NCBI GenBank assembly: GCA_021827205.1
Contig: JAKAWV010000001.1
Span: 248,001-312,000 of the forward strand
Reading direction: 5' to 3'
Source of the DNA: Pseudomonadota bacterium
Lineage (GTDB): Bacteria > Pseudomonadota > Gammaproteobacteria > Xanthomonadales > Rhodanobacteraceae
Length of the DNA: 64,000 nucleotides
Below the pieces are notes generated by a model. The model saw only the letters and a list, made by a program, of their open reading frames with translations, made no database searches and was not told the DNA's origin. Position numbers and translations under genes: made by a program. Positions 1 through 64,000 of this stretch are shown here, piece after piece (the stretch's first letter is position 1; the number at the start of each line of letters is the position of its first letter).

Positions 1-1
1 C

Positions 2-670
2 CTCTACGGTCAGCTGCTTAAGCGTATGGCCAACGTGGACGTCGTCCTGGCCGACTATGTGCAAGCCATCAAAGGCGTGTCATGGAGCAAAGACCCATCA
101 CTGGGCCAGATTCCGAAGTTGCGAACCTGGCAGGACGCCCGCCCGGTGGTAGAGCGTATGGTCGGCATCTACATGGGCGCGAACCAGAAAAAGGGGCTGG
201 TCTATCGCTGGCTGCTCGATCATGTGCGCGACGGACTGGGTCGTGGCTATCCGCGCCCATTCGTGCGGCTGATGGAGGAGGCCGCACGCCTGGAATTGCA
301 GGCCTTCGGCACATTGAGGTCACCGCGATTGCTGGAGCCGGCATCGCTGCGTCGTGCGCTTGATCGCGTATCAAACGGCCACGTCACCGATTCGAAGGAT
401 GAATGGCCATGGCTGGATGCCATCAAGGAAAAACTACTCGGTAATCCACTTGTGCCCTACACCGAAAAAGCAGCGATCAAGTTGCTGGAGGGACTATTGG
501 ACGCGAGGGACAGGGCATCGCCGCCATTCGAAGGCCGCGAGTTGCTCGATTACTTGCTGGAGCTGGGCATCTTCCGGCGACGGTCAGTGGACGGCCGACT
601 TGATGCCCCTGATTTGTATCTCGCAGGTTTGGGGCTCAGACGCAAGGGTGGCGTAAAGAAAAAGAGATAG
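2..670 (+). CDS. 3' part of an unrecognised defence-island protein (5' end outside window)
   Basis: The frame is open from the first complete codon of the window, so the ATG at 26 is probably internal and the gene starts to the left. The visible 222 residues are charged and helical, with no catalytic motif I can name. The last 50 residues (ELLDYLLELGIFRRR, then a basic GLGLRRKGGVKKK tail) look like a small winged-helix-type ending, as in some large P-loop ATPases. That comparison is from memory and weak. The stop lies 22 bases before the DUF499 gene, with an AGAGGA ribosome site between them, which suggests one operon. It could be the end of an ATPase or another subunit of the same system. 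No function is assigned. Confidence 0.6.
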   Translation, partial: LYGQLLKRMANVDVVLADYVQAIKGVSWSKDPSLGQIPKLRTWQDARPVVERMVGIYMGANQKKGLVYRWLLDHVRDGLGRGYPRPFVRLMEEAARLELQAFGTLRSPRLLEPASLRRALDRVSNGHVTDSKDEWPWLDAIKEKLLGNPLVPYTEKAAIKLLEGLLDARDRASPPFEGRELLDYLLELGIFRRRSVDGRLDAPDLYLAGLGLRRKGGVKKKR

Positions 671-692
671 AAGATTAGAGGAATAAGACAGC

Positions 693-4034
<3,342 letters not shown>

Positions 4035-4109
4035 GCTGCATCGATGCGATCTCGATCGAGCAACGCTGCAGGCGCTCCATGCGCAGTCGATTGCCGGCCG
4101 CGTCGTTGA

Positions 4110-4256
4110 GTCGGATGGGTGGAGCGGCATTTACTGTACGTCGCCTGCACGCGAGCTTGGGACCACCTGCTCGTCACCAGCGCAGAGCCGGGGTCGGAGT
4201 TCTTGGATGACGTTCAGCGTCCTTGTCTTCGGGAACTCGTGTGGGTAGAGGAGTAA
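4110..4256 (+). pseudogene. Remnant of UvrD/Rep-family (SF1) helicase C-terminus
   Basis: Between the DUF499 gene and the helicase gene there are 321 bases without an intact gene. In the frame ending at the TAA of 4254-4256 the translation contains LLYVACTRAWDHLLVT followed by SEFLDDV. That is the motif VI region of UvrD/Rep helicases (family form LLYVAxTRAxDxLxV) and the tail that follows it. The frame is closed by a TGA at 4107-4109 just upstream, and the preceding 70 bases read sensibly in no frame, so the rest of the helicase is gone. The motif arginine is present but the protein cannot work. It suggests a fourth gene of this island was deleted. Confidence 0.6.
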
Positions 4257-4355
4257 CCTGCGGGCTCAAGATCAGCACGTGCATGCTGCCACGCCTATGA
4301 AAACGCCTGAATTCGCCCACACGACTTCCGGAAGATCCTGAAAGAGTATCTCGAC

Positions 4356-6881
4356 ATGGTCGACTTCAAGAAACTTAGGGAAGCCAAGGCGAAGCCGAAA
4401 TCCATCAACCCGCGCGAGATCTTCAATGCGCTGCCCAAACCGCCAGGCATCAACGACCTCTATGCTAGCCAGGCGGAGGTGCTCGACAACTGGTTTGCGC
4501 GCCGCAACGAGAAGGACGTCGTCGTCAAGCTCCACACGGGCGGCGGCAAAACCCTCGTCGCGCTGCTGATGGCGCAATCAGTAATGAACGAGAGCGGCGA
4601 GCCGGTGCTTTACCTGGCGCCGACCAACCAGCTCGTCGGCCAAGTGCTCGCCAAAAGCCGCGAGTACGGTATCTCGGTGCAGCCCTATACCAAGGGGCAA
4701 CCGCTACCAGGCGAATTTTACGACGGTAAGACTGTGCTGGTTGGCTCTTATGAGACGCTCTTCACCGGCCGTAGCAAGTTTGGCGTCCGAGGCGACGGCC
4801 GGTCGCCGGTCAAGGTCGGCGCGATCATTCTTGACGACGCGCATGTTGCCCTGACGTCGGTCCGTGAAGCATTCACCTTGACCATTCTCGTGAAGGATCA
4901 CGTCGACGTCTATTCCGATCTCGCTGGCCGTTTTCGTATAGCTTTTCGCGATGTCGGACGTAGTGGCACCTTCTCCGACATCACGAACGGTAAAGATTAT
5001 GGCGTCGTCGAGGTGCCGAGTTGGGCATGGATCCGCAAGTTGGCGGAGGTGCAGGATTTCCTCTCGCAGCACGTCGAGGAGATTGATCCCTACGTCTGGC
5101 CCTTCCTGCGCGACCATCTGGCCTTTTGCCATTGTCTATTCAGCCGCAACGCCGTGGCGATCACTCCGATCTTCCCACTAGTGGATCTAATCCCGACCTT
5201 CGAAGATTGCCCCCGCCGGATCTACATGTCCGCGACAATCGCCGATGACAGCGAGATCGTGCGCACTTTTGGCGCTTCGCCTAACGCGGTCGCCAAGCCG
5301 ATCACGTCAACTTCGCTGGCCGGCGTCGGCGAGCGGATGATACTAGTCCCTGAATTGATGAAGCTTGGCGGCGCCGCCATTACGCCGATGATCAAGAATA
5401 TCGCGACCAAACTCGCCAAACGTAAAAAGGGCGTGGCGATCCTCGCGCCCTCTGGCCCCGCGGCAAAGACCTGGGCGGATGTGGCGAATTACCCCGAGAC
5501 GACCAAAGCCGTCACGGAGCACGTCGCCGAAATGCAGTCGGGTGTATCTTTCGGCCCCATCGTCCTCGCCAACCGATATGATGGGATCGATCTGGCCGGC
5601 GACGCCTGCCGCTTTTTGGTGATGGACAATCTCCCGCAGGGCTCCTCGAACTACGATGTGTTCAGGATGGACGTCGTCGCCAACTCCGCAGCCGCGTCAC
5701 TGCTGGCGCAGCGGATTGAGCAAGGGATCGGTCGCGGAACACGTGGCGGCGGCGATCACTGCGTCGTCATGCTGATAGGCAGCAAACTTGTCGCCTGGAT
5801 CGGCCGAAAAAAGAACCTCGCGCATTTGACCGCAGCCACGCGGGTCCAACTCAAGATGGGTCAGGAGGTCAGCGAGGCGGTCGCGAACGCCAACGAGGTC
5901 GGCCTGACCGTACTGAAGTGCCTTAACCGCGATCCCGATTGGGTGGCCTATCATGCATCCGAGCTGGCCGACGCGGCGCATGCGGCGCCGATCGATATGC
6001 TGGCGCTCAAGGTCGCCGGCATCGAAAGGCGCGCATTTCGACAGCAACGGCTCGGGCAGTTCGAAAACGCGATTCAGACCTTGGAGAAGCTGATCGCCGA
6101 TAAGGAGCTCGCCGACGATGCGGAGCGGCGGGGCTGGCTCTCAGCGCTGGCCGCGCGTATCGCCTATCAAATGGAGGACGAAAGTCGCGGCCAGAAGCTT
6201 CAGACGAGTGCCTACTCCGTCAACAACAACCACTCCCCACCAAAGATCAGGCCTGCCTATGTGCCGCGCCCCCTCCCAGGCAAGCAGTCGGCGGCGATCG
6301 TTGCCCGTATGCTCGAATACGATCGACGCGGTGCGATGATCGCTGAATTCGACGAGGCGGTAGCCGAATTGGTGCCGAAAGCTACGGCGGGCCGTTACGA
6401 GGAGGCGCTTGCCAACCTCGGTGCTTTCCTCGGATTCGAAGCAGAGCGGCCCGAGAAGGTGCATGGCGTTGGCCCGGATGTCTTGTGGCGAACCGATGAC
6501 ACCTTTGATTTCGTTATCGAGGCGAAAAGCGAGAAGGAACAGGATAACCAGCTCAACAAGAAGGACCATGCCCAACTGCTCGAAGCCGAACATTGGTTCA
6601 ATGGTGCATATCCAGGGCGCGAGGCAGTACGCGTCTCCGCACTGCCGGAGGCGGTCGCTGACCCAAAGGCGACGGCGGCCGGCAGCTTCGCCCTGCGTCT
6701 CGATGAAATCACCAAGCTGGTGGGCGCTCTTCGAGAAGTTTTGCTCGATCTGGTATCTAGCTCCGGAAAATCGGACGCGCTACGGGAACGATGCGAAGCC
6801 GCGCTCCTGAAGGCGCACCTGAAGCCGGACGGTATTAAGGCCAACTTCCTCAAGCCGTTCGTCAAAAAGGCCAAGAGCTGA
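4356..6881 (+). CDS. DEAD/DEAH-type helicase fused to a PD-(D/E)XK-like nuclease domain
   Basis: 841 residues. The SF2 helicase motifs are in order: Walker A HTGGGKTLVA at about 58-67, motif II as DDAH at 160-163 (instead of DEAH), motif III MSAT at about 291, and motif VI QRIEQGIGRGTR at about 452-463. The C-terminal region carries GPDVLW (about 706-711) and, after 11 residues, FVIEAKSEK (about 718-726). This is the D...ExK pattern of PD-(D/E)XK nucleases and restriction enzymes. The likely role is ATP-driven translocation on nucleic acid coupled to cleavage in phage defence. The start is the first ATG after a weak purine stretch. Its codon use is less GC-biased than the chromosomal genes to the right, which supports acquisition. 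Helicases of BREX (BrxH types) and DISARM (DrmA/D) are alternatives; I cannot place it in either. Confidence 0.8.
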   Translation: MVDFKKLREAKAKPKSINPREIFNALPKPPGINDLYASQAEVLDNWFARRNEKDVVVKLHTGGGKTLVALLMAQSVMNESGEPVLYLAPTNQLVGQVLAKSREYGISVQPYTKGQPLPGEFYDGKTVLVGSYETLFTGRSKFGVRGDGRSPVKVGAIILDDAHVALTSVREAFTLTILVKDHVDVYSDLAGRFRIAFRDVGRSGTFSDITNGKDYGVVEVPSWAWIRKLAEVQDFLSQHVEEIDPYVWPFLRDHLAFCHCLFSRNAVAITPIFPLVDLIPTFEDCPRRIYMSATIADDSEIVRTFGASPNAVAKPITSTSLAGVGERMILVPELMKLGGAAITPMIKNIATKLAKRKKGVAILAPSGPAAKTWADVANYPETTKAVTEHVAEMQSGVSFGPIVLANRYDGIDLAGDACRFLVMDNLPQGSSNYDVFRMDVVANSAAASLLAQRIEQGIGRGTRGGGDHCVVMLIGSKLVAWIGRKKNLAHLTAATRVQLKMGQEVSEAVANANEVGLTVLKCLNRDPDWVAYHASELADAAHAAPIDMLALKVAGIERRAFRQQRLGQFENAIQTLEKLIADKELADDAERRGWLSALAARIAYQMEDESRGQKLQTSAYSVNNNHSPPKIRPAYVPRPLPGKQSAAIVARMLEYDRRGAMIAEFDEAVAELVPKATAGRYEEALANLGAFLGFEAERPEKVHGVGPDVLWRTDDTFDFVIEAKSEKEQDNQLNKKDHAQLLEAEHWFNGAYPGREAVRVSALPEAVADPKATAAGSFALRLDEITKLVGALREVLLDLVSSSGKSDALRERCEAALLKAHLKPDGIKANFLKPFVKKAKS

Positions 6882-6893
6882 TGGCCGCCGTCT

Positions 6894-6985
6894 CAAGGTG
6901 GCGCACTTTGCACCCGCGTTCGGTGGCGGGATGACCGTTATGGGTGGCGCCTTTTGAGCGTAACCGGTGGCGACTTTGGGGTGGA
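6894..6985. repeat. IS21-like terminal multiple repeats (transposon scar)
   Basis: The heptamer GGTGGCG occurs four times on the + strand, at 6897, 6922, 6943 and 6966, spaced 25, 21 and 23 bases. Two copies extend to GGTGGCGCACTTTG and GGTGGCGACTTTGG, and the tract ends in GGGGTGGAATATGC. Ends built of several ~20-base repeats of this look are typical of IS21-family elements (recalled, not searched). No istA or istB gene is present, so this would be a solo end left by deletion. It separates the helicase gene from the PLD gene. Confidence 0.4.
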
Positions 6986-7114
6986 ATATGCAACCTGGAC
7001 GTGCACGAGAACGTGTTGCGCAAGTGCGTGCATGAGCAGAAGGCCCGAGCCGGCGCTTCGTCAAGCCGATTGCCGCGGGACAATGACTGCTCCATCAACA
7101 GAGGGAAGCTCGCT

Positions 7115-8083
7115 GTGACACGCTTGATTCACAACCAGAAGCACCTGGTGGACTGGGTGCGCGCTGAAGAGGGACCGCTGGACGTCGCCGTAGCATTCTG
7201 GGGAGCTGGAGCGGTCGAAGAGCTCAGCCTGGACCGTCCAGGGCGCAAAGTCCGGATACTACTGGACCTGTCCGCCGGTGCCACAAACACTGACGTGGTG
7301 CGCCAGCTAGTGAAGCTGTATCCCGAGCAGGTGCGCAGCGTCAGGCGACTGCACGCAAAAGCATTCATCACCAAGTCTGAAATCGCGGTGGGAAGCGCCA
7401 ACGCTTCCGCCAACGGCCTTGGCCTCGAAGGTGCCGAAGCTCGCCAGTGGCATGAACTGGGCCTGATCACCGACGATGCGACTGCTGTCCAGGAAGTCAA
7501 AGCATGGTTCAAGAAACGCTGGTCCAGTGCCGAACCCATCGACGTGAACGGCGACCGCTTCACGGAGGCAGAAAAGCTCTGGAAGGAAAACCGGAAGCGC
7601 CGACCGCGGCCAGACAGTGGCGCCGACAACCTATTCACCGCGGCCATCAAGGATCCCGAAGCATTCAAGGGCCGTGGCTGGTACGTCGTGATTGATCTTG
7701 ACGATCTGTCCGAGCGCGGCGAGGAACTGGTCGAAGAAGAGACCAGAGCCCTTGGTCGCCCCGCGTTCGCTTGGGAGAATTGGCCGAAAATCCCGCCGCA
7801 AGCTCAGCTCATCAGCGTGATCAAGGACGGCAATCGTTTCAAGTTCGACAGCCACAAGGGCGCTACGGAGCCAGTGTATTACTCCGGTGACATAAAGCGG
7901 GGTCGGATGAAGTTCGTAACCGCAAGCCACATCCCGGGCTTCAAGGGCAACCTTGGATCCATAAGAGAATGGCTGCCGTCGCTGAAGAAGGCCGAAGCCG
8001 GATATTCAAAGTGGGAGGCAGAGCGAGGCCTTTGCCTCGATCTCGGCGAATTCGCTGCCACCTATGGTGTTTTAAAGGGTTGA
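7115..8083 (+). CDS. Phospholipase D-like (HKD) protein of the defence island
   Basis: I start this gene at GTG 7115, eight bases after GAGGGA, because the longer open frame from 6944 runs through the repeat scar and its N-terminus looks non-coding. That gives 322 residues. One PLD catalytic signature is clear: LHAKAFI at about 79-85, followed by VGSANASANGLG at about 92-103 (HxK...GSxN form). A single HKD motif usually means a dimer builds the active site. PLD-type proteins act as nucleases or phosphodiesterases in several defence systems, including DrmC of DISARM. The C-terminal half (about 180-322) is unrecognised. With the helicase-nuclease and HEPN-DUF499 genes it probably forms one functional unit, although the IS-like scar may have given it a separate promoter. 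Confidence 0.75.
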   Translation: MTRLIHNQKHLVDWVRAEEGPLDVAVAFWGAGAVEELSLDRPGRKVRILLDLSAGATNTDVVRQLVKLYPEQVRSVRRLHAKAFITKSEIAVGSANASANGLGLEGAEARQWHELGLITDDATAVQEVKAWFKKRWSSAEPIDVNGDRFTEAEKLWKENRKRRPRPDSGADNLFTAAIKDPEAFKGRGWYVVIDLDDLSERGEELVEEETRALGRPAFAWENWPKIPPQAQLISVIKDGNRFKFDSHKGATEPVYYSGDIKRGRMKFVTASHIPGFKGNLGSIREWLPSLKKAEAGYSKWEAERGLCLDLGEFAATYGVLKG

Positions 8084-8301
8084 GCTCACGCCCTTCCATG
8101 ATCAGCTGGCTGACAAGCGCCGCCGGGAAGGCCCTATCCCACATGCGTTGCGTTTGGGGTTCCTATGAGGCACAAACGCACCATATATACTAATAGACGT
8201 TGCATTTCATACATACATGTGCCATACTACATAAAGTATATGCAAAATGTAGCAGGCTACGCGGTGGGAAGATCCGTTCTGACGCCTACCGTGCCGCAGC
8301 C
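8084..8301. other. AT-rich junction between island and core chromosome
   Basis: No gene is seen. The stretch 8178-8255 is strikingly AT-rich (for example ATATATACTAATAGACG and CATACATACATGTGCC) in an otherwise very GC-rich sequence. To the left lie accessory genes, to the right (from 8302) compact core genes on the opposite strand. It probably marks the edge of the acquired segment. I found no tRNA end or clear attachment repeat in it. Confidence 0.5.
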
Positions 8302-9204
8302 TTATGCCGCGGTGTCGGCGAGCATGCGCACGATCAGCGCATCCTTTTCCAGCCACAGCATATTGACCCACTGCTGAAAACGCGCACGGAACGCGATGTC
8401 GTTTTCATAGTCGCCGTGCTGCAAATCGGCTGGAATCCGGCGCTGACGCACATGCACGCGCACCTCGCGGATACGCCCGGCCATCAGGTCCATCAGCGTC
8501 GGTCGGCCGCCGGGATAGACCACGGTGACATCGAGGATCACCTGCAGGGCGTCGCCCATCGCATCCAGCACGAACGCCACGCCGCCGGCCTTGGGCCGCA
8601 GCAGGTGCGCGAACGGCGACGCGCGTGCGGCGTGTTTCTCGGACGTGTTGCGCGTGCCCTCGACGAAGTTCATCACCGTCACCGGCATGCCGCGGTATTT
8701 GGCGCAGGCGCGACGTGTCGCCCCGACATCGTTGCCGCGGCGCTCGGGGTGTTTCTTCAGCGTGGCGCGATCCAAGCGTTGCATGAACGGGAAATCCAGC
8801 GCCCACCAGGCCAGCCCCAGCACCGGCACCCAGATCAGTTGTCGTTTCAGAAAGAAGCGCATGAACGGAATGTGCCGATTGAACACCTTCTGCAGCACCG
8901 GGATATCGACCCAGCTCTGGTGATTGCTCAGCATCAGGTAGCTGCCGGATCGACTCAGCCCGTCGATGCCCTCGACGTGGAAACGCGTGGGCGTCATCAG
9001 CCCGATCAGCGTGCTGTTCACGGCGATCCAGCTCTCGACGACGTGCGCCAGCAGCGCGGAGCAGGCATGGCGCCAAGCCGACAATGGCAGCAGCGCCTTG
9101 AACAGCGCCACCACCAACAGCGCCGCAGTGTGCAATAGCGTATTGCTGGCGATCAATAGAAAGGCCAGTGGAATCTGCAGCCAAAGTCGAAGGCGTGCGC
9201 GCAT
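8302..9204 (-). CDS. PlsC-type membrane acyltransferase (YihG-like)
   Basis: This 300-residue protein has the acyltransferase block NHQSWVD (NHx4D catalytic motif) and the acceptor/donor-site block FVEGTR about 85 residues later. These are the hallmarks of lysophospholipid and glycerol-phosphate acyltransferases. An N-terminal hydrophobic stretch (about 10-45) anchors it in the inner membrane. It is expected to acylate a lysophosphatidic acid or related lipid. The ATG at 9204 (MRARLRLW) is chosen over a TTG eight codons upstream. YihG-like proteins of this size are common in gammaproteobacteria. It is transcribed toward the island and away from the copper genes, with no obvious operon partner. 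Confidence 0.85.
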
Positions 9205-9340
9205 CGCGAGGTCGCTCGAACCAGACAAAGGCGAAGTATGCCGGCTCCGCTCGTGTCGTACTCCGCCAGGATTTCACTCGGCGCCCGGATGCCCCACTGC
9301 TGCAAGCGCGGGTGATTGCAGGCCCCGCATGTCGTGTCTA

Positions 9341-9371
9341 TTGACTCTGGAGTTCAATCAAGGCTTAGCCT
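9341..9371 (+). promoter_or_regulatory. MerR-family-type promoter for copZ-copA
   Basis: TTGACT at 9341-9346 and TAGCCT at 9366-9371 are separated by 19 bases. The over-long 19-base spacer is the signature of promoters activated by MerR-family metal sensors (CueR, ZntR). The spacer begins CTGGAGTT, close to the half-site used by ZntR/CadR-type regulators. It sits 37 bases upstream of the copper chaperone gene. No merR-type gene is adjacent, so the regulator must be encoded elsewhere. Confidence 0.6.
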
Positions 9372-9407
9372 GCGTGCAAGCCAATCGAACAACGCGGAGA
9401 AAAATCC

Positions 9408-9623
9408 ATGCAAGCACACGAGCAGCAACAGACGCTCAAGATCAGCGGCATGACCTGCGCGGGATGCGCGCGCAACGTCACGCGTTTACTGTCCCAGGTC
9501 GCGGGCGTGGTGGACGCCGAGGTCGATCTGGCGCGCGGCGAAGCGCGGGTGCGCGGCACCGCCGCGTTCGATGCGCTGGCGCAGGCCCTGGAGGGCGCCG
9601 GCTACCGCGCCGAACGGCCTTGA
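9408..9623 (+). CDS. copZ: Copper chaperone, HMA domain (CopZ-like)
   Basis: 71 residues forming one heavy-metal-associated domain. The metal site GMTCAGC lies at residues 14-20, with the two cysteines spaced by two residues, as in CopZ/Atx1. It binds Cu(I) in the cytoplasm and hands it to the exporter encoded just downstream. GGAGAAAA precedes the ATG. It ends 14 bases before copA, so the two are co-transcribed from the MerR-type promoter. The call rests on the motif, the size and the neighbour. A small MerP/HMA protein for another metal is less likely, given the CPC-type pump next to it. Confidence 0.9.
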
Positions 9624-9637
9624 ATGGCGCTGCCGAC

Positions 9638-12058
9638 ATGCACGCCGCGCCTGCTCGGCGCAGCAGCCGGTCGGCAACCGCCGCGCGCGTGCAGTTGCCC
9701 GTCTCCGGCATGAGCTGCGCGACCTGCGTCGGGCGCGTCGAGCGCGCGCTGAGCGCGTTGCCGGGGGTCACCGCCAGCGTCAACCTGGCCAGCAATCGCG
9801 CCGAGGTGAGTTTCGATCCGGCGCGCGTCGGTGTCACGGCCATGGTCGAAGCAGTGCGCGATGCCGGCTACGAAGTGCCGCACGAAACGCTGGAGCTGGC
9901 CATCGTCGGCATGACTTGCGCGAGCTGCGCCGGGCGCGTCGAGAATGCGCTGCGCGGCGTGCCCGGGGTACTGCGCGCCAGCGTGAATCTGGCCACCGAG
10001 CGCGCCAGTGTCGAGGGTTTCGCCGGCGCGCTGCAGATCGCATCACTGGTTGCGGCGGTGGATCGCGCCGGCTATAGCGCCGAGCCGCTGATGGGCGACG
10101 TCGAGCGCGAACGCGCGCTGGCGCAGGCCGAGGCGCGTCGCGCGCGACGCCAGTTGCTGCTGTTGCTGACCGCGGCCGTGCTCAGCCTGCCGCTGATGCT
10201 GCCGATGTTCGGCGTGATGCTGCCCGGCTGGCTGGCGTTGCTGCTGGCCACGCCGGTGCAGTTCGGGTTCGGCGCGCGTTTTTATCTGGCCGCCTGGCGC
10301 GCTTTGCGCGCGCGCACCGGCAACATGGATCTTCTGGTCGCGCTGGGCACCTCGACGGCGTACTTCTACAGCGTGTACCTGCTGCTGGTTACGCCGGGCA
10401 CGCATGGCTACTTCGAAGCATCCGCGCTGGTCATCACCCTGGTGCTGGCCGGCAAGTGGCTGGAGGCGCGCGCCAAACGCGCGACCACGGCGGCGTTGCG
10501 CGCGCTGATGACGTTGCGTCCGCAGCACGCGCGCGTGCTGCGCGGCGATGCGGAAATCGAGCTGCCGATCGCGGCCGTGGTGCTGGGCGATGTGGTGGTG
10601 GTGCGTCCGGGCGAAAAGCTGCCGGTGGACGGCATCGTGCGTCGCGGCCACGGCGATGTCGACGAAAGCCTGATCAGCGGCGAGAGCATGCCGGTGGCGA
10701 AAAGCGTCGGTGAGCGCGTGACCGGCGGCGCGCTCAACGGCGGCGGCTTGCTGCACATCGAGACCACGGCGGTCGGCGCGGAATCCACGTTGGCGCGCAT
10801 CATCGCGCTGGTCGAGCACGCGCAGGCCGGCAAGGCGCCGGTGCAGCGCGCGGTCGATCGCGTCGCGGCGGTGTTCGTGCCGGTTACCCTCGGCGTGGCC
10901 GCATGCGCGTTTCTGGGCTGGTGGCTGCTCGCTGGCGATGCCGCGGCCGGCATCATCGCGGCGGTCTCGGTGATGGTCATTGCCTGCCCGTGTGCGCTGG
11001 GTCTGGCCACGCCCACCGCGATGATGGTCGGCACCGGTGCGGCGGCGCGCGCCGGCATTCTGATTCGCGATGCCGCGGCGCTGGAGCAAGCGCATCGCAT
11101 CGATACGCTGGTGCTGGACAAGACCGGCACGCTGACGCGCGGGCACCCGGCGGTGACCGACGTGCTGGCCTGCGATGGCGATGCGCAAGCCCTGCTGGCG
11201 TTGGCCGCCGCCGCGCAGAGTGGCAGTGAGCATCCGCTGGCGCGCGCGGTGCTGGAGCGCGCCGCGGGCATCACGCGGCCCGCGCTGGAGCATTTCGAGA
11301 GTCATCCTGGCAGCGGGCTCAGCGCGCGCGTCGGCGGGCGCGCGATCATCATCGGCAATCGATTGCTGCTGCAGCGTCATGGCATCGATCGCGCCGCGCT
11401 GGAGGACGCCGTCAGCGCGCTCGAGGCGCAGGGGCGCACGCTGATGTGGATCGCGCAGACACAACCGCAGGCGCGCCTGCTCGGCGCCATCGCCGTGGCC
11501 GATCCACTGCGCGAGGGCGCCGTGGAAGCCGTGCGCCGGTTGCGCGCGGATGGCCTGCGCGTCGTGCTGCTGACCGGCGACAACGCGCGCACGGCGGCGC
11601 AGGTGGCCGCCGCGCTGGGCATCGAGCGGGTCGAGGCGGAAAAGCTGCCGGCGGCCAAGGCCGATGCGGTGCGCCGGCTGCAAGCCGAGGGGTGGTGCGT
11701 GGGCATGGTGGGCGATGGCGTCAACGATGCGCCGGCGCTGGCCGTGGCCGATGTCGGCATCGCCATGGGCAGCGGCACCGATGTGGCCAAGCAAACCGCG
11801 GGCATCACCCTGATGCGTGGCGATCCCATGCTGGTCGCCGACGCCATCGAAGTCAGCCGCGCGACCTGGCGCAAGATTCGACAGGGCTTGTTCTGGGCTT
11901 TCATCTACAACGCGCTGGGCATGCCGCTGGCGGCGTTAGGCCTGCTCAGCCCAGTGCTGGCCGGCGCGGCCATGGCGCTGTCCTCCGTCAGCGTGGTCAG
12001 CAATGCGCTGCTGCTGCGCCACTGGCGGCCGCGCGCCGCGAATCACGAATCGGTTTGA
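9638..12058 (+). CDS. copA: Copper-exporting P1B-type ATPase CopA
   Basis: 806 residues from ATG 9638. Two N-terminal HMA domains carry GMSCATC (about 24-30) and GMTCASC (about 89-95). The pump core has SGES (actuator), CPC at 450-452 in a transmembrane helix, DKTGTLT with the phosphorylated Asp at 494, SEHPLA, and GDGVNDAP at about 692-699. The last two helices contain YN and MALSS, which place it in the P1B-1 Cu(I) group. It exports cytoplasmic Cu(I) across the inner membrane. The open frame extends far upstream, through the antisense of the acyltransferase gene and then copZ read in another frame. I reject that extension because domain 1 begins shortly after 9638. It pairs with copZ. Confidence 0.95.
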
Positions 12059-12342
12059 TGGCGCGACCGTCACGTGCCCTGCATGGTGCGGCGCTGGCAT
12101 GCGGCGATGATCGATGCGCTTGTCGAGCCGTTGCGAACGGCCTTGCTGGGACAGGTCCGGCGCCTGACCGCGGAGTGCTGGCGGCGCGTGGATTTCACCC
12201 AGCCCGCCGGTGCGCCGGATGCGCTGGGCGCTGCGCGAGGGCGTGGCGGCACAGGCGCGGCAGCGGCTATCCGCGGTACCCGCAACGGCAACCGAAGCCA
12301 CGCCAGGCACCTGATCGCGATCAAGGCGCCGTGCGGCGAGGC

Positions 12343-13605
12343 TCAGCGCTTGCCGCGCTTGGCGGCCAGCTTGCGGTCGATGCCGGCGGCTTCGCGCAGC
12401 GCCTCGGCGCGGTCGGTTTTTTCCCAACTGAAGGCGGTGAACTGCGTGGACTTTTTCACGTCCTTGCCGTTCTCGCGCTGGGTCCAGTGGTAGATGTGCT
12501 GCTGCGGCGCGCGGCCGAAATGGCCATAGCTGGCGGTGGCCTGGTACATCGGGTGCAACAGGTCGAGCATGGTGACCAGTCCGTATGGGCGCAGGTCGAA
12601 GTGCGCACGGATGAGTTTCTCGATGGCGCCGTCCTCGATCACGCCGGTGCCGAAAGTGGTCACCGAGACGGACGTTGGATGGGCCACGCCGATGGCGTAG
12701 GAGATCTGGATCTCGCAGCGCTCGGCCAGGCCCGCGGCGACGATGTTCTTGGCCACGTAACGCGCCGCGTAAGCCGCCGAGCGATCGACCTTGGACGGAT
12801 CCTTGCCGGAGAACGCGCCGCCGCCGTGGCGCGCCCAGCCGCCGTAGCTGTCGACGATGATCTTGCGCCCGGTCAGGCCGCAGTCGCCGACCGGCCCGCC
12901 GATGACGAACTTGCCGGTCGGGTTGATGTGCACCTTGTTGGCCGGCAGCTTGTCCAGCCAGGCCTTGGGCAGCACCGGCTTGAGCACGTGCTCGCGCACC
13001 GCCTCGACCAGATCCTTGTGCTTGATCTCGGGGTCGTGCTGGGTGGACAGCACCACGGCGTCGAGGCCGACGATGTTCTGGTCGTCGTAGCGCAGCGTCA
13101 CCTGGCTTTTCGCGTCCGGGCGCAGCCACTTCAGCTTGCCGGCCTTGCGCACCTTGGCCTGCTGCTCGACCAGGCGGTGCGCGTAGTGGATCGGCGCCGG
13201 CATCAGCGTGGCGGTTTCGCGGCAGGCGAAGCCGAACATCAGACCCTGGTCGCCGGCACCCTGTTCCTCGGGTTTCTTGCGGTCCACGCCCTGCGCGATG
13301 TCCGGCGATTGCTTGCCGATCAGATTCAGCACGCCGCAGGTGTGGCCGTCGAAGCCGATGTTGGAGGTGGTGTAGCCGATGTCGTTGATCACCTTGCGCG
13401 CCAGCGCCTCGATGTCCACCCAGGCGTTGGTGGTGATCTCGCCGCCGACGATGGCGACGCCGGTCTTGACCATGGTCTCGCAGGCCACGCGCGCGTTCCT
13501 GTCCTGGGCCAGGATGGCGTCGAGCACGGCGTCGGAGATCTGGTCGGCGACCTTGTCCGGGTGGCCTTCGGAGACCGACTCGGAGGTGAAGAGATAGCTG
13601 CTCAT
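12343..13605 (-). CDS. metK: S-adenosylmethionine synthetase
   Basis: 420 residues, close to the usual 380-420. The N-terminus [16 protein letters not shown] and the internal [10 protein letters not shown] (methionine/ATP site) and [15 protein letters not shown] (phosphate loop) are diagnostic of MetK. It makes SAM from methionine and ATP in the cytoplasm, as a tetramer. The start ATG follows AAGGGA by seven bases. The 128-base gap to dusB upstream holds a plausible -10 (TACAAT) on the - strand. I looked for a SAM-type riboswitch there and saw none. It stands as its own transcription unit. The C-terminal tail (AAKRGKR) is slightly longer and more basic than in E. coli. Confidence 0.98.
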
Positions 13606-13733
13606 GAAAATATCCCTTGATCAGGATGGAGAGATAAAACTGGCTCGCATTGTAGCCACATCCGTTGGCAAGTGGATGAATCGGCTGGTGGCGCGCAGCG
13701 TCGGAGAATCGACGTCCAGACGTCCAAATGCAT

Positions 13734-14720
13734 TCAAGCGGCACGCACGCTGCATTCTCCAGGACGCGCGAAGTAATCGGTGATCAGGCGCAACTGCGTG
13801 GCGGCGTCGGTGGCGGCGTTGACGACATGACGAAACGCGGCGTTCGCGGGCTGATCCCTGGCGTACCAACCCAAATGCTTGCGCGCGATGCGCACGCCGG
13901 CGTCCTCGCCGTAAAACGCGTACAGGGATTCGAGATGTCCGCACAGAATCGCGCTGATCGCATCCGGCGCGGGCGTGGGCGGCAGCGTGCCGTCGTCGAG
14001 AAAGCGTGCGATCTGGCGAAAGATCCACGGTCGACCCTGCGCGCCGCGGCCGATCATCAGCGCGTCGGCGCCGGTGGTATCGAGCACGGCGCGTGCCTTG
14101 TACGGACCGTCGATGTCGCCGTTGGCGATCAGCGGAATGCGCACGCTGGCCTTGACCGCGGCCATGGTGGCGTATTCGGCCGCGCCGTCGTACTTGTCGG
14201 CGCGCGTGCGCCCGTGCACCGCCAGCGCGGCGATGCCGGTGTCCTCGGCGATGCGCGCGATGCGCACGGCGTTGATGTTTTCGCGGTTCCATCCGGTGCG
14301 GATTTTCAGCGTCACCGGCACCGCTACCGCCGCGACCACCGCGGTCAGGATGCGCGCCACCAGCGCTTCGTCCTGCAGCAGCGCCGAGCCGGCCCACGCA
14401 TTGCACACCTTCCTGGCCGGGCAGCCCATGTTGATGTCGATGATCTGCGCGCCGTGATCCACGTTGTGGCGCGCGGCCTCGGCGAGCACGCGCGGATCGC
14501 TGCCGGCGATCTGCACGCTCACTGGCTCGGACTCGCCGGCGTGGTCCATGCGATGCAGTGACTTGACGCTGCCCCACAGGTGCGGATCGGAATGCGTCAT
14601 CTCGGACACGGCCAGTCCCGCGCCCATGCGCTTGCACAACAGGCGAAACGGCTTGTCGGTGACCCCGGCCATGGGCGCGAGGATCAGCGGCGGGTCGATG
14701 CGGTAGGGGCCGATCTGCAT
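13734..14720 (-). CDS. dusB: tRNA-dihydrouridine synthase DusB
   Basis: 328 residues. The opening IGPYRIDPPLILAPMAGVTD is the FMN-binding start of the Dus TIM barrel. The catalytic-cysteine segment INMGCPARKV and the flavin-binding NGDI and GRGAQGRPW motifs follow. It reduces specific uridines in the D-loop of tRNA using NADPH. Length and N-terminus fit DusB better than DusA or DusC. In many gammaproteobacteria dusB precedes fis; here no fis follows, and metK is next after 128 bases. A macrodomain gene lies 27 bases upstream on the same strand and may be co-transcribed. Confidence 0.93.
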   Translation of the reverse strand: MQIGPYRIDPPLILAPMAGVTDKPFRLLCKRMGAGLAVSEMTHSDPHLWGSVKSLHRMDHAGESEPVSVQIAGSDPRVLAEAARHNVDHGAQIIDINMGCPARKVCNAWAGSALLQDEALVARILTAVVAAVAVPVTLKIRTGWNRENINAVRIARIAEDTGIAALAVHGRTRADKYDGAAEYATMAAVKASVRIPLIANGDIDGPYKARAVLDTTGADALMIGRGAQGRPWIFRQIARFLDDGTLPPTPAPDAISAILCGHLESLYAFYGEDAGVRIARKHLGWYARDQPANAAFRHVVNAATDAATQLRLITDYFARPGECSVRAA

Positions 14721-14747
14721 CGGCGGATTGTAGGTGTTGCGCGAGGC

Positions 14748-15290
14748 TCAGTCCTCGACCAGCGCCACGTCCAGCGCGGCGGCCGCGACGCGATAGTGTG
14801 CGGCGCCCGCGTGCGTGCGCGGGCACAGCAGCACGCGCGTCACCACATCACCGACGCACGCGCGCAGCGCGGCCAGCGCCACATGAGCGGCTTGCACATA
14901 GGGGTAGCCATAGACGCCGCAACTGATCGCCGGGAACGCCACGCTGCGCGCGCCGGCCTGCGCCGCCGCCAGCATGCTGTTGCGGTAGCAGGCCGCCAGA
15001 AGTCGCGCCTCGTTGGCATGGCCGCCGCGCCAGATCGGGCCGACCGCATGCACCACCCAGCGTGCGCGCAGATCGAAGCCCGGCGTCACGCGTGCTTCGC
15101 CGGTCGGGCAGCGCACACCGGGTTCGACTTCGGGCAAGGCGCGGCAGGCGCGCAGCAGCCCGGGGCCGGCGGCGCTGTGGATGGCGCCATCGACCCCACC
15201 GCCGCCGAGCAGCGCGGGGTTGGCGGCATTGACGATGGCATCGACATCGAGCGTGGTGAGATCGGCGATGCGCAGGATCATCTGGGTCAT
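14748..15290 (-). CDS. Macrodomain protein, probable O-acetyl-ADP-ribose deacetylase (YmdB class)
   Basis: 180 residues comprising a single macrodomain. It shows [20 protein letters not shown] (the Asn and Asp of the ADP-ribose pocket), then the phosphate loop [10 protein letters not shown]. YmdB/MacroD-type enzymes hydrolyse O-acetyl-ADP-ribose and remove mono-ADP-ribose from acidic residues. Candidate uses are NAD-metabolite clearance or reversal of ADP-ribosylation. It is 27 bases upstream of dusB on the same strand. It is divergent from the rRNA methyltransferase gene across a 175-base gap that carries an inverted repeat. The substrate cannot be told from sequence. Confidence 0.9.
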
Positions 15291-15318
15291 GGCTCGATGC
15301 CTGGAATGCCTGATTGTG

Positions 15319-15407
15319 TCCGCAAAGTGCGCAAAGAACGCAAAGACAGCAGTAGCGGTAGAGAGTGATCCAAGCGATTCCTTCGCGCGCTTCGCGTCCT
15401 TGGCGGA
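15319..15407. repeat. Imperfect long inverted repeat (CGCAAAG-type interspersed element)
   Basis: The 27-base arm at 15319-15345 (TCCGCAAAGTGCGCAAAGAA...) is imperfectly complementary to 15381-15407 (...TTCGCGTCCTTGGCGGA). I count roughly two thirds matching positions. Elements reading CGCAAAG...CTTCGCG occur in many Xanthomonadales intergenic regions (recalled). It sits between the divergent macrodomain and rRNA methyltransferase genes and could fold into a hairpin. Confidence 0.5.
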
Positions 15408-15453
15408 CCCGCGCCATTGCCTGGAACGCCCGCAGCAGCCAAGCCGGCGCCAC

Positions 15454-15466
15454 TATAATCCGCGCA
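15454..15466 (+). promoter_or_regulatory. Consensus -10 box placed for a leaderless transcript
   Basis: TATAAT at 15454-15459 is a perfect sigma-70 -10 hexamer in very GC-rich sequence. The start codon of the rRNA methyltransferase begins at 15466, six bases after the hexamer, about where transcription would initiate. No Shine-Dalgarno sequence precedes the ATG. A good -35 is not evident at 16-18 bases spacing. The arrangement suggests a leaderless or nearly leaderless mRNA. Confidence 0.45.
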
Positions 15467-16263
15467 TGCCGATGTCTCCTTCCGATCCGCGTCGCCCGGT
15501 GCCGCAAGCCGCCGCGCGCGCGGCGGAACAGCGCCTGGTGGGGTTCAACGCCTGTCGCGCCGCGTTCGCGCGGCGACCACAGGATTTGCGCAAGCTGTGG
15601 CTCACCGCCGAGCGCCAGCGCGAGCTGCGCGCCATGCTGGCCTGGTGCGTGCAGCAGCGCATCGGTTATCGCGTGGTCGCGGCCGAGGAAATCGCCAGGC
15701 TCAGCGGCAGCGATCACCACGAGGGCGTGTGCTGCGCGTTCCTGCGTGCGCCCGCATTGAATCTCGATGCATTGCTGCGCGACTTGCGCGCCGGCCCGGC
15801 GCTGCTGCTGTGGCTGGAGGGCGTGGGCAATCCGCACAATCTCGGCGCGCTGCTGCGCAGCGGCGCGCACTTCGGCATCGCCGGCGTGCTGCTGGCGTCG
15901 GACAGCGAGTTGACGCTGTCGCCCGCCGCGCTGCGCATCGCCGAGGGCGGCGCCGAAGCGGTGCCGGTGCTGCGCTTCGAGCAGCGCGAAGCGGCGCTGG
16001 CGCAACTGCGTGGCGCCGGTTTCGCGCTGGCCGCCACCACACCGCATCGCGCGCAGTCGGTGTACGCGGCCAGGCTGCCGGCGCGCATGCTGCTGTGGCT
16101 GGGCGCCGAGGGCGCCGGTCTGCCCGCCACGCTGCAGGATGCGGCCGATCTGCGCTTGAGCATCCCCGGCAGCGGCGCGGTGGAAAGCCTGAATGTATCC
16201 GCGGCGGCGGCGGTGCTGTGTTCCGAGTGGTACCGGCGCCATGTTGCCGTGGCGCCGGCTTGA
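15466..16263 (+). CDS. TrmH/SpoU-family RNA 2'-O-methyltransferase (RlmB-like)
   Basis: 265 residues. An N-terminal substrate-binding region (about 22-100, including VGFNACRAAF and HHEGVCCAF) is followed by a SPOUT domain. This has the three SpoU motifs: GVGNPHNLGALLRSGAHFG (motif 1, with the Asn and Arg), LWLGAEGAGL (motif 2) and SIPGSGAVESLNVSAAAAV (motif 3). It methylates ribose 2'-OH in rRNA or tRNA using SAM. The overall layout resembles RlmB, which targets 23S rRNA G2251, but the substrate is uncertain so no symbol is given. A second ATG two codons on (15472) is a possible start. It converges on mscL with nine bases between stops. Confidence 0.85.
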   Translation: MPMSPSDPRRPVPQAAARAAEQRLVGFNACRAAFARRPQDLRKLWLTAERQRELRAMLAWCVQQRIGYRVVAAEEIARLSGSDHHEGVCCAFLRAPALNLDALLRDLRAGPALLLWLEGVGNPHNLGALLRSGAHFGIAGVLLASDSELTLSPAALRIAEGGAEAVPVLRFEQREAALAQLRGAGFALAATTPHRAQSVYAARLPARMLLWLGAEGAGLPATLQDAADLRLSIPGSGAVESLNVSAAAAVLCSEWYRRHVAVAPA

Positions 16264-16272
16264 GCGACGCGC

Positions 16273-16671
16273 TTACTTCTTCAGCAGATCGCGGATCTCG
16301 GTCAGCAGTTGCACGTCGGCGGGTGGTGGCGGCGGTGGACCGGCTGCGGCGGGCTTGGGTTGGGTCAGGCGGTTGATGCCGCGCACCATCATGAAGATGG
16401 CCGCGGCGATGATCACGAACTGGATGACGGTGTTGATGAACACGCCGATGGCGATGGCGACCTCGGGGTGCCCCGGCTCCGCCGCGCGCAATATCCATTT
16501 CCATGCCGAAAAATCCACGCCGCCGATCAGCAGACCGATCGGCGGCATGATCACGTTGTCCACCAGCGCGGTGACGATCTTGCCGAAGGCCGCGCCGATC
16601 ACCACGCCCACGGCCAGGTCCATGACATTGCCGCGCATGGCGAATTGCTTGAACTCGCCGAGCATTCCCAT
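16273..16671 (-). CDS. mscL: Large-conductance mechanosensitive channel MscL
   Basis: 132 residues from the ATG at 16671. The opening [20 protein letters not shown] and the pore helix [14 protein letters not shown] are typical of MscL. The second transmembrane helix is at about 68-92, and the end is the amphipathic helix [13 protein letters not shown]. It forms a pentameric inner-membrane pore that opens under hypo-osmotic stress. I prefer this start to an ATG 12 codons upstream because GGGGAGA lies seven bases before it and family members begin here. A proline run (PPPPPP) sits in the loop before the C-terminal helix; such linkers vary. It lies downstream of the DUF1634-TSUP pair on the same strand. 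Confidence 0.95.
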
Positions 16672-16719
16672 GTGCCATTCTCCCCGGGGCCCCATGCCCT
16701 GGGGCATTATGCCGGGCGC

Positions 16720-17160
16720 TCAGGCCAGCACGAACGACAGCACCAGTACCAGCAGCACGAACAGCGTCACCAGCACCATCGGCGGGTCGCGCTCATACAC
16801 GAACGACAGCACCGAGACCGCTACGCGCAGCACCGGCGTGAGGATCAGCAGCAGCACGCCCAGTACGATCACGCCGCGGCCGTGGCCGGCCGCCAGCGCC
16901 GCGCGCAGTTGTGTCAGATCGTGCGGGAAATGGGCGCCGGGTTGCACCTGTGCGTGGTAATTGCTGCCGTCGTCCAGCAATCGCGTCTGCAGCGGATGAT
17001 GCAGGAACATCAGCAACAGGCCGGCGGCGATCACCATGACCGACACCAGCACGCCGATGCGCAGCACCCAACTGATCGCCAGTTCCACCTGGCGCACGCG
17101 GCGTGTCAGTTCGGTGGCCTGCAGCGGCGCCGCCTGCTGGTGCGGACGTTCACGGCTCAT
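16720..17160 (-). CDS. DUF1634 membrane protein (partner of TSUP exporter)
   Basis: 146 residues with three hydrophobic segments (about 27-52, 93-113 and 123-145) and a short soluble loop between the first two. The pattern VLRIGVLVSVMVIAAGLLLM at the first helix matches DUF1634 proteins. These are regularly encoded beside TauE/SafE-type permeases; their role is unknown. Here the start overlaps the exporter stop by four bases (ATGA), which indicates translational coupling and supports a shared function. An accessory subunit of an anion exporter is inferred. Confidence 0.8.
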   Translation of the reverse strand: MSRERPHQQAAPLQATELTRRVRQVELAISWVLRIGVLVSVMVIAAGLLLMFLHHPLQTRLLDDGSNYHAQVQPGAHFPHDLTQLRAALAAGHGRGVIVLGVLLLILTPVLRVAVSVLSFVYERDPPMVLVTLFVLLVLVLSFVLA

Positions 17161-17996
17161 CCTGCCACTCCGCGCTGCAACATCTCCGCGGCCACCACAA
17201 TCAGCACGATCACGAACAGCAGGCGCACGCTGCGGTTGGTGGCGCGCCCCAGGTAGCGTGCGCCGAACATCGAGCCCAGCAGCACGCCGATGGCCACTGG
17301 CGCGGCGATGACCGGGTTGATCTGGCCGCGCTCGAAATACATTCCCGCGCTGGCCGCGGCAGTGACGCCGATCATGAAATTGCTGGTGGCGGTAGAGACC
17401 TTCATCGGCATGCGCATGGCCAGGTCCATGGCCGGCACCTTGAGTGCGCCCGAGCCGATGCCGAGCAGTGCGCTGACCATGCCGGCGACATACATCATGG
17501 CCAGGCCCACGCCGGTGCGCTGCACCTTGTAGTCGTAGTCACGGCCATCGGCCTCGTCATGGTAATGGCCATGCAGCTTGAAGTAATTGGCCAGACGGTC
17601 GTGCGAGACGCTCAGCAGCGTCGTGGCGTGGCGGTGGCGATAGGTGGCCAGGGCCGAATAGGCCAGCACCACGCCGAACAGCACGTAGAGAAAGCGCGTC
17701 GGCAGCAGCGTGGTGAAGTACGCGCCGCTGACCGCGCCCAGCGTGGTGGCGATTTCCAGGAACATGCCGGCGCGCAGGTTGGTCATTTCGTCGCGCACGT
17801 AGGCGGCGGCCGCGCCGCTGGAGGTGGCGATCACCGAAACGATGCTGGCGCCGATGGCCAGACGGATGTCGACGTCGTAAAAGCGCACCAGCACCGGCAC
17901 GATGAGCACGCCGCCGCCGAGACCCACCAGCGAGCCCAGCATGCCGGCGGCGATCGAAATCACGCCCAACGACAGCACGAAGGCCAGCAGCGTCAT
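17157..17996 (-). CDS. TSUP (TauE/SafE) family anion exporter
   Basis: 279 residues with about eight hydrophobic helices in two similar halves. The first half has GSLVGLGGGVLIVPVL and the second GMVSALLGIGSGALKVPAM, which are the repeated signatures of the TauE/SafE (DUF81) family. Members move sulfite, sulfoacetate or other organosulfur anions across the inner membrane. The specific substrate cannot be read. The ATG is preceded by GGAGG at a good distance and overlaps the stop of a possible 32-codon frame. It forms an operon with the DUF1634 gene downstream. Confidence 0.9.
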   Translation of the reverse strand: MTLLAFVLSLGVISIAAGMLGSLVGLGGGVLIVPVLVRFYDVDIRLAIGASIVSVIATSSGAAAAYVRDEMTNLRAGMFLEIATTLGAVSGAYFTTLLPTRFLYVLFGVVLAYSALATYRHRHATTLLSVSHDRLANYFKLHGHYHDEADGRDYDYKVQRTGVGLAMMYVAGMVSALLGIGSGALKVPAMDLAMRMPMKVSTATSNFMIGVTAAASAGMYFERGQINPVIAAPVAIGVLLGSMFGARYLGRATNRSVRLLFVIVLIVVAAEMLQRGVAG

Positions 17997-18091
17997 CGCC
18001 AGGCCTCCACGTCATGGTGGATGTCGTGTTGCATGATCCCGGCCAAGTGCGCGCGTGCTGCGCGTCGGCGGATGCCCGTCGGTTCGCGCAT
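17993..18091 (-). CDS. Possible 32-codon ORF linking the FAA hydrolase and TSUP genes
   Basis: An ATG at 18091 begins two bases after the stop of the FAH-fold gene, and its frame ends in a TGA overlapping the TSUP start (ATGA). It encodes a short basic, histidine-containing peptide (RRRAARAHLAGIMQHD). The tidy fit between two stops and starts is suggestive of translational coupling. But the frame also stays open upstream as an antisense-type shadow, and I recognise no homolog. It may be only leader sequence. Confidence 0.2.
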   Translation of the reverse strand: MREPTGIRRRAARAHLAGIMQHDIHHDVEAWR

Positions 18092-18093
18092 GC

Positions 18094-18777
18094 TCAGAGC
18101 AAATGCCCTTCCAGAGTGGCGATGTTGCCGAGCATGGCGCGGTAGCGGTCGCCGCGCTGCAGCGGTCCGACGCCGGCCGGCGTGCCGGTGAAAATCACGT
18201 CGCCCGGCGCCAATGTCCACAGCCTGGATAGCTCGTGGATGATCTCGGGCAACGCCCAGATCATGTCGCCGATGTCCACCTGCTGGCGCGTGGAGCCGTT
18301 GACCTGAAGCTCGAGCGTGGCGTGCTGCGGATGGCCGCACACGCTGGCCGGCGTGAGCGTCGAGATCGGCGCCGAGGCGTCGAAGCCCTTGGCGCTGTCC
18401 CATGGCGCGCCGTCGGCCTTGGCAAGGTTCTGCAGGTCGCGGCGGGTCAGGTCCAGGCCCACGCCATAACCGTAGACGCAGGCCAGTGCATCGGCCACGG
18501 CGATCTCGCGCCCGCCGCGCGCCAGCGCGACCACCATCTCGACTTCGTGGTGCAAGTCGCCGGTGGCGCCGGGGTAGGGTACCGCGCCATCCAGCCACAG
18601 CGCGTCGGCCGGCTTCATGAAGAACACCGGGCTGGAGCGTTTGGCGTCGCCGCCCATTTCACGTACGTGGTCGCCGTAATTGCGCCCGATGCAGTACACG
18701 CGATGCACCGGAAAGCGCTGGTCGTTGCCCTGGATCGGAAGACTGACGGGTACGGGGGGGGCGAACAGGAAATCCAT
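18094..18777 (-). CDS. Fumarylacetoacetate hydrolase-fold protein (fumarylpyruvate/acylpyruvate hydrolase type)
   Basis: 227 residues, the size of small FAH-fold enzymes. It shows CIGRNYGDHVREMG near the start and then the metal-binding HHEVEMVVAL (His and acidic residues) and GVGLDLTRRD. The end has FTGTPAGVGPLQRGD, the classic FAH closing motif. Such enzymes cleave acylpyruvates or fumarylpyruvate, or decarboxylate oxaloacetate, with Mg2+. The substrate is not settled by the context: it precedes an anion exporter gene on the same strand, and a link to organic-acid metabolism is only a guess. Confidence 0.9.
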   Translation of the reverse strand: MDFLFAPPVPVSLPIQGNDQRFPVHRVYCIGRNYGDHVREMGGDAKRSSPVFFMKPADALWLDGAVPYPGATGDLHHEVEMVVALARGGREIAVADALACVYGYGVGLDLTRRDLQNLAKADGAPWDSAKGFDASAPISTLTPASVCGHPQHATLELQVNGSTRQQVDIGDMIWALPEIIHELSRLWTLAPGDVIFTGTPAGVGPLQRGDRYRAMLGNIATLEGHLL

Positions 18778-18954
18778 GATGGGTGATCCGCTACCGGGGA
18801 ACCGCAGGTGTGATAGTAAGGCCCCGGCCGCGCGAAGGCACGCGCATCCGCGACGCAGGCTGCGGGATGACGCCTGTCAAGGCCGATCGCTGACGCGTGC
18901 GACTGCCGGCGCATGCGCGGAGCCGCGACACTGGCCTCGACACGGGAGCCGACC

Positions 18955-19884
18955 ATGACGCGCATCGAATCCATCGCAAGCCGCGGCGCATGCGACCCGC
19001 CAGTGCAGGCTGTGCTGCGCGCCGTGCACAAGACCTATGGCGCGCAGCGCGCGCTGGATGGAGTCGATCTGACCTTGGCGCGCGGCCAGTTGCTGGCCCT
19101 GCTTGGTCCCAACGGCGCCGGCAAGACCACGGCGATCGCGCTGCTGCTGGGCTTGATCCGCGCCGATGCCGGCACGGTCGAACTGTTCGGTGCCGATCCG
19201 CAGACCCTCGCGCCGCGGCGGCGCATCGGGGTGATGCTGCAAAGCGGCGCCTTGCCGGACACGCTGCGCGTCGGCGAGCTGTTGCGCATAACCGCGAACT
19301 ACTACCTGCGGCCGCGCGCGCTGGCCGAATGCGCCGAGCTGGCCGGTATCGGCGATGTGTTGCACCGCCCCTACGGCAAACTGTCCGGCGGTCAGCAGCG
19401 CCGCGTGCAGTTCGCGTTGGCCCTGTGCGGACGCCCCGAATTGCTGTTTCTCGACGAGCCCACGGTGGGCATGGACATCGCCGCGCGCGAGCGCTTGTGG
19501 GCCACCATGCGCACCCTGGTCGGCGAAGGCTGCGCGATCCTGCTGACCACGCATTATCTGGAGGAGGCCGAGGCGCTGGCCGATCGCGTCACCGTGCTGG
19601 CGCGTGGACGCGTGCTGGCCGCGGGCACGGTAGACGAGATCCGCGCACGCACGCAGCGCACGCGCATCCGTTGCCGCAGCGCACTTGCTGTCGAGGCGGT
19701 GCGAAACTGGCCGGGAGTGTGCGAGAGCCGGGTCGAAAACGGCCTGCTGACCATCACCACGCTGCAGCAGGCCGAGCCGGTGCTGCGGCGCCTGCTGGCC
19801 GAGGACGCCACGGTCAGCGCGCTGGAAGTTCAGCGCGCCGGGCTGGGCGAAGCTTTCACCGAACTGACCCGCGAGGCTGCCTGA
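18955..19884 (+). CDS. ABC-2 type exporter, ATP-binding subunit
   Basis: 309 residues from the ATG at 18955, chosen over one 14 codons upstream because it follows CGGGAG and the domain starts soon after. The nucleotide-binding domain has GPNGAGKTT (Walker A), LSGGQQRRVQFA (signature), LLFLDEPTVGMD (Walker B) and the switch histidine in LTTHYLEEA. The C-terminal ~80 residues form the extra domain seen in drug and antibiotic exporters of the DrrA/NatA type. Its stop overlaps the start of the permease gene (TGATG). The cargo is unknown. It begins a same-strand series that continues into a two-component system. Confidence 0.92.
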   Translation: MTRIESIASRGACDPPVQAVLRAVHKTYGAQRALDGVDLTLARGQLLALLGPNGAGKTTAIALLLGLIRADAGTVELFGADPQTLAPRRRIGVMLQSGALPDTLRVGELLRITANYYLRPRALAECAELAGIGDVLHRPYGKLSGGQQRRVQFALALCGRPELLFLDEPTVGMDIAARERLWATMRTLVGEGCAILLTTHYLEEAEALADRVTVLARGRVLAAGTVDEIRARTQRTRIRCRSALAVEAVRNWPGVCESRVENGLLTITTLQQAEPVLRRLLAEDATVSALEVQRAGLGEAFTELTREAA

Positions 19885-20645
19885 TGAATGCTGTCGCTGC
19901 GATGCCGTTGCCGCGCCTGGTGCGCATCTACGCTGCCGATGCCGGGTACGAATTCCTGCGCCTGCTGCGCGCACCCGGCGCCTCGGTGCCGATGCTGGCC
20001 TTCCCGGCGATGTTCTACCTCCTGTTCGGGGTAATGTTCGGCCACCACGGTGTGCAGCAGGCCACCTACGTGCTGGGCAGCATGGCCGCGTTCGGGGTGA
20101 TGGCGCCGGGGCTGTTCGGCTTCGGCGTGGTGGTGGCCATCGAGCGCGAACGCGGGCTGCTGGCGCTGAAGCGTGCGCTGCCGGTGCCACCGGGCGCCTA
20201 TCTCGCCGCCAAAATGGTGATGGCGATGCTGTTTGCCGCGCTGATCTTCGTGATCCTGGCCGTGCTGGCGGCGGTCATCGGTGGCGTACGTCTGGCGCCG
20301 ACGCAGTGGCTGGCCCTGGCACTGGTGATGGTGCTGGGCGTGTTGCCGTTCTGCGCCATCGGCCTGCTGGTCGGCACCTGGGTCAGCGCGCAGGCCGCGC
20401 CGGCGATCGCCAATCTCATCTACCTGCCGATGTCGTTCCTGTCCGGGCTATGGGTGCCGCTGGCGGCGATGCCGCATGTGTTGCAGCAACTGGCGCCACT
20501 GTGGCCGGCCTGGTATCTGGGCCGGCTCAGCCTGCGCGCGGTGGGCATGGCGCATGCGCCGCTGGGGCCGCCGATCGCGGCGCTGCTGCTGTTCACGGCG
20601 GTGTTTTTCGTGCTGGCGGTGCGGCGTTTGCGGCGCGCCGGGTGA
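19884..20645 (+). CDS. ABC-2 type exporter, permease subunit
   Basis: 253 residues with six hydrophobic helices. It starts at an ATG overlapping the stop of the ATPase gene, so the two are translationally coupled. IERERGLLALKRALPVPP before the third helix is the loop typical of ABC-2 permeases, and FLSGLWVPLAAMP after helix five is the family's conserved turn. It builds the membrane channel for the ATPase encoded upstream. A histidine kinase gene follows after 52 bases. The pairing with DesK/DesR-like regulators is common for such exporters and suggests that they respond to membrane or antibiotic stress. Confidence 0.9.
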   Translation: MNAVAAMPLPRLVRIYAADAGYEFLRLLRAPGASVPMLAFPAMFYLLFGVMFGHHGVQQATYVLGSMAAFGVMAPGLFGFGVVVAIERERGLLALKRALPVPPGAYLAAKMVMAMLFAALIFVILAVLAAVIGGVRLAPTQWLALALVMVLGVLPFCAIGLLVGTWVSAQAAPAIANLIYLPMSFLSGLWVPLAAMPHVLQQLAPLWPAWYLGRLSLRAVGMAHAPLGPPIAALLLFTAVFFVLAVRRLRRAG

Positions 20646-20697
20646 GCGTCCGCGGCGCCGCGCTTATGATGACCGTGGTTTGACCGAGGAGAGTGCC

Positions 20698-22065
20698 ATG
20701 CGCCTGGGTTTCGACATTGCGCCTGATTCTTGCCTCAACTACGCGCGCGGTTCCGGCGATCTGCGCAAGGCTTGGCGCTGGGCTGCGATCAACCTGACCT
20801 GGAGTTTCTGGATCATCGCCGCGCCGGTGTTGTCGAGCCTGTCGTGGCGTGTCTGGCTGGCGCCGACGCTGCTGTCTTACGTGGTGTTCCTGTGGTTGTA
20901 CTTTCGCGCCTATGCGGTATCAGTCAGGCATCTGATTGGCTATGTGCTGGCCATTGGCGCGCTGGGTTTTCTGCTGTCGCCGCTGAGCTGGGGCGGCATG
21001 ACCTACGTGATCTATGCCTGCGTGTTCGCGGCGTTCGCGTTCCGCAGTCCGCGCACCAGCCTGCTGGCCATGCTGGTCATCCTGGCTGCCTACGTGGCCG
21101 AAACCGTTTGGCTGGGCTGGTCGTGGTCGAACATCCTCAGCGTGGTGCTGTGGGCGCTGGTGGTCGGCGGCATGAACCTGATGTACCGCGCCAAGGGCCG
21201 GGCGGATGCGCAATTGCGCCTGAGTCATGACGAGGTGCGCCGCCTCGCCGCCAGCGCCGAGCGCGAGCGCATCGGTCGCGACCTGCATGATCTGCTCGGC
21301 CACACGCTGTCGCTGGTGGTGCTGAAGAGCGAGCTGGCCGCGCGCCTGGTCGAGCGCGATGCCGCAGCGGCGGGGCGCGAGATGCACGAGGTCGAGCGCG
21401 TGGCGCGCGCGGCGCTGGCCGAGGTACGCACCGCGGTCAGCGGCCTGCGCGCGCCGCAATTGCTGGCCGAACTGGCTAGCGCGCGTCTGCTGTTGGAAAC
21501 CGCCGGCATCATGGTGGACAGTTGCACCGATATCGCCGATCTGCCGCCGGCCATGGACGCCGCGCTGGCCATGGTACTGCGCGAGGCCGCTACCAACATC
21601 CTGCGCCACGCGCAGGCGACGCGCGTGGTGATCCATCTCGAGCGCGAGGCCAAGCACGTGCGCCTGTGCATTGAGGACGACGGTTGCGGTGGCGTGTTGC
21701 GTGAAGGCAACGGTCTGAACGGGATGCGCGAGCGCCTGCACGCGCTGGGCGGAGCGCTGCGCATCGAAGCGCCGGGTGAGCGCGGCACGCGCCTGTGCGC
21801 CGAGCTGCCGTTGTCGCCGGTCGCGCATCCTATCCATGCTCTCATCCCGGGCAGCGCGCAGCTTTGCAATGACGTCATTCCGGACGGTGCGCAGCGCCGA
21901 TCCGGGATCCAGCGCGGAGCTGCGCAAGTCTGTCTGGATCCCCGCCTGCGCGGGGATGACGACACAGAAAGTCTGCGCAGGGATGACGACAAAGAAAGCC
22001 TGCACGGGGGTGACTTCATCAACGTCGACACCGCGACCGGTACGCTACCGGGCAGCACCCCATGA
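20698..22065 (+). CDS. DesK-like sensor histidine kinase with a repeat-derived C-terminal tail
   Basis: 455 residues. Residues about 25-165 hold five or six membrane helices. The HisKA_3 dimer region has RERIGRDLHDLLGHTLS with the phospho-accepting His near 197. The ATPase domain shows REAATNILRHA (N box) and EDDGCGG, and ends with GERGTRLCAELPL at about 370-382. The final ~70 residues do not belong to the family: they are encoded by an interspersed repeat including 27-base tandem units (GDDDTES, RDDDKES). The stop overlaps the regulator start (ATGA). It should phosphorylate the adjacent NarL-type regulator in response to a membrane signal. GAGGAGAG precedes the ATG. Confidence 0.9.
   Translation: MRLGFDIAPDSCLNYARGSGDLRKAWRWAAINLTWSFWIIAAPVLSSLSWRVWLAPTLLSYVVFLWLYFRAYAVSVRHLIGYVLAIGALGFLLSPLSWGGMTYVIYACVFAAFAFRSPRTSLLAMLVILAAYVAETVWLGWSWSNILSVVLWALVVGGMNLMYRAKGRADAQLRLSHDEVRRLAASAERERIGRDLHDLLGHTLSLVVLKSELAARLVERDAAAAGREMHEVERVARAALAEVRTAVSGLRAPQLLAELASARLLLETAGIMVDSCTDIADLPPAMDAALAMVLREAATNILRHAQATRVVIHLEREAKHVRLCIEDDGCGGVLREGNGLNGMRERLHALGGALRIEAPGERGTRLCAELPLSPVAHPIHALIPGSAQLCNDVIPDGAQRRSGIQRGAAQVCLDPRLRGDDDTESLRRDDDKESLHGGDFINVDTATGTLPGSTP
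21871..22015 (+). repeat. CGTCAT...ATGACG interspersed element inside the kinase gene, with 27-bp tandem units
   Basis: The tract begins GACGTCATTCCGGACGG, contains GGATCCAGCGC and TCTGGATCCCCGCCTGCG as inner palindrome arms, and closes with CGGGGATGACGAC. From 21947 a 27-base unit (TGCGCGGGGATGACGACACA...) is followed by a near-copy at 21974 and a partial third at 22001. Related elements lie at 22707-22796 and 60590-60737. It is read in frame as the kinase tail. Confidence 0.7.
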
Positions 22066-22664
22066 TCCGCATCCTGCTGGCCGAGGATCAGGCCATGGTG
22101 CGCGGCGCGCTGTCGGCGCTGCTGGCGCTGGAGTCCGACATCGAGGTGCTGGGCAGCGCCGCCGATGGCGAAGCCGCCTGGCGCGAGCTGCAGCGCCTCA
22201 AGCCCGATGTGCTGGTAACCGACATCGAGATGCCCGGTCTGACCGGGCTGGAACTGGCGCAGCGCGTGCAGCGCCACGAATTGCCGATGAAAGTGGTCAT
22301 CGTCACCACCTTCGCCCGCGCGGGTTTTTTGCGCCGCGCACTGGATGCCGGCGTGTCGGGCTATCTGCTCAAGGACGCACCCGCCGAGAAACTGGCCGAG
22401 GCGCTGCGCATTGTGCATCGGGGCGGTCGCGCGATCGACCCGCAACTGGCGCTGGAAGCCTGGACCGAGGCCGATCCGCTCAATGACCGCGAGCGCCAGG
22501 TGCTGCGCCTCGCCGGCGAGGGCGTGGCCGCCACCGAAATCGCGCAGCGCCTGAATCTGACCCACGGCACCGTGCGCAATTACCTGTCGGAGATCATCGG
22601 CAAGCTGGGCGTGAGCAATCGCATCGAAGCCTACCGGCTGGCGCGGCAGAAGGGCTGGCTGTGA
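22062..22664 (+). CDS. NarL/DesR-family response regulator
   Basis: 200 residues. The receiver domain has the acidic pair near the start (AEDQAM), the phospho-accepting Asp at 54 (VTDIEMPG) and the Lys in YLLKDAPAEK. The C-terminal LuxR-type helix-turn-helix is at about 140-190 (NDRERQVLRLAGEGVAATEI, then HGTVRNYLSEI). The start overlaps the kinase stop by four bases. After phosphorylation it should bind DNA as a dimer. A perfect palindrome upstream of the efflux operon at 22976 is a candidate target, and the ABC-2 exporter upstream is another. Confidence 0.95.
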   Translation: MIRILLAEDQAMVRGALSALLALESDIEVLGSAADGEAAWRELQRLKPDVLVTDIEMPGLTGLELAQRVQRHELPMKVVIVTTFARAGFLRRALDAGVSGYLLKDAPAEKLAEALRIVHRGGRAIDPQLALEAWTEADPLNDRERQVLRLAGEGVAATEIAQRLNLTHGTVRNYLSEIIGKLGVSNRIEAYRLARQKGWL

Positions 22665-22706
22665 GCTGAAGCTGGCAGTGGATCTCGGTAGTGGGCAGCC
22701 CCCACG

Positions 22707-22796
22707 TCGTCATGCCCGCGCATGCGGGCATCCAGCGCAGCGCGCGGTAACGCCGCTGGATCCCCGGCTCGCGCAGCGCGCGCCCGGGGATGACGA
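22707..22796. repeat. CGTCAT...ATGACG interspersed inverted-repeat element (in the 311-base gap before the efflux operon)
   Basis: The element opens TCGTCATGCCCGCGCATGCG, contains GCATCCAGCGC and CGCTGGATCCCCGG as inner arms, and closes CCCGGGGATGACGA, complementary to its start. It can fold as a long hairpin. The same gap (22665-22975) also holds a short CCGAGTCCCGAGTCC fragment of the GGGACTC repeat family at about 22828-22842 and the candidate promoter at 22871-22921. No gene is seen in the gap. Confidence 0.7.
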
Positions 22797-22870
22797 GGAT
22801 GGCGCGACCCCATGCAACGCTTTGTTCCGAGTCCCGAGTCCTGTCACTGCCTCATCCGCGCAGCATCCGG

Positions 22871-22921
22871 CTGACAGCTGTCAGTCGCGATGCTTGACCG
22901 GCGCGCATTTCATCTACGCTG
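22871..22921 (+). promoter_or_regulatory. Palindrome and candidate promoter upstream of the MacA-like operon
   Basis: CTGACAGCTGTCAG at 22871-22884 is a perfect 14-base palindrome. Ten bases on, TTGACC (22894-22899) and TACGCT (15-base spacer) make a weak sigma-70-type promoter. A palindrome just upstream of -35 fits an activator site. The response regulator encoded 200 bases upstream is the nearest candidate. No binding evidence exists beyond symmetry and position. Confidence 0.4.
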
Positions 22922-22975
22922 CGCTTACTTCAAGCTGGTCACCGTCCGCAATCACTTTCCGGCGCAGCGAACACC

Positions 22976-24214
22976 ATGAGCCAGACTCCGCAGGATCTGT
23001 TGCAGCAGTTGCGCATCGAGCGCAGCGATCGCGATCTGCCGGTGCCGCGGCGACGCTGGCCGTGGCTCGTGGCGGCGCTGGTCGTGCTCGCGGCGCTGGT
23101 CGCCGGCGCGCTGGTCTGGCACGCCGCGCGCGCGCCGCTGGTGCAGGTGGCGACGGTGCAGGCGCCGGCCAGCGCGGCGGGCTCGGGCTCGGTGCTGCAG
23201 GCCACCGGCTACGTCACCGCGCGGCGCGCGGCCACGGTGTCGGCGCAGATCACCGGGCGCCTGACCGAGGTGCACGTCGAGGAAGGCGAGCACGTGCAGG
23301 CCGGGCAACTGCTGGCGCGGCTGGACGACAGCCAGGCCAAGGCGCAACTGGTGCTGGCGCGCGCCAACGAGGCCGCCGCGCGCGCGGCGCTGGGCCAGTA
23401 CCGGGCCAACGCCACGCTGGCGCGGATCACGCTGCGCCGCGAGCGCACGCTGGTGGAGCGCGGCCTGGCACCCGAACAGACGCTGGATCAGGCGCAGGCC
23501 AGTGCCGCCAGCGCCGCCGCCATGCTGGCCAGCGCGCGCGACCAGATCGCGGTGGCCGCGGCGCAGCGCCAGGCGGCACAGGTCAACTACGACTACACCT
23601 TCGTGCGCGCGCCGTTCGCCGGCGTGATCACCGACAAGGCCGCGCAGGTGGGCGAGATCGTCTCGCCGCTGTCGGCCGGCGGCAGTTTCACCCGCACCGG
23701 CGTGGCCACCATCGTCGACATGAACTCGCTGGAGGTCGATGTCGACGTCAACGAGTCGTACATCCACCGCGTGCGCCCCGGTCAGCCCGCCGAGGCGGTG
23801 CTGGATGCCTACCCGGACTGGCGCATCCCGGCGCGCGTGATCGCCATCGTGCCCACCGCCAACAAGGCCAAGGCCACGGTCAAGGTGCGCGTCGCACTGC
23901 TGCAAAAGAATCCGCGCATCCTGCCCGACATGGGCGTGCGCGTGAATTTTCTGGAGCGCGCGGCGGCGCCCAGCGCGGCGCCCCAAGGCGTGCTGATCCC
24001 CGCCGCCGCGCTGATCGACGTCGCCGCCGGCAAGGCCGCATGGCGTGTGCGCGATGGCCGTGTCGCGCGCGTGCCGGTGCGGGTGCTGGCCAGCTTCGGC
24101 GATCTGCGTCAGGTCACCGGCGCGCTGGCGGCGGGCGAGCACGTGGTGATCAAACCCGGCGCACATCTGCGCGCCGGCATGGCGGTGCGCGTGGCCAATC
24201 CGGCGCAGGAGTGA
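22976..24214 (+). CDS. Efflux periplasmic adaptor (MacA/HlyD family)
   Basis: 412 residues. A short cytoplasmic start is followed by one membrane helix at about 28-48 (WLVAALVVLAALVAGALVW). The lipoyl/barrel part (ATGYVTARRAATVSAQITGR and GEHVQAGQLLARLDDSQAK) surrounds a long alanine-rich coiled-coil hairpin (about 105-205). FVRAPFAGVITDKAAQVGEI begins the return strand. It should bridge an inner-membrane ABC transporter to an outer-membrane TolC-type channel, which is not encoded here. Its stop lies four bases before the ATPase gene, so it leads a four-gene operon. Substrate unknown; MacAB-type macrolide, peptide or lipid export is typical. Confidence 0.9.
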   Translation: MSQTPQDLLQQLRIERSDRDLPVPRRRWPWLVAALVVLAALVAGALVWHAARAPLVQVATVQAPASAAGSGSVLQATGYVTARRAATVSAQITGRLTEVHVEEGEHVQAGQLLARLDDSQAKAQLVLARANEAAARAALGQYRANATLARITLRRERTLVERGLAPEQTLDQAQASAASAAAMLASARDQIAVAAAQRQAAQVNYDYTFVRAPFAGVITDKAAQVGEIVSPLSAGGSFTRTGVATIVDMNSLEVDVDVNESYIHRVRPGQPAEAVLDAYPDWRIPARVIAIVPTANKAKATVKVRVALLQKNPRILPDMGVRVNFLERAAAPSAAPQGVLIPAAALIDVAAGKAAWRVRDGRVARVPVRVLASFGDLRQVTGALAAGEHVVIKPGAHLRAGMAVRVANPAQE

Positions 24215-24218
24215 AGCG

Positions 24219-24938
<720 letters not shown>

Positions 24939-24949
24939 GGAGTGGCGCG

Positions 24950-26110
24950 ATGAAATATTTCTCGCTGGTATGGGCAGCGCTGTGGCGGCGCAAGGCGCGC
25001 ACGCTGTTCACGCTGTTCTCGGTGCTCACCGCATTTCTGCTGTTCGGCATGCTCGATGCGGTGCGTACGGTGTTCAATGCCGGCGATCAACTGTCCTCGG
25101 GGCGCATGATCGTCAGCTCCAAGCTATCGATCACGCAGGCGTTGCCGATCTCGCTGCTCAATTCCATCCAGCACGTACCCGGCGTCAAGCAAGTGGGTTG
25201 GGCCAACTGGTTCGGCGGTTACTACCAGCACCCGACGCCGTTTTTCCCCAACTTCGCGGTCAGCAGCAACTACCTGGGCCTGTTCCGTGGTCGCTACGAA
25301 TTGCCGCCGGCGCAGGCCAGGGCCTTTGCCGACACGCGCGATGGCGCGGTGGTGGGTGCGGCACTGGCCAGGCAGTTCCACTGGACGCTGGGCCAGCGCG
25401 TGCCGCTGATCGCCGGCATCTTTCCGCGCACGGACGGTGGCAACGACTGGAATTTCCAGATCGTCGGCATCTTCACCACCAAGAATCCCAAGCTGAAGGC
25501 GGTCGAGCAGCAGTTCCTGTTCCACTGGAAATACTTCGACGAGGGCAATGCCTACATGAAAAACATGGTCGGCTGGTACGTGGTGAATCTAGACGACCCT
25601 GCGCATGCCAATCGCGTGGCACAGGCCATCGATGCACTCAGCCAGAACTCCGACCACGAGACCAAGACGCAGACCGAGCAGGCGTTCCAGGCCTCATTCG
25701 CCAAGCAGATCGGCGACATCGGCCTGATCGCCGGCGGCATCATGGCGGCGGTGTTTTTCACCCTGCTGCTGCTCACCGGCAACACCATGGCGCAGGCGGT
25801 GCGCGAGCGCATCCCCGAGCTGGCGGTGCTGAAGACGCTGGGTTTCCAGGATCGCACCGTGCTGGCGCTGGTGCTGGCCGAATCGGTGCTGCTGATCGTG
25901 CTGGGCGGCGTGCTGGGCATGGCTCTGGCGATGCTGCTGACGCCGATGGTCAGCGCCGCGAGCGGCGGTGCGTTGCCGCTGCCGCCGCTGGGGCTGCATA
26001 GCTGGTTGTTGGCGCTGGGCCTGATGCTGCTGATCGGTCTGCTGGTCGGTGCGCTGCCGGCGCTGCGCGGCATGCGTCTGCAAATCGTCGATGCGTTGGC
26101 TGGCCGCTGA
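24950..26110 (+). CDS. FtsX/MacB-type ABC permease, subunit 1
   Basis: 386 residues with one helix at the N-terminus (about 18-38), a large periplasmic domain (about 40-255) and three helices at the C-terminus (about 265-375). This is the MacB/FtsX permease plan. [20 protein letters not shown] before the third helix is the conserved coupling loop. The ATG at 24950 follows GAGGAGTGGCG shortly after the ATPase stop. It should pair with the second permease as a heterodimer. The periplasmic domain would contact the MacA-like adaptor. The two permeases differ clearly in sequence. Confidence 0.88.
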
Positions 26111-26120
26111 GGAGATCACC

Positions 26121-27425
26121 ATGCGCTTTCTGATCAATGCCGCGACATTGCTGGTCCTGCTGCTCGGTCTGTATTTGTGGATCAGGTTGCCGTGGTGGCT
26201 GCTGCTGATCCTGGTCGTGCTGGCTGGCGTGGCGATGCTGCTGACGCGGCGCGGCCGCCAGGCGCTGGCGGTGGCGCGCATGGGGGTGAGCACGCTGCCG
26301 CAACGCATCGGCGCCAGCTCGGTGATCCTGGTCGGCATCGCCGGCGTGGTCGGCGTGCTGGTGGCGCTGCTGGCCATGAGCGGCGGGCTGGCGCAGACGC
26401 TGCGCGCCACCGGCAGCAACGACACCGCCATCGTGCTGCGCGCCGGCGCCACCGGCGAACTCGCTTCGGGGCTCACGCGCGGCGAGGTGGCACTGGTCGC
26501 GCAGGCGCCCGGCATCGCCCGCGACGCCAGGGGCGTGCCGCTGGCCTCGCCCGAGCTGATCGTCGTGGCCAATCTGCCCAAGCGCGGCAGCAGCAGCGAC
26601 GCCAACGTCGAGTTGCGCGGCGTCGGCCCGCTGGCGCGCGCGGCGCACGGCAAGGTCAAGCTGGTGCAGGGGCGCTGGTTCACGCCCGGTCTGCGCGAGC
26701 TGGTGGTGGGCGTCGGCGCCGAGCGCGAGTTCTCCGGCGTGAAGCTGGGCGATACGGTGCGCCTGGGCAGTCAGCCGTGGAAAGTCGTCGGCGTGTTCAA
26801 GGCCGGCGACGCGCATGATTCCGAGCTGTGGGCCGATGCCGATACCGTGGCCAGCGCCTACCGACGCGGCGGATTTTCATCGGTGATCGTGCGCCTGGCC
26901 AAGCCCGCCGATTTCGCCATGCTGAAGGCCGCGCTGCTGTCCAACCCGCAACTGCACGTGATGGTGCAGACCACGCGCGCCTACTACGCGGCGCAGTCCG
27001 AGGGTGTGACCAAGGTGATCCGCATCGTCGGCATCAGCGTGGGCGTGATCATGGCGCTGGGCGCCATCTTCGGCGCGCTCAACACCATGTACGCGGCGAT
27101 CAGCGCGCGCGGTCGCGAGATCGCCACGCTGCGCGCCATCGGCTTCGGCGGCCTGCCGGTGGTGCTGGCGGTGCTGCTGGAGACGCTGCTGCTGGCGCTG
27201 CTGGGCGGCGTGCTGGGCGGCAGCATCGCCTGGCTGCTGTTCAACGGTTACACCGTCAGCACGCTGGGGGCAGACTTCAGCCAGGTGGTGTTCCAGTTCC
27301 ACGTCAGCCCGGCGCTGCTGGTGCAGGGCCTGAAGTGGGCGCTGGCCATCGGCTTCATCGGCGGCATTTTCCCCGCGCTGCGCGCCGCGCGCGTGCCGGT
27401 CAGCGTGGCGCTGCGCGAGCTGTAG
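26121..27425 (+). CDS. FtsX/MacB-type ABC permease, subunit 2
   Basis: 434 residues. It has an extra hydrophobic pair at the N-terminus (about 5-45) before the usual first FtsX helix (about 65-88), a periplasmic domain (about 90-300), and three C-terminal helices. ISARGREIATLRAIGFGGLP is the coupling loop. The GAGGAG directly before the ATG and a 10-base gap to the first permease show that both are translated together. It closes the efflux operon. Its 3' end overlaps the end of the convergent exported-protein gene by 26 bases. Confidence 0.88.
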   Translation: MRFLINAATLLVLLLGLYLWIRLPWWLLLILVVLAGVAMLLTRRGRQALAVARMGVSTLPQRIGASSVILVGIAGVVGVLVALLAMSGGLAQTLRATGSNDTAIVLRAGATGELASGLTRGEVALVAQAPGIARDARGVPLASPELIVVANLPKRGSSSDANVELRGVGPLARAAHGKVKLVQGRWFTPGLRELVVGVGAEREFSGVKLGDTVRLGSQPWKVVGVFKAGDAHDSELWADADTVASAYRRGGFSSVIVRLAKPADFAMLKAALLSNPQLHVMVQTTRAYYAAQSEGVTKVIRIVGISVGVIMALGAIFGALNTMYAAISARGREIATLRAIGFGGLPVVLAVLLETLLLALLGGVLGGSIAWLLFNGYTVSTLGADFSQVVFQFHVSPALLVQGLKWALAIGFIGGIFPALRAARVPVSVALREL

Positions 27426-28335
27426 CCATCGCTGCGTCATGCCCCAGCATGCAGGAGTGCGGTTGTGGCGTGAGCGTGAGGAACTGCCGCGCGAGATAGC
27501 CCGCGAGTGCGCCATCGTCGGGCGGCATGGCTACATGGATGCTGCGCGAGGAAGGTGTGTCGCCGACCTTGGGGACGATCATCTGCACGGTCTGGCGGAT
27601 GAGCATGGGCGAACCAAACGTGCGATAGCTGAGCTCGGCAGTGCAGGGCGTAGGGTGGCGCAGGGACAAAGGCTTGGGCCGCAGCGTCTGCACGGGCGGA
27701 TCGAATTTCGCATAGCCGTGCGTCACGCCGACAAGTTTGTCGGCCGCCGGGATGAAACCATTGGTCTGACCCCACACGCACATCTGGCAGCCGGGAATCA
27801 CCTCCAGCGAAAGCCAGCCGTGGCTGAAGCCATCGGGTGCGGCATAGAGCAGCGCCGAGGTTGCATCAACCCCGTCAGCCAAGCGATAAGGCAGCCAGCC
27901 GCGCGGCACGGCCAGCCATTCGCGATCCAGACTGTAGACCAGGCTGATGCGCGGACGCATGGCCGCCGGGATAGACCCGGGCAGCGCCGGCAGCTTGGCG
28001 GTATCGACCGTGTCCCAGCCCATGGGCTGGCCCATGTTCACATCGAGCGCGTAGGCAGGCACGTCGATCAACGCGCCTGCGGCATTGCGCGCAAGCACCG
28101 GCTCGATGCGGAAATCCTTGCCCGGGATCGATGCGGGGTAGCTGGCATCGGGACCCGCCCATAACCTGCGCGTGCCGGGCGGCGTTGCCGATGCAGTCAT
28201 TGCCGATGCCAGCGCGGGAATCACTGACAAGCAGCCGACCAGCACCCACGCGAGCCCGCTGCGACCGCGCCGCAACCCAGTTCTGGCCGGGCGCATGGCG
28301 GTGCTATCGAGAAACGGATGTTTTCTATCGCGCAT
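27400..28335 (-). CDS. Exported protein of unknown function
   Basis: 311 residues from the ATG at 28335 (AGGGTG upstream). The N-terminal positively charged stretch and hydrophobic segment LAWVLVGCLSVIPALASA at about 30-47 form a signal peptide, with cleavage expected after ALASA. The mature part is about 260 residues, with two Cys pairs (CQMC near 185 and a later C) that could form disulfides in the periplasm. I do not recognise a catalytic motif. A later in-frame ATG (MRPARTG) is an alternative start. It is convergent with the efflux operon and overlaps its end by 26 bases. The coding call rests on the signal peptide and a balanced composition. Confidence 0.6.
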   Translation of the reverse strand: MRDRKHPFLDSTAMRPARTGLRRGRSGLAWVLVGCLSVIPALASAMTASATPPGTRRLWAGPDASYPASIPGKDFRIEPVLARNAAGALIDVPAYALDVNMGQPMGWDTVDTAKLPALPGSIPAAMRPRISLVYSLDREWLAVPRGWLPYRLADGVDATSALLYAAPDGFSHGWLSLEVIPGCQMCVWGQTNGFIPAADKLVGVTHGYAKFDPPVQTLRPKPLSLRHPTPCTAELSYRTFGSPMLIRQTVQMIVPKVGDTPSSRSIHVAMPPDDGALAGYLARQFLTLTPQPHSCMLGHDAAMATARAAPR

Positions 28336-28405
28336 GATCACACCCTGCTGCAGCAGGTCCTGTTGCGGCAGACAGTGGGCCGCAGCCAAAGTTCACCGCG
28401 GCCGA

Positions 28406-29023
28406 TTACGCCATCGCGCCATCGATTTCCTCGGCGCGGCGCTTGGCGGGCCGCGCTTCCAGTCCGGCCCAGTAACGCGTGAAGGCCGGGCGCTTGTCGA
28501 TCATGCCGAACTGCATGCCGAATCCCAGCTGCGAGCCGACGTAGACATCGGCGGCGCTGAAGCGGTCGCCCGCCAGATAGACGCGCTCGCCGATGGCGGC
28601 CTCGAGCGTGTCCAGCACCTGCTCGAACGAGCCGTAGCCGACCATGGCGCTGCGCTCCGGCGGCACCACCACGCCCAGCGCCTGGTTGGTCCAGGCCGCT
28701 TCCAGCGGACCGGCGGCGAAGAACAGCCAGCGGTAGTAGGGACCGCGCGCGGCGCTGTGCGGCGGCGGCGCCAGACCGGCCTGCGGGAAGGCATCGGCGA
28801 GATACGCGCAGATGGCCGCGCACTCGGTGACCACGGTGTCGCCATGGCGGATGGCCGGCACCTTGCCCATCGGATTGATCGCCAGATACGGCGCGGCCTT
28901 CATGCTGGTGCCGTACTCCAGAATCTCAGTGGCGTAAGGCGCGCCGGTTTCCTCCAGCATCCAGCGCACGATGCGGCCGCGCGACTTGGGGTTGGTGTAG
29001 AAGCTCAGCTCGGGCGTGGGCAT
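28406..29023 (-). CDS. Glutathione S-transferase family protein
   Basis: 205 residues. The N-terminal thioredoxin-like domain reads FYTNPKSRGRIVRWMLEE, with GKVPAI (cis-proline turn) and VTECAAICAYLAD (Glu-Ser/Cys-type glutathione contact). The C-terminal helical domain has YLAGDRFSAADVYVGSQL, the N-capping box typical of GSTs. It should conjugate or bind glutathione in the cytoplasm; the physiological substrate is unknown. It stands alone between an exported unknown and the glucan synthase gene, both on the same strand. Confidence 0.9.
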   Translation of the reverse strand: MPTPELSFYTNPKSRGRIVRWMLEETGAPYATEILEYGTSMKAAPYLAINPMGKVPAIRHGDTVVTECAAICAYLADAFPQAGLAPPPHSAARGPYYRWLFFAAGPLEAAWTNQALGVVVPPERSAMVGYGSFEQVLDTLEAAIGERVYLAGDRFSAADVYVGSQLGFGMQFGMIDKRPAFTRYWAGLEARPAKRRAEEIDGAMA

Positions 29024-29195
29024 GGCGGTGGGCTCCGGTTGGATGGCTTGCGCATGCTACGCCGGCACCGTGGCGCCTGGCGGGTTTCAGCCGGCTTGTG
29101 GGGCGATCGCATGAGCACGCCGCGGCACTGGTGCAGCCACAGCCCGACGAACACCGATCGGCCAACGCGTATTCGGCCTCGTGCAGCGCCGGGCT

Positions 29196-31787
29196 TCAGC
29201 CCACGCGCTCGCCCTCGCGGTGCGCCAGCCAGGCGCCGATCAGCGCGGCAAGGTAGGGGATGGACTGCGCGACCAGGATGGCCACCCACAGCTTGCTTTC
29301 CTCGTACTTGCTGCCGAACAGCAGCACCATGCCGACGATGGCGGTGGCCAGGCCGATCACCATGAACAGCTCCTCGCGCACCGAGGCGAAGGCGCTGGGC
29401 CGGTCACGCAAGCGGCGCTGCTTGGCGGTGCGCACGAACTCGCCCTTGCGCTTGACCAGACCCAACCAGATGCCGCGCGCGATGGCGTGGCTGAGGCCCA
29501 TGCTGGCGATGGCCGCCATCAGCGTGTCGCGCCACGAGCACGGCACGCGCTTGCGGTACAGCCAGATGCCCAACACCGCCTTGGCCACGAAGAAACTCAG
29601 CACCGGAATCAGGAACAGCTTCAGCGGCAGGCTGAAATACTGCGGAAACAGCAGCATCAGCGCGGTCCAGATCAGCGCCATCAGGGTGAACACCAGATGC
29701 AGCGCATCGGCGAGCCAACTGAACCAGCCGGTGAGAAAGTGGAAGCGCTGCCCCGGCGTCAGCGGCCCCGGTTGCGTCATCCAGCCCCAGCGTGCCTTGA
29801 GAATCTGCATGGCACCGAACGCCCAGCGGTAGCGCTGCGATTTGTACGCGGTGAAATCGGCCGGGGTCAGGCCCTGGCCCATCACCTCGTCCACGTAAAC
29901 CAGATCGTAGCCGGCGTGCATCAGGCGCAGGCCCAACTCGGCATCCTCGCAAATGGTCCACTCCGACCAACCGCCATCGCGCTCCAGCGCGCTGCGCCGG
30001 ACCATGGTCATGGTGCCGTGCTGGATGATGGCGTTGCGTTCGTTGCGGTGGTGCATGCCGATGCGGAAGAAGCCGTCGAACTCCCACGCGGTCATGCGCC
30101 GGAACACGTTGTGTTCGAAATCGCGGTGCGCCTGCGGGCACTGCACCACGGCCACCTTGGAGTTCTCGAAGTAACCACACAGGCGCGACAGCCAGTCCGG
30201 GCGCACCACGTAATCGGCATCGATCACAGCCACGATCTCGGCGCGCGCGTCGGTTTGCTGCAGACCGTAATTCAGCGCGCCGGCCTTGAAGCCCGGCCAT
30301 GGCGCCAGATGAAAAAAGCGGAAACGCTCGCCCAGCTCCACGCAGCGCGCCTCGACCGGCCTCCATACCGCCTCGTCCTTGGTGTTGTTGTCGATCACCA
30401 GCACTTCGAAGTGCGCGTAATCGAGCGCGGCCAGCGAATCGAGCGTGGCGATCACCATCTCCGGCGGCTCGTTGTAGCAGGCGAGGTGGATCGACACGAA
30501 CGGCTGACGCTCGGGCGGCAGCGCGTCCAGCAGCGGGAAATGTCGCTGCCAGCGTCGGTGCCACAACACCTCGACGAATTCGAAGCCGTTGATCAGCAGC
30601 ACCGCCAGAATCGCCAACTGCGCCGGGAACAGGATCGCCAGCATGGCCCAGTCGATGGGGTTGAGATAAAACGCGAACGGCACCATCACCGACCAGGTGA
30701 TCAGCCCCGCGGCGAGCTGCATGAGTGCCAGGAAAAACAGTCGCCCGCGCATGCGGAAGCGCTCGAAATAGCGCGCGAACAGCAGCATCGGCAGCAGTGC
30801 CAGCAGGGATGCCGCCAGTGCCTTCCACGGCCAGTGCGGGTCTTCGAGGATCGGCCCGGTGAGCGGAAACTTCAGTTTGCGATCGGCGCCGAACATGCCC
30901 CAGTAGGCGCCCACGCGGCCCTCGCCGAGGTTCTCCTTCCACGGCTGGTCGATGGCTTCCATGATGTAGTAGTCGATATGGCGTGCCTTGGCCACGTTGA
31001 ACCACTGGCGCAAAAACAACGCCTCGTTGGCCAGGCTGGGTTCGGCGTATTTGTAGCGATTGCCGTTGCTCGGCCAGCCCACTTCGCCGATCACGATGGG
31101 CTTGCCGGGAAACATGCGCTTGAGCTGCTCGTAGTGCATCAGCACGTCGCTAACCGCGTCCTTGCGCGGCACGCCCTCCCAATAGGGCAGCAGGTGCACG
31201 GTGATGAAATCGACGTGGTCGGCCAGCTCCGGGTGGGTTTCCCAGATGTGCCATGGTTCGGCGGTGGACACCGGCTGGCGGATCGCCGCGCGCGCGCGAT
31301 CGAGGTATCTCATCAGCTTGGCTGGCGCCATGTCGCGGCGCAGCAATACCTCGTTGCCGACGATCACGCGCGTGATGGTGTGCGGATAGCGGTGCGCCTG
31401 CTCGATCAGCGCCTGCAGTTCCTTCTCGTTGTGGCGCTTGTCCGAATCCAGCCAGGCGCCGGCCATCACGTGCATGCCGTAATTGCGCGCTAGGCGCGGA
31501 ATCTCCGGTGTCTGCAAAGAGGCGTAGGTGCGGATGCGGTGCGTGTAATGCGACAGCATGGCCAGATCGGCGCTGATCTCCGCCGGCGTTGGATAGTCAC
31601 CGGTCAGCGGACTCTGGAAGCGACGATAGGCGCTGTAGGCGAAACCGTGGATCGGCCCGGTCCAGCCCGGCGCATCGACCGGGCGGTTGACCCAGGCCCA
31701 CAGTCCGAAGTTGGCGGTGGCCACCAGCAGAGCCAGCAGTAGCGCGCGCAACCAGGAGCGGCCGGGAGATGCGGGGGTGGTGGACAA
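29196..31787 (-). CDS. ndvB: GH17-GT2 beta-glucan synthase/glucosyltransferase (NdvB-like)
   Basis: 863 residues. After an N-terminal anchor (about 10-30) comes a GH17-like domain (about 40-310) with both catalytic carboxylates: the acid in VIVGNEVLLR and the nucleophile in VIGEVGWPSNGN. Two helices (about 322-400) lead into a GT2 glycosyltransferase domain with VIDADYV (DxD), TICEDAELGLRL and QRYRWAFGAMQ (the QxxRW product motif). Three to five C-terminal helices follow. This order matches NdvB of Pseudomonas aeruginosa, a maker of beta-1,3-linked periplasmic glucans linked to biofilm tolerance. It acts at the inner membrane using UDP-glucose. The symbol is by architecture only. Confidence 0.85.
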   Translation of the reverse strand: MSTTPASPGRSWLRALLLALLVATANFGLWAWVNRPVDAPGWTGPIHGFAYSAYRRFQSPLTGDYPTPAEISADLAMLSHYTHRIRTYASLQTPEIPRLARNYGMHVMAGAWLDSDKRHNEKELQALIEQAHRYPHTITRVIVGNEVLLRRDMAPAKLMRYLDRARAAIRQPVSTAEPWHIWETHPELADHVDFITVHLLPYWEGVPRKDAVSDVLMHYEQLKRMFPGKPIVIGEVGWPSNGNRYKYAEPSLANEALFLRQWFNVAKARHIDYYIMEAIDQPWKENLGEGRVGAYWGMFGADRKLKFPLTGPILEDPHWPWKALAASLLALLPMLLFARYFERFRMRGRLFFLALMQLAAGLITWSVMVPFAFYLNPIDWAMLAILFPAQLAILAVLLINGFEFVEVLWHRRWQRHFPLLDALPPERQPFVSIHLACYNEPPEMVIATLDSLAALDYAHFEVLVIDNNTKDEAVWRPVEARCVELGERFRFFHLAPWPGFKAGALNYGLQQTDARAEIVAVIDADYVVRPDWLSRLCGYFENSKVAVVQCPQAHRDFEHNVFRRMTAWEFDGFFRIGMHHRNERNAIIQHGTMTMVRRSALERDGGWSEWTICEDAELGLRLMHAGYDLVYVDEVMGQGLTPADFTAYKSQRYRWAFGAMQILKARWGWMTQPGPLTPGQRFHFLTGWFSWLADALHLVFTLMALIWTALMLLFPQYFSLPLKLFLIPVLSFFVAKAVLGIWLYRKRVPCSWRDTLMAAIASMGLSHAIARGIWLGLVKRKGEFVRTAKQRRLRDRPSAFASVREELFMVIGLATAIVGMVLLFGSKYEESKLWVAILVAQSIPYLAALIGAWLAHREGERVG

Positions 31788-31924
31788 GCGCCAAGCTCAC
31801 GCGCCGCAACCAGCGCGGCTCAAGCATGCGAGCTTAACGGAGTGGCCGGCGCCGGCCAATGCAGCCGGCGTCGGGGTTTCATGGCGGGCTCAGGCACCGA
31901 ATGGCCAGCGGTTCGCGCGCCGGC

Positions 31925-32392
31925 TCATTTCAGCAGCGAGCGCAGCATCCACGCGGTCTTCTCGTGATACTGCAGGCGCTGCGTGGCCAGGTCGGCGGTG
32001 GGCTGGTCGTCGGCCTTGTCGGCCAGCTTGAAGGTGGCGCGGCCGATGCGCACGCAGACCTCGTGGCCATCGACCAGTTGCTGCACCATCGCCTTCCAGT
32101 CAGGCACGCCGGTTTCTTCCTTGATCGTGCTGAGCTTGCCGAACTGGCTGTAGGAACCCGGCGCGTACACATCCAGCGCGCGGATGCGCTCGGCGATCAG
32201 GTCGGCCGCGGTCCACAGCTCGTTGTACTGCATCTCGAACATCAGATGCAGGGTGTTGAACATCGGCCCGGTGACGTTCCAGTGGAAGCCGTGGGTTTTC
32301 AGGTACAGCGAATACGTGTCCGCGAGCAGCACCGACAGATTTTTGGCGATGGCCTCGCGTTCTTTCTTGCTGATGCCTATTTCGATGGCCAT
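31925..32392 (-). CDS. dps: Dps-family DNA-binding ferritin
   Basis: 155 residues, the standard Dps length. The ferroxidase segment [17 protein letters not shown] followed by [19 protein letters not shown] has the conserved His, Asp and Glu positions that lie at the dimer interface. It should assemble into a 12-subunit shell that oxidises and stores iron with hydrogen peroxide and protects DNA in stress or stationary phase. AAGGAG sits ahead of the ATG. The N-terminus has two lysines (ISKKERE) but lacks the long basic tail of E. coli Dps, so direct DNA binding is uncertain. Single gene, divergent from hrpA. Confidence 0.93.
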
Positions 32393-32507
32393 GGTTCGCT
32401 CCTTGGTTGAAGGGTTTGCGCACGGGTCGCAGTGCGGGGGGAAATACCGCCTCGATTATCATGCGCCACCGAAAACACATGGCGCCAGCGCGCGCCAGCT
32501 CAAGGGC

Positions 32508-35500
32508 ATGACATCGATCAGCGAACTGCGCCGGGCGCTGGATGCGGTGCTGACGCGCGAGCGCGCGCGTCTGGCAGCGCGGCTGCGCGCTCTTGGCGCG
32601 ACGCCCGATGCGGCCGCACTGGCGGCGCTGACGCGCGACATCCGGGCCTCGGCGCAACGCCGCACCGCGCGCGCGGCCAGCGTGCCGGTAACGACGGTTG
32701 ACGAGGCGCTGCCGATCGCACGCCATGCCGCCGGCATCATCGCCGCCATCCGCGCGCATCAGGTGCTGATCCTCGCCGGCGAAACCGGCTCGGGCAAGAC
32801 CACGCAATTGCCCAAGCTGTGCCTGGCCGCCGGGCGCGGCGTGGCCGGCATGATCGGTTGCACGCAGCCGCGGCGTCTGGCCGCGCGCGCGGTGGCGCGG
32901 CGCGTGGCCGAGGAACTGGGTACCGAGGTTGGCGCGCTGGTCGGTTTTCAGGTGCGCTTCAACGAACAAGTCGGCGAGCGCGCCCTGGTCAAGTTCATGA
33001 CCGACGGCATTCTGCTGGCGGAGACGCGGGGTGATCGTGTGTTGTCGGCCTACGACACGCTGGTGCTGGACGAGGCGCACGAGCGCAGCCTCAACATCGA
33101 TTTCCTGCTCGGCTACCTCAAGCGCCTGCTGCAGTGGCGCCAGGATCTGAAGCTGATCATCACCTCGGCCACGCTGGACACGGCGCGTTTCGCGCAGCAT
33201 TTTGGTGACGCGCCGGTGGTCAGCGTGGAAGGGCGCGGTCACCCGGTGGAACTGCGCTGGCGTCCGCCGCAGGGTCGCGGCGAGGCCGATCTGCCGGCGC
33301 AAGTGGCCGCCGCGCTGGATGAGATAACCAGCAGCGATGGTCGCGGCGACGTGCTGGTGTTTTTGCCCGGCGAGCGCGAGATCCGCGAGGTGCATCTGGT
33401 GCTGGAACGACGCCGTTATCGCCACACCGAGGTGTTGCCGCTGTATGCGCGCCTGTCGGCCGGCGAGCAGGATCGCGTGTTTCATCCCGGCGCGGCGCGG
33501 CGCGTGGTGCTGGCCACCAATGTCGCGGAAACCTCGCTGACCGTGCCGCGCATCCGCTACGTGATCGACAGCGGCAGCGCGCGCGTCAAGCGCTACAGCG
33601 CGCGCAGCCAGATCGAGCGCCTGTACATCGAGCCCATCGCGCAATCCGCCGCCGAGCAGCGCAAGGGCCGTTGTGGACGCGTCGGCCCGGGCGTTTGCGT
33701 GCGCCTGTACGCCGAGGAGGATTTTTCCGCGCGGCCGCGCTACGGCGATCCCGAACTCAAGCGCAGCGCGCTGAGCGGCGTGATCCTGCGCATGCTCAGT
33801 CTGGGCCTGGGCGAGATCGAGTCGTTTCCGTTCATCGATGCGCCGGAGCCGCGCGCCTGGGCCGAGGGCTGGCGGCGCCTCGCCGAGATCGGTGCGGTGG
33901 ACGACGCGCGCAAGCTCACGCGCAGCGGCCGCGACATCGCCGCGTTGCCCATCGACGTGAGCCTGGCGCGCATGCTGGTCGAGGGCCAGCGCCTGGGTGT
34001 GGCCGAGCCGCTGCGCGTGCTGGTGGCTTTCCTCAGCATCCAGGATCCGCGCGAGCGCCCCGCCGATGCGCGCGCCGCCGCCGATGCCGCGCATGCCGCG
34101 TTCATCGACAAGCGTTCTGATTTTATCGGTGTGCTGAATCTGTGGGCGGCCTACCAGCAGGCGCACGAGGACCTCACGCAATCGAAACTGCGCGATTGGT
34201 GCGAGCGCCATTTCCTGAGCTTTCTGCGCATGCGCGAGTGGCGCGAATTGCATCGGCAGTTGCGCGTGCTCGATGACGGCCGGGATTCGGGACTGGGGAC
34301 TGCGAACTCGGGGATGGAGCAACGCGCTGCTATTGCGGATGCCGCACTGACGCACAAACATAGTCGTGGTCGCGACAAAACATCGGCGCGCGTTACCGCT
34401 ACGCCTTCCGAGTCGCGAGTCCCCAGTCCCGAGTCCCGCACTGGCGAGTCCCGCAACGACGAAGCCATCCACTGCGCCCTGCTCGCCGGCCTGCCTACCC
34501 AGGTGGCGCGCAGAGACGAAAAGGGCGGCTACCGCGGCACGCGCGAGCGGCGCTGGCAGATCTTTCCCGGTTCGGCGCTGGCCAAGATGCCGCCGCCGTG
34601 GCTGTTTTCCGCGCAAGTGCTGGATCTCAACGGGCGCGTGTACGGCATGATGAATGCGCGCGTCGAGCCGGCGTGGATCGAGCGTCAGGCCGCGCATTTG
34701 CTCAAGCGCGCGTGGTTCGATCCGCACTGGTCGCGCGCGCGCGGCGCGGTGCTGGCCTGCGAGCAGGTCAGCCTGTTCGGATTGAATCTGGCCGAACGCC
34801 GCACGGTGCAGTTTCAGCGCCAGGATCCGGCGCAGGCGCACGCGATTTTTCTCGAACAGGCGCTGGCCGAGTGCGCGCTGGATGTGCGTCTCGATGTCCT
34901 CGCCGCCAATCGCCGCGTGCTGGTCGAGGCCGAGCGCAGCGAAGCGCGGCAGCGTCGCGCGGGTTTGCTCAAATCCGCCACCGAGCGCGCGCAATTCTTC
35001 GCCGGCAAGCTGCCCGAGTCCATCGCCAGCGCGGCGGCGCTGGGCGCCTGGTACAAGCAGGCCAGCGCGGCGCGGCGCGCGGCGCTGCACTGGTCGCTGG
35101 ACGATCTGCTCGAAGCCGATGCCGGCGCCGCGGACGCGTATCCAGCCGCGCTGGAATTGGCCGGGCAGCACCTGCCGCTGGAGTATCGCTACACGCCGGG
35201 CAGCGACGATGACGGCATCACCCTGCGCGTGCCGCTGGCGCTGCTGAACGCCTTGCCCGAGGCGCGCCTGCAGTGGCTGGTGCCGGGTCTGCTCGCGGAG
35301 AAAATAGCCGAGATGATTCGCGGTCTGCCCAGATCGCTGCGGCGCAATTTCGTGCCGGTACCGGATTACGCGCGCGCGTTCTGCGCCGCCGAGGCGCCGC
35401 GCGACGAGGCTTTGGGTCACGCGCTGGCGGCGTATCTGCGCCGCGTCAGCGGCGTGGCGATCGGCGCCGAGGATTTCTCCGGCATCGAGCTGCCGCCGCA

Positions 35501-36506
35501 TCTGCACTTGCGCGTGCTGGTGCGCGCCGGCGCCGGCGCCACGCTGGATGCCGGGCGCGACCTGGCCGCGCTGCGCGCGCGCTGGTCGGGCGCCGCGCGC
35601 GACGCCTTCGCGCAGCACAGCGCCGCCGAAGTGCAGCGCGAGGACGTGGCCGGCTTCGACTTCGAGGAGATTCCGCTGCGCGTGCATGGCGCCGGCGGGC
35701 TGGATGCGTTTCCGGCGCTGGTCGATCAAGGCGGCAGCGTGGCGCTGCGCGTGTTCGAGCGCAGCGACGAGGCCGCCGCCGCGCATCGTCGCGGCGTGGT
35801 GCGTTTGTTACGTCTGGCGCTAACCACCGAGATCAAGCGCGCCGCGCGTCAGTTGCCGCTGGCGCAGGGCGTGGCGCTGCGCTGGGCGCCGCTGGGCGAT
35901 GCGCAGACGCTGCGCGCCGAGGTGGTCGAGGGCGCGCTGGACGCGCTGCTGCAACAGGCCGATGTTGAGGTGCGCACGCGCGGCGTGTTCAGCGCGTTGC
36001 GCGACGCGCTGGCGCGCGAATTGTTCGGTGCGGCGATGATGCGCTTGCAAAGCGTCGAAGCCGTAGTCAGCGCGCAGGCAGAGCTGCGCCCGTGGCTGGA
36101 GCCGCCGCTGCCGGGTTTCGCGCGTGCCAGCTATGACGACCTGCACGAGCAGCTCGATCTGCTGCTGGCGCCGGACTTCTTGCGTACGCTCGAACACGCG
36201 CATCTGGCCGAGCTGCCGCGCTACCTCAAGGCCATGCGCTTGCGCGCCGAGCGCCTGCGCCAGGATCCGGCGCGCGACCAGCGCCGCATGCTCGAAGTGC
36301 TGCCGTTCTGGCGCAGGCTGCTGGCACTGCGCGCGCAAGGTCGCGATGGCGCCGCGTGGCACACCTTGCGCTGGCTGCTGGAGGAATGGCGCGTGTCGCT
36401 GTTCGCGCAGGAGCTGGGCACCGCGCAGCCGGTATCGCTGAAGCGCATCCGGCGCGCGCTGGCGGACGCGGAAGCGGAGCCGGCCGCGGGTGCCGGTAGC
36501 CGGTAG
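32508..36506 (+). CDS. hrpA: ATP-dependent RNA helicase HrpA (with in-frame repeat insertion)
   Basis: 1332 residues, a little longer than E. coli HrpA (1300). DEAH/RHA helicase motifs: AGETGSGKTTQLP at about 90-102, DEAH at 188-191, SATL at about 222, and QRKGRCGRVGPG near 384-395. The HA2/OB and DUF3418 C-terminal regions follow. Residues about 592-650 are foreign to the family: they are encoded by a GGGACTC-type repeat (34281-34456) and read SRVPSPESR-like. The family sequence resumes at DEAIHCALLAGL, so the protein is probably still made. HrpA rescues stalled ribosomes and processes fimbrial mRNAs in E. coli. The ATG at 32508 gives the expected N-terminus, but its Shine-Dalgarno is close (AAGGG). 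Confidence 0.93.
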   Translation: MTSISELRRALDAVLTRERARLAARLRALGATPDAAALAALTRDIRASAQRRTARAASVPVTTVDEALPIARHAAGIIAAIRAHQVLILAGETGSGKTTQLPKLCLAAGRGVAGMIGCTQPRRLAARAVARRVAEELGTEVGALVGFQVRFNEQVGERALVKFMTDGILLAETRGDRVLSAYDTLVLDEAHERSLNIDFLLGYLKRLLQWRQDLKLIITSATLDTARFAQHFGDAPVVSVEGRGHPVELRWRPPQGRGEADLPAQVAAALDEITSSDGRGDVLVFLPGEREIREVHLVLERRRYRHTEVLPLYARLSAGEQDRVFHPGAARRVVLATNVAETSLTVPRIRYVIDSGSARVKRYSARSQIERLYIEPIAQSAAEQRKGRCGRVGPGVCVRLYAEEDFSARPRYGDPELKRSALSGVILRMLSLGLGEIESFPFIDAPEPRAWAEGWRRLAEIGAVDDARKLTRSGRDIAALPIDVSLARMLVEGQRLGVAEPLRVLVAFLSIQDPRERPADARAAADAAHAAFIDKRSDFIGVLNLWAAYQQAHEDLTQSKLRDWCERHFLSFLRMREWRELHRQLRVLDDGRDSGLGTANSGMEQRAAIADAALTHKHSRGRDKTSARVTATPSESRVPSPESRTGESRNDEAIHCALLAGLPTQVARRDEKGGYRGTRERRWQIFPGSALAKMPPPWLFSAQVLDLNGRVYGMMNARVEPAWIERQAAHLLKRAWFDPHWSRARGAVLACEQVSLFGLNLAERRTVQFQRQDPAQAHAIFLEQALAECALDVRLDVLAANRRVLVEAERSEARQRRAGLLKSATERAQFFAGKLPESIASAAALGAWYKQASAARRAALHWSLDDLLEADAGAADAYPAALELAGQHLPLEYRYTPGSDDDGITLRVPLALLNALPEARLQWLVPGLLAEKIAEMIRGLPRSLRRNFVPVPDYARAFCAAEAPRDEALGHALAAYLRRVSGVAIGAEDFSGIELPPHLHLRVLVRAGAGATLDAGRDLAALRARWSGAARDAFAQHSAAEVQREDVAGFDFEEIPLRVHGAGGLDAFPALVDQGGSVALRVFERSDEAAAAHRRGVVRLLRLALTTEIKRAARQLPLAQGVALRWAPLGDAQTLRAEVVEGALDALLQQADVEVRTRGVFSALRDALARELFGAAMMRLQSVEAVVSAQAELRPWLEPPLPGFARASYDDLHEQLDLLLAPDFLRTLEHAHLAELPRYLKAMRLRAERLRQDPARDQRRMLEVLPFWRRLLALRAQGRDGAAWHTLRWLLEEWRVSLFAQELGTAQPVSLKRIRRALADAEAEPAAGAGSR
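34281..34456. repeat. GGGACTC-family inverted repeat inserted in frame in hrpA
   Basis: The left arm (CGGGATTCGGGACTGGGGAC, 34281-34300, continuing to about 34315) and the right arm (CGAGTCCCCAGTCCCGAGTC near 34420, then GCGAGTCCCGC) are complementary. The stretch between is lower in GC and unlike helicase sequence. The same 7-base unit forms arms at 58977-59141 and a fragment at about 22828. It keeps the hrpA frame open. Confidence 0.7.
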
Positions 36507-36652
36507 CCGCAACCAGCACGCGTCTTGCTCCGTCGCTGAGTACCGCGAAGGTTCTGGCCTCGGCACGCGCGGCGGCATCCGCGCGGAACAGGAAAACCTT
36601 GTCAAACGCTGCGAACGCGCGCCGAAGACGCCGACGCGTTGCGTGCGTCAGC

Positions 36653-37147
36653 TCAATGCACGCGCTCGACGCGCACGCTGTTCGAGCAGCCCTGGATGTA
36701 CATCAGCCAACTGCCCAGCAGCATCGGTTTGATGGTGACCTTGGGATCCTGCGTGGTCTGGCAGCGCCAACTGCTGGACTCGGATACTTGCCAAGTCTGG
36801 CCGTTGGCCAGCGAGAATTGCGTGTGGCTGTCCCAGCCCGAGAAGCGGCCGGGCAGCGTGGACTCGACGGTGACGCGCGGCTGGTCAACCGGCGCGCGGT
36901 AGCCGAACCGGTTGGCCGCGCCGACCACCACCGGCGCGCTGATGCTGGCCGGGCCGGCGCCGGCGATACCGACGTGGCTGCGCAGCCAGGCGTTGAGAAA
37001 ATGCAGTTCTGCGGCATCGAGCTTGTCCAGGCCAGCCTTCTTGAAGGCGGCCGCGGACATGCGTTCCTGCAACGAGGAAAACTGCTGGGCGTGGACGGTG
37101 CCGGCGAAGGCCAGGGCCAGAAGCAGGGGCAGGGCGCGCGTTTTCAT
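36653..37147 (-). CDS. Small exported protein of unknown function
   Basis: 164 residues from ATG 37147. The N-terminus MKTRALPLLLALAFAGTVHA is a clean signal peptide with an AHA-type cleavage site. The mature 144 residues contain two cysteines (SSWRCQTTQ and IQGCSNS) that may pair in the periplasm, and a tryptophan-containing middle (GWDSHTQFSLANGQTWQVSE) suggesting a beta fold. I recognise no family. An ATG three codons upstream would also leave the signal intact. It is divergent from relA with 71 bases between starts. hrpA ends 146 bases away on the opposite strand, and that gap holds nothing I can identify. Confidence 0.7.
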   Translation of the reverse strand: MKTRALPLLLALAFAGTVHAQQFSSLQERMSAAAFKKAGLDKLDAAELHFLNAWLRSHVGIAGAGPASISAPVVVGAANRFGYRAPVDQPRVTVESTLPGRFSGWDSHTQFSLANGQTWQVSESSSWRCQTTQDPKVTIKPMLLGSWLMYIQGCSNSVRVERVH

Positions 37148-37218
37148 GGCGCGCATGCTAACAGGATGCCGCAGCCTTGCCGCCACCCACCCTCGCATGT
37201 GCGCGCTAAGCTGCGGGC

Positions 37219-39345
37219 ATGCGCATCGAGGCCATCATTTCATCGGAATCGCGCTGGTGCGGCGCGTCCGCGCCGGCGCCGCTGGCGGCAGCGTGCGCGG
37301 CGTGGCAGAGGCACGGTGGCGTGCCGGCGCAAGCCATCGAGATGCTGGAAATCCTGGTGCCGCTGGATGCCGATCCCGAGACCCTTGCCGCCGCGCTGTG
37401 GTACGACCTCGCGCGGCGCGCGCCGGCGGCTTGGCAGGCGGCGGCGGCGCATCAGTCCGAGGTAATGCGGCGGCTGGTCGATGGTCAGCAGGCGGCCGAG
37501 AAGGTGTTTTCCCTGCACGCCGATGCGCCGGCGCACGAACACACCGAAGGCTTGCGGCGCCTGCTGCTGGCGATGGTGCGCGATCTGCGCGTGGTGTTCA
37601 TTCTGCTGGCGCGACAACTGGCCGAGTTGCGCGCGGCCGCGCGCCTGCCCGAACCGGCACGGCTGGCGCTGGCGCGCCAGACCGCCGACCTGCACGCCCC
37701 GCTGGCCAATCGTCTGGGCATCTGGCAAGTCAAGTGGGAGCTGGAGGATCTGGCGTTCCGCTATCGCGAGCCGGGCACCTACAAGCGTATCGCCAACCTG
37801 CTGGACGAGCGCCGCGATGATCGCGAGCAGTGGATCGCGGGGGCGCGCGCGCAGCTCGAAGCGGCGTTGCGCGAGACCGGTCTGGATGCCGAGGTCGCCG
37901 GGCGCCCCAAGCACATCTATTCCATCTGGAAAAAAATGCAGCGCAAGGAGGTCGGGTTTTCCGATCTCTACGACATCCGCGCGCTGCGCGTGATGGTGGC
38001 CGACGTGGCGGCCTGCTACACCACGCTGGGCGTGGTGCATCAGTTGTGGGCGCCGATCCCGAGCGAGTTCGACGATTACATCGCGCGGCCCAAGACCAAC
38101 GGGTATCGTTCGCTGCATACCGCGGTGATCGGTCCGTACGGGCGCAATCTTGAAGTGCAGATTCGCACCGCCGAAATGCATCGTGCCGCCGAACTGGGCG
38201 TGGCCGCGCACTGGCGTTACAAGGAGGGCGGCGGCGGCGACGCGGCCTTCGAGGCGCGCATCGCGTGGATGCGCCGCCTGCTGGAAACACGCGGCGAGGA
38301 CGATGGCGCGCTGGTCGAGGCATTCCGCACCGATCTGCTCGAGGACCGCATCTACGTGCTCACCCCCAAGGGCGAGGTGATGGACTTGCCGCACGGTGCC
38401 AGCGTGCTGGATTTCGCCTATCACGTGCACACCGAGGTTGGGCATCGTTGCCGCGGCGCCAAGGTCAACGGCCGCATCGTGCCGCTGACGCACCAGCCCG
38501 GCAGCGGTGATCGCATCGAGATCCTCACCGGCAAGCAGGCGCGGCCCAGCCGCGATTGGCTGTCGCCGCAGCACGGCTATCTGCACACCGGGCGCGCGCG
38601 CGAGAAAGTGCGCACGTGGTTTCGGCGCGTCGAGCACGCGGCCAATCTCGAAGCCGGACGCGCCGTGCTGGAACGCGAGCTGCGCCGGCTGGCGCTGCCG
38701 GCGATGAATCTCGACGCGCTGCCGCTGCGTCTGGCGCTGAAGTCCCAGGACGAATTGCTCGAAGCGTTGGCGCTGGGCGAGGTTGGCCCTGGCCAACTGG
38801 CGCGTGCGTTGCACGAGCTGCACGCGCCGCCGCCCGCGCCGACTGTGCCCGTCGCGCCGACCGGCGTCGCCGCGCGCGCGCGCGGCGCGCCGGGGGCGCT
38901 CACCATCGAGGGCGTCGGCAATCTGCTGCTGCAACTGGCGCGCTGCTGTCAGCCGCTGCCGGGCGATGCGGTGCTGGGCTACGTCACACGCGGGCGCGGC
39001 GTGTCGGTGCATCGCGCCGATTGCGCGGCGCTGGAGCGGCTGCGCGCGCGCGCGCCGGAGCGCATCATCCAGGTGGCCTGGGGGCAGGCGCCGGCCGCGG
39101 CCTATCAGACCGACATCGCAGTGCTGGGTTACGAACGCAAGGACTTGCTCAAGGACGTGACCGGCACCATCACCCAATCCGGCGTCAGCATTCTCGCGTC
39201 CAGCTCACAGCGCCTGGCTGACAGCGGCGAGCTGCACATGCGCTATAGCCTGCGCGTGCGCGACTTCGCCCAGCTCGGGCAATTGCTGGCGCGACTCGCA
39301 GCCTTGCCCAACGTGCGCGAGGCGCGGCGACTGGCCGCCGGCTGA
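37219..39345 (+). CDS. relA: GTP pyrophosphokinase (ppGpp synthetase I), RelA type
   Basis: 708 residues. The N-terminal hydrolase region is degenerate: where SpoT has an HD metal pair this protein reads AAALWYDLARR, so it should not hydrolyse ppGpp. The synthetase domain has GRPKHIYSIWKKMQRK, DLYDIRALRVMV and RPKTNGYRSLHTAVIGP (substrate loop). It is followed by a TGS domain (YVLTPKGEVMDLPHGASV...), a CCQPLPGD zinc-finger-like segment at about 574, and a C-terminal ACT domain. It senses uncharged tRNA on ribosomes and makes (p)ppGpp from ATP and GTP. E. coli RelA is 744 residues. It stands alone on the + strand ahead of a membrane-anchored repeat protein gene. Confidence 0.95.
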   Translation: MRIEAIISSESRWCGASAPAPLAAACAAWQRHGGVPAQAIEMLEILVPLDADPETLAAALWYDLARRAPAAWQAAAAHQSEVMRRLVDGQQAAEKVFSLHADAPAHEHTEGLRRLLLAMVRDLRVVFILLARQLAELRAAARLPEPARLALARQTADLHAPLANRLGIWQVKWELEDLAFRYREPGTYKRIANLLDERRDDREQWIAGARAQLEAALRETGLDAEVAGRPKHIYSIWKKMQRKEVGFSDLYDIRALRVMVADVAACYTTLGVVHQLWAPIPSEFDDYIARPKTNGYRSLHTAVIGPYGRNLEVQIRTAEMHRAAELGVAAHWRYKEGGGGDAAFEARIAWMRRLLETRGEDDGALVEAFRTDLLEDRIYVLTPKGEVMDLPHGASVLDFAYHVHTEVGHRCRGAKVNGRIVPLTHQPGSGDRIEILTGKQARPSRDWLSPQHGYLHTGRAREKVRTWFRRVEHAANLEAGRAVLERELRRLALPAMNLDALPLRLALKSQDELLEALALGEVGPGQLARALHELHAPPPAPTVPVAPTGVAARARGAPGALTIEGVGNLLLQLARCCQPLPGDAVLGYVTRGRGVSVHRADCAALERLRARAPERIIQVAWGQAPAAAYQTDIAVLGYERKDLLKDVTGTITQSGVSILASSSQRLADSGELHMRYSLRVRDFAQLGQLLARLAALPNVREARRLAAG

Positions 39346-39417
39346 ATTCATACGGACGCCGTGCGGGCGGCAGCGCAACGCGGTGCTAGATTGCGCACAC
39401 TCTCAGCGCTGATCGCC

Positions 39418-41109
39418 ATGCCCACACGTGAAGTCCGTCCTGCCACGCCCACCCGCATCGAGCCGCGCCTCGGCCCGCTGGATGCGCCCAAGCGCGCGCC
39501 GCCGCCGCCGCCGTTGCCGGATGGCCTGCCGCATTTTCGCGCTGAGCCGCGCCAGCCCGGTGCCGCCGCCACGCGCCCACCGCACCCGCCGCAGCGCGCG
39601 CGCAGCACGGCGTGGCTGCGTTGGCTGCTGCTGGCGGTTCTGCTGCTGCTGGGCCTGGTCGTCATCGCGCAGCATCGCGACTGGTTCGCGCAACTGCTGC
39701 CCAGCCCGCGGCTTGATCATGTGCTAGATCAGGGCGACCGCGCGTTGGCGCAAGGCCATCTGGGCGACGCGCATCCGCCCGGCGCGCGACAGTTCTACGA
39801 GCAGGCGGCGCGGATCAGCGGCGACAACGGTCGCGCGCAAGCAGGATTGCAGGCCGTGGGACAGGCCGAGCTGATGCGCGCCAGGACCGCGCTGGCCGAG
39901 CACAAGCTCGACGCCGCAGAGATCGCCCTGAAGCAGGCCGATGCGCTGCTCGGCGGCGGCAGCGAGTTGACCACGTTGCAGCAGCAGTTGGCGCAACAGC
40001 GCGCGCGTGGCGTGCAACTCGCGGATCTGGTTGCGCATGCGCAGCAGGCCTACGCGGCGGGGCGCTTGACCGGCGCCAACAGCGCCGCGGGCTGGTATCT
40101 GCAGGTGCTGCAGGCCGACCCCGGCAATGCCGTGGCGCGGCATGGGCTGGATCAGGTCGGCGCGGCGCTGGCCAAGCAGGCGCGTCGGGCGCTGGCCAGC
40201 GGTGACATCAACAGCGCGCGCCAGCAGGTGCGACAAATCGCCACGCTGCTGCCCGCGCAAGCCGATCTGCCCGCGCTGCAGGCCGAGCTGGCCAGCAGCA
40301 CGCGCGCCGCGCAGCAGGCGACCGCGCACAAGCTGGCCGAGGCCGCCAGTCTGATCGCCGCGGGGCATATCACCACGCCGGCCGGCGCCAGCGCGCTCGA
40401 TGTTTACCAGCAGGTGTTGCAGGCGGATCCCGGCAACGGCGCGGCGCAGGCCGGGCTGGCGCATGTCGCCATCGCGCTGATGGTGCAGGCGCACGCGCAG
40501 GCCGATGCAGGCGATTTCAGTGCTGCGCGCCAGTTGCTCGATCAGGCCGCCACGCTCACCCCGCATTCGGTCGAGCTGGTCGCGGCGCGCGCGCGTCTTG
40601 CGCACGCGCAGGCACGGGCGTCCACGCAGCCTGTGCAGTCCACGCAGCCCATGCCGGCGGCGGTGTCGCCGGCGCAACGCCAGCAGGCGCTGGCGCTGGT
40701 GCAGCGCGCGCAGGCGGCGGCCGCGCGCGGTGATTTTCTGTTGCCGCCGGGCGCCAGCGCGTTCGATCTGTATCGACAGGCCTTGAATCTCGATGGCACA
40801 AGCCGCGCCGCGCGCGAAGGCCTGCGGGTGCTGCCACGACTGGCAGCCGACGCCACCACGCAAGCGCTGCGCGCCGGCCAGCTCGATCGCGCCGGCGAGA
40901 TGCTGCGAAACTACGCGCAGCTCGCGCCGGGTTCCGCGGATCTGGCGCGCTTGCGGCACGCCCTGGGTACGGCCTGGCTGGATCTGGCCAATCGCGATCT
41001 GGCGCGTGGCGACCACGCCGCCGCGCGCAGCGCGCTGGCGCAGGCACAGCGCTGGGCGCCGGATGACGCGCGCGTGCAGGCGCTGGCGCAGGGCCTCGGT
41101 GGCGGTTGA
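39418..41109 (+). CDS. Membrane-anchored protein of four repeated TPR-like modules
   Basis: 563 residues. A proline-rich cytoplasmic N-terminus (about 1-62) precedes one transmembrane helix (about 65-85, LRWLLLAVLLLLGLVVIA). The rest is periplasmic and built from four copies of a ~115-residue unit. Each has a G-x-L/I...GAxAxxxYxQxL...DPGNxxAxxGL motif (for example at DVYQQVLQADPGNGAAQAGL) followed by an A-rich helical pair ending in LPAQADLPALQAEL or similar. The units resemble TPR scaffolds. No enzyme motif is seen; a scaffold role in the envelope is inferred. It ends 24 bases before the epimerase gene, perhaps in an operon running through mrcB. Confidence 0.8.
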   Translation: MPTREVRPATPTRIEPRLGPLDAPKRAPPPPPLPDGLPHFRAEPRQPGAAATRPPHPPQRARSTAWLRWLLLAVLLLLGLVVIAQHRDWFAQLLPSPRLDHVLDQGDRALAQGHLGDAHPPGARQFYEQAARISGDNGRAQAGLQAVGQAELMRARTALAEHKLDAAEIALKQADALLGGGSELTTLQQQLAQQRARGVQLADLVAHAQQAYAAGRLTGANSAAGWYLQVLQADPGNAVARHGLDQVGAALAKQARRALASGDINSARQQVRQIATLLPAQADLPALQAELASSTRAAQQATAHKLAEAASLIAAGHITTPAGASALDVYQQVLQADPGNGAAQAGLAHVAIALMVQAHAQADAGDFSAARQLLDQAATLTPHSVELVAARARLAHAQARASTQPVQSTQPMPAAVSPAQRQQALALVQRAQAAAARGDFLLPPGASAFDLYRQALNLDGTSRAAREGLRVLPRLAADATTQALRAGQLDRAGEMLRNYAQLAPGSADLARLRHALGTAWLDLANRDLARGDHAAARSALAQAQRWAPDDARVQALAQGLGGG

Positions 41110-41133
41110 TCGGCGCGTGCGCGGAGCCCGCGC

Positions 41134-41967
41134 ATGATCGCGCTGGTGCTGGGTGCCAGCAGCCAGATCGGGTACTACCTGCTGCCACTGCTGCAAGCCG
41201 AGGGCATCGAGGTGCTGGCGTTGAGTCGCCGGCCAACGCGCAGCGCGCCGACCGATGTGCGCTGGCTGCAGGGCGCCTTGCCCGCGTTGCCGTTGGCGCT
41301 GCCGCCGCTGCGCTACGTGTTCAGCGCTGGACCGCTGGATGCGCTGGCGGCGTGGCTGCCCACGGCACCGCTGACACCCGACGCCCGCGTGCTGGCGACC
41401 AGCTCGATGAGCGCGGTCAGCAAGCAGGATGCTCCGGTCGCGGCCGAACGCGCATTGTCCATGCGCCTGCGCACCGCCGAGCAGGCCTTGGCGCAGACCT
41501 GTGCGCAGCGCGGCGTCGGTTGCACGGTGCTGCGCCCGACCTTGATCTACGGCGTCGGGCGCGATCGCAGCCTGACCCCGCTGGCGCGACGCGCGCAGCG
41601 CACGCGCGTGTTCGCGCTGCCGCGGGGACGCGGACTGCGCCAGCCGGTGCACGCCGGGGATGTGGCGCGCGCGCTGCTGGCCGCGGCGTTGCGCGCGCAG
41701 CCGCTGGATGCACTGCTGGAATTCGGTGGTGGCGAGCGCCTGAGCGCCACGCAGATGTTCGCGCGCGTACGCGCCAGCCTGCCGTTCGCCACGCTCGGCG
41801 TGCCGCTGCCGCGCGCGCTGCTGGCGCTGGCCGCGTTGCATCCGGCGCTGCGCGGGCCGATCACGCGGCTCGACCAGGATCTGATCGCCGACAACGCACG
41901 CGCGGTGGCCGCGCTGGGCGTGACGCCGCGCGCGTTTCACCCCGATGCGCGTTGCTGGGGGCTTTGA
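41134..41967 (+). CDS. NAD(P)-dependent epimerase/dehydratase-like (extended SDR) protein
   Basis: 277 residues. VLGASSQIGYYLLPLL is a Rossmann NAD(P)-binding start of extended or atypical SDRs. TSSMSAV and VLRPTLIYGVGRDRSLTPLA resemble the RPxxIYG substrate-side motif of sugar epimerases. The catalytic YxxxK is not obvious, so it may be an atypical member. LRQPVHAGDVARALLAAA is a typical late motif. It may act on a nucleotide sugar or quinone-like substrate; nothing in the sequence fixes which. It lies between the repeat protein and PBP1B, all on the + strand, with no clear terminator. Confidence 0.85.
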   Translation: MIALVLGASSQIGYYLLPLLQAEGIEVLALSRRPTRSAPTDVRWLQGALPALPLALPPLRYVFSAGPLDALAAWLPTAPLTPDARVLATSSMSAVSKQDAPVAAERALSMRLRTAEQALAQTCAQRGVGCTVLRPTLIYGVGRDRSLTPLARRAQRTRVFALPRGRGLRQPVHAGDVARALLAAALRAQPLDALLEFGGGERLSATQMFARVRASLPFATLGVPLPRALLALAALHPALRGPITRLDQDLIADNARAVAALGVTPRAFHPDARCWGL

Positions 41968-42042
41968 GCCTGCGCGCCGGGATGCGAGGATGCGGTCTTG
42001 CGCATCGCTGCCGCCGCGCGCGCTCCAAGGTGGGTTGCACGC

Positions 42043-44337
42043 ATGACTGTTCGTGAACACCTGCGCCCGTGGTGGGCGCTGCTGCGCTGGCCGTTCTGGC
42101 TGGGTCTCGGCTTGCTGATCGGTTTCGGTGGTCCCTACACCTGGGTGCTGAATCAGCGCGTGGCGCAGCGTTTCGGTGATCTGGAGTTCTCGCAGCCGAC
42201 GCGCGTGTATGCGCGGCCCCTGGCGCTGACCGCGGGCACGCCGATGAACGCGGCCACGCTGCGTCAGGAATTGCGCTTCGCTGATTACACGCCAAGCCAG
42301 GATGCGCGCGTGCCCGGCACCTGGGACGAAAACGGCGACAGCTTCGTGATCGCCTCGCGCGGTTATGCCGACCCGGCCGGTGGCGAGTTGCCGCGACGCG
42401 TGCACGTGACGCTGGCGGATGGCCAGGTGCGGGGCCTGTTCGACTTGACCGCGCGGCGTCCGCTGGCGGCATGGCATCTCGATCCGGCGCGCATCGCCAC
42501 GCTGTACGGCGCGCATCAGGAAGAGCGCGAGGTAGTGCACCTGCCGCAGTTGCCGCCACTGCTGGTGAACGGCCTGCAGGCGGTCGAGGATCGCGATTTC
42601 AACAGCCATATCGGCGTCGATTTCAGCGGCATCGCGCGCGCGCTGCTGGCCGACGTGCGCTCCGGCAGTCTGGCGCAGGGTGGTTCCACGCTGACCCAGC
42701 AACTGGTGCGCAATCTGTTTCTGGATCGCAACCGCACGCTGGTGCGCAAGCTCAACGAGGCGCTGATCTCGGTGCTGATCACCGCGCACTACAGTCGTGG
42801 GCGCATCCTCGATGCGTACATGAACGAGGTGTACCTCGGTCAGCAGGGCGGGCAGGCGATTCATGGGTTTGCCGCGGGCAGCCGTTACTGGTTCGGGCGC
42901 CCGCTGGCGGCGCTGCGTCCGCAGGAGATCGCACTGCTGGTCGGGCTGGTGCGCGGGCCCAGTTATTACGACCCGCGTCGCTACCCCGAGCGCGCATTGC
43001 AGCAGCGCAACCTCGTGCTGCACGAGTTCCACGAGACCGGGCTGATCACGCGCCCGATGCTGGCCTATGCACTGGCCGCGCCGCTGGGGGTGACGCCGGT
43101 ACCGCGGCTGCCGCGCGATCGCTTCCCGGCGTTCATGGATCTGGTGCGGCGCCAGTTGCAGCAGGATTTCAGCGCGCAGCGTCTGCGCGCGGGCGCGCTG
43201 GCGGTGTACACCACGCTCGATCCCGCCGCGCAGCTCGATGCCGAGGATGCGCTGGATGAAACCCTGGCCAGCTTCGGTTCGCGCGGCGCGGCGCTGCAGG
43301 GCGCGGTGGTGGTGACCGATGCGCGCAGCGGCGCGGTGCGCGCGCTGGTGGGCGGCCGCGATGCCGGCGTGCCGGGCTTCAATCGCGCGCTGGATGCGCG
43401 CCGCCAGATCGGCTCCACGATCAAGCCGTTCGCGTATCTGGTGGCGCTGGCGCAGCCGCAGCAGTGGTCGCTGGCCAGCCTGCTGGATGACGCACCGATC
43501 ACCGTGCCGCTGTCCGGCGGGCGCAACTGGACGCCGCAAAACGATGATCACATCAGCCACGGCCAGGTACTGCTGGTCGATGCGCTGGCGCATTCCTACA
43601 ACCAGGCCACGGTGCATCTGGGCATGCGGTTGGGGCTGGCGCGCATCCACCGTTTTCTGGATTCGTTCGGACTGTCGGTGCCGATCAACCCCGATCCCTC
43701 GCTGTTGCTGGGCGCGCAGGATTTGTCGCCCTACGAGCTGGCCGAGCTATACCAGTTCCTGGCCAGCGACGGCCGCGCCGAGCCGCTGCGCGCGGTGCGC
43801 GGCGTGCTCGATGCCAACGGCAACCTGCTCAAGCGCTACGACAGCGCCACGGTCAAGCCCGAATACCAGAGCGCGGTGCGCCTGCTGACCTGGGCGCTGC
43901 AGCAGGTGCCGCGCGAGGGCACGGCGCACGCGCTGGGCGCCTCGCCGCTGGGCGCGCTCAACGCCGCTGGGAAAACCGGCACCAGCGAGAACCAGCGCGA
44001 CGCCTGGTTCGCCGGCTACACCGGCAGCGATCTGGCCGTGGTCTGGGTCGGTCGCGACGACGACAAGCCGACCCCGCTGTGGGGTGCCACCGGCGCGTTG
44101 CCGGTGTGGATGCGCCTGTTCCAGCGTTTGCCCACACGGCCCCTGCCGGCGGCGCCGATGGTGGGCTTGAGCATGGCCTGGATCAATCCAGCGACTGGCC
44201 ACCGCTCCTCCGCCGTATGCAGCGGCGCACGACAATTGCCGTTCATCGACGGCTACGCACCGACCGAGGAAGACTCATGTCTGTTCGACCAATTCAAGCA
44301 CTGGCTGGATGGCCCGGCCCCTGCCGGCAGCGGCTGA
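42043..44337 (+). CDS. mrcB: Bifunctional penicillin-binding protein 1B
   Basis: 764 residues, close to E. coli PBP1B. One membrane helix lies at about 15-38. A UB2H-like region (about 60-150) precedes the GT51 transglycosylase with AVEDRDFNSHIGVDF (catalytic Glu 182), GGSTLTQQLVRNLFL and EVYLGQQGG. The transpeptidase has GSTIKPF (Ser 458, SxxK), HSYNQA (SxN) and GKTGTSENQRDAWF (KTG). It polymerises and cross-links peptidoglycan in the periplasm. The start at 42043 (MTVREHLRPWW) gives the usual short cytoplasmic tail. A TPR lipoprotein gene begins inside its last 61 bases, which suggests a cognate activator. Confidence 0.95.
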   Translation: MTVREHLRPWWALLRWPFWLGLGLLIGFGGPYTWVLNQRVAQRFGDLEFSQPTRVYARPLALTAGTPMNAATLRQELRFADYTPSQDARVPGTWDENGDSFVIASRGYADPAGGELPRRVHVTLADGQVRGLFDLTARRPLAAWHLDPARIATLYGAHQEEREVVHLPQLPPLLVNGLQAVEDRDFNSHIGVDFSGIARALLADVRSGSLAQGGSTLTQQLVRNLFLDRNRTLVRKLNEALISVLITAHYSRGRILDAYMNEVYLGQQGGQAIHGFAAGSRYWFGRPLAALRPQEIALLVGLVRGPSYYDPRRYPERALQQRNLVLHEFHETGLITRPMLAYALAAPLGVTPVPRLPRDRFPAFMDLVRRQLQQDFSAQRLRAGALAVYTTLDPAAQLDAEDALDETLASFGSRGAALQGAVVVTDARSGAVRALVGGRDAGVPGFNRALDARRQIGSTIKPFAYLVALAQPQQWSLASLLDDAPITVPLSGGRNWTPQNDDHISHGQVLLVDALAHSYNQATVHLGMRLGLARIHRFLDSFGLSVPINPDPSLLLGAQDLSPYELAELYQFLASDGRAEPLRAVRGVLDANGNLLKRYDSATVKPEYQSAVRLLTWALQQVPREGTAHALGASPLGALNAAGKTGTSENQRDAWFAGYTGSDLAVVWVGRDDDKPTPLWGATGALPVWMRLFQRLPTRPLPAAPMVGLSMAWINPATGHRSSAVCSGARQLPFIDGYAPTEEDSCLFDQFKHWLDGPAPAGSG

Positions 44338-44843
44338 TCGCGATGCTGGGCGCCACGCTGCTGCTGGGCGCCTGCGCGACATCGAAGCCGCCGCGTGCGG
44401 CGCAGTCCTTCACGCCCGTGTCCAATCCATCCGCGCTGCTGACGGCGGTGCGCCAGGCCGGCGCGCACGACAACTCGGTGCTGCAGGTGCATCCGTTGCG
44501 CTCGGCCGGAGTCAGCGCGCTGGTCGCGCAGGCGCACGCCGCCGCGGCGCAAGCTGACTACGCGGGCGCTGCGCGCTTGCTGGATCGCGCCCTGGAATTC
44601 GAGCCGCACGCGCCGGACCTGCTGCAGGCGCGCGCCGAGATGGCGCTGGCGCAGGGCGACTGGACGCTGGCGCAGCAACTGGCGCAGCAGGCGTTGCAGC
44701 GCGGCCCGCGGTTCGGCGCCCTGTGCGCGCGCGGCTGGCAGACGCTGGCCGAGGTCGCGCGCGTGCAGCGCGACGCCGCGACGCAAGTGCAGGCCGAGCA
44801 GCGCGTCGCGGCCTGCCGCAAAAGCGATCCGCTGCCCGAATAG
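44277..44843 (+). CDS. TPR lipoprotein, probable PBP1B activator (LpoP-like)
   Basis: 188 residues. GAGGAAG lies five bases before the ATG, and the gene starts inside mrcB in another frame. The N-terminus ends in LLLGACATS, a lipobox whose Cys (about residue 33) should be acylated; Ser and Lys follow, fitting outer-membrane sorting. Residues about 75-185 hold two or three TPR-like helical pairs (ADYAGAARLLDRALEFEPHA; GDWTLAQQLAQQALQRGP). In Pseudomonas, a TPR lipoprotein encoded with the PBP1b gene (LpoP) is needed for PBP1b function. Position, size and architecture match, so the same role is inferred. Direct sequence similarity was not tested. Confidence 0.8.
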   Translation: MSVRPIQALAGWPGPCRQRLIAMLGATLLLGACATSKPPRAAQSFTPVSNPSALLTAVRQAGAHDNSVLQVHPLRSAGVSALVAQAHAAAAQADYAGAARLLDRALEFEPHAPDLLQARAEMALAQGDWTLAQQLAQQALQRGPRFGALCARGWQTLAEVARVQRDAATQVQAEQRVAACRKSDPLPE

Positions 44844-45195
44844 CGGCCCGGCACCGGACGCAAGGCGGCTGGCTTCTAACGCCGCAAAGTACAGACGTTC
44901 AAACGCGCCGTGTGACCGCACGAGTGCGGGCCTGCATCCGGCACTGCCGCGAGTCCGGCAACGGTTACATGACGCATTGCGACATTTTTGTTAAAAATCC
45001 TCGGCCAATTTTCCAGCTCGAATCGAGCTTGAATATAGCTCTACGCAAGTCTTTGTTAAGAAAGATATTTTATTGCACCGCAGCACAAAATAAGGCCTTT
45101 GCAAAGCATTCTGGAAACGTTTACATTCCACGCCGAATCGTTACTTTCCGGTAAATCGGTAAGTGCTTTCCAATACATCGGTAAGGTGGTGCGGC
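44844..45195. promoter_or_regulatory. AT-rich regulatory region upstream of the LacI gene
   Basis: This 352-base gap is unusually AT-rich for the window and holds no gene. TGGAAACGTTTACA at 45112-45125 is a near-palindrome centred on AACGTT, the classic LacI/GalR-family operator form. AGCTCGAATCGAGCT at 45015-45029 is a perfect 15-base palindrome. TCGGTAAG occurs at 45156 and 45178 just before the start codon. The regulator probably controls itself and the + strand sugar locus from here. Promoter hexamers cannot be assigned with confidence. Confidence 0.6.
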
Positions 45196-46305
45196 GTGGC
45201 AATCACGATCAGAGACGTGGCGCGAGAAGCCGAGGTTTCGGTGGCCACCGTGTCGCGCGCGCTCAACGGCCGCGACAATGTCGCCGCCGAGGTGCGCGCG
45301 CACGTGCAAGCGGTCGCCACGCGCCTACGTTATGTGCCGCACAGCGCGGCGCGCAGCCTGATCACGCGGCGCACGCAAACCATCGGTGCGCTGCTGCCGG
45401 ACATGCATGGTGAATTTTTTTCCGAGTTGATCCGCGGCATCGACAAGGCCGCGCGCGCGCAGGGCTATCACCTGCTGCTGTCCAGCTCGCACGGCGATGC
45501 CGATGAAACCGCCGCCGCGCTGCAGGCCATGCTGGGTCGTGTGGATGGTCTGCTGATCATGTCGCCGCATGCCGATCCGGGTTTCATCGAGCAGCACTTG
45601 CCCGAGGACTTGCCCGCGATCCTGCTCAACCCCGTGCGCGGGCACACGCGCCTGTCGGCGCTGGCGGTGGACAACCGCGCTGGCGCCTATGCCATGACCC
45701 AGCATCTGGTGCATCGCGGATATCGCGAGATCGTCCTCATCACCGGGCCCAAGGGCAACCTTGATTCCGAGGAGCGTCTGCAGGGCTGCCTCGACGCGCT
45801 GCACGATCTGCTGCCGGAGGCCGTGCCGCAGATCGTCTCCGGCGATTTCAGCGAGGAATCCGGCTATCGCGCCGGCAGCCTGATCGCCAGGCAAAGCGCG
45901 CGCCCGCAGGCGATTTTCGCGGCCAATGATTCCATGGCCATCGGCTGCCTGTTCGCACTCACCGAGGCCGGGCTGCGCGTGCCCGATGACATCGCGCTGG
46001 CCGGCTTCGACGACATTCCCACCGCGCGCTTCACGCAGCCGCCGCTGACCACGGTGCGCGTGCGCATCGCCGATCTCGGCGGGCGTGCGCTCGATCAATT
46101 GCTTGCGGCCATCGCCAACGGCGGCTCGGCGCAACAGCACAGCGTGCAGATGTTGGCGCCCGAGCTGGTGCTGCGCGCGTCCTGCGGCATGCACAGCCAC
46201 GCTGCCGCAGCGCCGACGCACAACCCGGACACCGTTTCCAAGAAGCGCGCGCAGGCCGGGCCTGACGCACGCCGCACGCCGCACCCTGCACCCAAGCACC
46301 GTTAG
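45196..46305 (+). CDS. LacI-family transcriptional regulator of the carbohydrate locus
   Basis: 369 residues from a GTG preceded by AAGGTGG. The N-terminal helix-turn-helix ITIRDVAREAEVSVATVSRA and the hinge helix (YVPHSAARSL) are typical. The core is a periplasmic-binding-protein fold (about 60-335) with AIFAANDSMAIGCLFAL and GFDDIPTARF as family landmarks. An odd low-complexity tail of about 30 residues (from HSHAAAAPTHNPD) extends past the usual end. It should bind a sugar or glucan fragment and release operator DNA. It heads the locus TonB receptor, halogenase-like protein, glucanase, ABC transporter. Confidence 0.93.
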   Translation: MAITIRDVAREAEVSVATVSRALNGRDNVAAEVRAHVQAVATRLRYVPHSAARSLITRRTQTIGALLPDMHGEFFSELIRGIDKAARAQGYHLLLSSSHGDADETAAALQAMLGRVDGLLIMSPHADPGFIEQHLPEDLPAILLNPVRGHTRLSALAVDNRAGAYAMTQHLVHRGYREIVLITGPKGNLDSEERLQGCLDALHDLLPEAVPQIVSGDFSEESGYRAGSLIARQSARPQAIFAANDSMAIGCLFALTEAGLRVPDDIALAGFDDIPTARFTQPPLTTVRVRIADLGGRALDQLLAAIANGGSAQQHSVQMLAPELVLRASCGMHSHAAAAPTHNPDTVSKKRAQAGPDARRTPHPAPKHR

Positions 46306-46401
46306 TCCCGCATCAATTCACCCATCGCACCGTTCCAGCAAAAGCACGCAGCGTCGTCCCGAAACTGCGCAACTCACATACCTGACCAAGGTAGGGGAAC
46401 C

Positions 46402-49400
46402 ATGAAAACGCCTCAGAGCTTCAAAAAGAAACTGCTTGCCAGCCTGATCACCACCTCGCTGGTCGGCGTCACGGCCACGCTGCCAGTCACCGCGCTGGCC
46501 GCCAGCGCCGACGCCACCCTGCGCGGCAACACCGCGCCCCACGCCCAAGTCGTCATCCGTGAGATCGCCACCGGACTCACGCGCAAGACCGAGTCCAACG
46601 GTCATGGCGTGTACGTGCTGCTCGGCCTGCCGCCCGGCACCTACACGGTGCATGCCGGCCACGGGCCCGAACAGAAGGTGAAGCTCAATGTGGCCTCGAC
46701 CGTCACCCTGAATCTGCAGACAGCCAGCGAGAGCAAAGCCACCGAGCTGGCCGCGGTCAAGGTGTCCGCCCAAACCATCAACATCCAGGACATGAGCACC
46801 TCGCAGGTCGGCAGCTACGTGTCGCTGCACCAGATCCAGAACATGCCCGCCGCTTCGCGCAACTTCCTGCAGTTTGCCGACACCGTGCCGGGCATGGTGT
46901 TCAGCCGCAGCGCCAACGGCGACACCAGTCTGCAGGCCGGTGGTATGGCCGACAGCGCCATCAACGTCTATATCGACGGCGTCAGCCAGAAGAACATGGT
47001 CCTGCAGGGCGGCATCGTCGGCCAGAACGCCAGCCAGGGCAATCCGTTCCCGCAACTGGCGATCGGCGAATACCGCGTGATCACCAACAACGAGGAAGCC
47101 GAGTACGGCATGCTTTCCAGTGCCGCCATCGTGGCATCCACCAAATCCGGCACCAACAAATTCAAGGGTAATGTCTTCTACAGTTTCAACAGCACGGGCA
47201 TGCGCGCCGCCACGCCGGCCGAGAACGCGGCCGGCAAGAAGACGCCTTCGACCGACAAGGACTTCGGCTTCGACTTCGGCGGTCCGATCATCAAGAACAA
47301 GGCGCACTTCTTCATTGCCTACGAAGGCAAGAAGTTCAACACCCCGACCACGGTGGTACCCTTCGCGCCGCAGGTCTACGTGAACCAGTTGCCGGCCAGC
47401 GCCCTGTCGCAAGTCGGCCCGGCCAACCTGCCGTTCCTCGAGAACAACTGGTTCGCCAAGATCGACTACGAGCCGACCGATCGCGACCGCTTCGTGCTGG
47501 AAACCCACATCCGCAACGAGACCAGCATCAGCGGTGTCGGCGGCATCCTCACCCCCTCGGCGGGTCTCAATACCATCAACTTCCAGAAGACCGCCGACCT
47601 GGCCTGGGAGCACAACGGCTACGACTGGTTCAACCGCCTCGAGGCCACCTGGCAGGACGCGGCCTATCAGCCGACGCCGATCATGCTCGGCATCGGCAAT
47701 GCCTATACGGCCGCGATCAACAGCAACTACCCGCTCAACCCCAACCAGATCATCCTGCAGACCGGCAATTCGCCGCTGGCGCAGCAGTACAAGGGCCAGC
47801 GCGGTATCGGCATCTTCGACCACTTCACCTATGACGGGCTGCAGTGGCACGGCAGCCACGTGATCAAGGCGGGCTTCAACCTGCAGCGGGTCACGCTCAC
47901 CGCGCAGGACGCCGGCGACAGCAATGCGCTGTTCTATTACAAGGTCTCGCCGACCACGGGTACCGAGAGCATTCCCTATCAGGCGCAGTTCGGCGCCCCG
48001 GTGCCCGGCCTCAGCCCGGTATCGGTGAGCAACAACACCCTGTTCGATGCGTTCCTGCAGGATACCTGGACGTTCAACAAGCACTGGACTTTCAACGTCG
48101 GCGTACGCGCTGACTACGACCGCACCCCGGCGTACCTCAACTACGTGACTCCTGCGCCGGTGCTGGCAGCGCTCAACACCCAGGCTCCAGGTGCGGCAAC
48201 TGGGATTACGTATGCGCAGCAGCTGGCCCAGGGCGGCATCAATATCAACAACTACGTCAGCAACGGCAGCAACCGCAGTGCCAAGTTGCATTTCTCGCCG
48301 CGCTTGGGCTTTGCCTACGACATCGACGGCGACCAGAAGCACGTGATCTTCGGCGGCATCGGCCGCACCTACAACCACAACCTGTACGACCTGCTGCAGG
48401 TCGAGCAGACCAAGTACGTGCTGTCGCAGCCGACGGTCTACTTCGGTACGGCGTCGCAGCCGTGCCTGTCCGGCCAGACCCCCTGTTACGCCTGGAATCC
48501 GTCGTATCTGAGCATTCCGGCGTTGCAGGCGCTGGTGGCGGGATCATTCGCCGGCAAGGAGGTGGACATGATGCCCAACAACCTCAAGACACCGTATTCC
48601 GACCAGTTTTCCATCGGCATGCGCAACCAGATCGGCGAGTGGAATACCAGTGTCGCGGTCACGCGCGTACTCAGCTACGACGGCCTGACTGGCTTCCTGG
48701 GCAACCGCGCACCCGGTGGCGCCTTCTGGGTGCACGAACCATGGGGTGGTGTTGGCCAGCCATGGACCTATCCCTTGCCGGGCTTTGGCAACCTGATCCT
48801 CTGGGGCAACAGTTTGCGGACCAGCACCACGCAGTTGTTGCTGTCGGCGCAGAAGCCCTACACCGAGGAGTCCGGTTGGGGCATGACCGTGGCCTACACT
48901 TATACCCACGCCAGATGGAACATGGATAACCAGGCGCTCAACAACAACTACTCCTTCGACGCGGAGTACCCCTACCAGTATCCGTTCATCGGCGAGCCGG
49001 TGGCCAAATCACGCATCGTGATCGCCGGTACCCTGAAAGGGCCGTGGGATATTGCCATGGGTGCGCGGCTGACGCTGGCCACGCCGATCCCTGGCGTCAA
49101 TCTGGCTTGCTACGGCGATCTCAATTCGCCCAGCGGTTGTATTCCGGTGGCGGCCACGCCGCAAGGCTCGCAGTTCCTCGTCGGCGGCCGCATCTGGGGC
49201 TACCGCGACTTCTCGGTGCAGTTCACCAAGAACTTCAAGCTGTGGGGCCTCAACGCCTATGCGCGCGCTGACATCATCAATCTGTTCAACTGGCACAACT
49301 ACTCGAGCTACATCGAGAATTACGGCAGCAACGGGGTGCTCAACAAATACCCGGTCCAGTACAACCCGCTGGGTGAGATCTCGGGTTACCCACGTTATGT

Positions 49401-49428
49401 GAAGCTCACCGTGGGCGTGCAGTTCTGA
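46402..49428 (+). CDS. TonB-dependent outer-membrane receptor, Oar/carboxypeptidase-regulatory-like type
   Basis: 1008 residues with a signal peptide (SLVGVTATLPVTALAASA, cleavage near 33-34). A CarboxypepD-regulatory-like domain (about 36-105; GNTAPHAQVVIREIATGLTR) precedes the plug (about 120-260; QIQNMPAASRNFLQFADTVPG) and a long beta-barrel ending in an aromatic residue (TVGVQF). A standard TonB box is not obvious. GTAGGGG precedes the ATG. In Xanthomonadales and Caulobacter such receptors import oligosaccharides and sit beside LacI regulators and flavin halogenase-like genes. A glucan-derived substrate is inferred here from the GH144-like gene downstream. A strong hairpin follows the stop. 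Confidence 0.93.
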   Translation: MKTPQSFKKKLLASLITTSLVGVTATLPVTALAASADATLRGNTAPHAQVVIREIATGLTRKTESNGHGVYVLLGLPPGTYTVHAGHGPEQKVKLNVASTVTLNLQTASESKATELAAVKVSAQTINIQDMSTSQVGSYVSLHQIQNMPAASRNFLQFADTVPGMVFSRSANGDTSLQAGGMADSAINVYIDGVSQKNMVLQGGIVGQNASQGNPFPQLAIGEYRVITNNEEAEYGMLSSAAIVASTKSGTNKFKGNVFYSFNSTGMRAATPAENAAGKKTPSTDKDFGFDFGGPIIKNKAHFFIAYEGKKFNTPTTVVPFAPQVYVNQLPASALSQVGPANLPFLENNWFAKIDYEPTDRDRFVLETHIRNETSISGVGGILTPSAGLNTINFQKTADLAWEHNGYDWFNRLEATWQDAAYQPTPIMLGIGNAYTAAINSNYPLNPNQIILQTGNSPLAQQYKGQRGIGIFDHFTYDGLQWHGSHVIKAGFNLQRVTLTAQDAGDSNALFYYKVSPTTGTESIPYQAQFGAPVPGLSPVSVSNNTLFDAFLQDTWTFNKHWTFNVGVRADYDRTPAYLNYVTPAPVLAALNTQAPGAATGITYAQQLAQGGININNYVSNGSNRSAKLHFSPRLGFAYDIDGDQKHVIFGGIGRTYNHNLYDLLQVEQTKYVLSQPTVYFGTASQPCLSGQTPCYAWNPSYLSIPALQALVAGSFAGKEVDMMPNNLKTPYSDQFSIGMRNQIGEWNTSVAVTRVLSYDGLTGFLGNRAPGGAFWVHEPWGGVGQPWTYPLPGFGNLILWGNSLRTSTTQLLLSAQKPYTEESGWGMTVAYTYTHARWNMDNQALNNNYSFDAEYPYQYPFIGEPVAKSRIVIAGTLKGPWDIAMGARLTLATPIPGVNLACYGDLNSPSGCIPVAATPQGSQFLVGGRIWGYRDFSVQFTKNFKLWGLNAYARADIINLFNWHNYSSYIENYGSNGVLNKYPVQYNPLGEISGYPRYVKLTVGVQF

Positions 49429-49438
49429 GTCGACGCAC

Positions 49439-49467
49439 GCGCGCCGGCGGGCAATCCGCCGGCGCGC
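49439..49467 (+). terminator. Strong hairpin after the TonB receptor gene
   Basis: GCGCGCCGGCGG at 49439-49450 pairs perfectly with CCGCCGGCGCGC at 49456-49467 across a GCAAT loop. Only two T residues follow, so it may work as a weak terminator or as an mRNA-stabilising hairpin that sets differential expression of the receptor over the genes downstream. Confidence 0.6.
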
Positions 49468-49544
49468 TTCGACTGCGCTAGGCTTGATTGTCCGCGTTGG
49501 GTCAGCACGCTGCAGTTGTGCAAACTTCCCCGAGAGTTGCTCCG

Positions 49545-51059
49545 ATGCCCATGTCACAGTCCGTGAAAAACATCGTCATCGTCGGCGGCGGCACCGCCGG
49601 CTGGATGGCGGCGGCGGCCTGCGCCAAGGTGCTGGGGCCGAGCTATGCGGTGCACCTGGTCGAGTCCGAGGAGATCGGCACCATCGCCGTGGGCGAGGCC
49701 ACGGTGCCGCACCTGAAGCAGTTCAACAATCTGCTCGAGATCGACGAGGTCGAGTTCGTCAAGAACGTCAAGGGTACGTTCAAACTGGGCATCCAGTTCA
49801 ACGACTGGGGTCGCCTGGGTGACAGTTACATCCACGGTTTCGGCCAGTTGGGCCCCGATGTCGGCCCACTGCCGTTCCACCAGTTCTGGATCAAGGCGCG
49901 GCACAAAGGCTGGGCCGCGCCGCTGGGCGATTACTCGATCAACACGGCGGCGGCGCCACGCGGCAAGTTCATGCCCTCGGCCAGCGACGCGCCGGCCAAT
50001 TCCCCGCTGGCGGATATCCGCTACGCCTATCACTTTGACGCCAGCCTGTATGCGCGCTACCTGCGCGGCTATGCCGAAGCGCGTGGCGCGCGCCGCACCG
50101 AGGGCAAGGTCAGGCACGTGCAGCTGCGCGCCGAGGACGGTTACGTCGAGTCGGTGACGCTGGAGAACGGCACCGTCATCGGCGGGGATCTGTTCATCGA
50201 CTGCTCCGGCTTCCGCGGCCTGCTGATCGAGCAGGCGCTGCACATCGGCTACATCGATTATTCGCAGTGGTTGCGTTGCGACCGCGCCGTGGCGGTCGGT
50301 TGCGAGAAAGTCGGCCCGCCCACGCCCTACACGCGGGTGACCGCGCGCACGGCCGGCTGGCAGTGGCGCATCCCGCTGCAGCATCGCACCGGCAACGGGC
50401 ACGTTTACAGCAGCGCCCTGATCAGTGACGACGAGGCCGCGGCCACGCTGTTGGCCAACCTGGATGGCAAGCCGCTGGGCGAGCCGCGCTTGCTGCGCTT
50501 CACGCCCGGCATGCGCAAGAAGTTCTGGAGCAAGAACGTGGTGGCGCTGGGGCTGGCCAGCGGCTTTCTGGAGCCGCTGGAGTCGACCAGCATCTTCCTG
50601 ATCCAGTCGGGCATCGCGCGCCTGGTCAGCCTGCTGCCGTGGAATGATTTCAGCGAGGTGGTGATCGACGAGTACAACGCCCAGCTCACTTTCGAGATGG
50701 AGCGCATCCGCGACTTCCTGATCCTGCATTACCACGCCACGCAGCGCGATGACGCGCCGTTGTGGCGCGAGTGCGCCCGCATGTCGGTGCCCGCGGGTCT
50801 GGCGCACAAGATGCGCCTGTTCGCCGATAGCGGGCGGTCCTTCCGCGAGAGCGAGGAACTCTTCGCGGAACCCAGCTGGGTGGAGGTGATGATCGGGCAG
50901 AACATCCTGCCGCGCGCCTACCACCCGCTGGTCGAGCAGATGCCCGATGACCAGCTCAAGCAGTTCGTGCAGGGCGTGGCGCAGGTGATCGAAAGCTGCG
51001 TCGGCGTGATGCCGCCGCATCAGACCTTCATCGACCGACGTTGCGCGGCGCCAGCCTGA
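49545..51059 (+). CDS. Flavin-dependent tryptophan-halogenase-family protein
   Basis: 504 residues, the usual size. The FAD-binding VIVGGGTAGWMAAA opens the protein. The motif WxWxIP is present (GWQWRIP, first Trp 272). The catalytic lysine of PrnA-type enzymes has a counterpart at K80 (GTFKLGIQF) and the active-site glutamate at E346 (FLEPLESTSIF). All signature residues for making HOCl or HOBr-like species are therefore intact. Yet it sits between a TonB receptor and a glucanase, where Xanthomonadales and Caulobacter often carry such genes. No halogenated metabolite pathway is visible and no flavin reductase is adjacent. The natural substrate is unknown; a sugar-locus-linked oxidation or bromination is possible. 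The start is the ATG at 49545; an upstream ORF start at 49488 is rejected because the family begins here. Confidence 0.9.
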   Translation: MPMSQSVKNIVIVGGGTAGWMAAAACAKVLGPSYAVHLVESEEIGTIAVGEATVPHLKQFNNLLEIDEVEFVKNVKGTFKLGIQFNDWGRLGDSYIHGFGQLGPDVGPLPFHQFWIKARHKGWAAPLGDYSINTAAAPRGKFMPSASDAPANSPLADIRYAYHFDASLYARYLRGYAEARGARRTEGKVRHVQLRAEDGYVESVTLENGTVIGGDLFIDCSGFRGLLIEQALHIGYIDYSQWLRCDRAVAVGCEKVGPPTPYTRVTARTAGWQWRIPLQHRTGNGHVYSSALISDDEAAATLLANLDGKPLGEPRLLRFTPGMRKKFWSKNVVALGLASGFLEPLESTSIFLIQSGIARLVSLLPWNDFSEVVIDEYNAQLTFEMERIRDFLILHYHATQRDDAPLWRECARMSVPAGLAHKMRLFADSGRSFRESEELFAEPSWVEVMIGQNILPRAYHPLVEQMPDDQLKQFVQGVAQVIESCVGVMPPHQTFIDRRCAAPA

Positions 51060-51225
51060 ACCGCCGCATGTCGGGTCGCGCAAGTCCTTGCCGCGCGATT
51101 GGCTCGGCAGCATGCGCGCGGCCCGTGATCCGTGGCCCGAGGCCGTGGTTGTTGTGCGTGTGTGATTGCGCGCATCGGTCAGCCAGCCGGTGCGCGGTTT
51201 TTTCCCCCACAAAACCGAGGCCGTG

Positions 51226-52695
51226 ATGTTGAAACGAAGTGCCATTCTGTGCGCGGCGCTGCTGGCCACGCTGCCCGGTGCGCTGCTGGCGGCGCCGATC
51301 ACGACGGCCCCCCAGCGCGCGCCGTTCGTGTCGACGCTGCCGGTGGAGCACACGCTGCCGCCATTTTTCGATCAGCTCGAAAAGCGCACCTTCGAATTTT
51401 TCTGGGATACCACCAATCCGGCCAATGGCCTGGCGCCCGATCACTATCCGGGGCCGTCGTTTTCCAGCATCGCGGCGGTGGGATTCGCGCTCACCGCCTA
51501 CCCGATCGGCGTGGAGCGCGGCTGGGTCACGCGCCAGCAGGCGGCGCAGCGCGTGCTGACCACGCTGAAGTTTTTCGATGACGCGCCGCAGGGCAAGGCC
51601 GCGGCCGGCGACACCGGTTACAAGGGTTTCTACTATCACTTCCTGGACATGCGCACGGGCCGGCGCTGGCCGCACATCGAGCTGTCCAGCATCGACACCG
51701 CGCTGCTGATGGCCGGTGTGTTGTTCGACCAGAGCTATTTCGATCGCGGCACGCCCATCGAAAAACAGATCCGCAGCCTCGCCAACCAGCTCTACCGGCG
51801 CGTGGACTGGACCTGGATGCAGGCCGATCCGCCGCTGATCAGCATGGGCTGGACTCCGCAGTCCGGTTTCCTCAAGTACAACTACGAGGGTTATGACGAG
51901 GCGATGATTCTTTACATCGAAGCCTTGGGCTCACCGACCCACGCGGTGCAACCCGATGCATGGAATGCATGGACGGCCACGTATCCGAAATTCTGGGGTG
52001 ACTACTACGGTCGCGAGCAGCTCAGTTTCGCGCCGTTGTTCGGCTCGCAGTATTCGGAGTCGTGGATCGATTTTCGCGGCATCCAGGATGCCTTCATGCG
52101 CGGCAAGGGCATCGACTATTTCATCAACAGCCGCCGCGAGGCCGAATCGCAGCGCGATTACGCCATCGCCAATCCCGGCCACTGGACCGGCTACGGCAAG
52201 GATCTGTGGGGCCTCACCGCCTGCGACGGTCCGGGCAACATCACCTACACCGATGCCCAGGGTGTGACGCGCACGTTCGCGGGCTATGCCGCGCGCGGCG
52301 CCGGCATCAAGCACACCTTCGACGATGGCACCATCGCGCCGACCGCGGCGCTGGGCTCGATCGCGTTCGCGCCCAGGATCGTCATCCCGATGGTGGAAGC
52401 GATGCAGGCCAAGTACGGCAAGTACATTTATGGCCGCTACGGCTATGTCGACGCCTTCAACCCCAGCTTCCACGATAGCAACGCGGTGGTGAACAGCGGA
52501 ACCGTGGTGCCGGGCGTGGGCTGGGTGGACTCCGAGCGCCTCGGCATCGATCAAGGCCCGATCCTGCTGATGCTGGAAAACTACCGCTCCGGTTTCGTCT
52601 GGCGCGTGATGCGCAAGAACCCGTATATCCGCCGCGGCCTGCAGCGCGCCGGTTTCAGCGGCGGCTGGCTGGACGGCAAACCCGCGACGGAGTGA
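51226..52695 (+). CDS. Exported GH144-like beta-1,2-glucanase (glucoamylase-family fold)
   Basis: 489 residues from ATG 51226. A signal peptide (LCAALLATLPGALLAA) is followed by PPFFDQLEKRTFEFFWDTT, the start signature of the COG5368 'glucoamylase' family. The middle has GYKGFYYHFLDMRTGRRW and EAMILYIEALGSPTH, and the Glycoamylase domain (about 215-470) includes FGSQYSESWIDFRG and ACDGPGNITY. Members of this group (GH144) cut beta-1,2-glucans. It probably works in the periplasm on glucan brought in by the TonB receptor. The C-terminus NPYIRRGLQRAGF is also a family trait. The gene lies 166 bases after the halogenase gene and nine before the binding-protein gene. Which beta-glucan it cuts is inferred from the family. 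Confidence 0.85.
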   Translation: MLKRSAILCAALLATLPGALLAAPITTAPQRAPFVSTLPVEHTLPPFFDQLEKRTFEFFWDTTNPANGLAPDHYPGPSFSSIAAVGFALTAYPIGVERGWVTRQQAAQRVLTTLKFFDDAPQGKAAAGDTGYKGFYYHFLDMRTGRRWPHIELSSIDTALLMAGVLFDQSYFDRGTPIEKQIRSLANQLYRRVDWTWMQADPPLISMGWTPQSGFLKYNYEGYDEAMILYIEALGSPTHAVQPDAWNAWTATYPKFWGDYYGREQLSFAPLFGSQYSESWIDFRGIQDAFMRGKGIDYFINSRREAESQRDYAIANPGHWTGYGKDLWGLTACDGPGNITYTDAQGVTRTFAGYAARGAGIKHTFDDGTIAPTAALGSIAFAPRIVIPMVEAMQAKYGKYIYGRYGYVDAFNPSFHDSNAVVNSGTVVPGVGWVDSERLGIDQGPILLMLENYRSGFVWRVMRKNPYIRRGLQRAGFSGGWLDGKPATE

Positions 52696-52704
52696 ACTGC
52701 GCGC

Positions 52705-54021
52705 ATGTCCGGCATCACTCGCTTGCCGCGCTTGCCGCGCTTGCCGCGCTTGCCGCTGCTGCTGTCGCTGGTGTTCGCGGCGCTGCTCGGCGGCTGCACG
52801 CAGGCGCCCCATGCCCAGCGCGAGGTGCTGCACTTCTGGGCCATGGGCCGGGAAGGCCTGGTCGCCGCGCGGTTGGTGCAGGGCTTCGAGAAATTGCACC
52901 CGGATATCCGTGTCGAGGTGCAGCAACTGCCGTGGACCGCGGCGCACGCCAAGCTGCTGACGGCTTACGCCGGCGACACCACGCCCGATGTCGCGCAAAT
53001 GGGCAACACCTGGATTCCAGAGATGGCCGCGCTGCGCGCCATCGTACCGCTGGACAGCTATATCGCCGGCTCGCACATCGTCACGCCCAGCGATTACTTC
53101 CCCGGCATCTGGACCAGCAACGTCATCCACGGCAAGGCCTACGGCGTGCCGTGGTACGTGGACACGCGTCTGATCTTCTACCGCAAGGACATCCTCGCCG
53201 CCGCGGGCTTTGATCACGCGCCGACCAGTTGGGCCGGCTGGGAGCGCATGCTGGCGGCGATCAAGGCGCGCGCGAAGCCCGGCGACTGGGCCGCGCTGCT
53301 GCCGCTCAACGAGTTCGAGCCGCTGGTGTCGCTGGCGCTGGAACAGCCGGGTTCGTTCCTGCGCGATGGCGATCAGTACGGCAATTTCGAGAGTCCGCAA
53401 TTCGAGGCGGCGCTGCGCTTTTATCTGGGTTTTTTCCGCAACGGCTACGCGCCGCGTCTCGATGACACGCAAATCGCCAGCGTGCCGATCGAATTCGCGC
53501 GCGGGCACTATGCGTTCTACATCTCGGGGCCGTGGATGATCCGCGAGTTCGAGCGCCAGATGCCCGCCGCGGCGTGGGGCGACTGGGCCACCGCGCCGCT
53601 GCCCGGCCCCAGCGGCGCGGCCAGCAATTCGGGCATCGCCGGTGGCGCCAGTCTGGTGATCTTTCGCAACTCCAGGCACAAGGCGGCGGCGTGGAAATTG
53701 ATCGAGTACCTCTCGCGGCCCGCGGTGCAGGATGAGTTCCATCGGCTCACCGGCGATCTGCCGCCGCGGCGCAGTACTTGGGCGCGGCCCGATATCGCGT
53801 CCGATCCCTACGCCGTGGCGTTCCGCACCCAGCTCGAACACGCGCGCGCCGTGCCCAAGATCGCCGAATACGAGCAGATCGTGCAGGAGATGCAAACCAT
53901 CGCCGCGCGCGCCGCGTGGGGCAAACTCAGCGTGGCGCAGGCGGCCGCCGAAATGAATCAGCGCACCAATGCGATCCTGTCCGAGCGGCGCTGGATCCTG
54001 CGGCATGGAGGCTTGCGATGA
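52705..54021 (+). CDS. Sugar ABC transporter substrate-binding lipoprotein (CUT1 type)
   Basis: 438 residues. The N-terminal signal has a 4-fold RLP repeat encoded by 9-base tandem units (52720-52755), then a hydrophobic run ending in LLGGCTQA, a lipobox with Cys near 32. The mature part is a family 1 solute-binding protein (about 40-430), with VLHFWAMGREG, YGVPWYVDTRLIFYRKD and YISGPWMIREFERQ, the usual Trp-rich sugar site. It should bind an oligosaccharide and pass it to the permeases encoded next. The stop overlaps the first permease start (ATGA). RBS GGAGTGA overlaps the previous stop. Confidence 0.92.
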   Translation: MSGITRLPRLPRLPRLPLLLSLVFAALLGGCTQAPHAQREVLHFWAMGREGLVAARLVQGFEKLHPDIRVEVQQLPWTAAHAKLLTAYAGDTTPDVAQMGNTWIPEMAALRAIVPLDSYIAGSHIVTPSDYFPGIWTSNVIHGKAYGVPWYVDTRLIFYRKDILAAAGFDHAPTSWAGWERMLAAIKARAKPGDWAALLPLNEFEPLVSLALEQPGSFLRDGDQYGNFESPQFEAALRFYLGFFRNGYAPRLDDTQIASVPIEFARGHYAFYISGPWMIREFERQMPAAAWGDWATAPLPGPSGAASNSGIAGGASLVIFRNSRHKAAAWKLIEYLSRPAVQDEFHRLTGDLPPRRSTWARPDIASDPYAVAFRTQLEHARAVPKIAEYEQIVQEMQTIAARAAWGKLSVAQAAAEMNQRTNAILSERRWILRHGGLR

Positions 54022-54905
54022 AGCGAGGTGGCGGCGCACTGGTCGGCTGGATGTTCGTGGCGCCGGCGCTGATCGTGATCGGCGTGTTTTTCCTGCTGCC
54101 GGTGCTGGCGGCGCTGGGCCTGAGCTTCACCGATTTCAACATCTACGCGCTGGCCAGCCTGAAGAACCTGCGTTTCGTCGGCATCGACAATTACATCGCC
54201 GTGTTGCGCATGGGCTTGTTCTGGAAGGCGCTTGGCAACACGCTGTATTTCGTCGTGGTCGGCGTGCCGCTGTCGATCGGCGCGGCGCTGGGCGCGGCGC
54301 TGCTGGTGCATTCGCGGCTGGCGCGGTGGAAGAGTTTCTTTCGCGTGGCGCTGTTCACGCCGGTGGTCACCAACCTGATCGCGGTGGCGGTGATCTGGAA
54401 ATATCTTTTCCAGGAGCGCTACGGTTTCGTCAACTACGCGCTGAGCTGGTTCGGCATCCACCCGATCGACTGGCTGGGGAATCCGCACATGTCCATGCCC
54501 ACCATCATCCTGTTCGCGCTGTGGAAGAACTTCGGCTACAGCATGATCATCGTGCTGGCCGGCTTGCAGGCGATCCCGGATGAGTTGTACGAGGCCGCGC
54601 GGCTGGATGGCGCCAGCGCCTGGCGGCAAGTGCGCTACATCACCCTGCCCATGCTCGGACCGACGCTGATGACCGTGGGCCTGCTGACCATGGTCGGTTA
54701 CTTCCAGTTGTTCGCCGAACCGTACGTGATGACCCAGGGCGGCCCGCTGCAGAGCACGCTGTCGGTGCTGTATCTGCTGTACGAGCAGGGTTTCAACTGG
54801 TGGAACCTCGGCTTTGCCTCGGCCATCGCCTTCGTGCTGTTCGTGTTCACCATGATCGCCACCTGGGCGCTGATGCGCTTCGGGCGGCGCAAGGGTTGGG
54901 TCTAG
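54018..54905 (+). CDS. Sugar ABC transporter permease 1 (MalF/UgpA-like)
   Basis: 295 residues with six membrane helices. The EAA loop reads EAARLDGASAWRQVRYITLP at about 191-210, the ATPase-contact motif of binding-protein-dependent permeases. PALIVIGVFFLLPVLAALGL is helix 1, typical of MalF/UgpA partners. It overlaps the binding-protein stop by four bases and ends nine bases before permease 2. Together they form the channel for an oligosaccharide. The operon has no MalK-type ATPase, so the complex must borrow a shared one from elsewhere in the genome (MsmX-like sharing is known in other bacteria). Confidence 0.93.
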   Translation: MKRGGGALVGWMFVAPALIVIGVFFLLPVLAALGLSFTDFNIYALASLKNLRFVGIDNYIAVLRMGLFWKALGNTLYFVVVGVPLSIGAALGAALLVHSRLARWKSFFRVALFTPVVTNLIAVAVIWKYLFQERYGFVNYALSWFGIHPIDWLGNPHMSMPTIILFALWKNFGYSMIIVLAGLQAIPDELYEAARLDGASAWRQVRYITLPMLGPTLMTVGLLTMVGYFQLFAEPYVMTQGGPLQSTLSVLYLLYEQGFNWWNLGFASAIAFVLFVFTMIATWALMRFGRRKGWV

Positions 54906-54913
54906 GGTTGGGC

Positions 54914-55738
54914 ATGAAACCGTCACGCACCGCGTTCTGGACCATCAACGGCCTACTCGGGCTGCTGGCTGCGATCACGCTGTTTCCGCTGGCGTGGATG
55001 CTGTCGGTCTCGTTGATGCCGGACGGCGCGGCCAGCACGTTTCCGCCGCCGCTGTGGCCGACGCATCCGACCCTGGCCAATTATCACGCGCTGTTCGTCA
55101 GGGCTGATCTGGGGCGCTACCTGCTCAACAGCCTGATCGTTTCCGGCGGCATCACCCTGGGCTCGCTGTGCTGCAACGTGCTGGCCGGTTATGGCTTCGC
55201 CAAGCTGCGCTTCGGCGGGCGCGATCGCACCTTCGGCCTGCTGCTGGCGGCGCTGGTGATCCCCTCGCAGGTGGCGATGATGCCGCTGTTTCTGCTGGCG
55301 CGCGAGCTGCACATCGTCAACAGCTACGCCGGCGTGATCATGCCTTCGCTGGCCAGCATCTTCGGCATTTATCTGGTGCGTCAGTACGCGCGCGCCATTC
55401 CCGACGAGATGCTCGAAGCCGCGCGCATCGACGGCGCCAGCGAGCTGGGCATCTTCCTGCGCGTGGTGTTGCCGCTGCTGAAACCCATCATCCTCACCCT
55501 GACCATCCTCACCTTTCTCACCGCGTGGAACGATTTCATGTGGCCGCTGATCGTGCTCACCGGCAACAACCACTACACCTTGCCGATCGCGCTGGCGTCG
55601 CTGGCGCGCGAGCACAACCAGGACGTGGAGATGCTGATGGCCGGATCGATGGTCACCGTGGTGCCGGTGCTGGTGTTGTTCCTGCTGCTGCAGCGTTACT
55701 ACATCCAGGGCCTGCTGCTGGGCAGCGTGAAGCGGTGA
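54914..55738 (+). CDS. Sugar ABC transporter permease 2 (MalG/UgpE-like)
   Basis: 274 residues with six membrane helices. The EAA loop is EAARIDGASELGIFLRVVLP at about 172-191. NSLIVSGGITLGSLCCNVLA and FLTAWNDFMWPLIVLTGNN are MalG/UgpE landmarks. It is the last gene of the carbohydrate operon. The end (YYIQGLLLGSVKR) is the usual family finish, so the gene is complete even though the sequence just after it is a patchwork of dead gene pieces (55790-56048). The partner ATPase is not in the window. Confidence 0.93.
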   Translation: MKPSRTAFWTINGLLGLLAAITLFPLAWMLSVSLMPDGAASTFPPPLWPTHPTLANYHALFVRADLGRYLLNSLIVSGGITLGSLCCNVLAGYGFAKLRFGGRDRTFGLLLAALVIPSQVAMMPLFLLARELHIVNSYAGVIMPSLASIFGIYLVRQYARAIPDEMLEAARIDGASELGIFLRVVLPLLKPIILTLTILTFLTAWNDFMWPLIVLTGNNHYTLPIALASLAREHNQDVEMLMAGSMVTVVPVLVLFLLLQRYYIQGLLLGSVKR

Positions 55739-55789
55739 TGGGCTTATGTTGATGCGTGCGTGCGGCCGCAGCAGCTCACGCCACCAAGG

Positions 55790-55873
55790 CTACTTGGGGG
55801 CGGGCTTGCCGCGGGCGCGCAAGCGCTCGTAGAGCGTGCGCAGACACGGCTCGTGACGCACCGTGCCGAGCGT
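55790..55873 (-). mobile_element. Fragment of an IS110/IS116-type transposase
   Basis: Read on the - strand, 27 residues end at a TAG (55790-55792): RHEPCLRTLYERLRARGKP is the clear part. It matches the family form 'NPvLRaFYeRLraaGKP' found near the C-terminus of IS110/IS116/IS902 transposases (recalled). Upstream of it the frame reads the antisense of an unrelated fragment, so only this scrap remains. It cannot encode an active enzyme. Confidence 0.5.
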
Positions 55874-56048
55874 GGAAGAGCAGCGCTCCGTGGCCGAGAA
55901 CACGAGCGAGGAGGAACCCGCCCTGTTCGGTATCCTCACCCGGCCCGAGCCAAAGCTGGGCAAGGCCGAAGAGGTCGAGGTCAAGCGCGTGTGCCGCGAA
56001 CTGCTGGCCACGCTCAAGCGCGGGAAGCCGGTGCTGGACCGGCGCGCT
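55872..56048 (+). pseudogene. Fragment of type I restriction subunit HsdR (C-terminal region)
   Basis: About 58 residues in one frame: VEEQRSVAENTSEEEPALFG, then ILTRPEPKLGKAEEVEVKRV, then a CRELLATLKRGKPVLDRRAL stretch. This is the segment near the C-terminus of HsdR that in intact proteins reads '...LAlFDiLTRPePkLtkaEeaeVKrVArELLatLKr-LVLDWR'. Nothing before or after belongs to HsdR, and there is no start. The piece ends against the riboflavin synthase stop. It shows that a type I restriction locus, or a horizontally moved part of one, was once here. Confidence 0.65.
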
Positions 56049-56049
56049 C

Positions 56050-56649
56050 TCAGCCTGGGCGCGCGCCCAGCATGCGCTCGACGTAGCGCGCCAGCAGATC
56101 GACCTCCAGATTCACCGCGTCCCCCGCCGCGCGCTGGCCGAAGGTGGTCATGGCCACGGTGTGCGGAATCAGGTTGACGCCGAAGCTGGCGCCGTCCACC
56201 TCGTTGACGGTGAGGCTGACGCCGTCGATGCAGACCGAGCCCTTGCTGGCGATGTAGCGCGCCAGTTCCGCGGGCGCGGCAAAGCGCCAGCGCTGCGAGC
56301 GCGCGTCCTCGCGCACCTCCAGTACATGGCCGACGCCATCGATGTGGCCGGCCACCAGATGCCCGCCGAGTGCGTCGCCCACGCGTAGGGCCTTTTCCAG
56401 GTTCACAACGTCCCCGACGCGCAGCGCGCCCAGCGTGGTGCAGGCCAGTGTCTCGCGCGACACATCGGCCGCGAAGCGGTGCGCGCCCAGCTCGATCGCG
56501 GTCAGGCACGCGCCGCTGACGGCGATGCTGTCACCGCGCGCGACACCGGCCAGATCGAGCGCGCCGCAGTCGATATGCAGGCGCAGGTCGCCGCCGCGCG
56601 GTTCGCTGCGCGCGAGCGTGCCGATGGCCTGGATGATGCCGGTGAACAT
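56050..56649 (-). CDS. ribE: Riboflavin synthase alpha subunit
   Basis: 199 residues with two lumazine-binding repeats. It opens MFTGIIQAIGTL, the diagnostic start. Each repeat has the substrate block: SIAVSGACLTAI with DVSRETLACT in the first, and VCIDGVSLTVNEVDGASFGV with IPHTVAMTTFG in the second. It dismutates two 6,7-dimethyl-8-ribityllumazine molecules to riboflavin, as a trimer. The gene lies 10 bases after ribD on the same strand (named ribE here, ribC in E. coli). The usual next genes, ribBA, ribH and nusB, are not present; scraps of hsdR and a transposase follow instead. Confidence 0.97.
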   Translation of the reverse strand: MFTGIIQAIGTLARSEPRGGDLRLHIDCGALDLAGVARGDSIAVSGACLTAIELGAHRFAADVSRETLACTTLGALRVGDVVNLEKALRVGDALGGHLVAGHIDGVGHVLEVREDARSQRWRFAAPAELARYIASKGSVCIDGVSLTVNEVDGASFGVNLIPHTVAMTTFGQRAAGDAVNLEVDLLARYVERMLGARPG

Positions 56650-56659
56650 GCCAGTCTCC

Positions 56660-57937
56660 TCAGTGGGGGCGCAGCAGCAAGCGCATATCCTCGCCGAGCA
56701 TGCGCTGATCCAGCGTGCGCAGTTGCCAGCGCGCGGCCATGTCGGCGAGCGTGGGCAGATGCAGCAGCGGGCGCGCGCTGTCGCCCAGCAGCACCGGCGC
56801 GATGTACAGCAGCAGTTCGTCGACCAGACCGGCGTGCAGCAGCGCACCGGCCAGCGTGGCGCCGGCTTCCACCTGCACCTCATTGCAGCCGCGCGCGGCG
56901 AGCAGGGCCAGCGCGGCGTGCAAATCGAGTCTGCCGTCGCGCAGCGGCAGCGCCACGCATTCGACGCGCGCGTAAGCGGCATGCGCGGGCGTGGCGTCGG
57001 GCGCGTGCAGGATCAGCGTGGGCGCGGCGCCGTCCAGCAGATGCGCGCCGACGGGCAGGGCATCGAGCCGCGCGTCCAGCAGCACGCGCAGCGGCGGCAC
57101 GAAGGCCGTGGTCGGGCTCCCTTCTTCTTGCGGGGGAAGGGTCGGAGATGAGGGTTCAGTTGATTCGTAGTGCTGCGCAAGAGGCGCGCCCTCACCCCTG
57201 CTCCTCTCCCGGGGGGAGAGGGGATCGTGACGCCGATCATCCTTACCCGGAGGGAGGTGTTCGAGGTTCCCGCCATCCCCGTGCGATGAGCGGGGATCGA
57301 GGCGCACGGTCAGGTGCGGGTCGTCGGCGCGCGCGGTGCCGGCGCCGGTGAGGATGGCCGAGCTGCGCGCGCGCCAGCGCGCCACGTCGCTGCGCGCGGC
57401 TTCTCCGGTGATCCAGAACGAGCGCCCGTCGGCCAGCGCGGTGCGGCCATCCAGACTCATGGCCAGCTTCAGGCGCAACCACGGGCGGCCACGCTCGATG
57501 CGACTGAGGAAACCGCGATTCAACTCGCGCGCGGCGTCCTGCATCAGGCCCACGTCGACCGCGATGCCGGCGCCACGCAGGCGCGCGATGCCGGCGCCGG
57601 CGACCCGCGGAAACGGATCGCCGCACGCGACCACCACGCGCGCCACGCCGGCGGCGATGAGCGCATCGGCGCAGGGCGGCGTGCGTCCGTGGTGCGCGCA
57701 AGGCTCCAGCGTGACGTAGGCGGTCGCGTTGCGTGCCTGTGCGCCGGCCGCGCGCAGCGCATATATCTCGGCGTGCGGTTCGCCGGCGCGCGCATGCCAG
57801 CCGCCGCCAACAATATTGTCGCCGTGCGCGATCACGCAGCCGACGCGCGGATTGGGCTGCGTGGTGTATGCACCGCGCGCGGCCAGCCGCAGCGCTTGCG
57901 CCATGTGCGCGTGATCGCTGGCACTGAAGGTGCTCAT
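56660..57937 (-). CDS. ribD: Bifunctional deaminase/reductase RibD, with in-frame repeat insertion
   Basis: 425 residues against about 370 normally. The deaminase domain has GEPHAEIYAL (His/Glu zinc site) and TLEPCAHHGRTPPCADALI (CxxC-type site). The reductase domain starts RPWLRLKLAMSLDGRTAL, with AILTGAGTARADDPHLTVR, and ends near VQVEAGATLAGALL. Residues about 215-275 between LTVRLDPR and PPLRVLLDAR do not belong. They are encoded by a CCCTCACCCC...GGGGAGAGGGG-type interspersed element read in frame (SPRERSRGEGAPL is its tell-tale). Enzyme activity with this surface insertion is plausible but untested. It starts four bases inside the GNAT gene's end (ATGA). Confidence 0.93.
   Translation of the reverse strand: MSTFSASDHAHMAQALRLAARGAYTTQPNPRVGCVIAHGDNIVGGGWHARAGEPHAEIYALRAAGAQARNATAYVTLEPCAHHGRTPPCADALIAAGVARVVVACGDPFPRVAGAGIARLRGAGIAVDVGLMQDAARELNRGFLSRIERGRPWLRLKLAMSLDGRTALADGRSFWITGEAARSDVARWRARSSAILTGAGTARADDPHLTVRLDPRSSHGDGGNLEHLPPGKDDRRHDPLSPRERSRGEGAPLAQHYESTEPSSPTLPPQEEGSPTTAFVPPLRVLLDARLDALPVGAHLLDGAAPTLILHAPDATPAHAAYARVECVALPLRDGRLDLHAALALLAARGCNEVQVEAGATLAGALLHAGLVDELLLYIAPVLLGDSARPLLHLPTLADMAARWQLRTLDQRMLGEDMRLLLRPH
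57118..57223. repeat. CCCTCACCCC/GGGGAGAGGGG interspersed element inside ribD
   Basis: The core CCTGCTCCTCTCCCGGGGGG continues into AGAGGGG at 57217-57223 and starts with CCCTCACC at 57190. The left part (GGGGGAAGGGTCGGAGATGA near 57132) is its partial complement. Elements with this wording are widespread in high-GC proteobacterial genomes (recalled). Reading it on the - strand keeps the ribD frame open and adds about 60 residues. Confidence 0.65.
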
Positions 57938-58431
57938 GCGCGCGGTTCGGCGGTGCCGGTGTCGATGCGCATGACCACGGCGCGCCACGCCCCGCGCGTG
58001 TAATCGCCGCAGGTATGCCAGCCGCGCGCCGCGTAGTAGCCCGCCAAATCGGCCGCGCAATACAGATACAAGTGCGCCACCCCGAGCGCGCGCGCTTCCT
58101 CCACGCCGCGCCAAATCAGCGCGCTGCCGATGCCTTGCCCGCGTTGCTCGTCGCGTACCACCAGGCCGGCCAGCCATGGCGCCCAGGGGCGCGTGTCCTC
58201 GGGGCTGTTGTCGAGCAGGCTGACGCCGCCCAGCCACGACAACGCCTCGTGGTGCGCGATCAGCGTGGTCGGCAGCGCGCGGTGCCGCTGATGCGTGCGC
58301 AGTCGCGCCAATGCGGTGTTCGTATCCAATCCCGCGATCAGCGGCGCGAACGCTGCGGCTTGCGCCGCCGCCAGTGTCGGCAGCCATTGCGGTACGTCGC
58401 AGGCATAGTCGATGGTGAAGGCCCTGCGCAC
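57934..58431 (-). CDS. GNAT-family acetyltransferase
   Basis: 165 residues starting at GTG 58431, six bases after the nrdR stop. The acetyl-CoA loop VVRDEQRGQGIGSALIWRGV (R/QxxGxG/A) and YLYCAADLAGYYAARGWHTC at the C-terminal side are standard GNAT features. It should transfer an acetyl group to an unknown amine. It is nested between nrdR and ribD with 4-base coupling to ribD, which suggests co-expression rather than a role in riboflavin synthesis. No closer family is evident. Confidence 0.9.
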   Translation of the reverse strand: MRRAFTIDYACDVPQWLPTLAAAQAAAFAPLIAGLDTNTALARLRTHQRHRALPTTLIAHHEALSWLGGVSLLDNSPEDTRPWAPWLAGLVVRDEQRGQGIGSALIWRGVEEARALGVAHLYLYCAADLAGYYAARGWHTCGDYTRGAWRAVVMRIDTGTAEPRA

Positions 58432-58437
58432 GGCCGC

Positions 58438-58968
58438 TCAGCGCTTGCCGGGTTTGTCGGGCTTGCCCGCGGCGGCGGGTTGCAGCAACGGCAGTTGCAG
58501 ACCCTCGAGCGCGGGCAGGTCGCGTTCGAGGCGCTCGATTTCCTCGCGGAACGCCTGCACGTCCTCGAAGCGTCGATACACCGAAGCGAAACGCACGTAA
58601 GCGACCTGATCGAGTTTTTTCAGCTCAAGCATGACCAGTTCGCCCACTTGCAGCGAGGGCACTTCGCGCTCGCCGCCCACGCGCAATCCGTGCAGCACGG
58701 CGCGCACTGCGGCGTCGATGGCCTCGGGACCGACCGCGCGTTTCTGCAGCGCGCGCTCGAAGCTGACGCGCAGCTTGCGTTCGTCGAACGGCTCGCGCCG
58801 GCCATCGCTCTTGATCACCGCCGGAAGACGAATTTCTGCGGTCTCGAAGGTGTTGAAGCGCTCGCCGCAGGCCGGGCACTCGCGCCGGCGGCGGATGCTG
58901 CTGCCGTCCTCGGAAACGCGCGAATCGATCACGCGGGTATCGTCGTGCTGGCAGAAGGGGCAGTGCAT
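58438..58968 (-). CDS. nrdR: Transcriptional repressor NrdR
   Basis: 176 residues, slightly longer than usual (about 150-170). The zinc ribbon is [17 protein letters not shown] with the second pair in [17 protein letters not shown]. The ATP-cone domain follows at about 48-140 ([33 protein letters not shown]). It represses ribonucleotide reductase genes when bound to dATP/ATP. The C-terminal extension after [10 protein letters not shown] is proline/lysine rich. It is in the classic glyA-nrdR-ribD neighbourhood. A GGGACTC-type inverted repeat lies directly upstream of the ATG, so the gene may have its own start region. Confidence 0.96.
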
Positions 58969-58976
58969 CAGTTGAG

Positions 58977-59141
58977 CCGGGACTCGGGACTCGGGACTCG
59001 GGACTCGGAAAAAGCCTGCGGCGTGCACGGATCTTCCTGTGCGAGCGGTGCGGGAAACCGGTCGGCGCGCAATAGCCAAGACGGCCCCGGTGCGGGGCTC
59101 TGCCGAGTCCCGAGTCCCGAGTCCCGAGTTCCGAGCCCCGG
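58977..59141. repeat. GGGACTC tandem inverted repeat between nrdR and glyA
   Basis: The left arm is four GGGACTC units plus edges (58977-59008). The right arm (59103-59141) is their complement (CCGAGTCCCGAGTCCC...). The two could fold into a ~30-base-pair stem with a ~95-base loop. The same units occur inside hrpA and at about 22828. It sits in the 180-base gap between the glyA stop and nrdR start, where it may act as a processing or terminator hairpin. Confidence 0.75.
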
Positions 59142-59148
59142 CTTCATC

Positions 59149-60417
59149 TCAGCCATACACCGGAAACGCGCGGCACTGTTCGGTGACCTTGCCGCGCACG
59201 TTGGCGATGACGGTTTCATCGGCGGGGGCGTCGAGCACGTCGCAGATCCAGCCGGCCAGCGCGGTGCAATCGGCCTCGGTGTAGCCGCGCGTGGTCACCG
59301 CGGGGGTGCCGATGCGCAGCCCCGAAGTGACGAACGGCGAGCGCGGATCGTTGGGCACGGCGTTCTTGTTGACGGTGATGTGCGCCTTGCCCAGCGCTGC
59401 CTCGGCGTCCTTGCCGGTGACCTCGCGCCCGATCATGTCGACCAGCATCAGGTGATTGTCGGTGCCGCCGGAGACGATCCTGCAGCCGCGCGCGCTGAAC
59501 GCGGCGGCCATGGCGCGCGCGTTGCTCACGACTTGCGCCTGATAGGTCTTGAACGCCGGTTCCAGCGCTTCCTTGAAGGCCACCGCCTTGGCCGCGATGA
59601 CGTGCATCAGCGGGCCGCCTTGGGTGCCGGGGAAGATCATCGATTGCAGTTTCTTTTGCAGATCCTCGCTGGCGCCACCGCTTGCATCACGGCTGGCCAG
59701 GATGATGCCGCCGCGCGGGCCGCGCAGGGTCTTGTGCGTGGTGCTGGTGACCACGTGGGCGTGCGGCAACGGGCTGGGATACACGCCCGCGGCGACCAGG
59801 CCGGCGACGTGCGCCATGTCCACGAACAGATACGCGCCGACGCCCTCGGCGATCGCGCGCAGACGCGCCCAGTCGAGCACGCGCGAATAGGCGCTGAAGC
59901 CCGCCACCAGCATTTTCGGCTGGTGTTCCCGCGCCAGGCGTTCGATGTCGGCGTAATCAACCAGCCCGTTGGCGTCCACGCCGTATTGCACGGCGTGGAA
60001 AATCTTGCCGGAGAGGTTGACCTTGGCGCCGTGGGTCAGATGACCGCCGTGCGCCAGGCTCATGCCCAGGATGGTGTCGCCCGGTTGCAGCAGCGCGAAG
60101 TACACCGCGGCATTGGCCTGCGAGCCCGAATGCGGCTGCACGTTGGCGTAGTCGCAGTCGAACAGCGCCTTGACGCGTTCGATGGCCAGGCGCTCGGCGA
60201 TGTCCACGTACTCGCAGCCGCCGTAGTAGCGCTTGCCCGGATAGCCCTCGGCGTACTTGTTGGTGAGCACGCTGCCCTGCGCTTCGAGCACGCGCGGGCT
60301 GGCGTAGTTCTCGGAAGCGATCAGCTCGACGTGGTCTTCCTGACGTTGCCGCTCGCTGGCGATGGCACGCGCCAGCTCGTCGTCGTAGCCGGCAATTTGC
60401 AGGGTGCTGGGGAACAT
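59149..60417 (-). CDS. glyA: Serine hydroxymethyltransferase
   Basis: 422 residues. The start of the fold shows [20 protein letters not shown], then [20 protein letters not shown]. The PLP lysine is in [14 protein letters not shown], with [20 protein letters not shown] just before. It interconverts serine and glycine with tetrahydrofolate and feeds one-carbon units, including to SAM and purine synthesis. It heads the glyA-nrdR-GNAT-ribD-ribE strand. The upstream 399-base gap holds an interspersed element and no gene. The gene is complete and unremarkable. Confidence 0.98.
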
Positions 60418-60589
60418 GGGAAACCTCGGGCGAGGCGCGGCGCAGCCGTCGCGCGGATGCGAAAGTCTAATGGAGGCACGGGTTTGCGCCTAGCAGTGCT
60501 GGCGCCGCGCGGCGCGCTCGGGGATAATCGCGCGTCGCCAACGCGGCGCGGCTTGCTCTGTCTCATTCATGCGCGGCGTCTTCGCATCG

Positions 60590-60737
60590 TCGTCATGCCC
60601 GCGCAGAGCCTGCCCCCAGCGAAGGCGGGGGCGGGCATCCAGCATCTGGCTCTGCGCTGGATTACCCGCTGCGCTGTTGTGAAGCGATGACCAGCTTCGC
60701 TGTTGTGAAGCGATTCCCGCTTGCGCGGGAATGACGA
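60590..60737. repeat. CGTCAT...ATGACG interspersed element with 17-bp direct repeats (in the glyA-ettA gap)
   Basis: The element opens TCGTCATGCCCGCGCAGAGC and closes CTTGCGCGGGAATGACGA, complementary ends of the family seen at 21871 and 22707. Inside, CGCTGTTGTGAAGCGAT is duplicated at 60672 and 60698. The rest of the gap (60418-60816) between the divergent glyA and ettA genes shows nothing else that I recognise. Confidence 0.7.
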
Positions 60738-60816
60738 GGCGGGAGTATTCGAGGTGCCTGGCGGAACAGCGCCGCGCGCCCGCGCGCCGGGCGTCGTGCA
60801 ACCTTCGGAGTCATCC

Positions 60817-62478
60817 ATGCAATACATCTACACCATGATCGGCGTGAGCAAGATCGTTCCGCCGAAGCGCGAGATCATCAAGGACATCTCGCTGAGCTTT
60901 TTCCCCGGCGCCAAGATCGGTCTGCTCGGCGTGAACGGCTCGGGCAAATCGACGGTGCTGCGCATCATGGCCGGCGTCGATACCGAGTTCAACGGCGAGG
61001 CGCGGCCGCAGCCCGGTATCAAGATCGGCTATCTGGCGCAGGAACCGCAGCTCGACGCCAACAAGACCGTGCGCGAATCGGTCGAGGAAGGCGTCAACGA
61101 GATCCTCGACGCGCAGCAACAGCTCGAAGCGGTGTACGCCGCCTATGGCGAAGACGGCGCGGATTTCGACAAGCTTGCCGCCGAGCAGGCGCGGCTGGAG
61201 GGCATCCTCGCCGCCGGCGACGCGCACACGCTGGAGCGTCAACTCGAAATCGCCGCCGACGCGCTGCGCCTGCCGGCCTGGGACGCGAAGATCAGCGCGC
61301 TGTCCGGCGGCGAGAAGCGCCGCGTGGCGCTGTGCCGCCTGTTGCTGAGCAAGCCCGACATGCTGCTGCTGGACGAGCCCACCAATCACCTCGATGCCGA
61401 ATCGGTGGAGTGGCTGGAGCATTTTCTGCAGCAGTTCCCCGGCACCGTGGTCGCGGTCACGCATGACCGCTACTTCCTGGACAACGCCGCCGAGTGGATT
61501 CTGGAGCTGGACCGCGGCCGCGGCATTCCGTGGAAGGGCAATTACACCTCGTGGCTGGAGCAGAAGGACCAGCGCCTGAAGCAGGAAGAGGCTGGAGAAA
61601 GCGCTCGGCGCAAGGCCATCGAACGCGAGCTGGAGTGGGTGCGCCAGGCCGGCAGGGGGCGCCAGTCCAAGGGCAAGGCGCGCCTCAACCGCTTCGAGGA
61701 GCTGAACTCGGTCGAGTACCAGAAGCGCAACGAAACCAATGAGATCTACATTCCGCCGGGCGAGCGTCTGGGCAGCTTGGTGATCGAGTTCAACAAGCTC
61801 GGCAAGAGCTTCGCCGGCAATCTGCTGATCGACGATTTCAGCGCCAAGATTCCGCCCGGCGCGATCGTCGGCGTGATCGGTCCCAACGGCGCCGGCAAGT
61901 CCACGCTGATGAAGATGATCATGGGCCAGGAGCAGCCGGATGCCGGCGAGCTGATCATCGGCCCGACGGTGAAGCTGGCCTTCGTCGATCAGTCGCGCGA
62001 CGCGCTCGATGGCAGCAAGAGCGCGTGGCAGGAGATTTCCGGCGGTGCCGACATGATCACCGTGGGCAAGTACGAGACACCCTCGCGTGCATACCTGGGG
62101 CGCTTCAACTTCAAGGGCGCGGATCAGCAGAAGCTGGTCGGACAGCTTTCGGGCGGCGAGCGCGGACGCCTGCATCTGGCCAAGACGCTGATGAGCGGAG
62201 GCAACGTGCTGGTGCTGGACGAGCCCTCCAATGATCTCGACGTGGAAACCCTGCGCGCGCTGGAAGAGGCGCTGCTGGAGTTCCCCGGCAGCGCCATCGT
62301 GGTCTCGCACGATCGCTGGTTTCTCGACCGCATCGCCACGCATATACTTGCCTTCGAAGGCGATTCGCACCTCGAATTCTTCGCCGGCAATTATCAGGAA
62401 TACGAGGCTGACAAGAAGCGCCGCCTCGGCGATGAAGCCGCGCAACCACACCGTGTGCGCTTCAAGAAAATCGCCTGA
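60817..62478 (+). CDS. ettA: Energy-dependent translational throttle protein EttA
   Basis: 553 residues, matching the EttA length of about 555. Two ABC-F ATPase domains: GVNGSGKSTVLR and LSGGEKRRVALC with LLLDEPTNHLD in the first, and GPNGAGKSTLMK and LSGGERGRLHLA with LVLDEPSNDLD in the second. The inter-domain linker (about 250-330, many Lys/Arg/Glu) is the P-site tRNA interaction motif. It binds the ribosomal E site and gates the first translation steps according to ATP level. The start is the ATG at 60817 (MQYIYTMIGVSKIVPPKREI), the family's exact beginning. Upstream extension through the repeat is rejected. Confidence 0.97.
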   Translation: MQYIYTMIGVSKIVPPKREIIKDISLSFFPGAKIGLLGVNGSGKSTVLRIMAGVDTEFNGEARPQPGIKIGYLAQEPQLDANKTVRESVEEGVNEILDAQQQLEAVYAAYGEDGADFDKLAAEQARLEGILAAGDAHTLERQLEIAADALRLPAWDAKISALSGGEKRRVALCRLLLSKPDMLLLDEPTNHLDAESVEWLEHFLQQFPGTVVAVTHDRYFLDNAAEWILELDRGRGIPWKGNYTSWLEQKDQRLKQEEAGESARRKAIERELEWVRQAGRGRQSKGKARLNRFEELNSVEYQKRNETNEIYIPPGERLGSLVIEFNKLGKSFAGNLLIDDFSAKIPPGAIVGVIGPNGAGKSTLMKMIMGQEQPDAGELIIGPTVKLAFVDQSRDALDGSKSAWQEISGGADMITVGKYETPSRAYLGRFNFKGADQQKLVGQLSGGERGRLHLAKTLMSGGNVLVLDEPSNDLDVETLRALEEALLEFPGSAIVVSHDRWFLDRIATHILAFEGDSHLEFFAGNYQEYEADKKRRLGDEAAQPHRVRFKKIA

Positions 62479-62571
62479 GCATTGGTGCGGAGGCGCGTGT
62501 CGGACGGGATGTTGGTCTGACTCTGACCGCGCGCACGGGATGGCCGCGCTTTACGGCTATGCTGCCGCGCA

Positions 62572-63522
62572 ATGATCGGTATCAGTCCCCGTCAGCTCGA
62601 AGTGTTTGTCGCCGTCGCCGCGCTGGGCAGCGTGCGCGCCGCGGCCGAGCAATTGCACCTCACCCAGCCCGCGGCCAGCATGGCGCTGGCCGGGCTGGAG
62701 CGGCGCATCGGCGTGGTGCTGTTTGATCGCGCGCGCCAGCGTTTGCACTTGAACGCGCGCGGTCGCGCCATGCTGCCGCAGGCGCGCGAGGTGCTGGTGC
62801 GCATGCAGGCGCTGGAACGCAACGCCGCCGCCAGCCCCGACGAACTGCTGGGCGAGTTGCGCATCGGCGCCAGCAACACGGTGGGCAGCTATCGCGTCGG
62901 CGAATTGCTGGGCGGCTTCATCGCGCTGCACCCGCAGGCCTCGGTGCAACTGCTGGTGGACAACACGCAAACGGTGCTGGAGCGCGTGCTGGATTATTCG
63001 CTCGATATCGGTTGCGTCGAGGGTCCGGTCGCGCGCAGCGGGCTGGAAGCGTTGCCATGGCGCGAGGATGCGTTGTGCGTGTGCGCGCGACCCAATCACC
63101 CCCTGGCGCAGCGCAAGCGCCTGGCGCCCAAGGATTTCTCCGGCGCGCGCTGGATTCTGCGCGAGCACGGCTCGGCCACGCGTGCGCTGGTCGAGCGCGA
63201 GCTGTCGCGCCTGCCTGTCGGCGTCACCGTGCTGGAACTGGGCAACAGCGAGGCGATCAAGCAGGCGGTGCTGGCCGGACTCGGCGTGGCCTGCCTGCCG
63301 CGCGTGGCGGTGCGTGCCGAGCTGGCGGCGGGTGAGCTGATCATCCTGTCGACACCGTTTCTGGACTTGAGACGCGAACTGTCGCTGGTGCTGGCGCGCG
63401 GGCGCTATCGCGGCGCGCTGCTGCAGGCCCTGCTGGATACCGCGCAGGCGGCGCCGCTGAACTCGGCCGCGACCACGACGGCGCGCGCGCGCGGCTCGCG
63501 TCGCGCCACCGCGCGCAAATAG
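62572..63522 (+). CDS. LysR-family transcriptional regulator (CbbR/CysB-like arrangement)
   Basis: 316 residues. The N-terminal winged helix-turn-helix covers about 5-62 (QLEVFVAVAALGSVRAAAEQ, LTQPAASMALAGLERR). The effector domain starts GELRIGASNTVGSYRVGELL at about 95 and has the usual two Rossmann halves, with LGNSEAIKQAVLAGLGVACL near 225. A short Ala/Arg-rich tail follows. The target is not evident: LysR genes often regulate divergent neighbours, but the gene upstream (ettA) is on the same strand. Its start (MIGISPRQLEVF) lies 93 bases after ettA. Confidence 0.92.
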   Translation: MIGISPRQLEVFVAVAALGSVRAAAEQLHLTQPAASMALAGLERRIGVVLFDRARQRLHLNARGRAMLPQAREVLVRMQALERNAAASPDELLGELRIGASNTVGSYRVGELLGGFIALHPQASVQLLVDNTQTVLERVLDYSLDIGCVEGPVARSGLEALPWREDALCVCARPNHPLAQRKRLAPKDFSGARWILREHGSATRALVERELSRLPVGVTVLELGNSEAIKQAVLAGLGVACLPRVAVRAELAAGELIILSTPFLDLRRELSLVLARGRYRGALLQALLDTAQAAPLNSAATTTARARGSRRATARK

Positions 63523-63576
63523 AAACGAAGGATCTCGCAAGCAGGGCGCAGGCCGCCGCGTAAATGGCTTTGGTTA

Positions 63577-63610
63577 CTTTCCCCGAACGGAAAGGAACAA
63601 GGCAACCTTG
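63577..63610. terminator. Hairpins in the convergent gap between the LysR and PTS enzyme I genes
   Basis: CTTTCC (63577-63582) and GGAAAG (63589-63594) form a 6-base stem with loop CCGAAC. CAAGG-CAA-CCTTG follows at 63598-63610. Their place between two converging 3' ends suits a bidirectional terminator. The surrounding words (GGCTTTGGTTACTTT...GCCCGGCGG) also resemble a repeat common in related genomes. Confidence 0.4.
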
Positions 63611-63695
63611 CCCGGCGGCTGATCATGGATGAGTGAGCGCAGCGAAGCCACAGGGCGAGTGTTCGTTGATGCGCGCGATCAAGCGGCGCGTGCAC

Positions 63696-64000
63696 TCAGC
63701 GATTGCCGAGCGTGCACAGCAGCGCTTCCATCTCGCCGCGCGATCCGGCGCGCAGCAGGCGCGGCACCAGCGCGCGCAGTTGCGCGCAGTGCGTGGCCTC
63801 GATCGCGGCGCGCGCCTGCGCCAGCCGTGTTGGCGCCATCGATAGCTCGCGGATACCCAGTGCCAGCAGCAACGGCACCGCCATGGGGTCGCCGGCGATC
63901 TCGCCGCACACACTGAGCGGTTTGTTGGCGCGGCGCGCGGCGATGGCGATACCGGCGATCAGGCGCAGCAACGCCGGGTGACGCGGATCGTAAAGCGCAG
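63696..64000 (-). CDS. C-terminal end of a PEP-protein phosphotransferase (PTS enzyme I or PtsP), cut by window
   Basis: About 100 residues are visible, and the rest lies beyond 64000. LYDPRHPALLRLIAGIAIAA and SVCGEIAGDPMAVPLLLALG, then IRELSMAP, are the PEP-binding domain end of enzyme I proteins (the 'CGExAgd' block near the active-site Cys). These enzymes take phosphate from PEP and pass it to HPr-type carriers. Whether this is PtsI or the nitrogen-type PtsP (with a GAF domain) depends on the unseen N-terminus. It converges on the LysR gene with 173 bases between stops. Confidence 0.88.
   Translation of the reverse strand, partial: ALYDPRHPALLRLIAGIAIAARRANKPLSVCGEIAGDPMAVPLLLALGIRELSMAPTRLAQARAAIEATHCAQLRALVPRLLRAGSRGEMEALLCTLGNR

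Follow-up and report, generated by a model that had tools for sequence, protein, structure and literature searches.

The window, that is, the whole stretch of 64,000 nucleotides analysed here, carries genes for a LacI-family repressor, a TonB-dependent receptor (TBDT), a flavin-dependent halogenase (FDH), a GH144 beta-1,2-glucanase, a sugar solute-binding protein (SBP) and two ABC transporter permeases, in that order and behind a LacI-type operator (Table 1). A preliminary description of this DNA had proposed an intact halogenase embedded in a glucan-utilisation locus, with a TonB receptor, a GH144-like glucanase and a sugar ABC transporter as its neighbours, and all of these were found. The SBP is closest among solved structures to 3uor (487 bits) and then to Lin1841 (5ysb, 203 bits), a protein that binds β-1,2-gluco-oligosaccharides. 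We recognised no gene for an ABC ATPase next to those for the SBP and permeases, and no solved structure was similar in sequence to the TBDT at E values up to 0.01. The best solved match of the GH144 neighbour is XCC2207 (8xul, 635 bits), and the endo-beta-1,2-glucanase 5gzh matched with 162 bits; XCC2207, also called XcSGL, is described as a GH144 enzyme that hydrolyses beta-1,2-glucans (PMC12102758). For two genes the gene caller set a different start from the one in Table 1: its lacI start at 45241 would cut into the HTH, and its GH144 start lies at 51190, in a frame open from 51166. Riboflavin-synthesis and housekeeping genes follow the operon on the opposite strand.

Table 1. Positions in the window of the halogenase gene, its motifs and its neighbours.
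Feature	Position	Strand	Basis and remarks
LacI-type operator TGGAAACGTTTACA	45112..45125	.	Upstream of the operon; matches TGNAAACGTTTACA
LacI-family repressor	45163..46305	+	PF00356 HTH (residues 15-59) and periplasmic-binding-protein domains; start inferred
TBDT	46402..49428	+	PF25183, PF13620, PF00593, PF07715; signal-peptide-like N terminus, CarboxypepD_reg, plug, barrel
FDH, BrvH/Xcc4156 type	49545..51059	+	Subject gene; N terminus without signal-peptide-like character (by inspection)
FAD-binding GGGTAG motif, residues 14-19	49584..49601	+	Alignment position; codons counted from start 49545
K80 codon, catalytic lysine equivalent	49782..49784	+	Alignment
WQWRIP motif, W272-P277	50358..50375	+	Alignment
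E346 codon	50580..50582	+	Alignment
GH144 beta-1,2-glucanase, signal-peptide-like N terminus	51226..52695	+	PF10091, 264.8 bits; start inferred at first Met
Sugar ABC transporter SBP	52705..54021	+	PF01547, PF13416
ABC transporter permease 1	54051..54905	+	PF00528; gene-caller start
ABC transporter permease 2	54914..55738	+	PF00528; gene-caller start

The halogenase is encoded by a single open frame of 504 codons plus a stop, and the 504-residue product matches PF04820 over the full profile (644.5 bits, E 1.3e-193, cut-off 21; residues 9-468, profile positions 1-458 of 458). GxGxxG, the catalytic Lys, the Glu and WxWxIP are all four present, with K80, E346 and WQWRIP at the places first assigned to them. 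Loss of the Lys and Glu from homologues had been raised as an argument against a functional enzyme, but this is not what we found. An alignment of the window protein with its full-length relatives, 204 sequences in all, retains K80 in 197, E346 in 199, W272 in all 204 and W274 in 198, and this conservation argues that the catalytic residues are not there by accident. Six of the seven exceptions at K or E come from loci with multiple halogenases (L091, L103, L105, L107, L108 and L119), and the seventh (L070) is an alignment gap.

The solved structures closest to the window halogenase are 6y1w (Xcc4156), 9luq and 6frl (BrvH), with identities of 52.0% to Xcc4156 and 46.5% to BrvH. Its loop-2 region is as long as in both of these enzymes, and its loop-1 region is longer than in BrvH by two residues and than in Xcc4156 by eight; judged indirectly, by these two length comparisons, the long substrate loop of tryptophan halogenases appears to be absent. 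PrnA, RebH and PyrH, which are enzymes of natural-product pathways, belong to the same family and share the catalytic Lys and Glu. They differ from the window halogenase in binding free Trp and in having longer substrate loops (PMC7336383). Both loops are described as short in Xcc4156 and BrvH, compared with ~35 residues in Th-Hal (region 1) and 26 in RebH (region 2) (PMC7336383). By its sequence, then, the gene product is predicted to be an intact FDH from the BrvH/Xcc4156 group, a non-tryptophan group with an open site. Xcc4156 and BrvH are reported to prefer bromination, to act on indole-type substrates and to be inactive on free Trp, and their open site was noted; their native substrates were given as unknown, with larger substrates such as peptides suggested (PMC7336383, PMC5945002). 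The early remark that such genes have no known product agrees with these reports, in which the characterised members of the group have no known native substrate.

Conservation of the operon and its operator

A search of the whole window for TGNAAACGTTTACA with at most one mismatch returned only the site listed in Table 1, and 100 shuffles returned none. Of the 39 loci with the order LacI-TBDT-FDH-GH144, the window included, 38 have a similar site (at most two mismatches) no more than 400 bases upstream of lacI; in the exception (L024), lacI is at a contig edge. At this stringency the site occurred by chance in 0.5% of mononucleotide-shuffled stretches and in 3.7% of random stretches from the same loci, figures that refer to a motif picked post hoc from these loci and to random comparison windows that may include the operator itself. 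No shared LacI operator stood out between lacI and the TBDT gene when this region was read by eye, and a scan for consensus promoters and terminators gave no clear excess over shuffles (1 vs 1.9; 10 vs 8.0).

The position of the halogenase between the TBDT and GH144, with lacI upstream, is kept in all 39 of these loci, and the full order LacI-TBDT-FDH-GH144-SBP-permease-permease in 35 loci, including the window, among 167 annotated. Gene order and operator thus place the halogenase as the third gene of a predicted beta-1,2-glucan utilisation operon, and, given the conservation of both, it is very likely expressed together with the glucan genes. The operon resembles the CUT loci (carbohydrate utilisation containing TBDR) of Blanvillain et al. 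2007 (PMC1790865), which are described as a TBDT with an inner-membrane transporter, a sugar enzyme and a regulator, and, with its repressor and operator, it falls within that definition. The halogenase differs in being an extra gene outside the definition, and the words “halogenase” and “tryptophan” are absent from the main text of that paper.

Among the proteins of the window operon we recognised no biosynthetic, export, resistance, immunity or flavin-reductase gene. A defence against competitors, one of the roles initially suggested, found no such gene to stand on, and in view of the missing biosynthesis, export and immunity genes a defence or antibiotic role was rejected as the main reading.

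Linkage to TonB-dependent receptors

We annotated 167 loci, including the window, and a halogenase was called in 166 of them. They comprise 56 orthologue-type loci, 31 paralogue loci from the same family, 20 loci of a group that is 33-39% identical, 40 phylum-wide high-score loci and 20 phylum-wide lower-score loci, of which 19 are counted since one is without a called halogenase. Set D (L090-L129) was drawn from the highest bit scores, some genomes contribute several loci, and the sampling is weighted towards orthologues of the window gene. The halogenase sequences are distinct in 165 of the 166 loci (one pair is identical).

A TBDT gene lies directly upstream of the halogenase on the same strand in 111 of the 166 loci (52/56, 19/31, 8/20, 23/40 and 9/19 for the sets as listed above). 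With “nearby” defined as at most five genes upstream or three downstream on either strand, a TBDT was found in 137 of the 166 (54/56, 21/31, 12/20, 37/40 and 13/19). Of the 205 halogenases counted singly, 168 lie at most four genes from a TBDT and three more have SapC or a cupin alone; 32 have none of the three within four genes, and two lie at a contig edge. Owing to the over-represented relatives, we collapsed the 204 full-length halogenase genes by identity. Collapsing at 90% identity leaves 179 genes, of which 91 immediately follow a same-strand TBDT and 146 have a TBDT within four genes, and at 70% identity the corresponding counts are 47 and 89 of 110.

The genome of the window has 15 TBDT barrels (PF00593), and a halogenase lies directly downstream of two of them; none was detected in the 1.5-kb flanks of the other 13. 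The linkage is therefore no by-product of a genome crowded with TBDTs. Besides the window gene, the genome has two PF04820 genes. One (on C23; L005 and L183) is directly behind a TBDT, and the other (on C5; L004) is beside GH13/31-type genes on an 8.5-kb contig on which no TBDT was called.

These counts bear on whether the halogenase is a passenger that contributes nothing to the operon. The 10 of 31 same-family paralogue loci without a nearby TBDT would fit a passenger, as would the loss of K or E from some extra halogenase copies, but the slot between TBDT and GH144 that is kept in 39 loci and the intact catalytic residues of nearly all relatives speak against it, and we regard this explanation as extremely unlikely.

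The sugar genes of the halogenase loci vary, being GH13/31, GH3, GH1, GH20 with NagA, or GH144, and the 128 full-length linked TBDTs form three separate lineages (47, 12 and 69 members). Since the loci carry different sugar genes and three TBDT lineages, the receptor, and not one sugar, emerges from sequence comparison as the common partner of the halogenase across relatives. NCBI-annotated plasmids, of which we viewed regions from 10 hand-picked records of 69, gave a similar picture. All nine Gram-negative loci viewed have a TBDT adjoining the halogenase or at most four genes away, and the surrounding genes encode GH32/amylosucrase, GH68, GH95, fucosidase, GH43, GH3 or galactosidase, that is, sucrose-, fucose-, xylan- and galactoside-type functions. 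The one Streptomyces plasmid locus viewed has a PF04820-type gene with adenylation-domain and flavin-reductase genes and no TBDT.

A catabolic oxidation of the imported glycan, or of an aromatic aglycone attached to it, would fit the place of the gene in a glucan operon behind one conserved operator. Yet the same type of enzyme accompanies GH13/31, GH20/NagA, amylosucrase, fucosidase and beta-glucan genes, and glucans contain no electron-rich aromatic ring, so that we consider such a role very unlikely. A sugar-specific step was rejected for the same reason, namely that halogenases of this type stand beside genes for different sugars. Nor was the initially suggested tie to carbohydrate sensing supported, with the halogenase recurring behind TBDTs in loci for different sugars.

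Partner genes in sister loci and phages

A SapC gene (PF07277) lies within six genes of the halogenase in 21 of the 166 loci, and a Cupin_8 gene (PF13621) in 16. We tested one companion cupin, and its matches among solved structures include the protein hydroxylases FIH, JMJD5 and JMJD7, together with C2orf60, a tRNA enzyme. Orthologues of Xcc4156 (71-90% identical) have the order SapC-cupin-FDH in all eight loci, with an internal stop in the halogenase of L188; the 1.5-kb flanks of these loci end within SapC and are too short to reveal a TBDT. Close relatives of BrvH (81-97% identical) have the order TBDT-FDH-FDH in all three loci. They were found in 3 of 149 genomes in the family of G198 and in 0 of 149 in the family of G082 at E values up to 1e-230. 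From these SapC-cupin-FDH and TBDT-FDH-FDH contexts, the two solved orphan brominases thus appear to belong to the same kind of locus.

The window locus shares with Xcc4156 (6y1w, from Xanthomonas campestris) the enzyme family, the open site with short loops and a related genomic theme, but is without SapC or cupin and has its FDH directly after a TBDT, followed by GH144. With BrvH (6frl, from Brevundimonas) it shares the family and the position behind a TBDT seen in the close BrvH relatives, whereas the tandem FDH genes of the latter lie in a different locus. Among the TBDT-bearing bacteria sampled, most “tryptophan halogenase” genes sit in the same kind of locus. The enzyme family and the CUT loci are already known; among the matches listed in our search of openly licensed literature, none has a listing that describes a link between halogenase and TBDT, and we did not meet this link there.

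Phages, chiefly cyanophages, also carry PF04820 relatives (61 records), and we viewed 16 hand-picked regions. K80 and E346 are invariant in the nine phage homologues aligned with the window protein. A 2OG-Fe(II) or JmjC/cupin oxygenase gene lies within five genes of the phage halogenase in 11 of the 16 regions, and a tail-fibre, fibre-assembly or adhesin gene in 8. One or the other partner is present in 12 regions and neither in 4 (S-H38, S-B64, S-MbCM6 and Sf-CH3). In S-SRM01, the halogenase is two genes past a tail-fibre gene and immediately ahead of a gp37-gp38 adhesin tip gene. The three phage cupin/JmjC genes tested match JmjC_2 and Cupin_8. Oxygenases of the PF13759 2OG type lie near the halogenase in two phage loci and in a Catenovulum locus with the order TBDT-2OG-FDH-amylosucrase. 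In the annotated bacterial loci, this profile matched only L111 (strongly, not adjoining the FDH) and L166 (weakly), and a PF13759-type oxygenase as a general bacterial partner was rejected since these two alone matched.

Genes for 2OG oxygenases were reported as numerous in 14 of the 16 cyanophages of one study (PMC3037559). Because they are so numerous in these phages generally, their proximity to the halogenase may be partly due to chance, and the phage neighbourhood is suggestive of a protein target but not conclusive. Transcripts of rebH/prnA type from Colwellia and phages have been reported, with speculations on their role that include redox modulation of virus-receptor interactions (PMC11337851).

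The enzyme could instead be a small-molecule halogenase, acting on a free indole or phenol metabolite that is made or imported in the presence of the sugar, and yielding a signal or antibiotic. BrvH and Xcc4156 do halogenate indole derivatives in vitro (PMC7336383), and the Streptomyces plasmid locus, with its flavin-reductase gene beside the PF04820-type gene, looks like a biosynthetic cluster. This explanation seems rather unlikely to us, given the window operon without a recognised biosynthetic, export, resistance or flavin-reductase gene, the linkage of the halogenase to TBDTs in loci for different sugars, and the fibre or adhesin genes near the halogenase in half of the phage loci viewed.

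Candidate protein substrates

The constant TBDT partner, often accompanied by SapC and by JmjC-like or 2OG oxygenases, suggests that the substrate may be a polypeptide and not a small molecule. Our preferred reading, which we hold tentatively and at a little less than an even chance, is that the enzyme, with its open site, acts on an aromatic residue in a polypeptide or surface protein, for which the TBDT precursor is the simplest candidate. On the arrival of a beta-1,2-gluco-oligosaccharide, LacI would release the operator, the TBDT would carry the oligosaccharide across the outer membrane, GH144 would trim it and the ABC system would take it up. The cytoplasmic halogenase would draw FADH2 from a general flavin reductase and, with bromide or chloride, would halogenate (or oxidise) an aromatic side chain in a co-produced polypeptide, in the simplest case the TBDT precursor before its export. 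Such a modification may adjust how stable the surface protein is or how it binds its ligand, and the SapC and FIH/JmjC-like proteins of sister loci could be partner factors or further modifying enzymes. In this scheme we infer the protein substrate, the halide used, the flavin supply and the effect on the receptor.

The halogenase fold could also serve as a flavin monooxygenase, hydroxylating a protein or another aromatic target. Bromide is scarce in many soils, which would favour hydroxylation. There is a precedent in QhpG, an FAD enzyme with halogenase-like features that hydroxylates a Trp of a polypeptide (PMC7876137), and the window protein weakly matches the QhpG model NF049967. The score of this match (28.2 bits) is, however, far under the equivalog cut-off of 240. 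A further difference from QhpG is that we recognised no protein with a quinone cofactor among the operon's products. Moreover, K80 and E346 are kept in nearly all relatives, as counted above, and the nearest characterised enzymes are described as brominases. We therefore judge hydroxylation improbable. QhpG is equally a precedent for the preferred reading, modification of a protein side chain, as is MibH, which chlorinates a peptide Trp (described in PMC5945002). Counting against a protein target are the failure to find a common target residue (see below), the 32 of 205 halogenases without TBDT, SapC or cupin, the 10 of 31 same-family paralogue loci with no TBDT nearby, the four phage loci without partners, and the slightly closer fit of the halogenase distances to an ABC permease than to the TBDT (see below).

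It is conceivable, although doubtful, that these enzymes belong to a widespread and so far unnamed class of protein-modifying systems whose targets are surface proteins that face carbohydrates, namely bacterial TBDTs and the tail fibres or adhesins of cyanophages. In these systems flavin halogenases with an open site, in many cases accompanied by SapC, by FIH/JmjC-like cupins or by PF13759 2OG oxygenases, would decorate aromatic residues and other side chains. Such a class would at once explain why no native substrate is known for BrvH, Xcc4156 or the phage halogenases. If the protein-target reading is right, halogenation or oxidation of receptor proteins joins the ways in which bacteria and phages handle glycans, and would explain such genes where no halogenated product is known. 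If it is wrong, the genomic context still argues against reading these halogenases as antibiotic genes. The context makes a specific substrate class for BrvH/Xcc4156-type enzymes directly testable by proteomics.

A single conserved aromatic target was sought in the linked TBDTs and not found, a weak negative. Some TBDTs counted as unlinked sit a few genes from a halogenase. The largest lineage (69 linked members) has no aromatic, His or Cys column specific to its linked members; the one such column, a Tyr, kept in at least 93% of these 69 is also present in 13 of 13 other members. In the two other lineages many aromatics are conserved, with four and three comparison sequences that are too distant to separate a target from the barrel. 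The 12-member lineage has 51 invariant aromatic, His or Cys columns, 30 of which are absent from its three distant comparison sequences.

Finally, we correlated distance matrices over 33 non-redundant loci, taking raw r values uncontrolled for the species tree. From the side of the TBDT, the best correlation is with the FDH (r 0.69), and LacI, GH144, SBP and permeases give 0.50-0.57. From the side of the halogenase, one ABC permease (r 0.72) is slightly above the TBDT (0.69). GH144, SBP and permeases form a correlation block of their own (0.74-0.93).

Genes flanking and completing the halogenase operon

The ABC importer of the operon is encoded by genes for a binding protein and two permeases with no ATPase gene beside them, and likely uses a shared ATPase encoded elsewhere. 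Convergent to the operon lie genes for riboflavin synthase, a RibD-type enzyme and a GNAT acetyltransferase; the presence of riboflavin-type genes next to an operon encoding an FAD enzyme is probably coincidental.

Coordinates of operon and neighbouring genes and of halogenase matches found as adjoining pieces
Feature	Location	Strand
ABC importer genes	window 52705-55738	
Convergent genes	window 56050-58431	-
Split match	G031:C1:2596882-2598374	
Split match	G018:C8:14130-15701	
Split match	G003:C2:115430-117585	

Gene neighborhoods of related halogenases

Among the loci around relatives of the window halogenase, the TonB-dependent receptor and halogenase were repeatedly accompanied by SapC (PF07277), as in L065, L069 and several of L095-L149. 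A search with one SapC member found no solved structures with sequence similarity at E-values up to 1. Another halogenase group (L057-L059, L061-L064 and L066; 53-55% identity to the window protein) had no TonB-dependent receptor in its vicinity, and in some of these loci response-regulator and AstE/AspA-like genes adjoined the halogenase.

Atypical halogenase genes and records

Several halogenase genes per locus were present in L091, L103, L105, L107, L108 and L119, with one copy lacking catalytic residue K80 or E346, or both. These deficient copies clustered in one group of the tree and are possibly non-catalytic partner subunits. The split matches may stem from frameshifts within the genes, from errors in sequencing or from fragments lying in tandem. 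Halogenases with 52-53% identity to the window protein were also carried by two unannotated "Bacteriophage sp." records from human faecal samples, MT837902.1 (6.0 kb) and MT835646.1 (23.2 kb), which may be bacterial rather than phage DNA.
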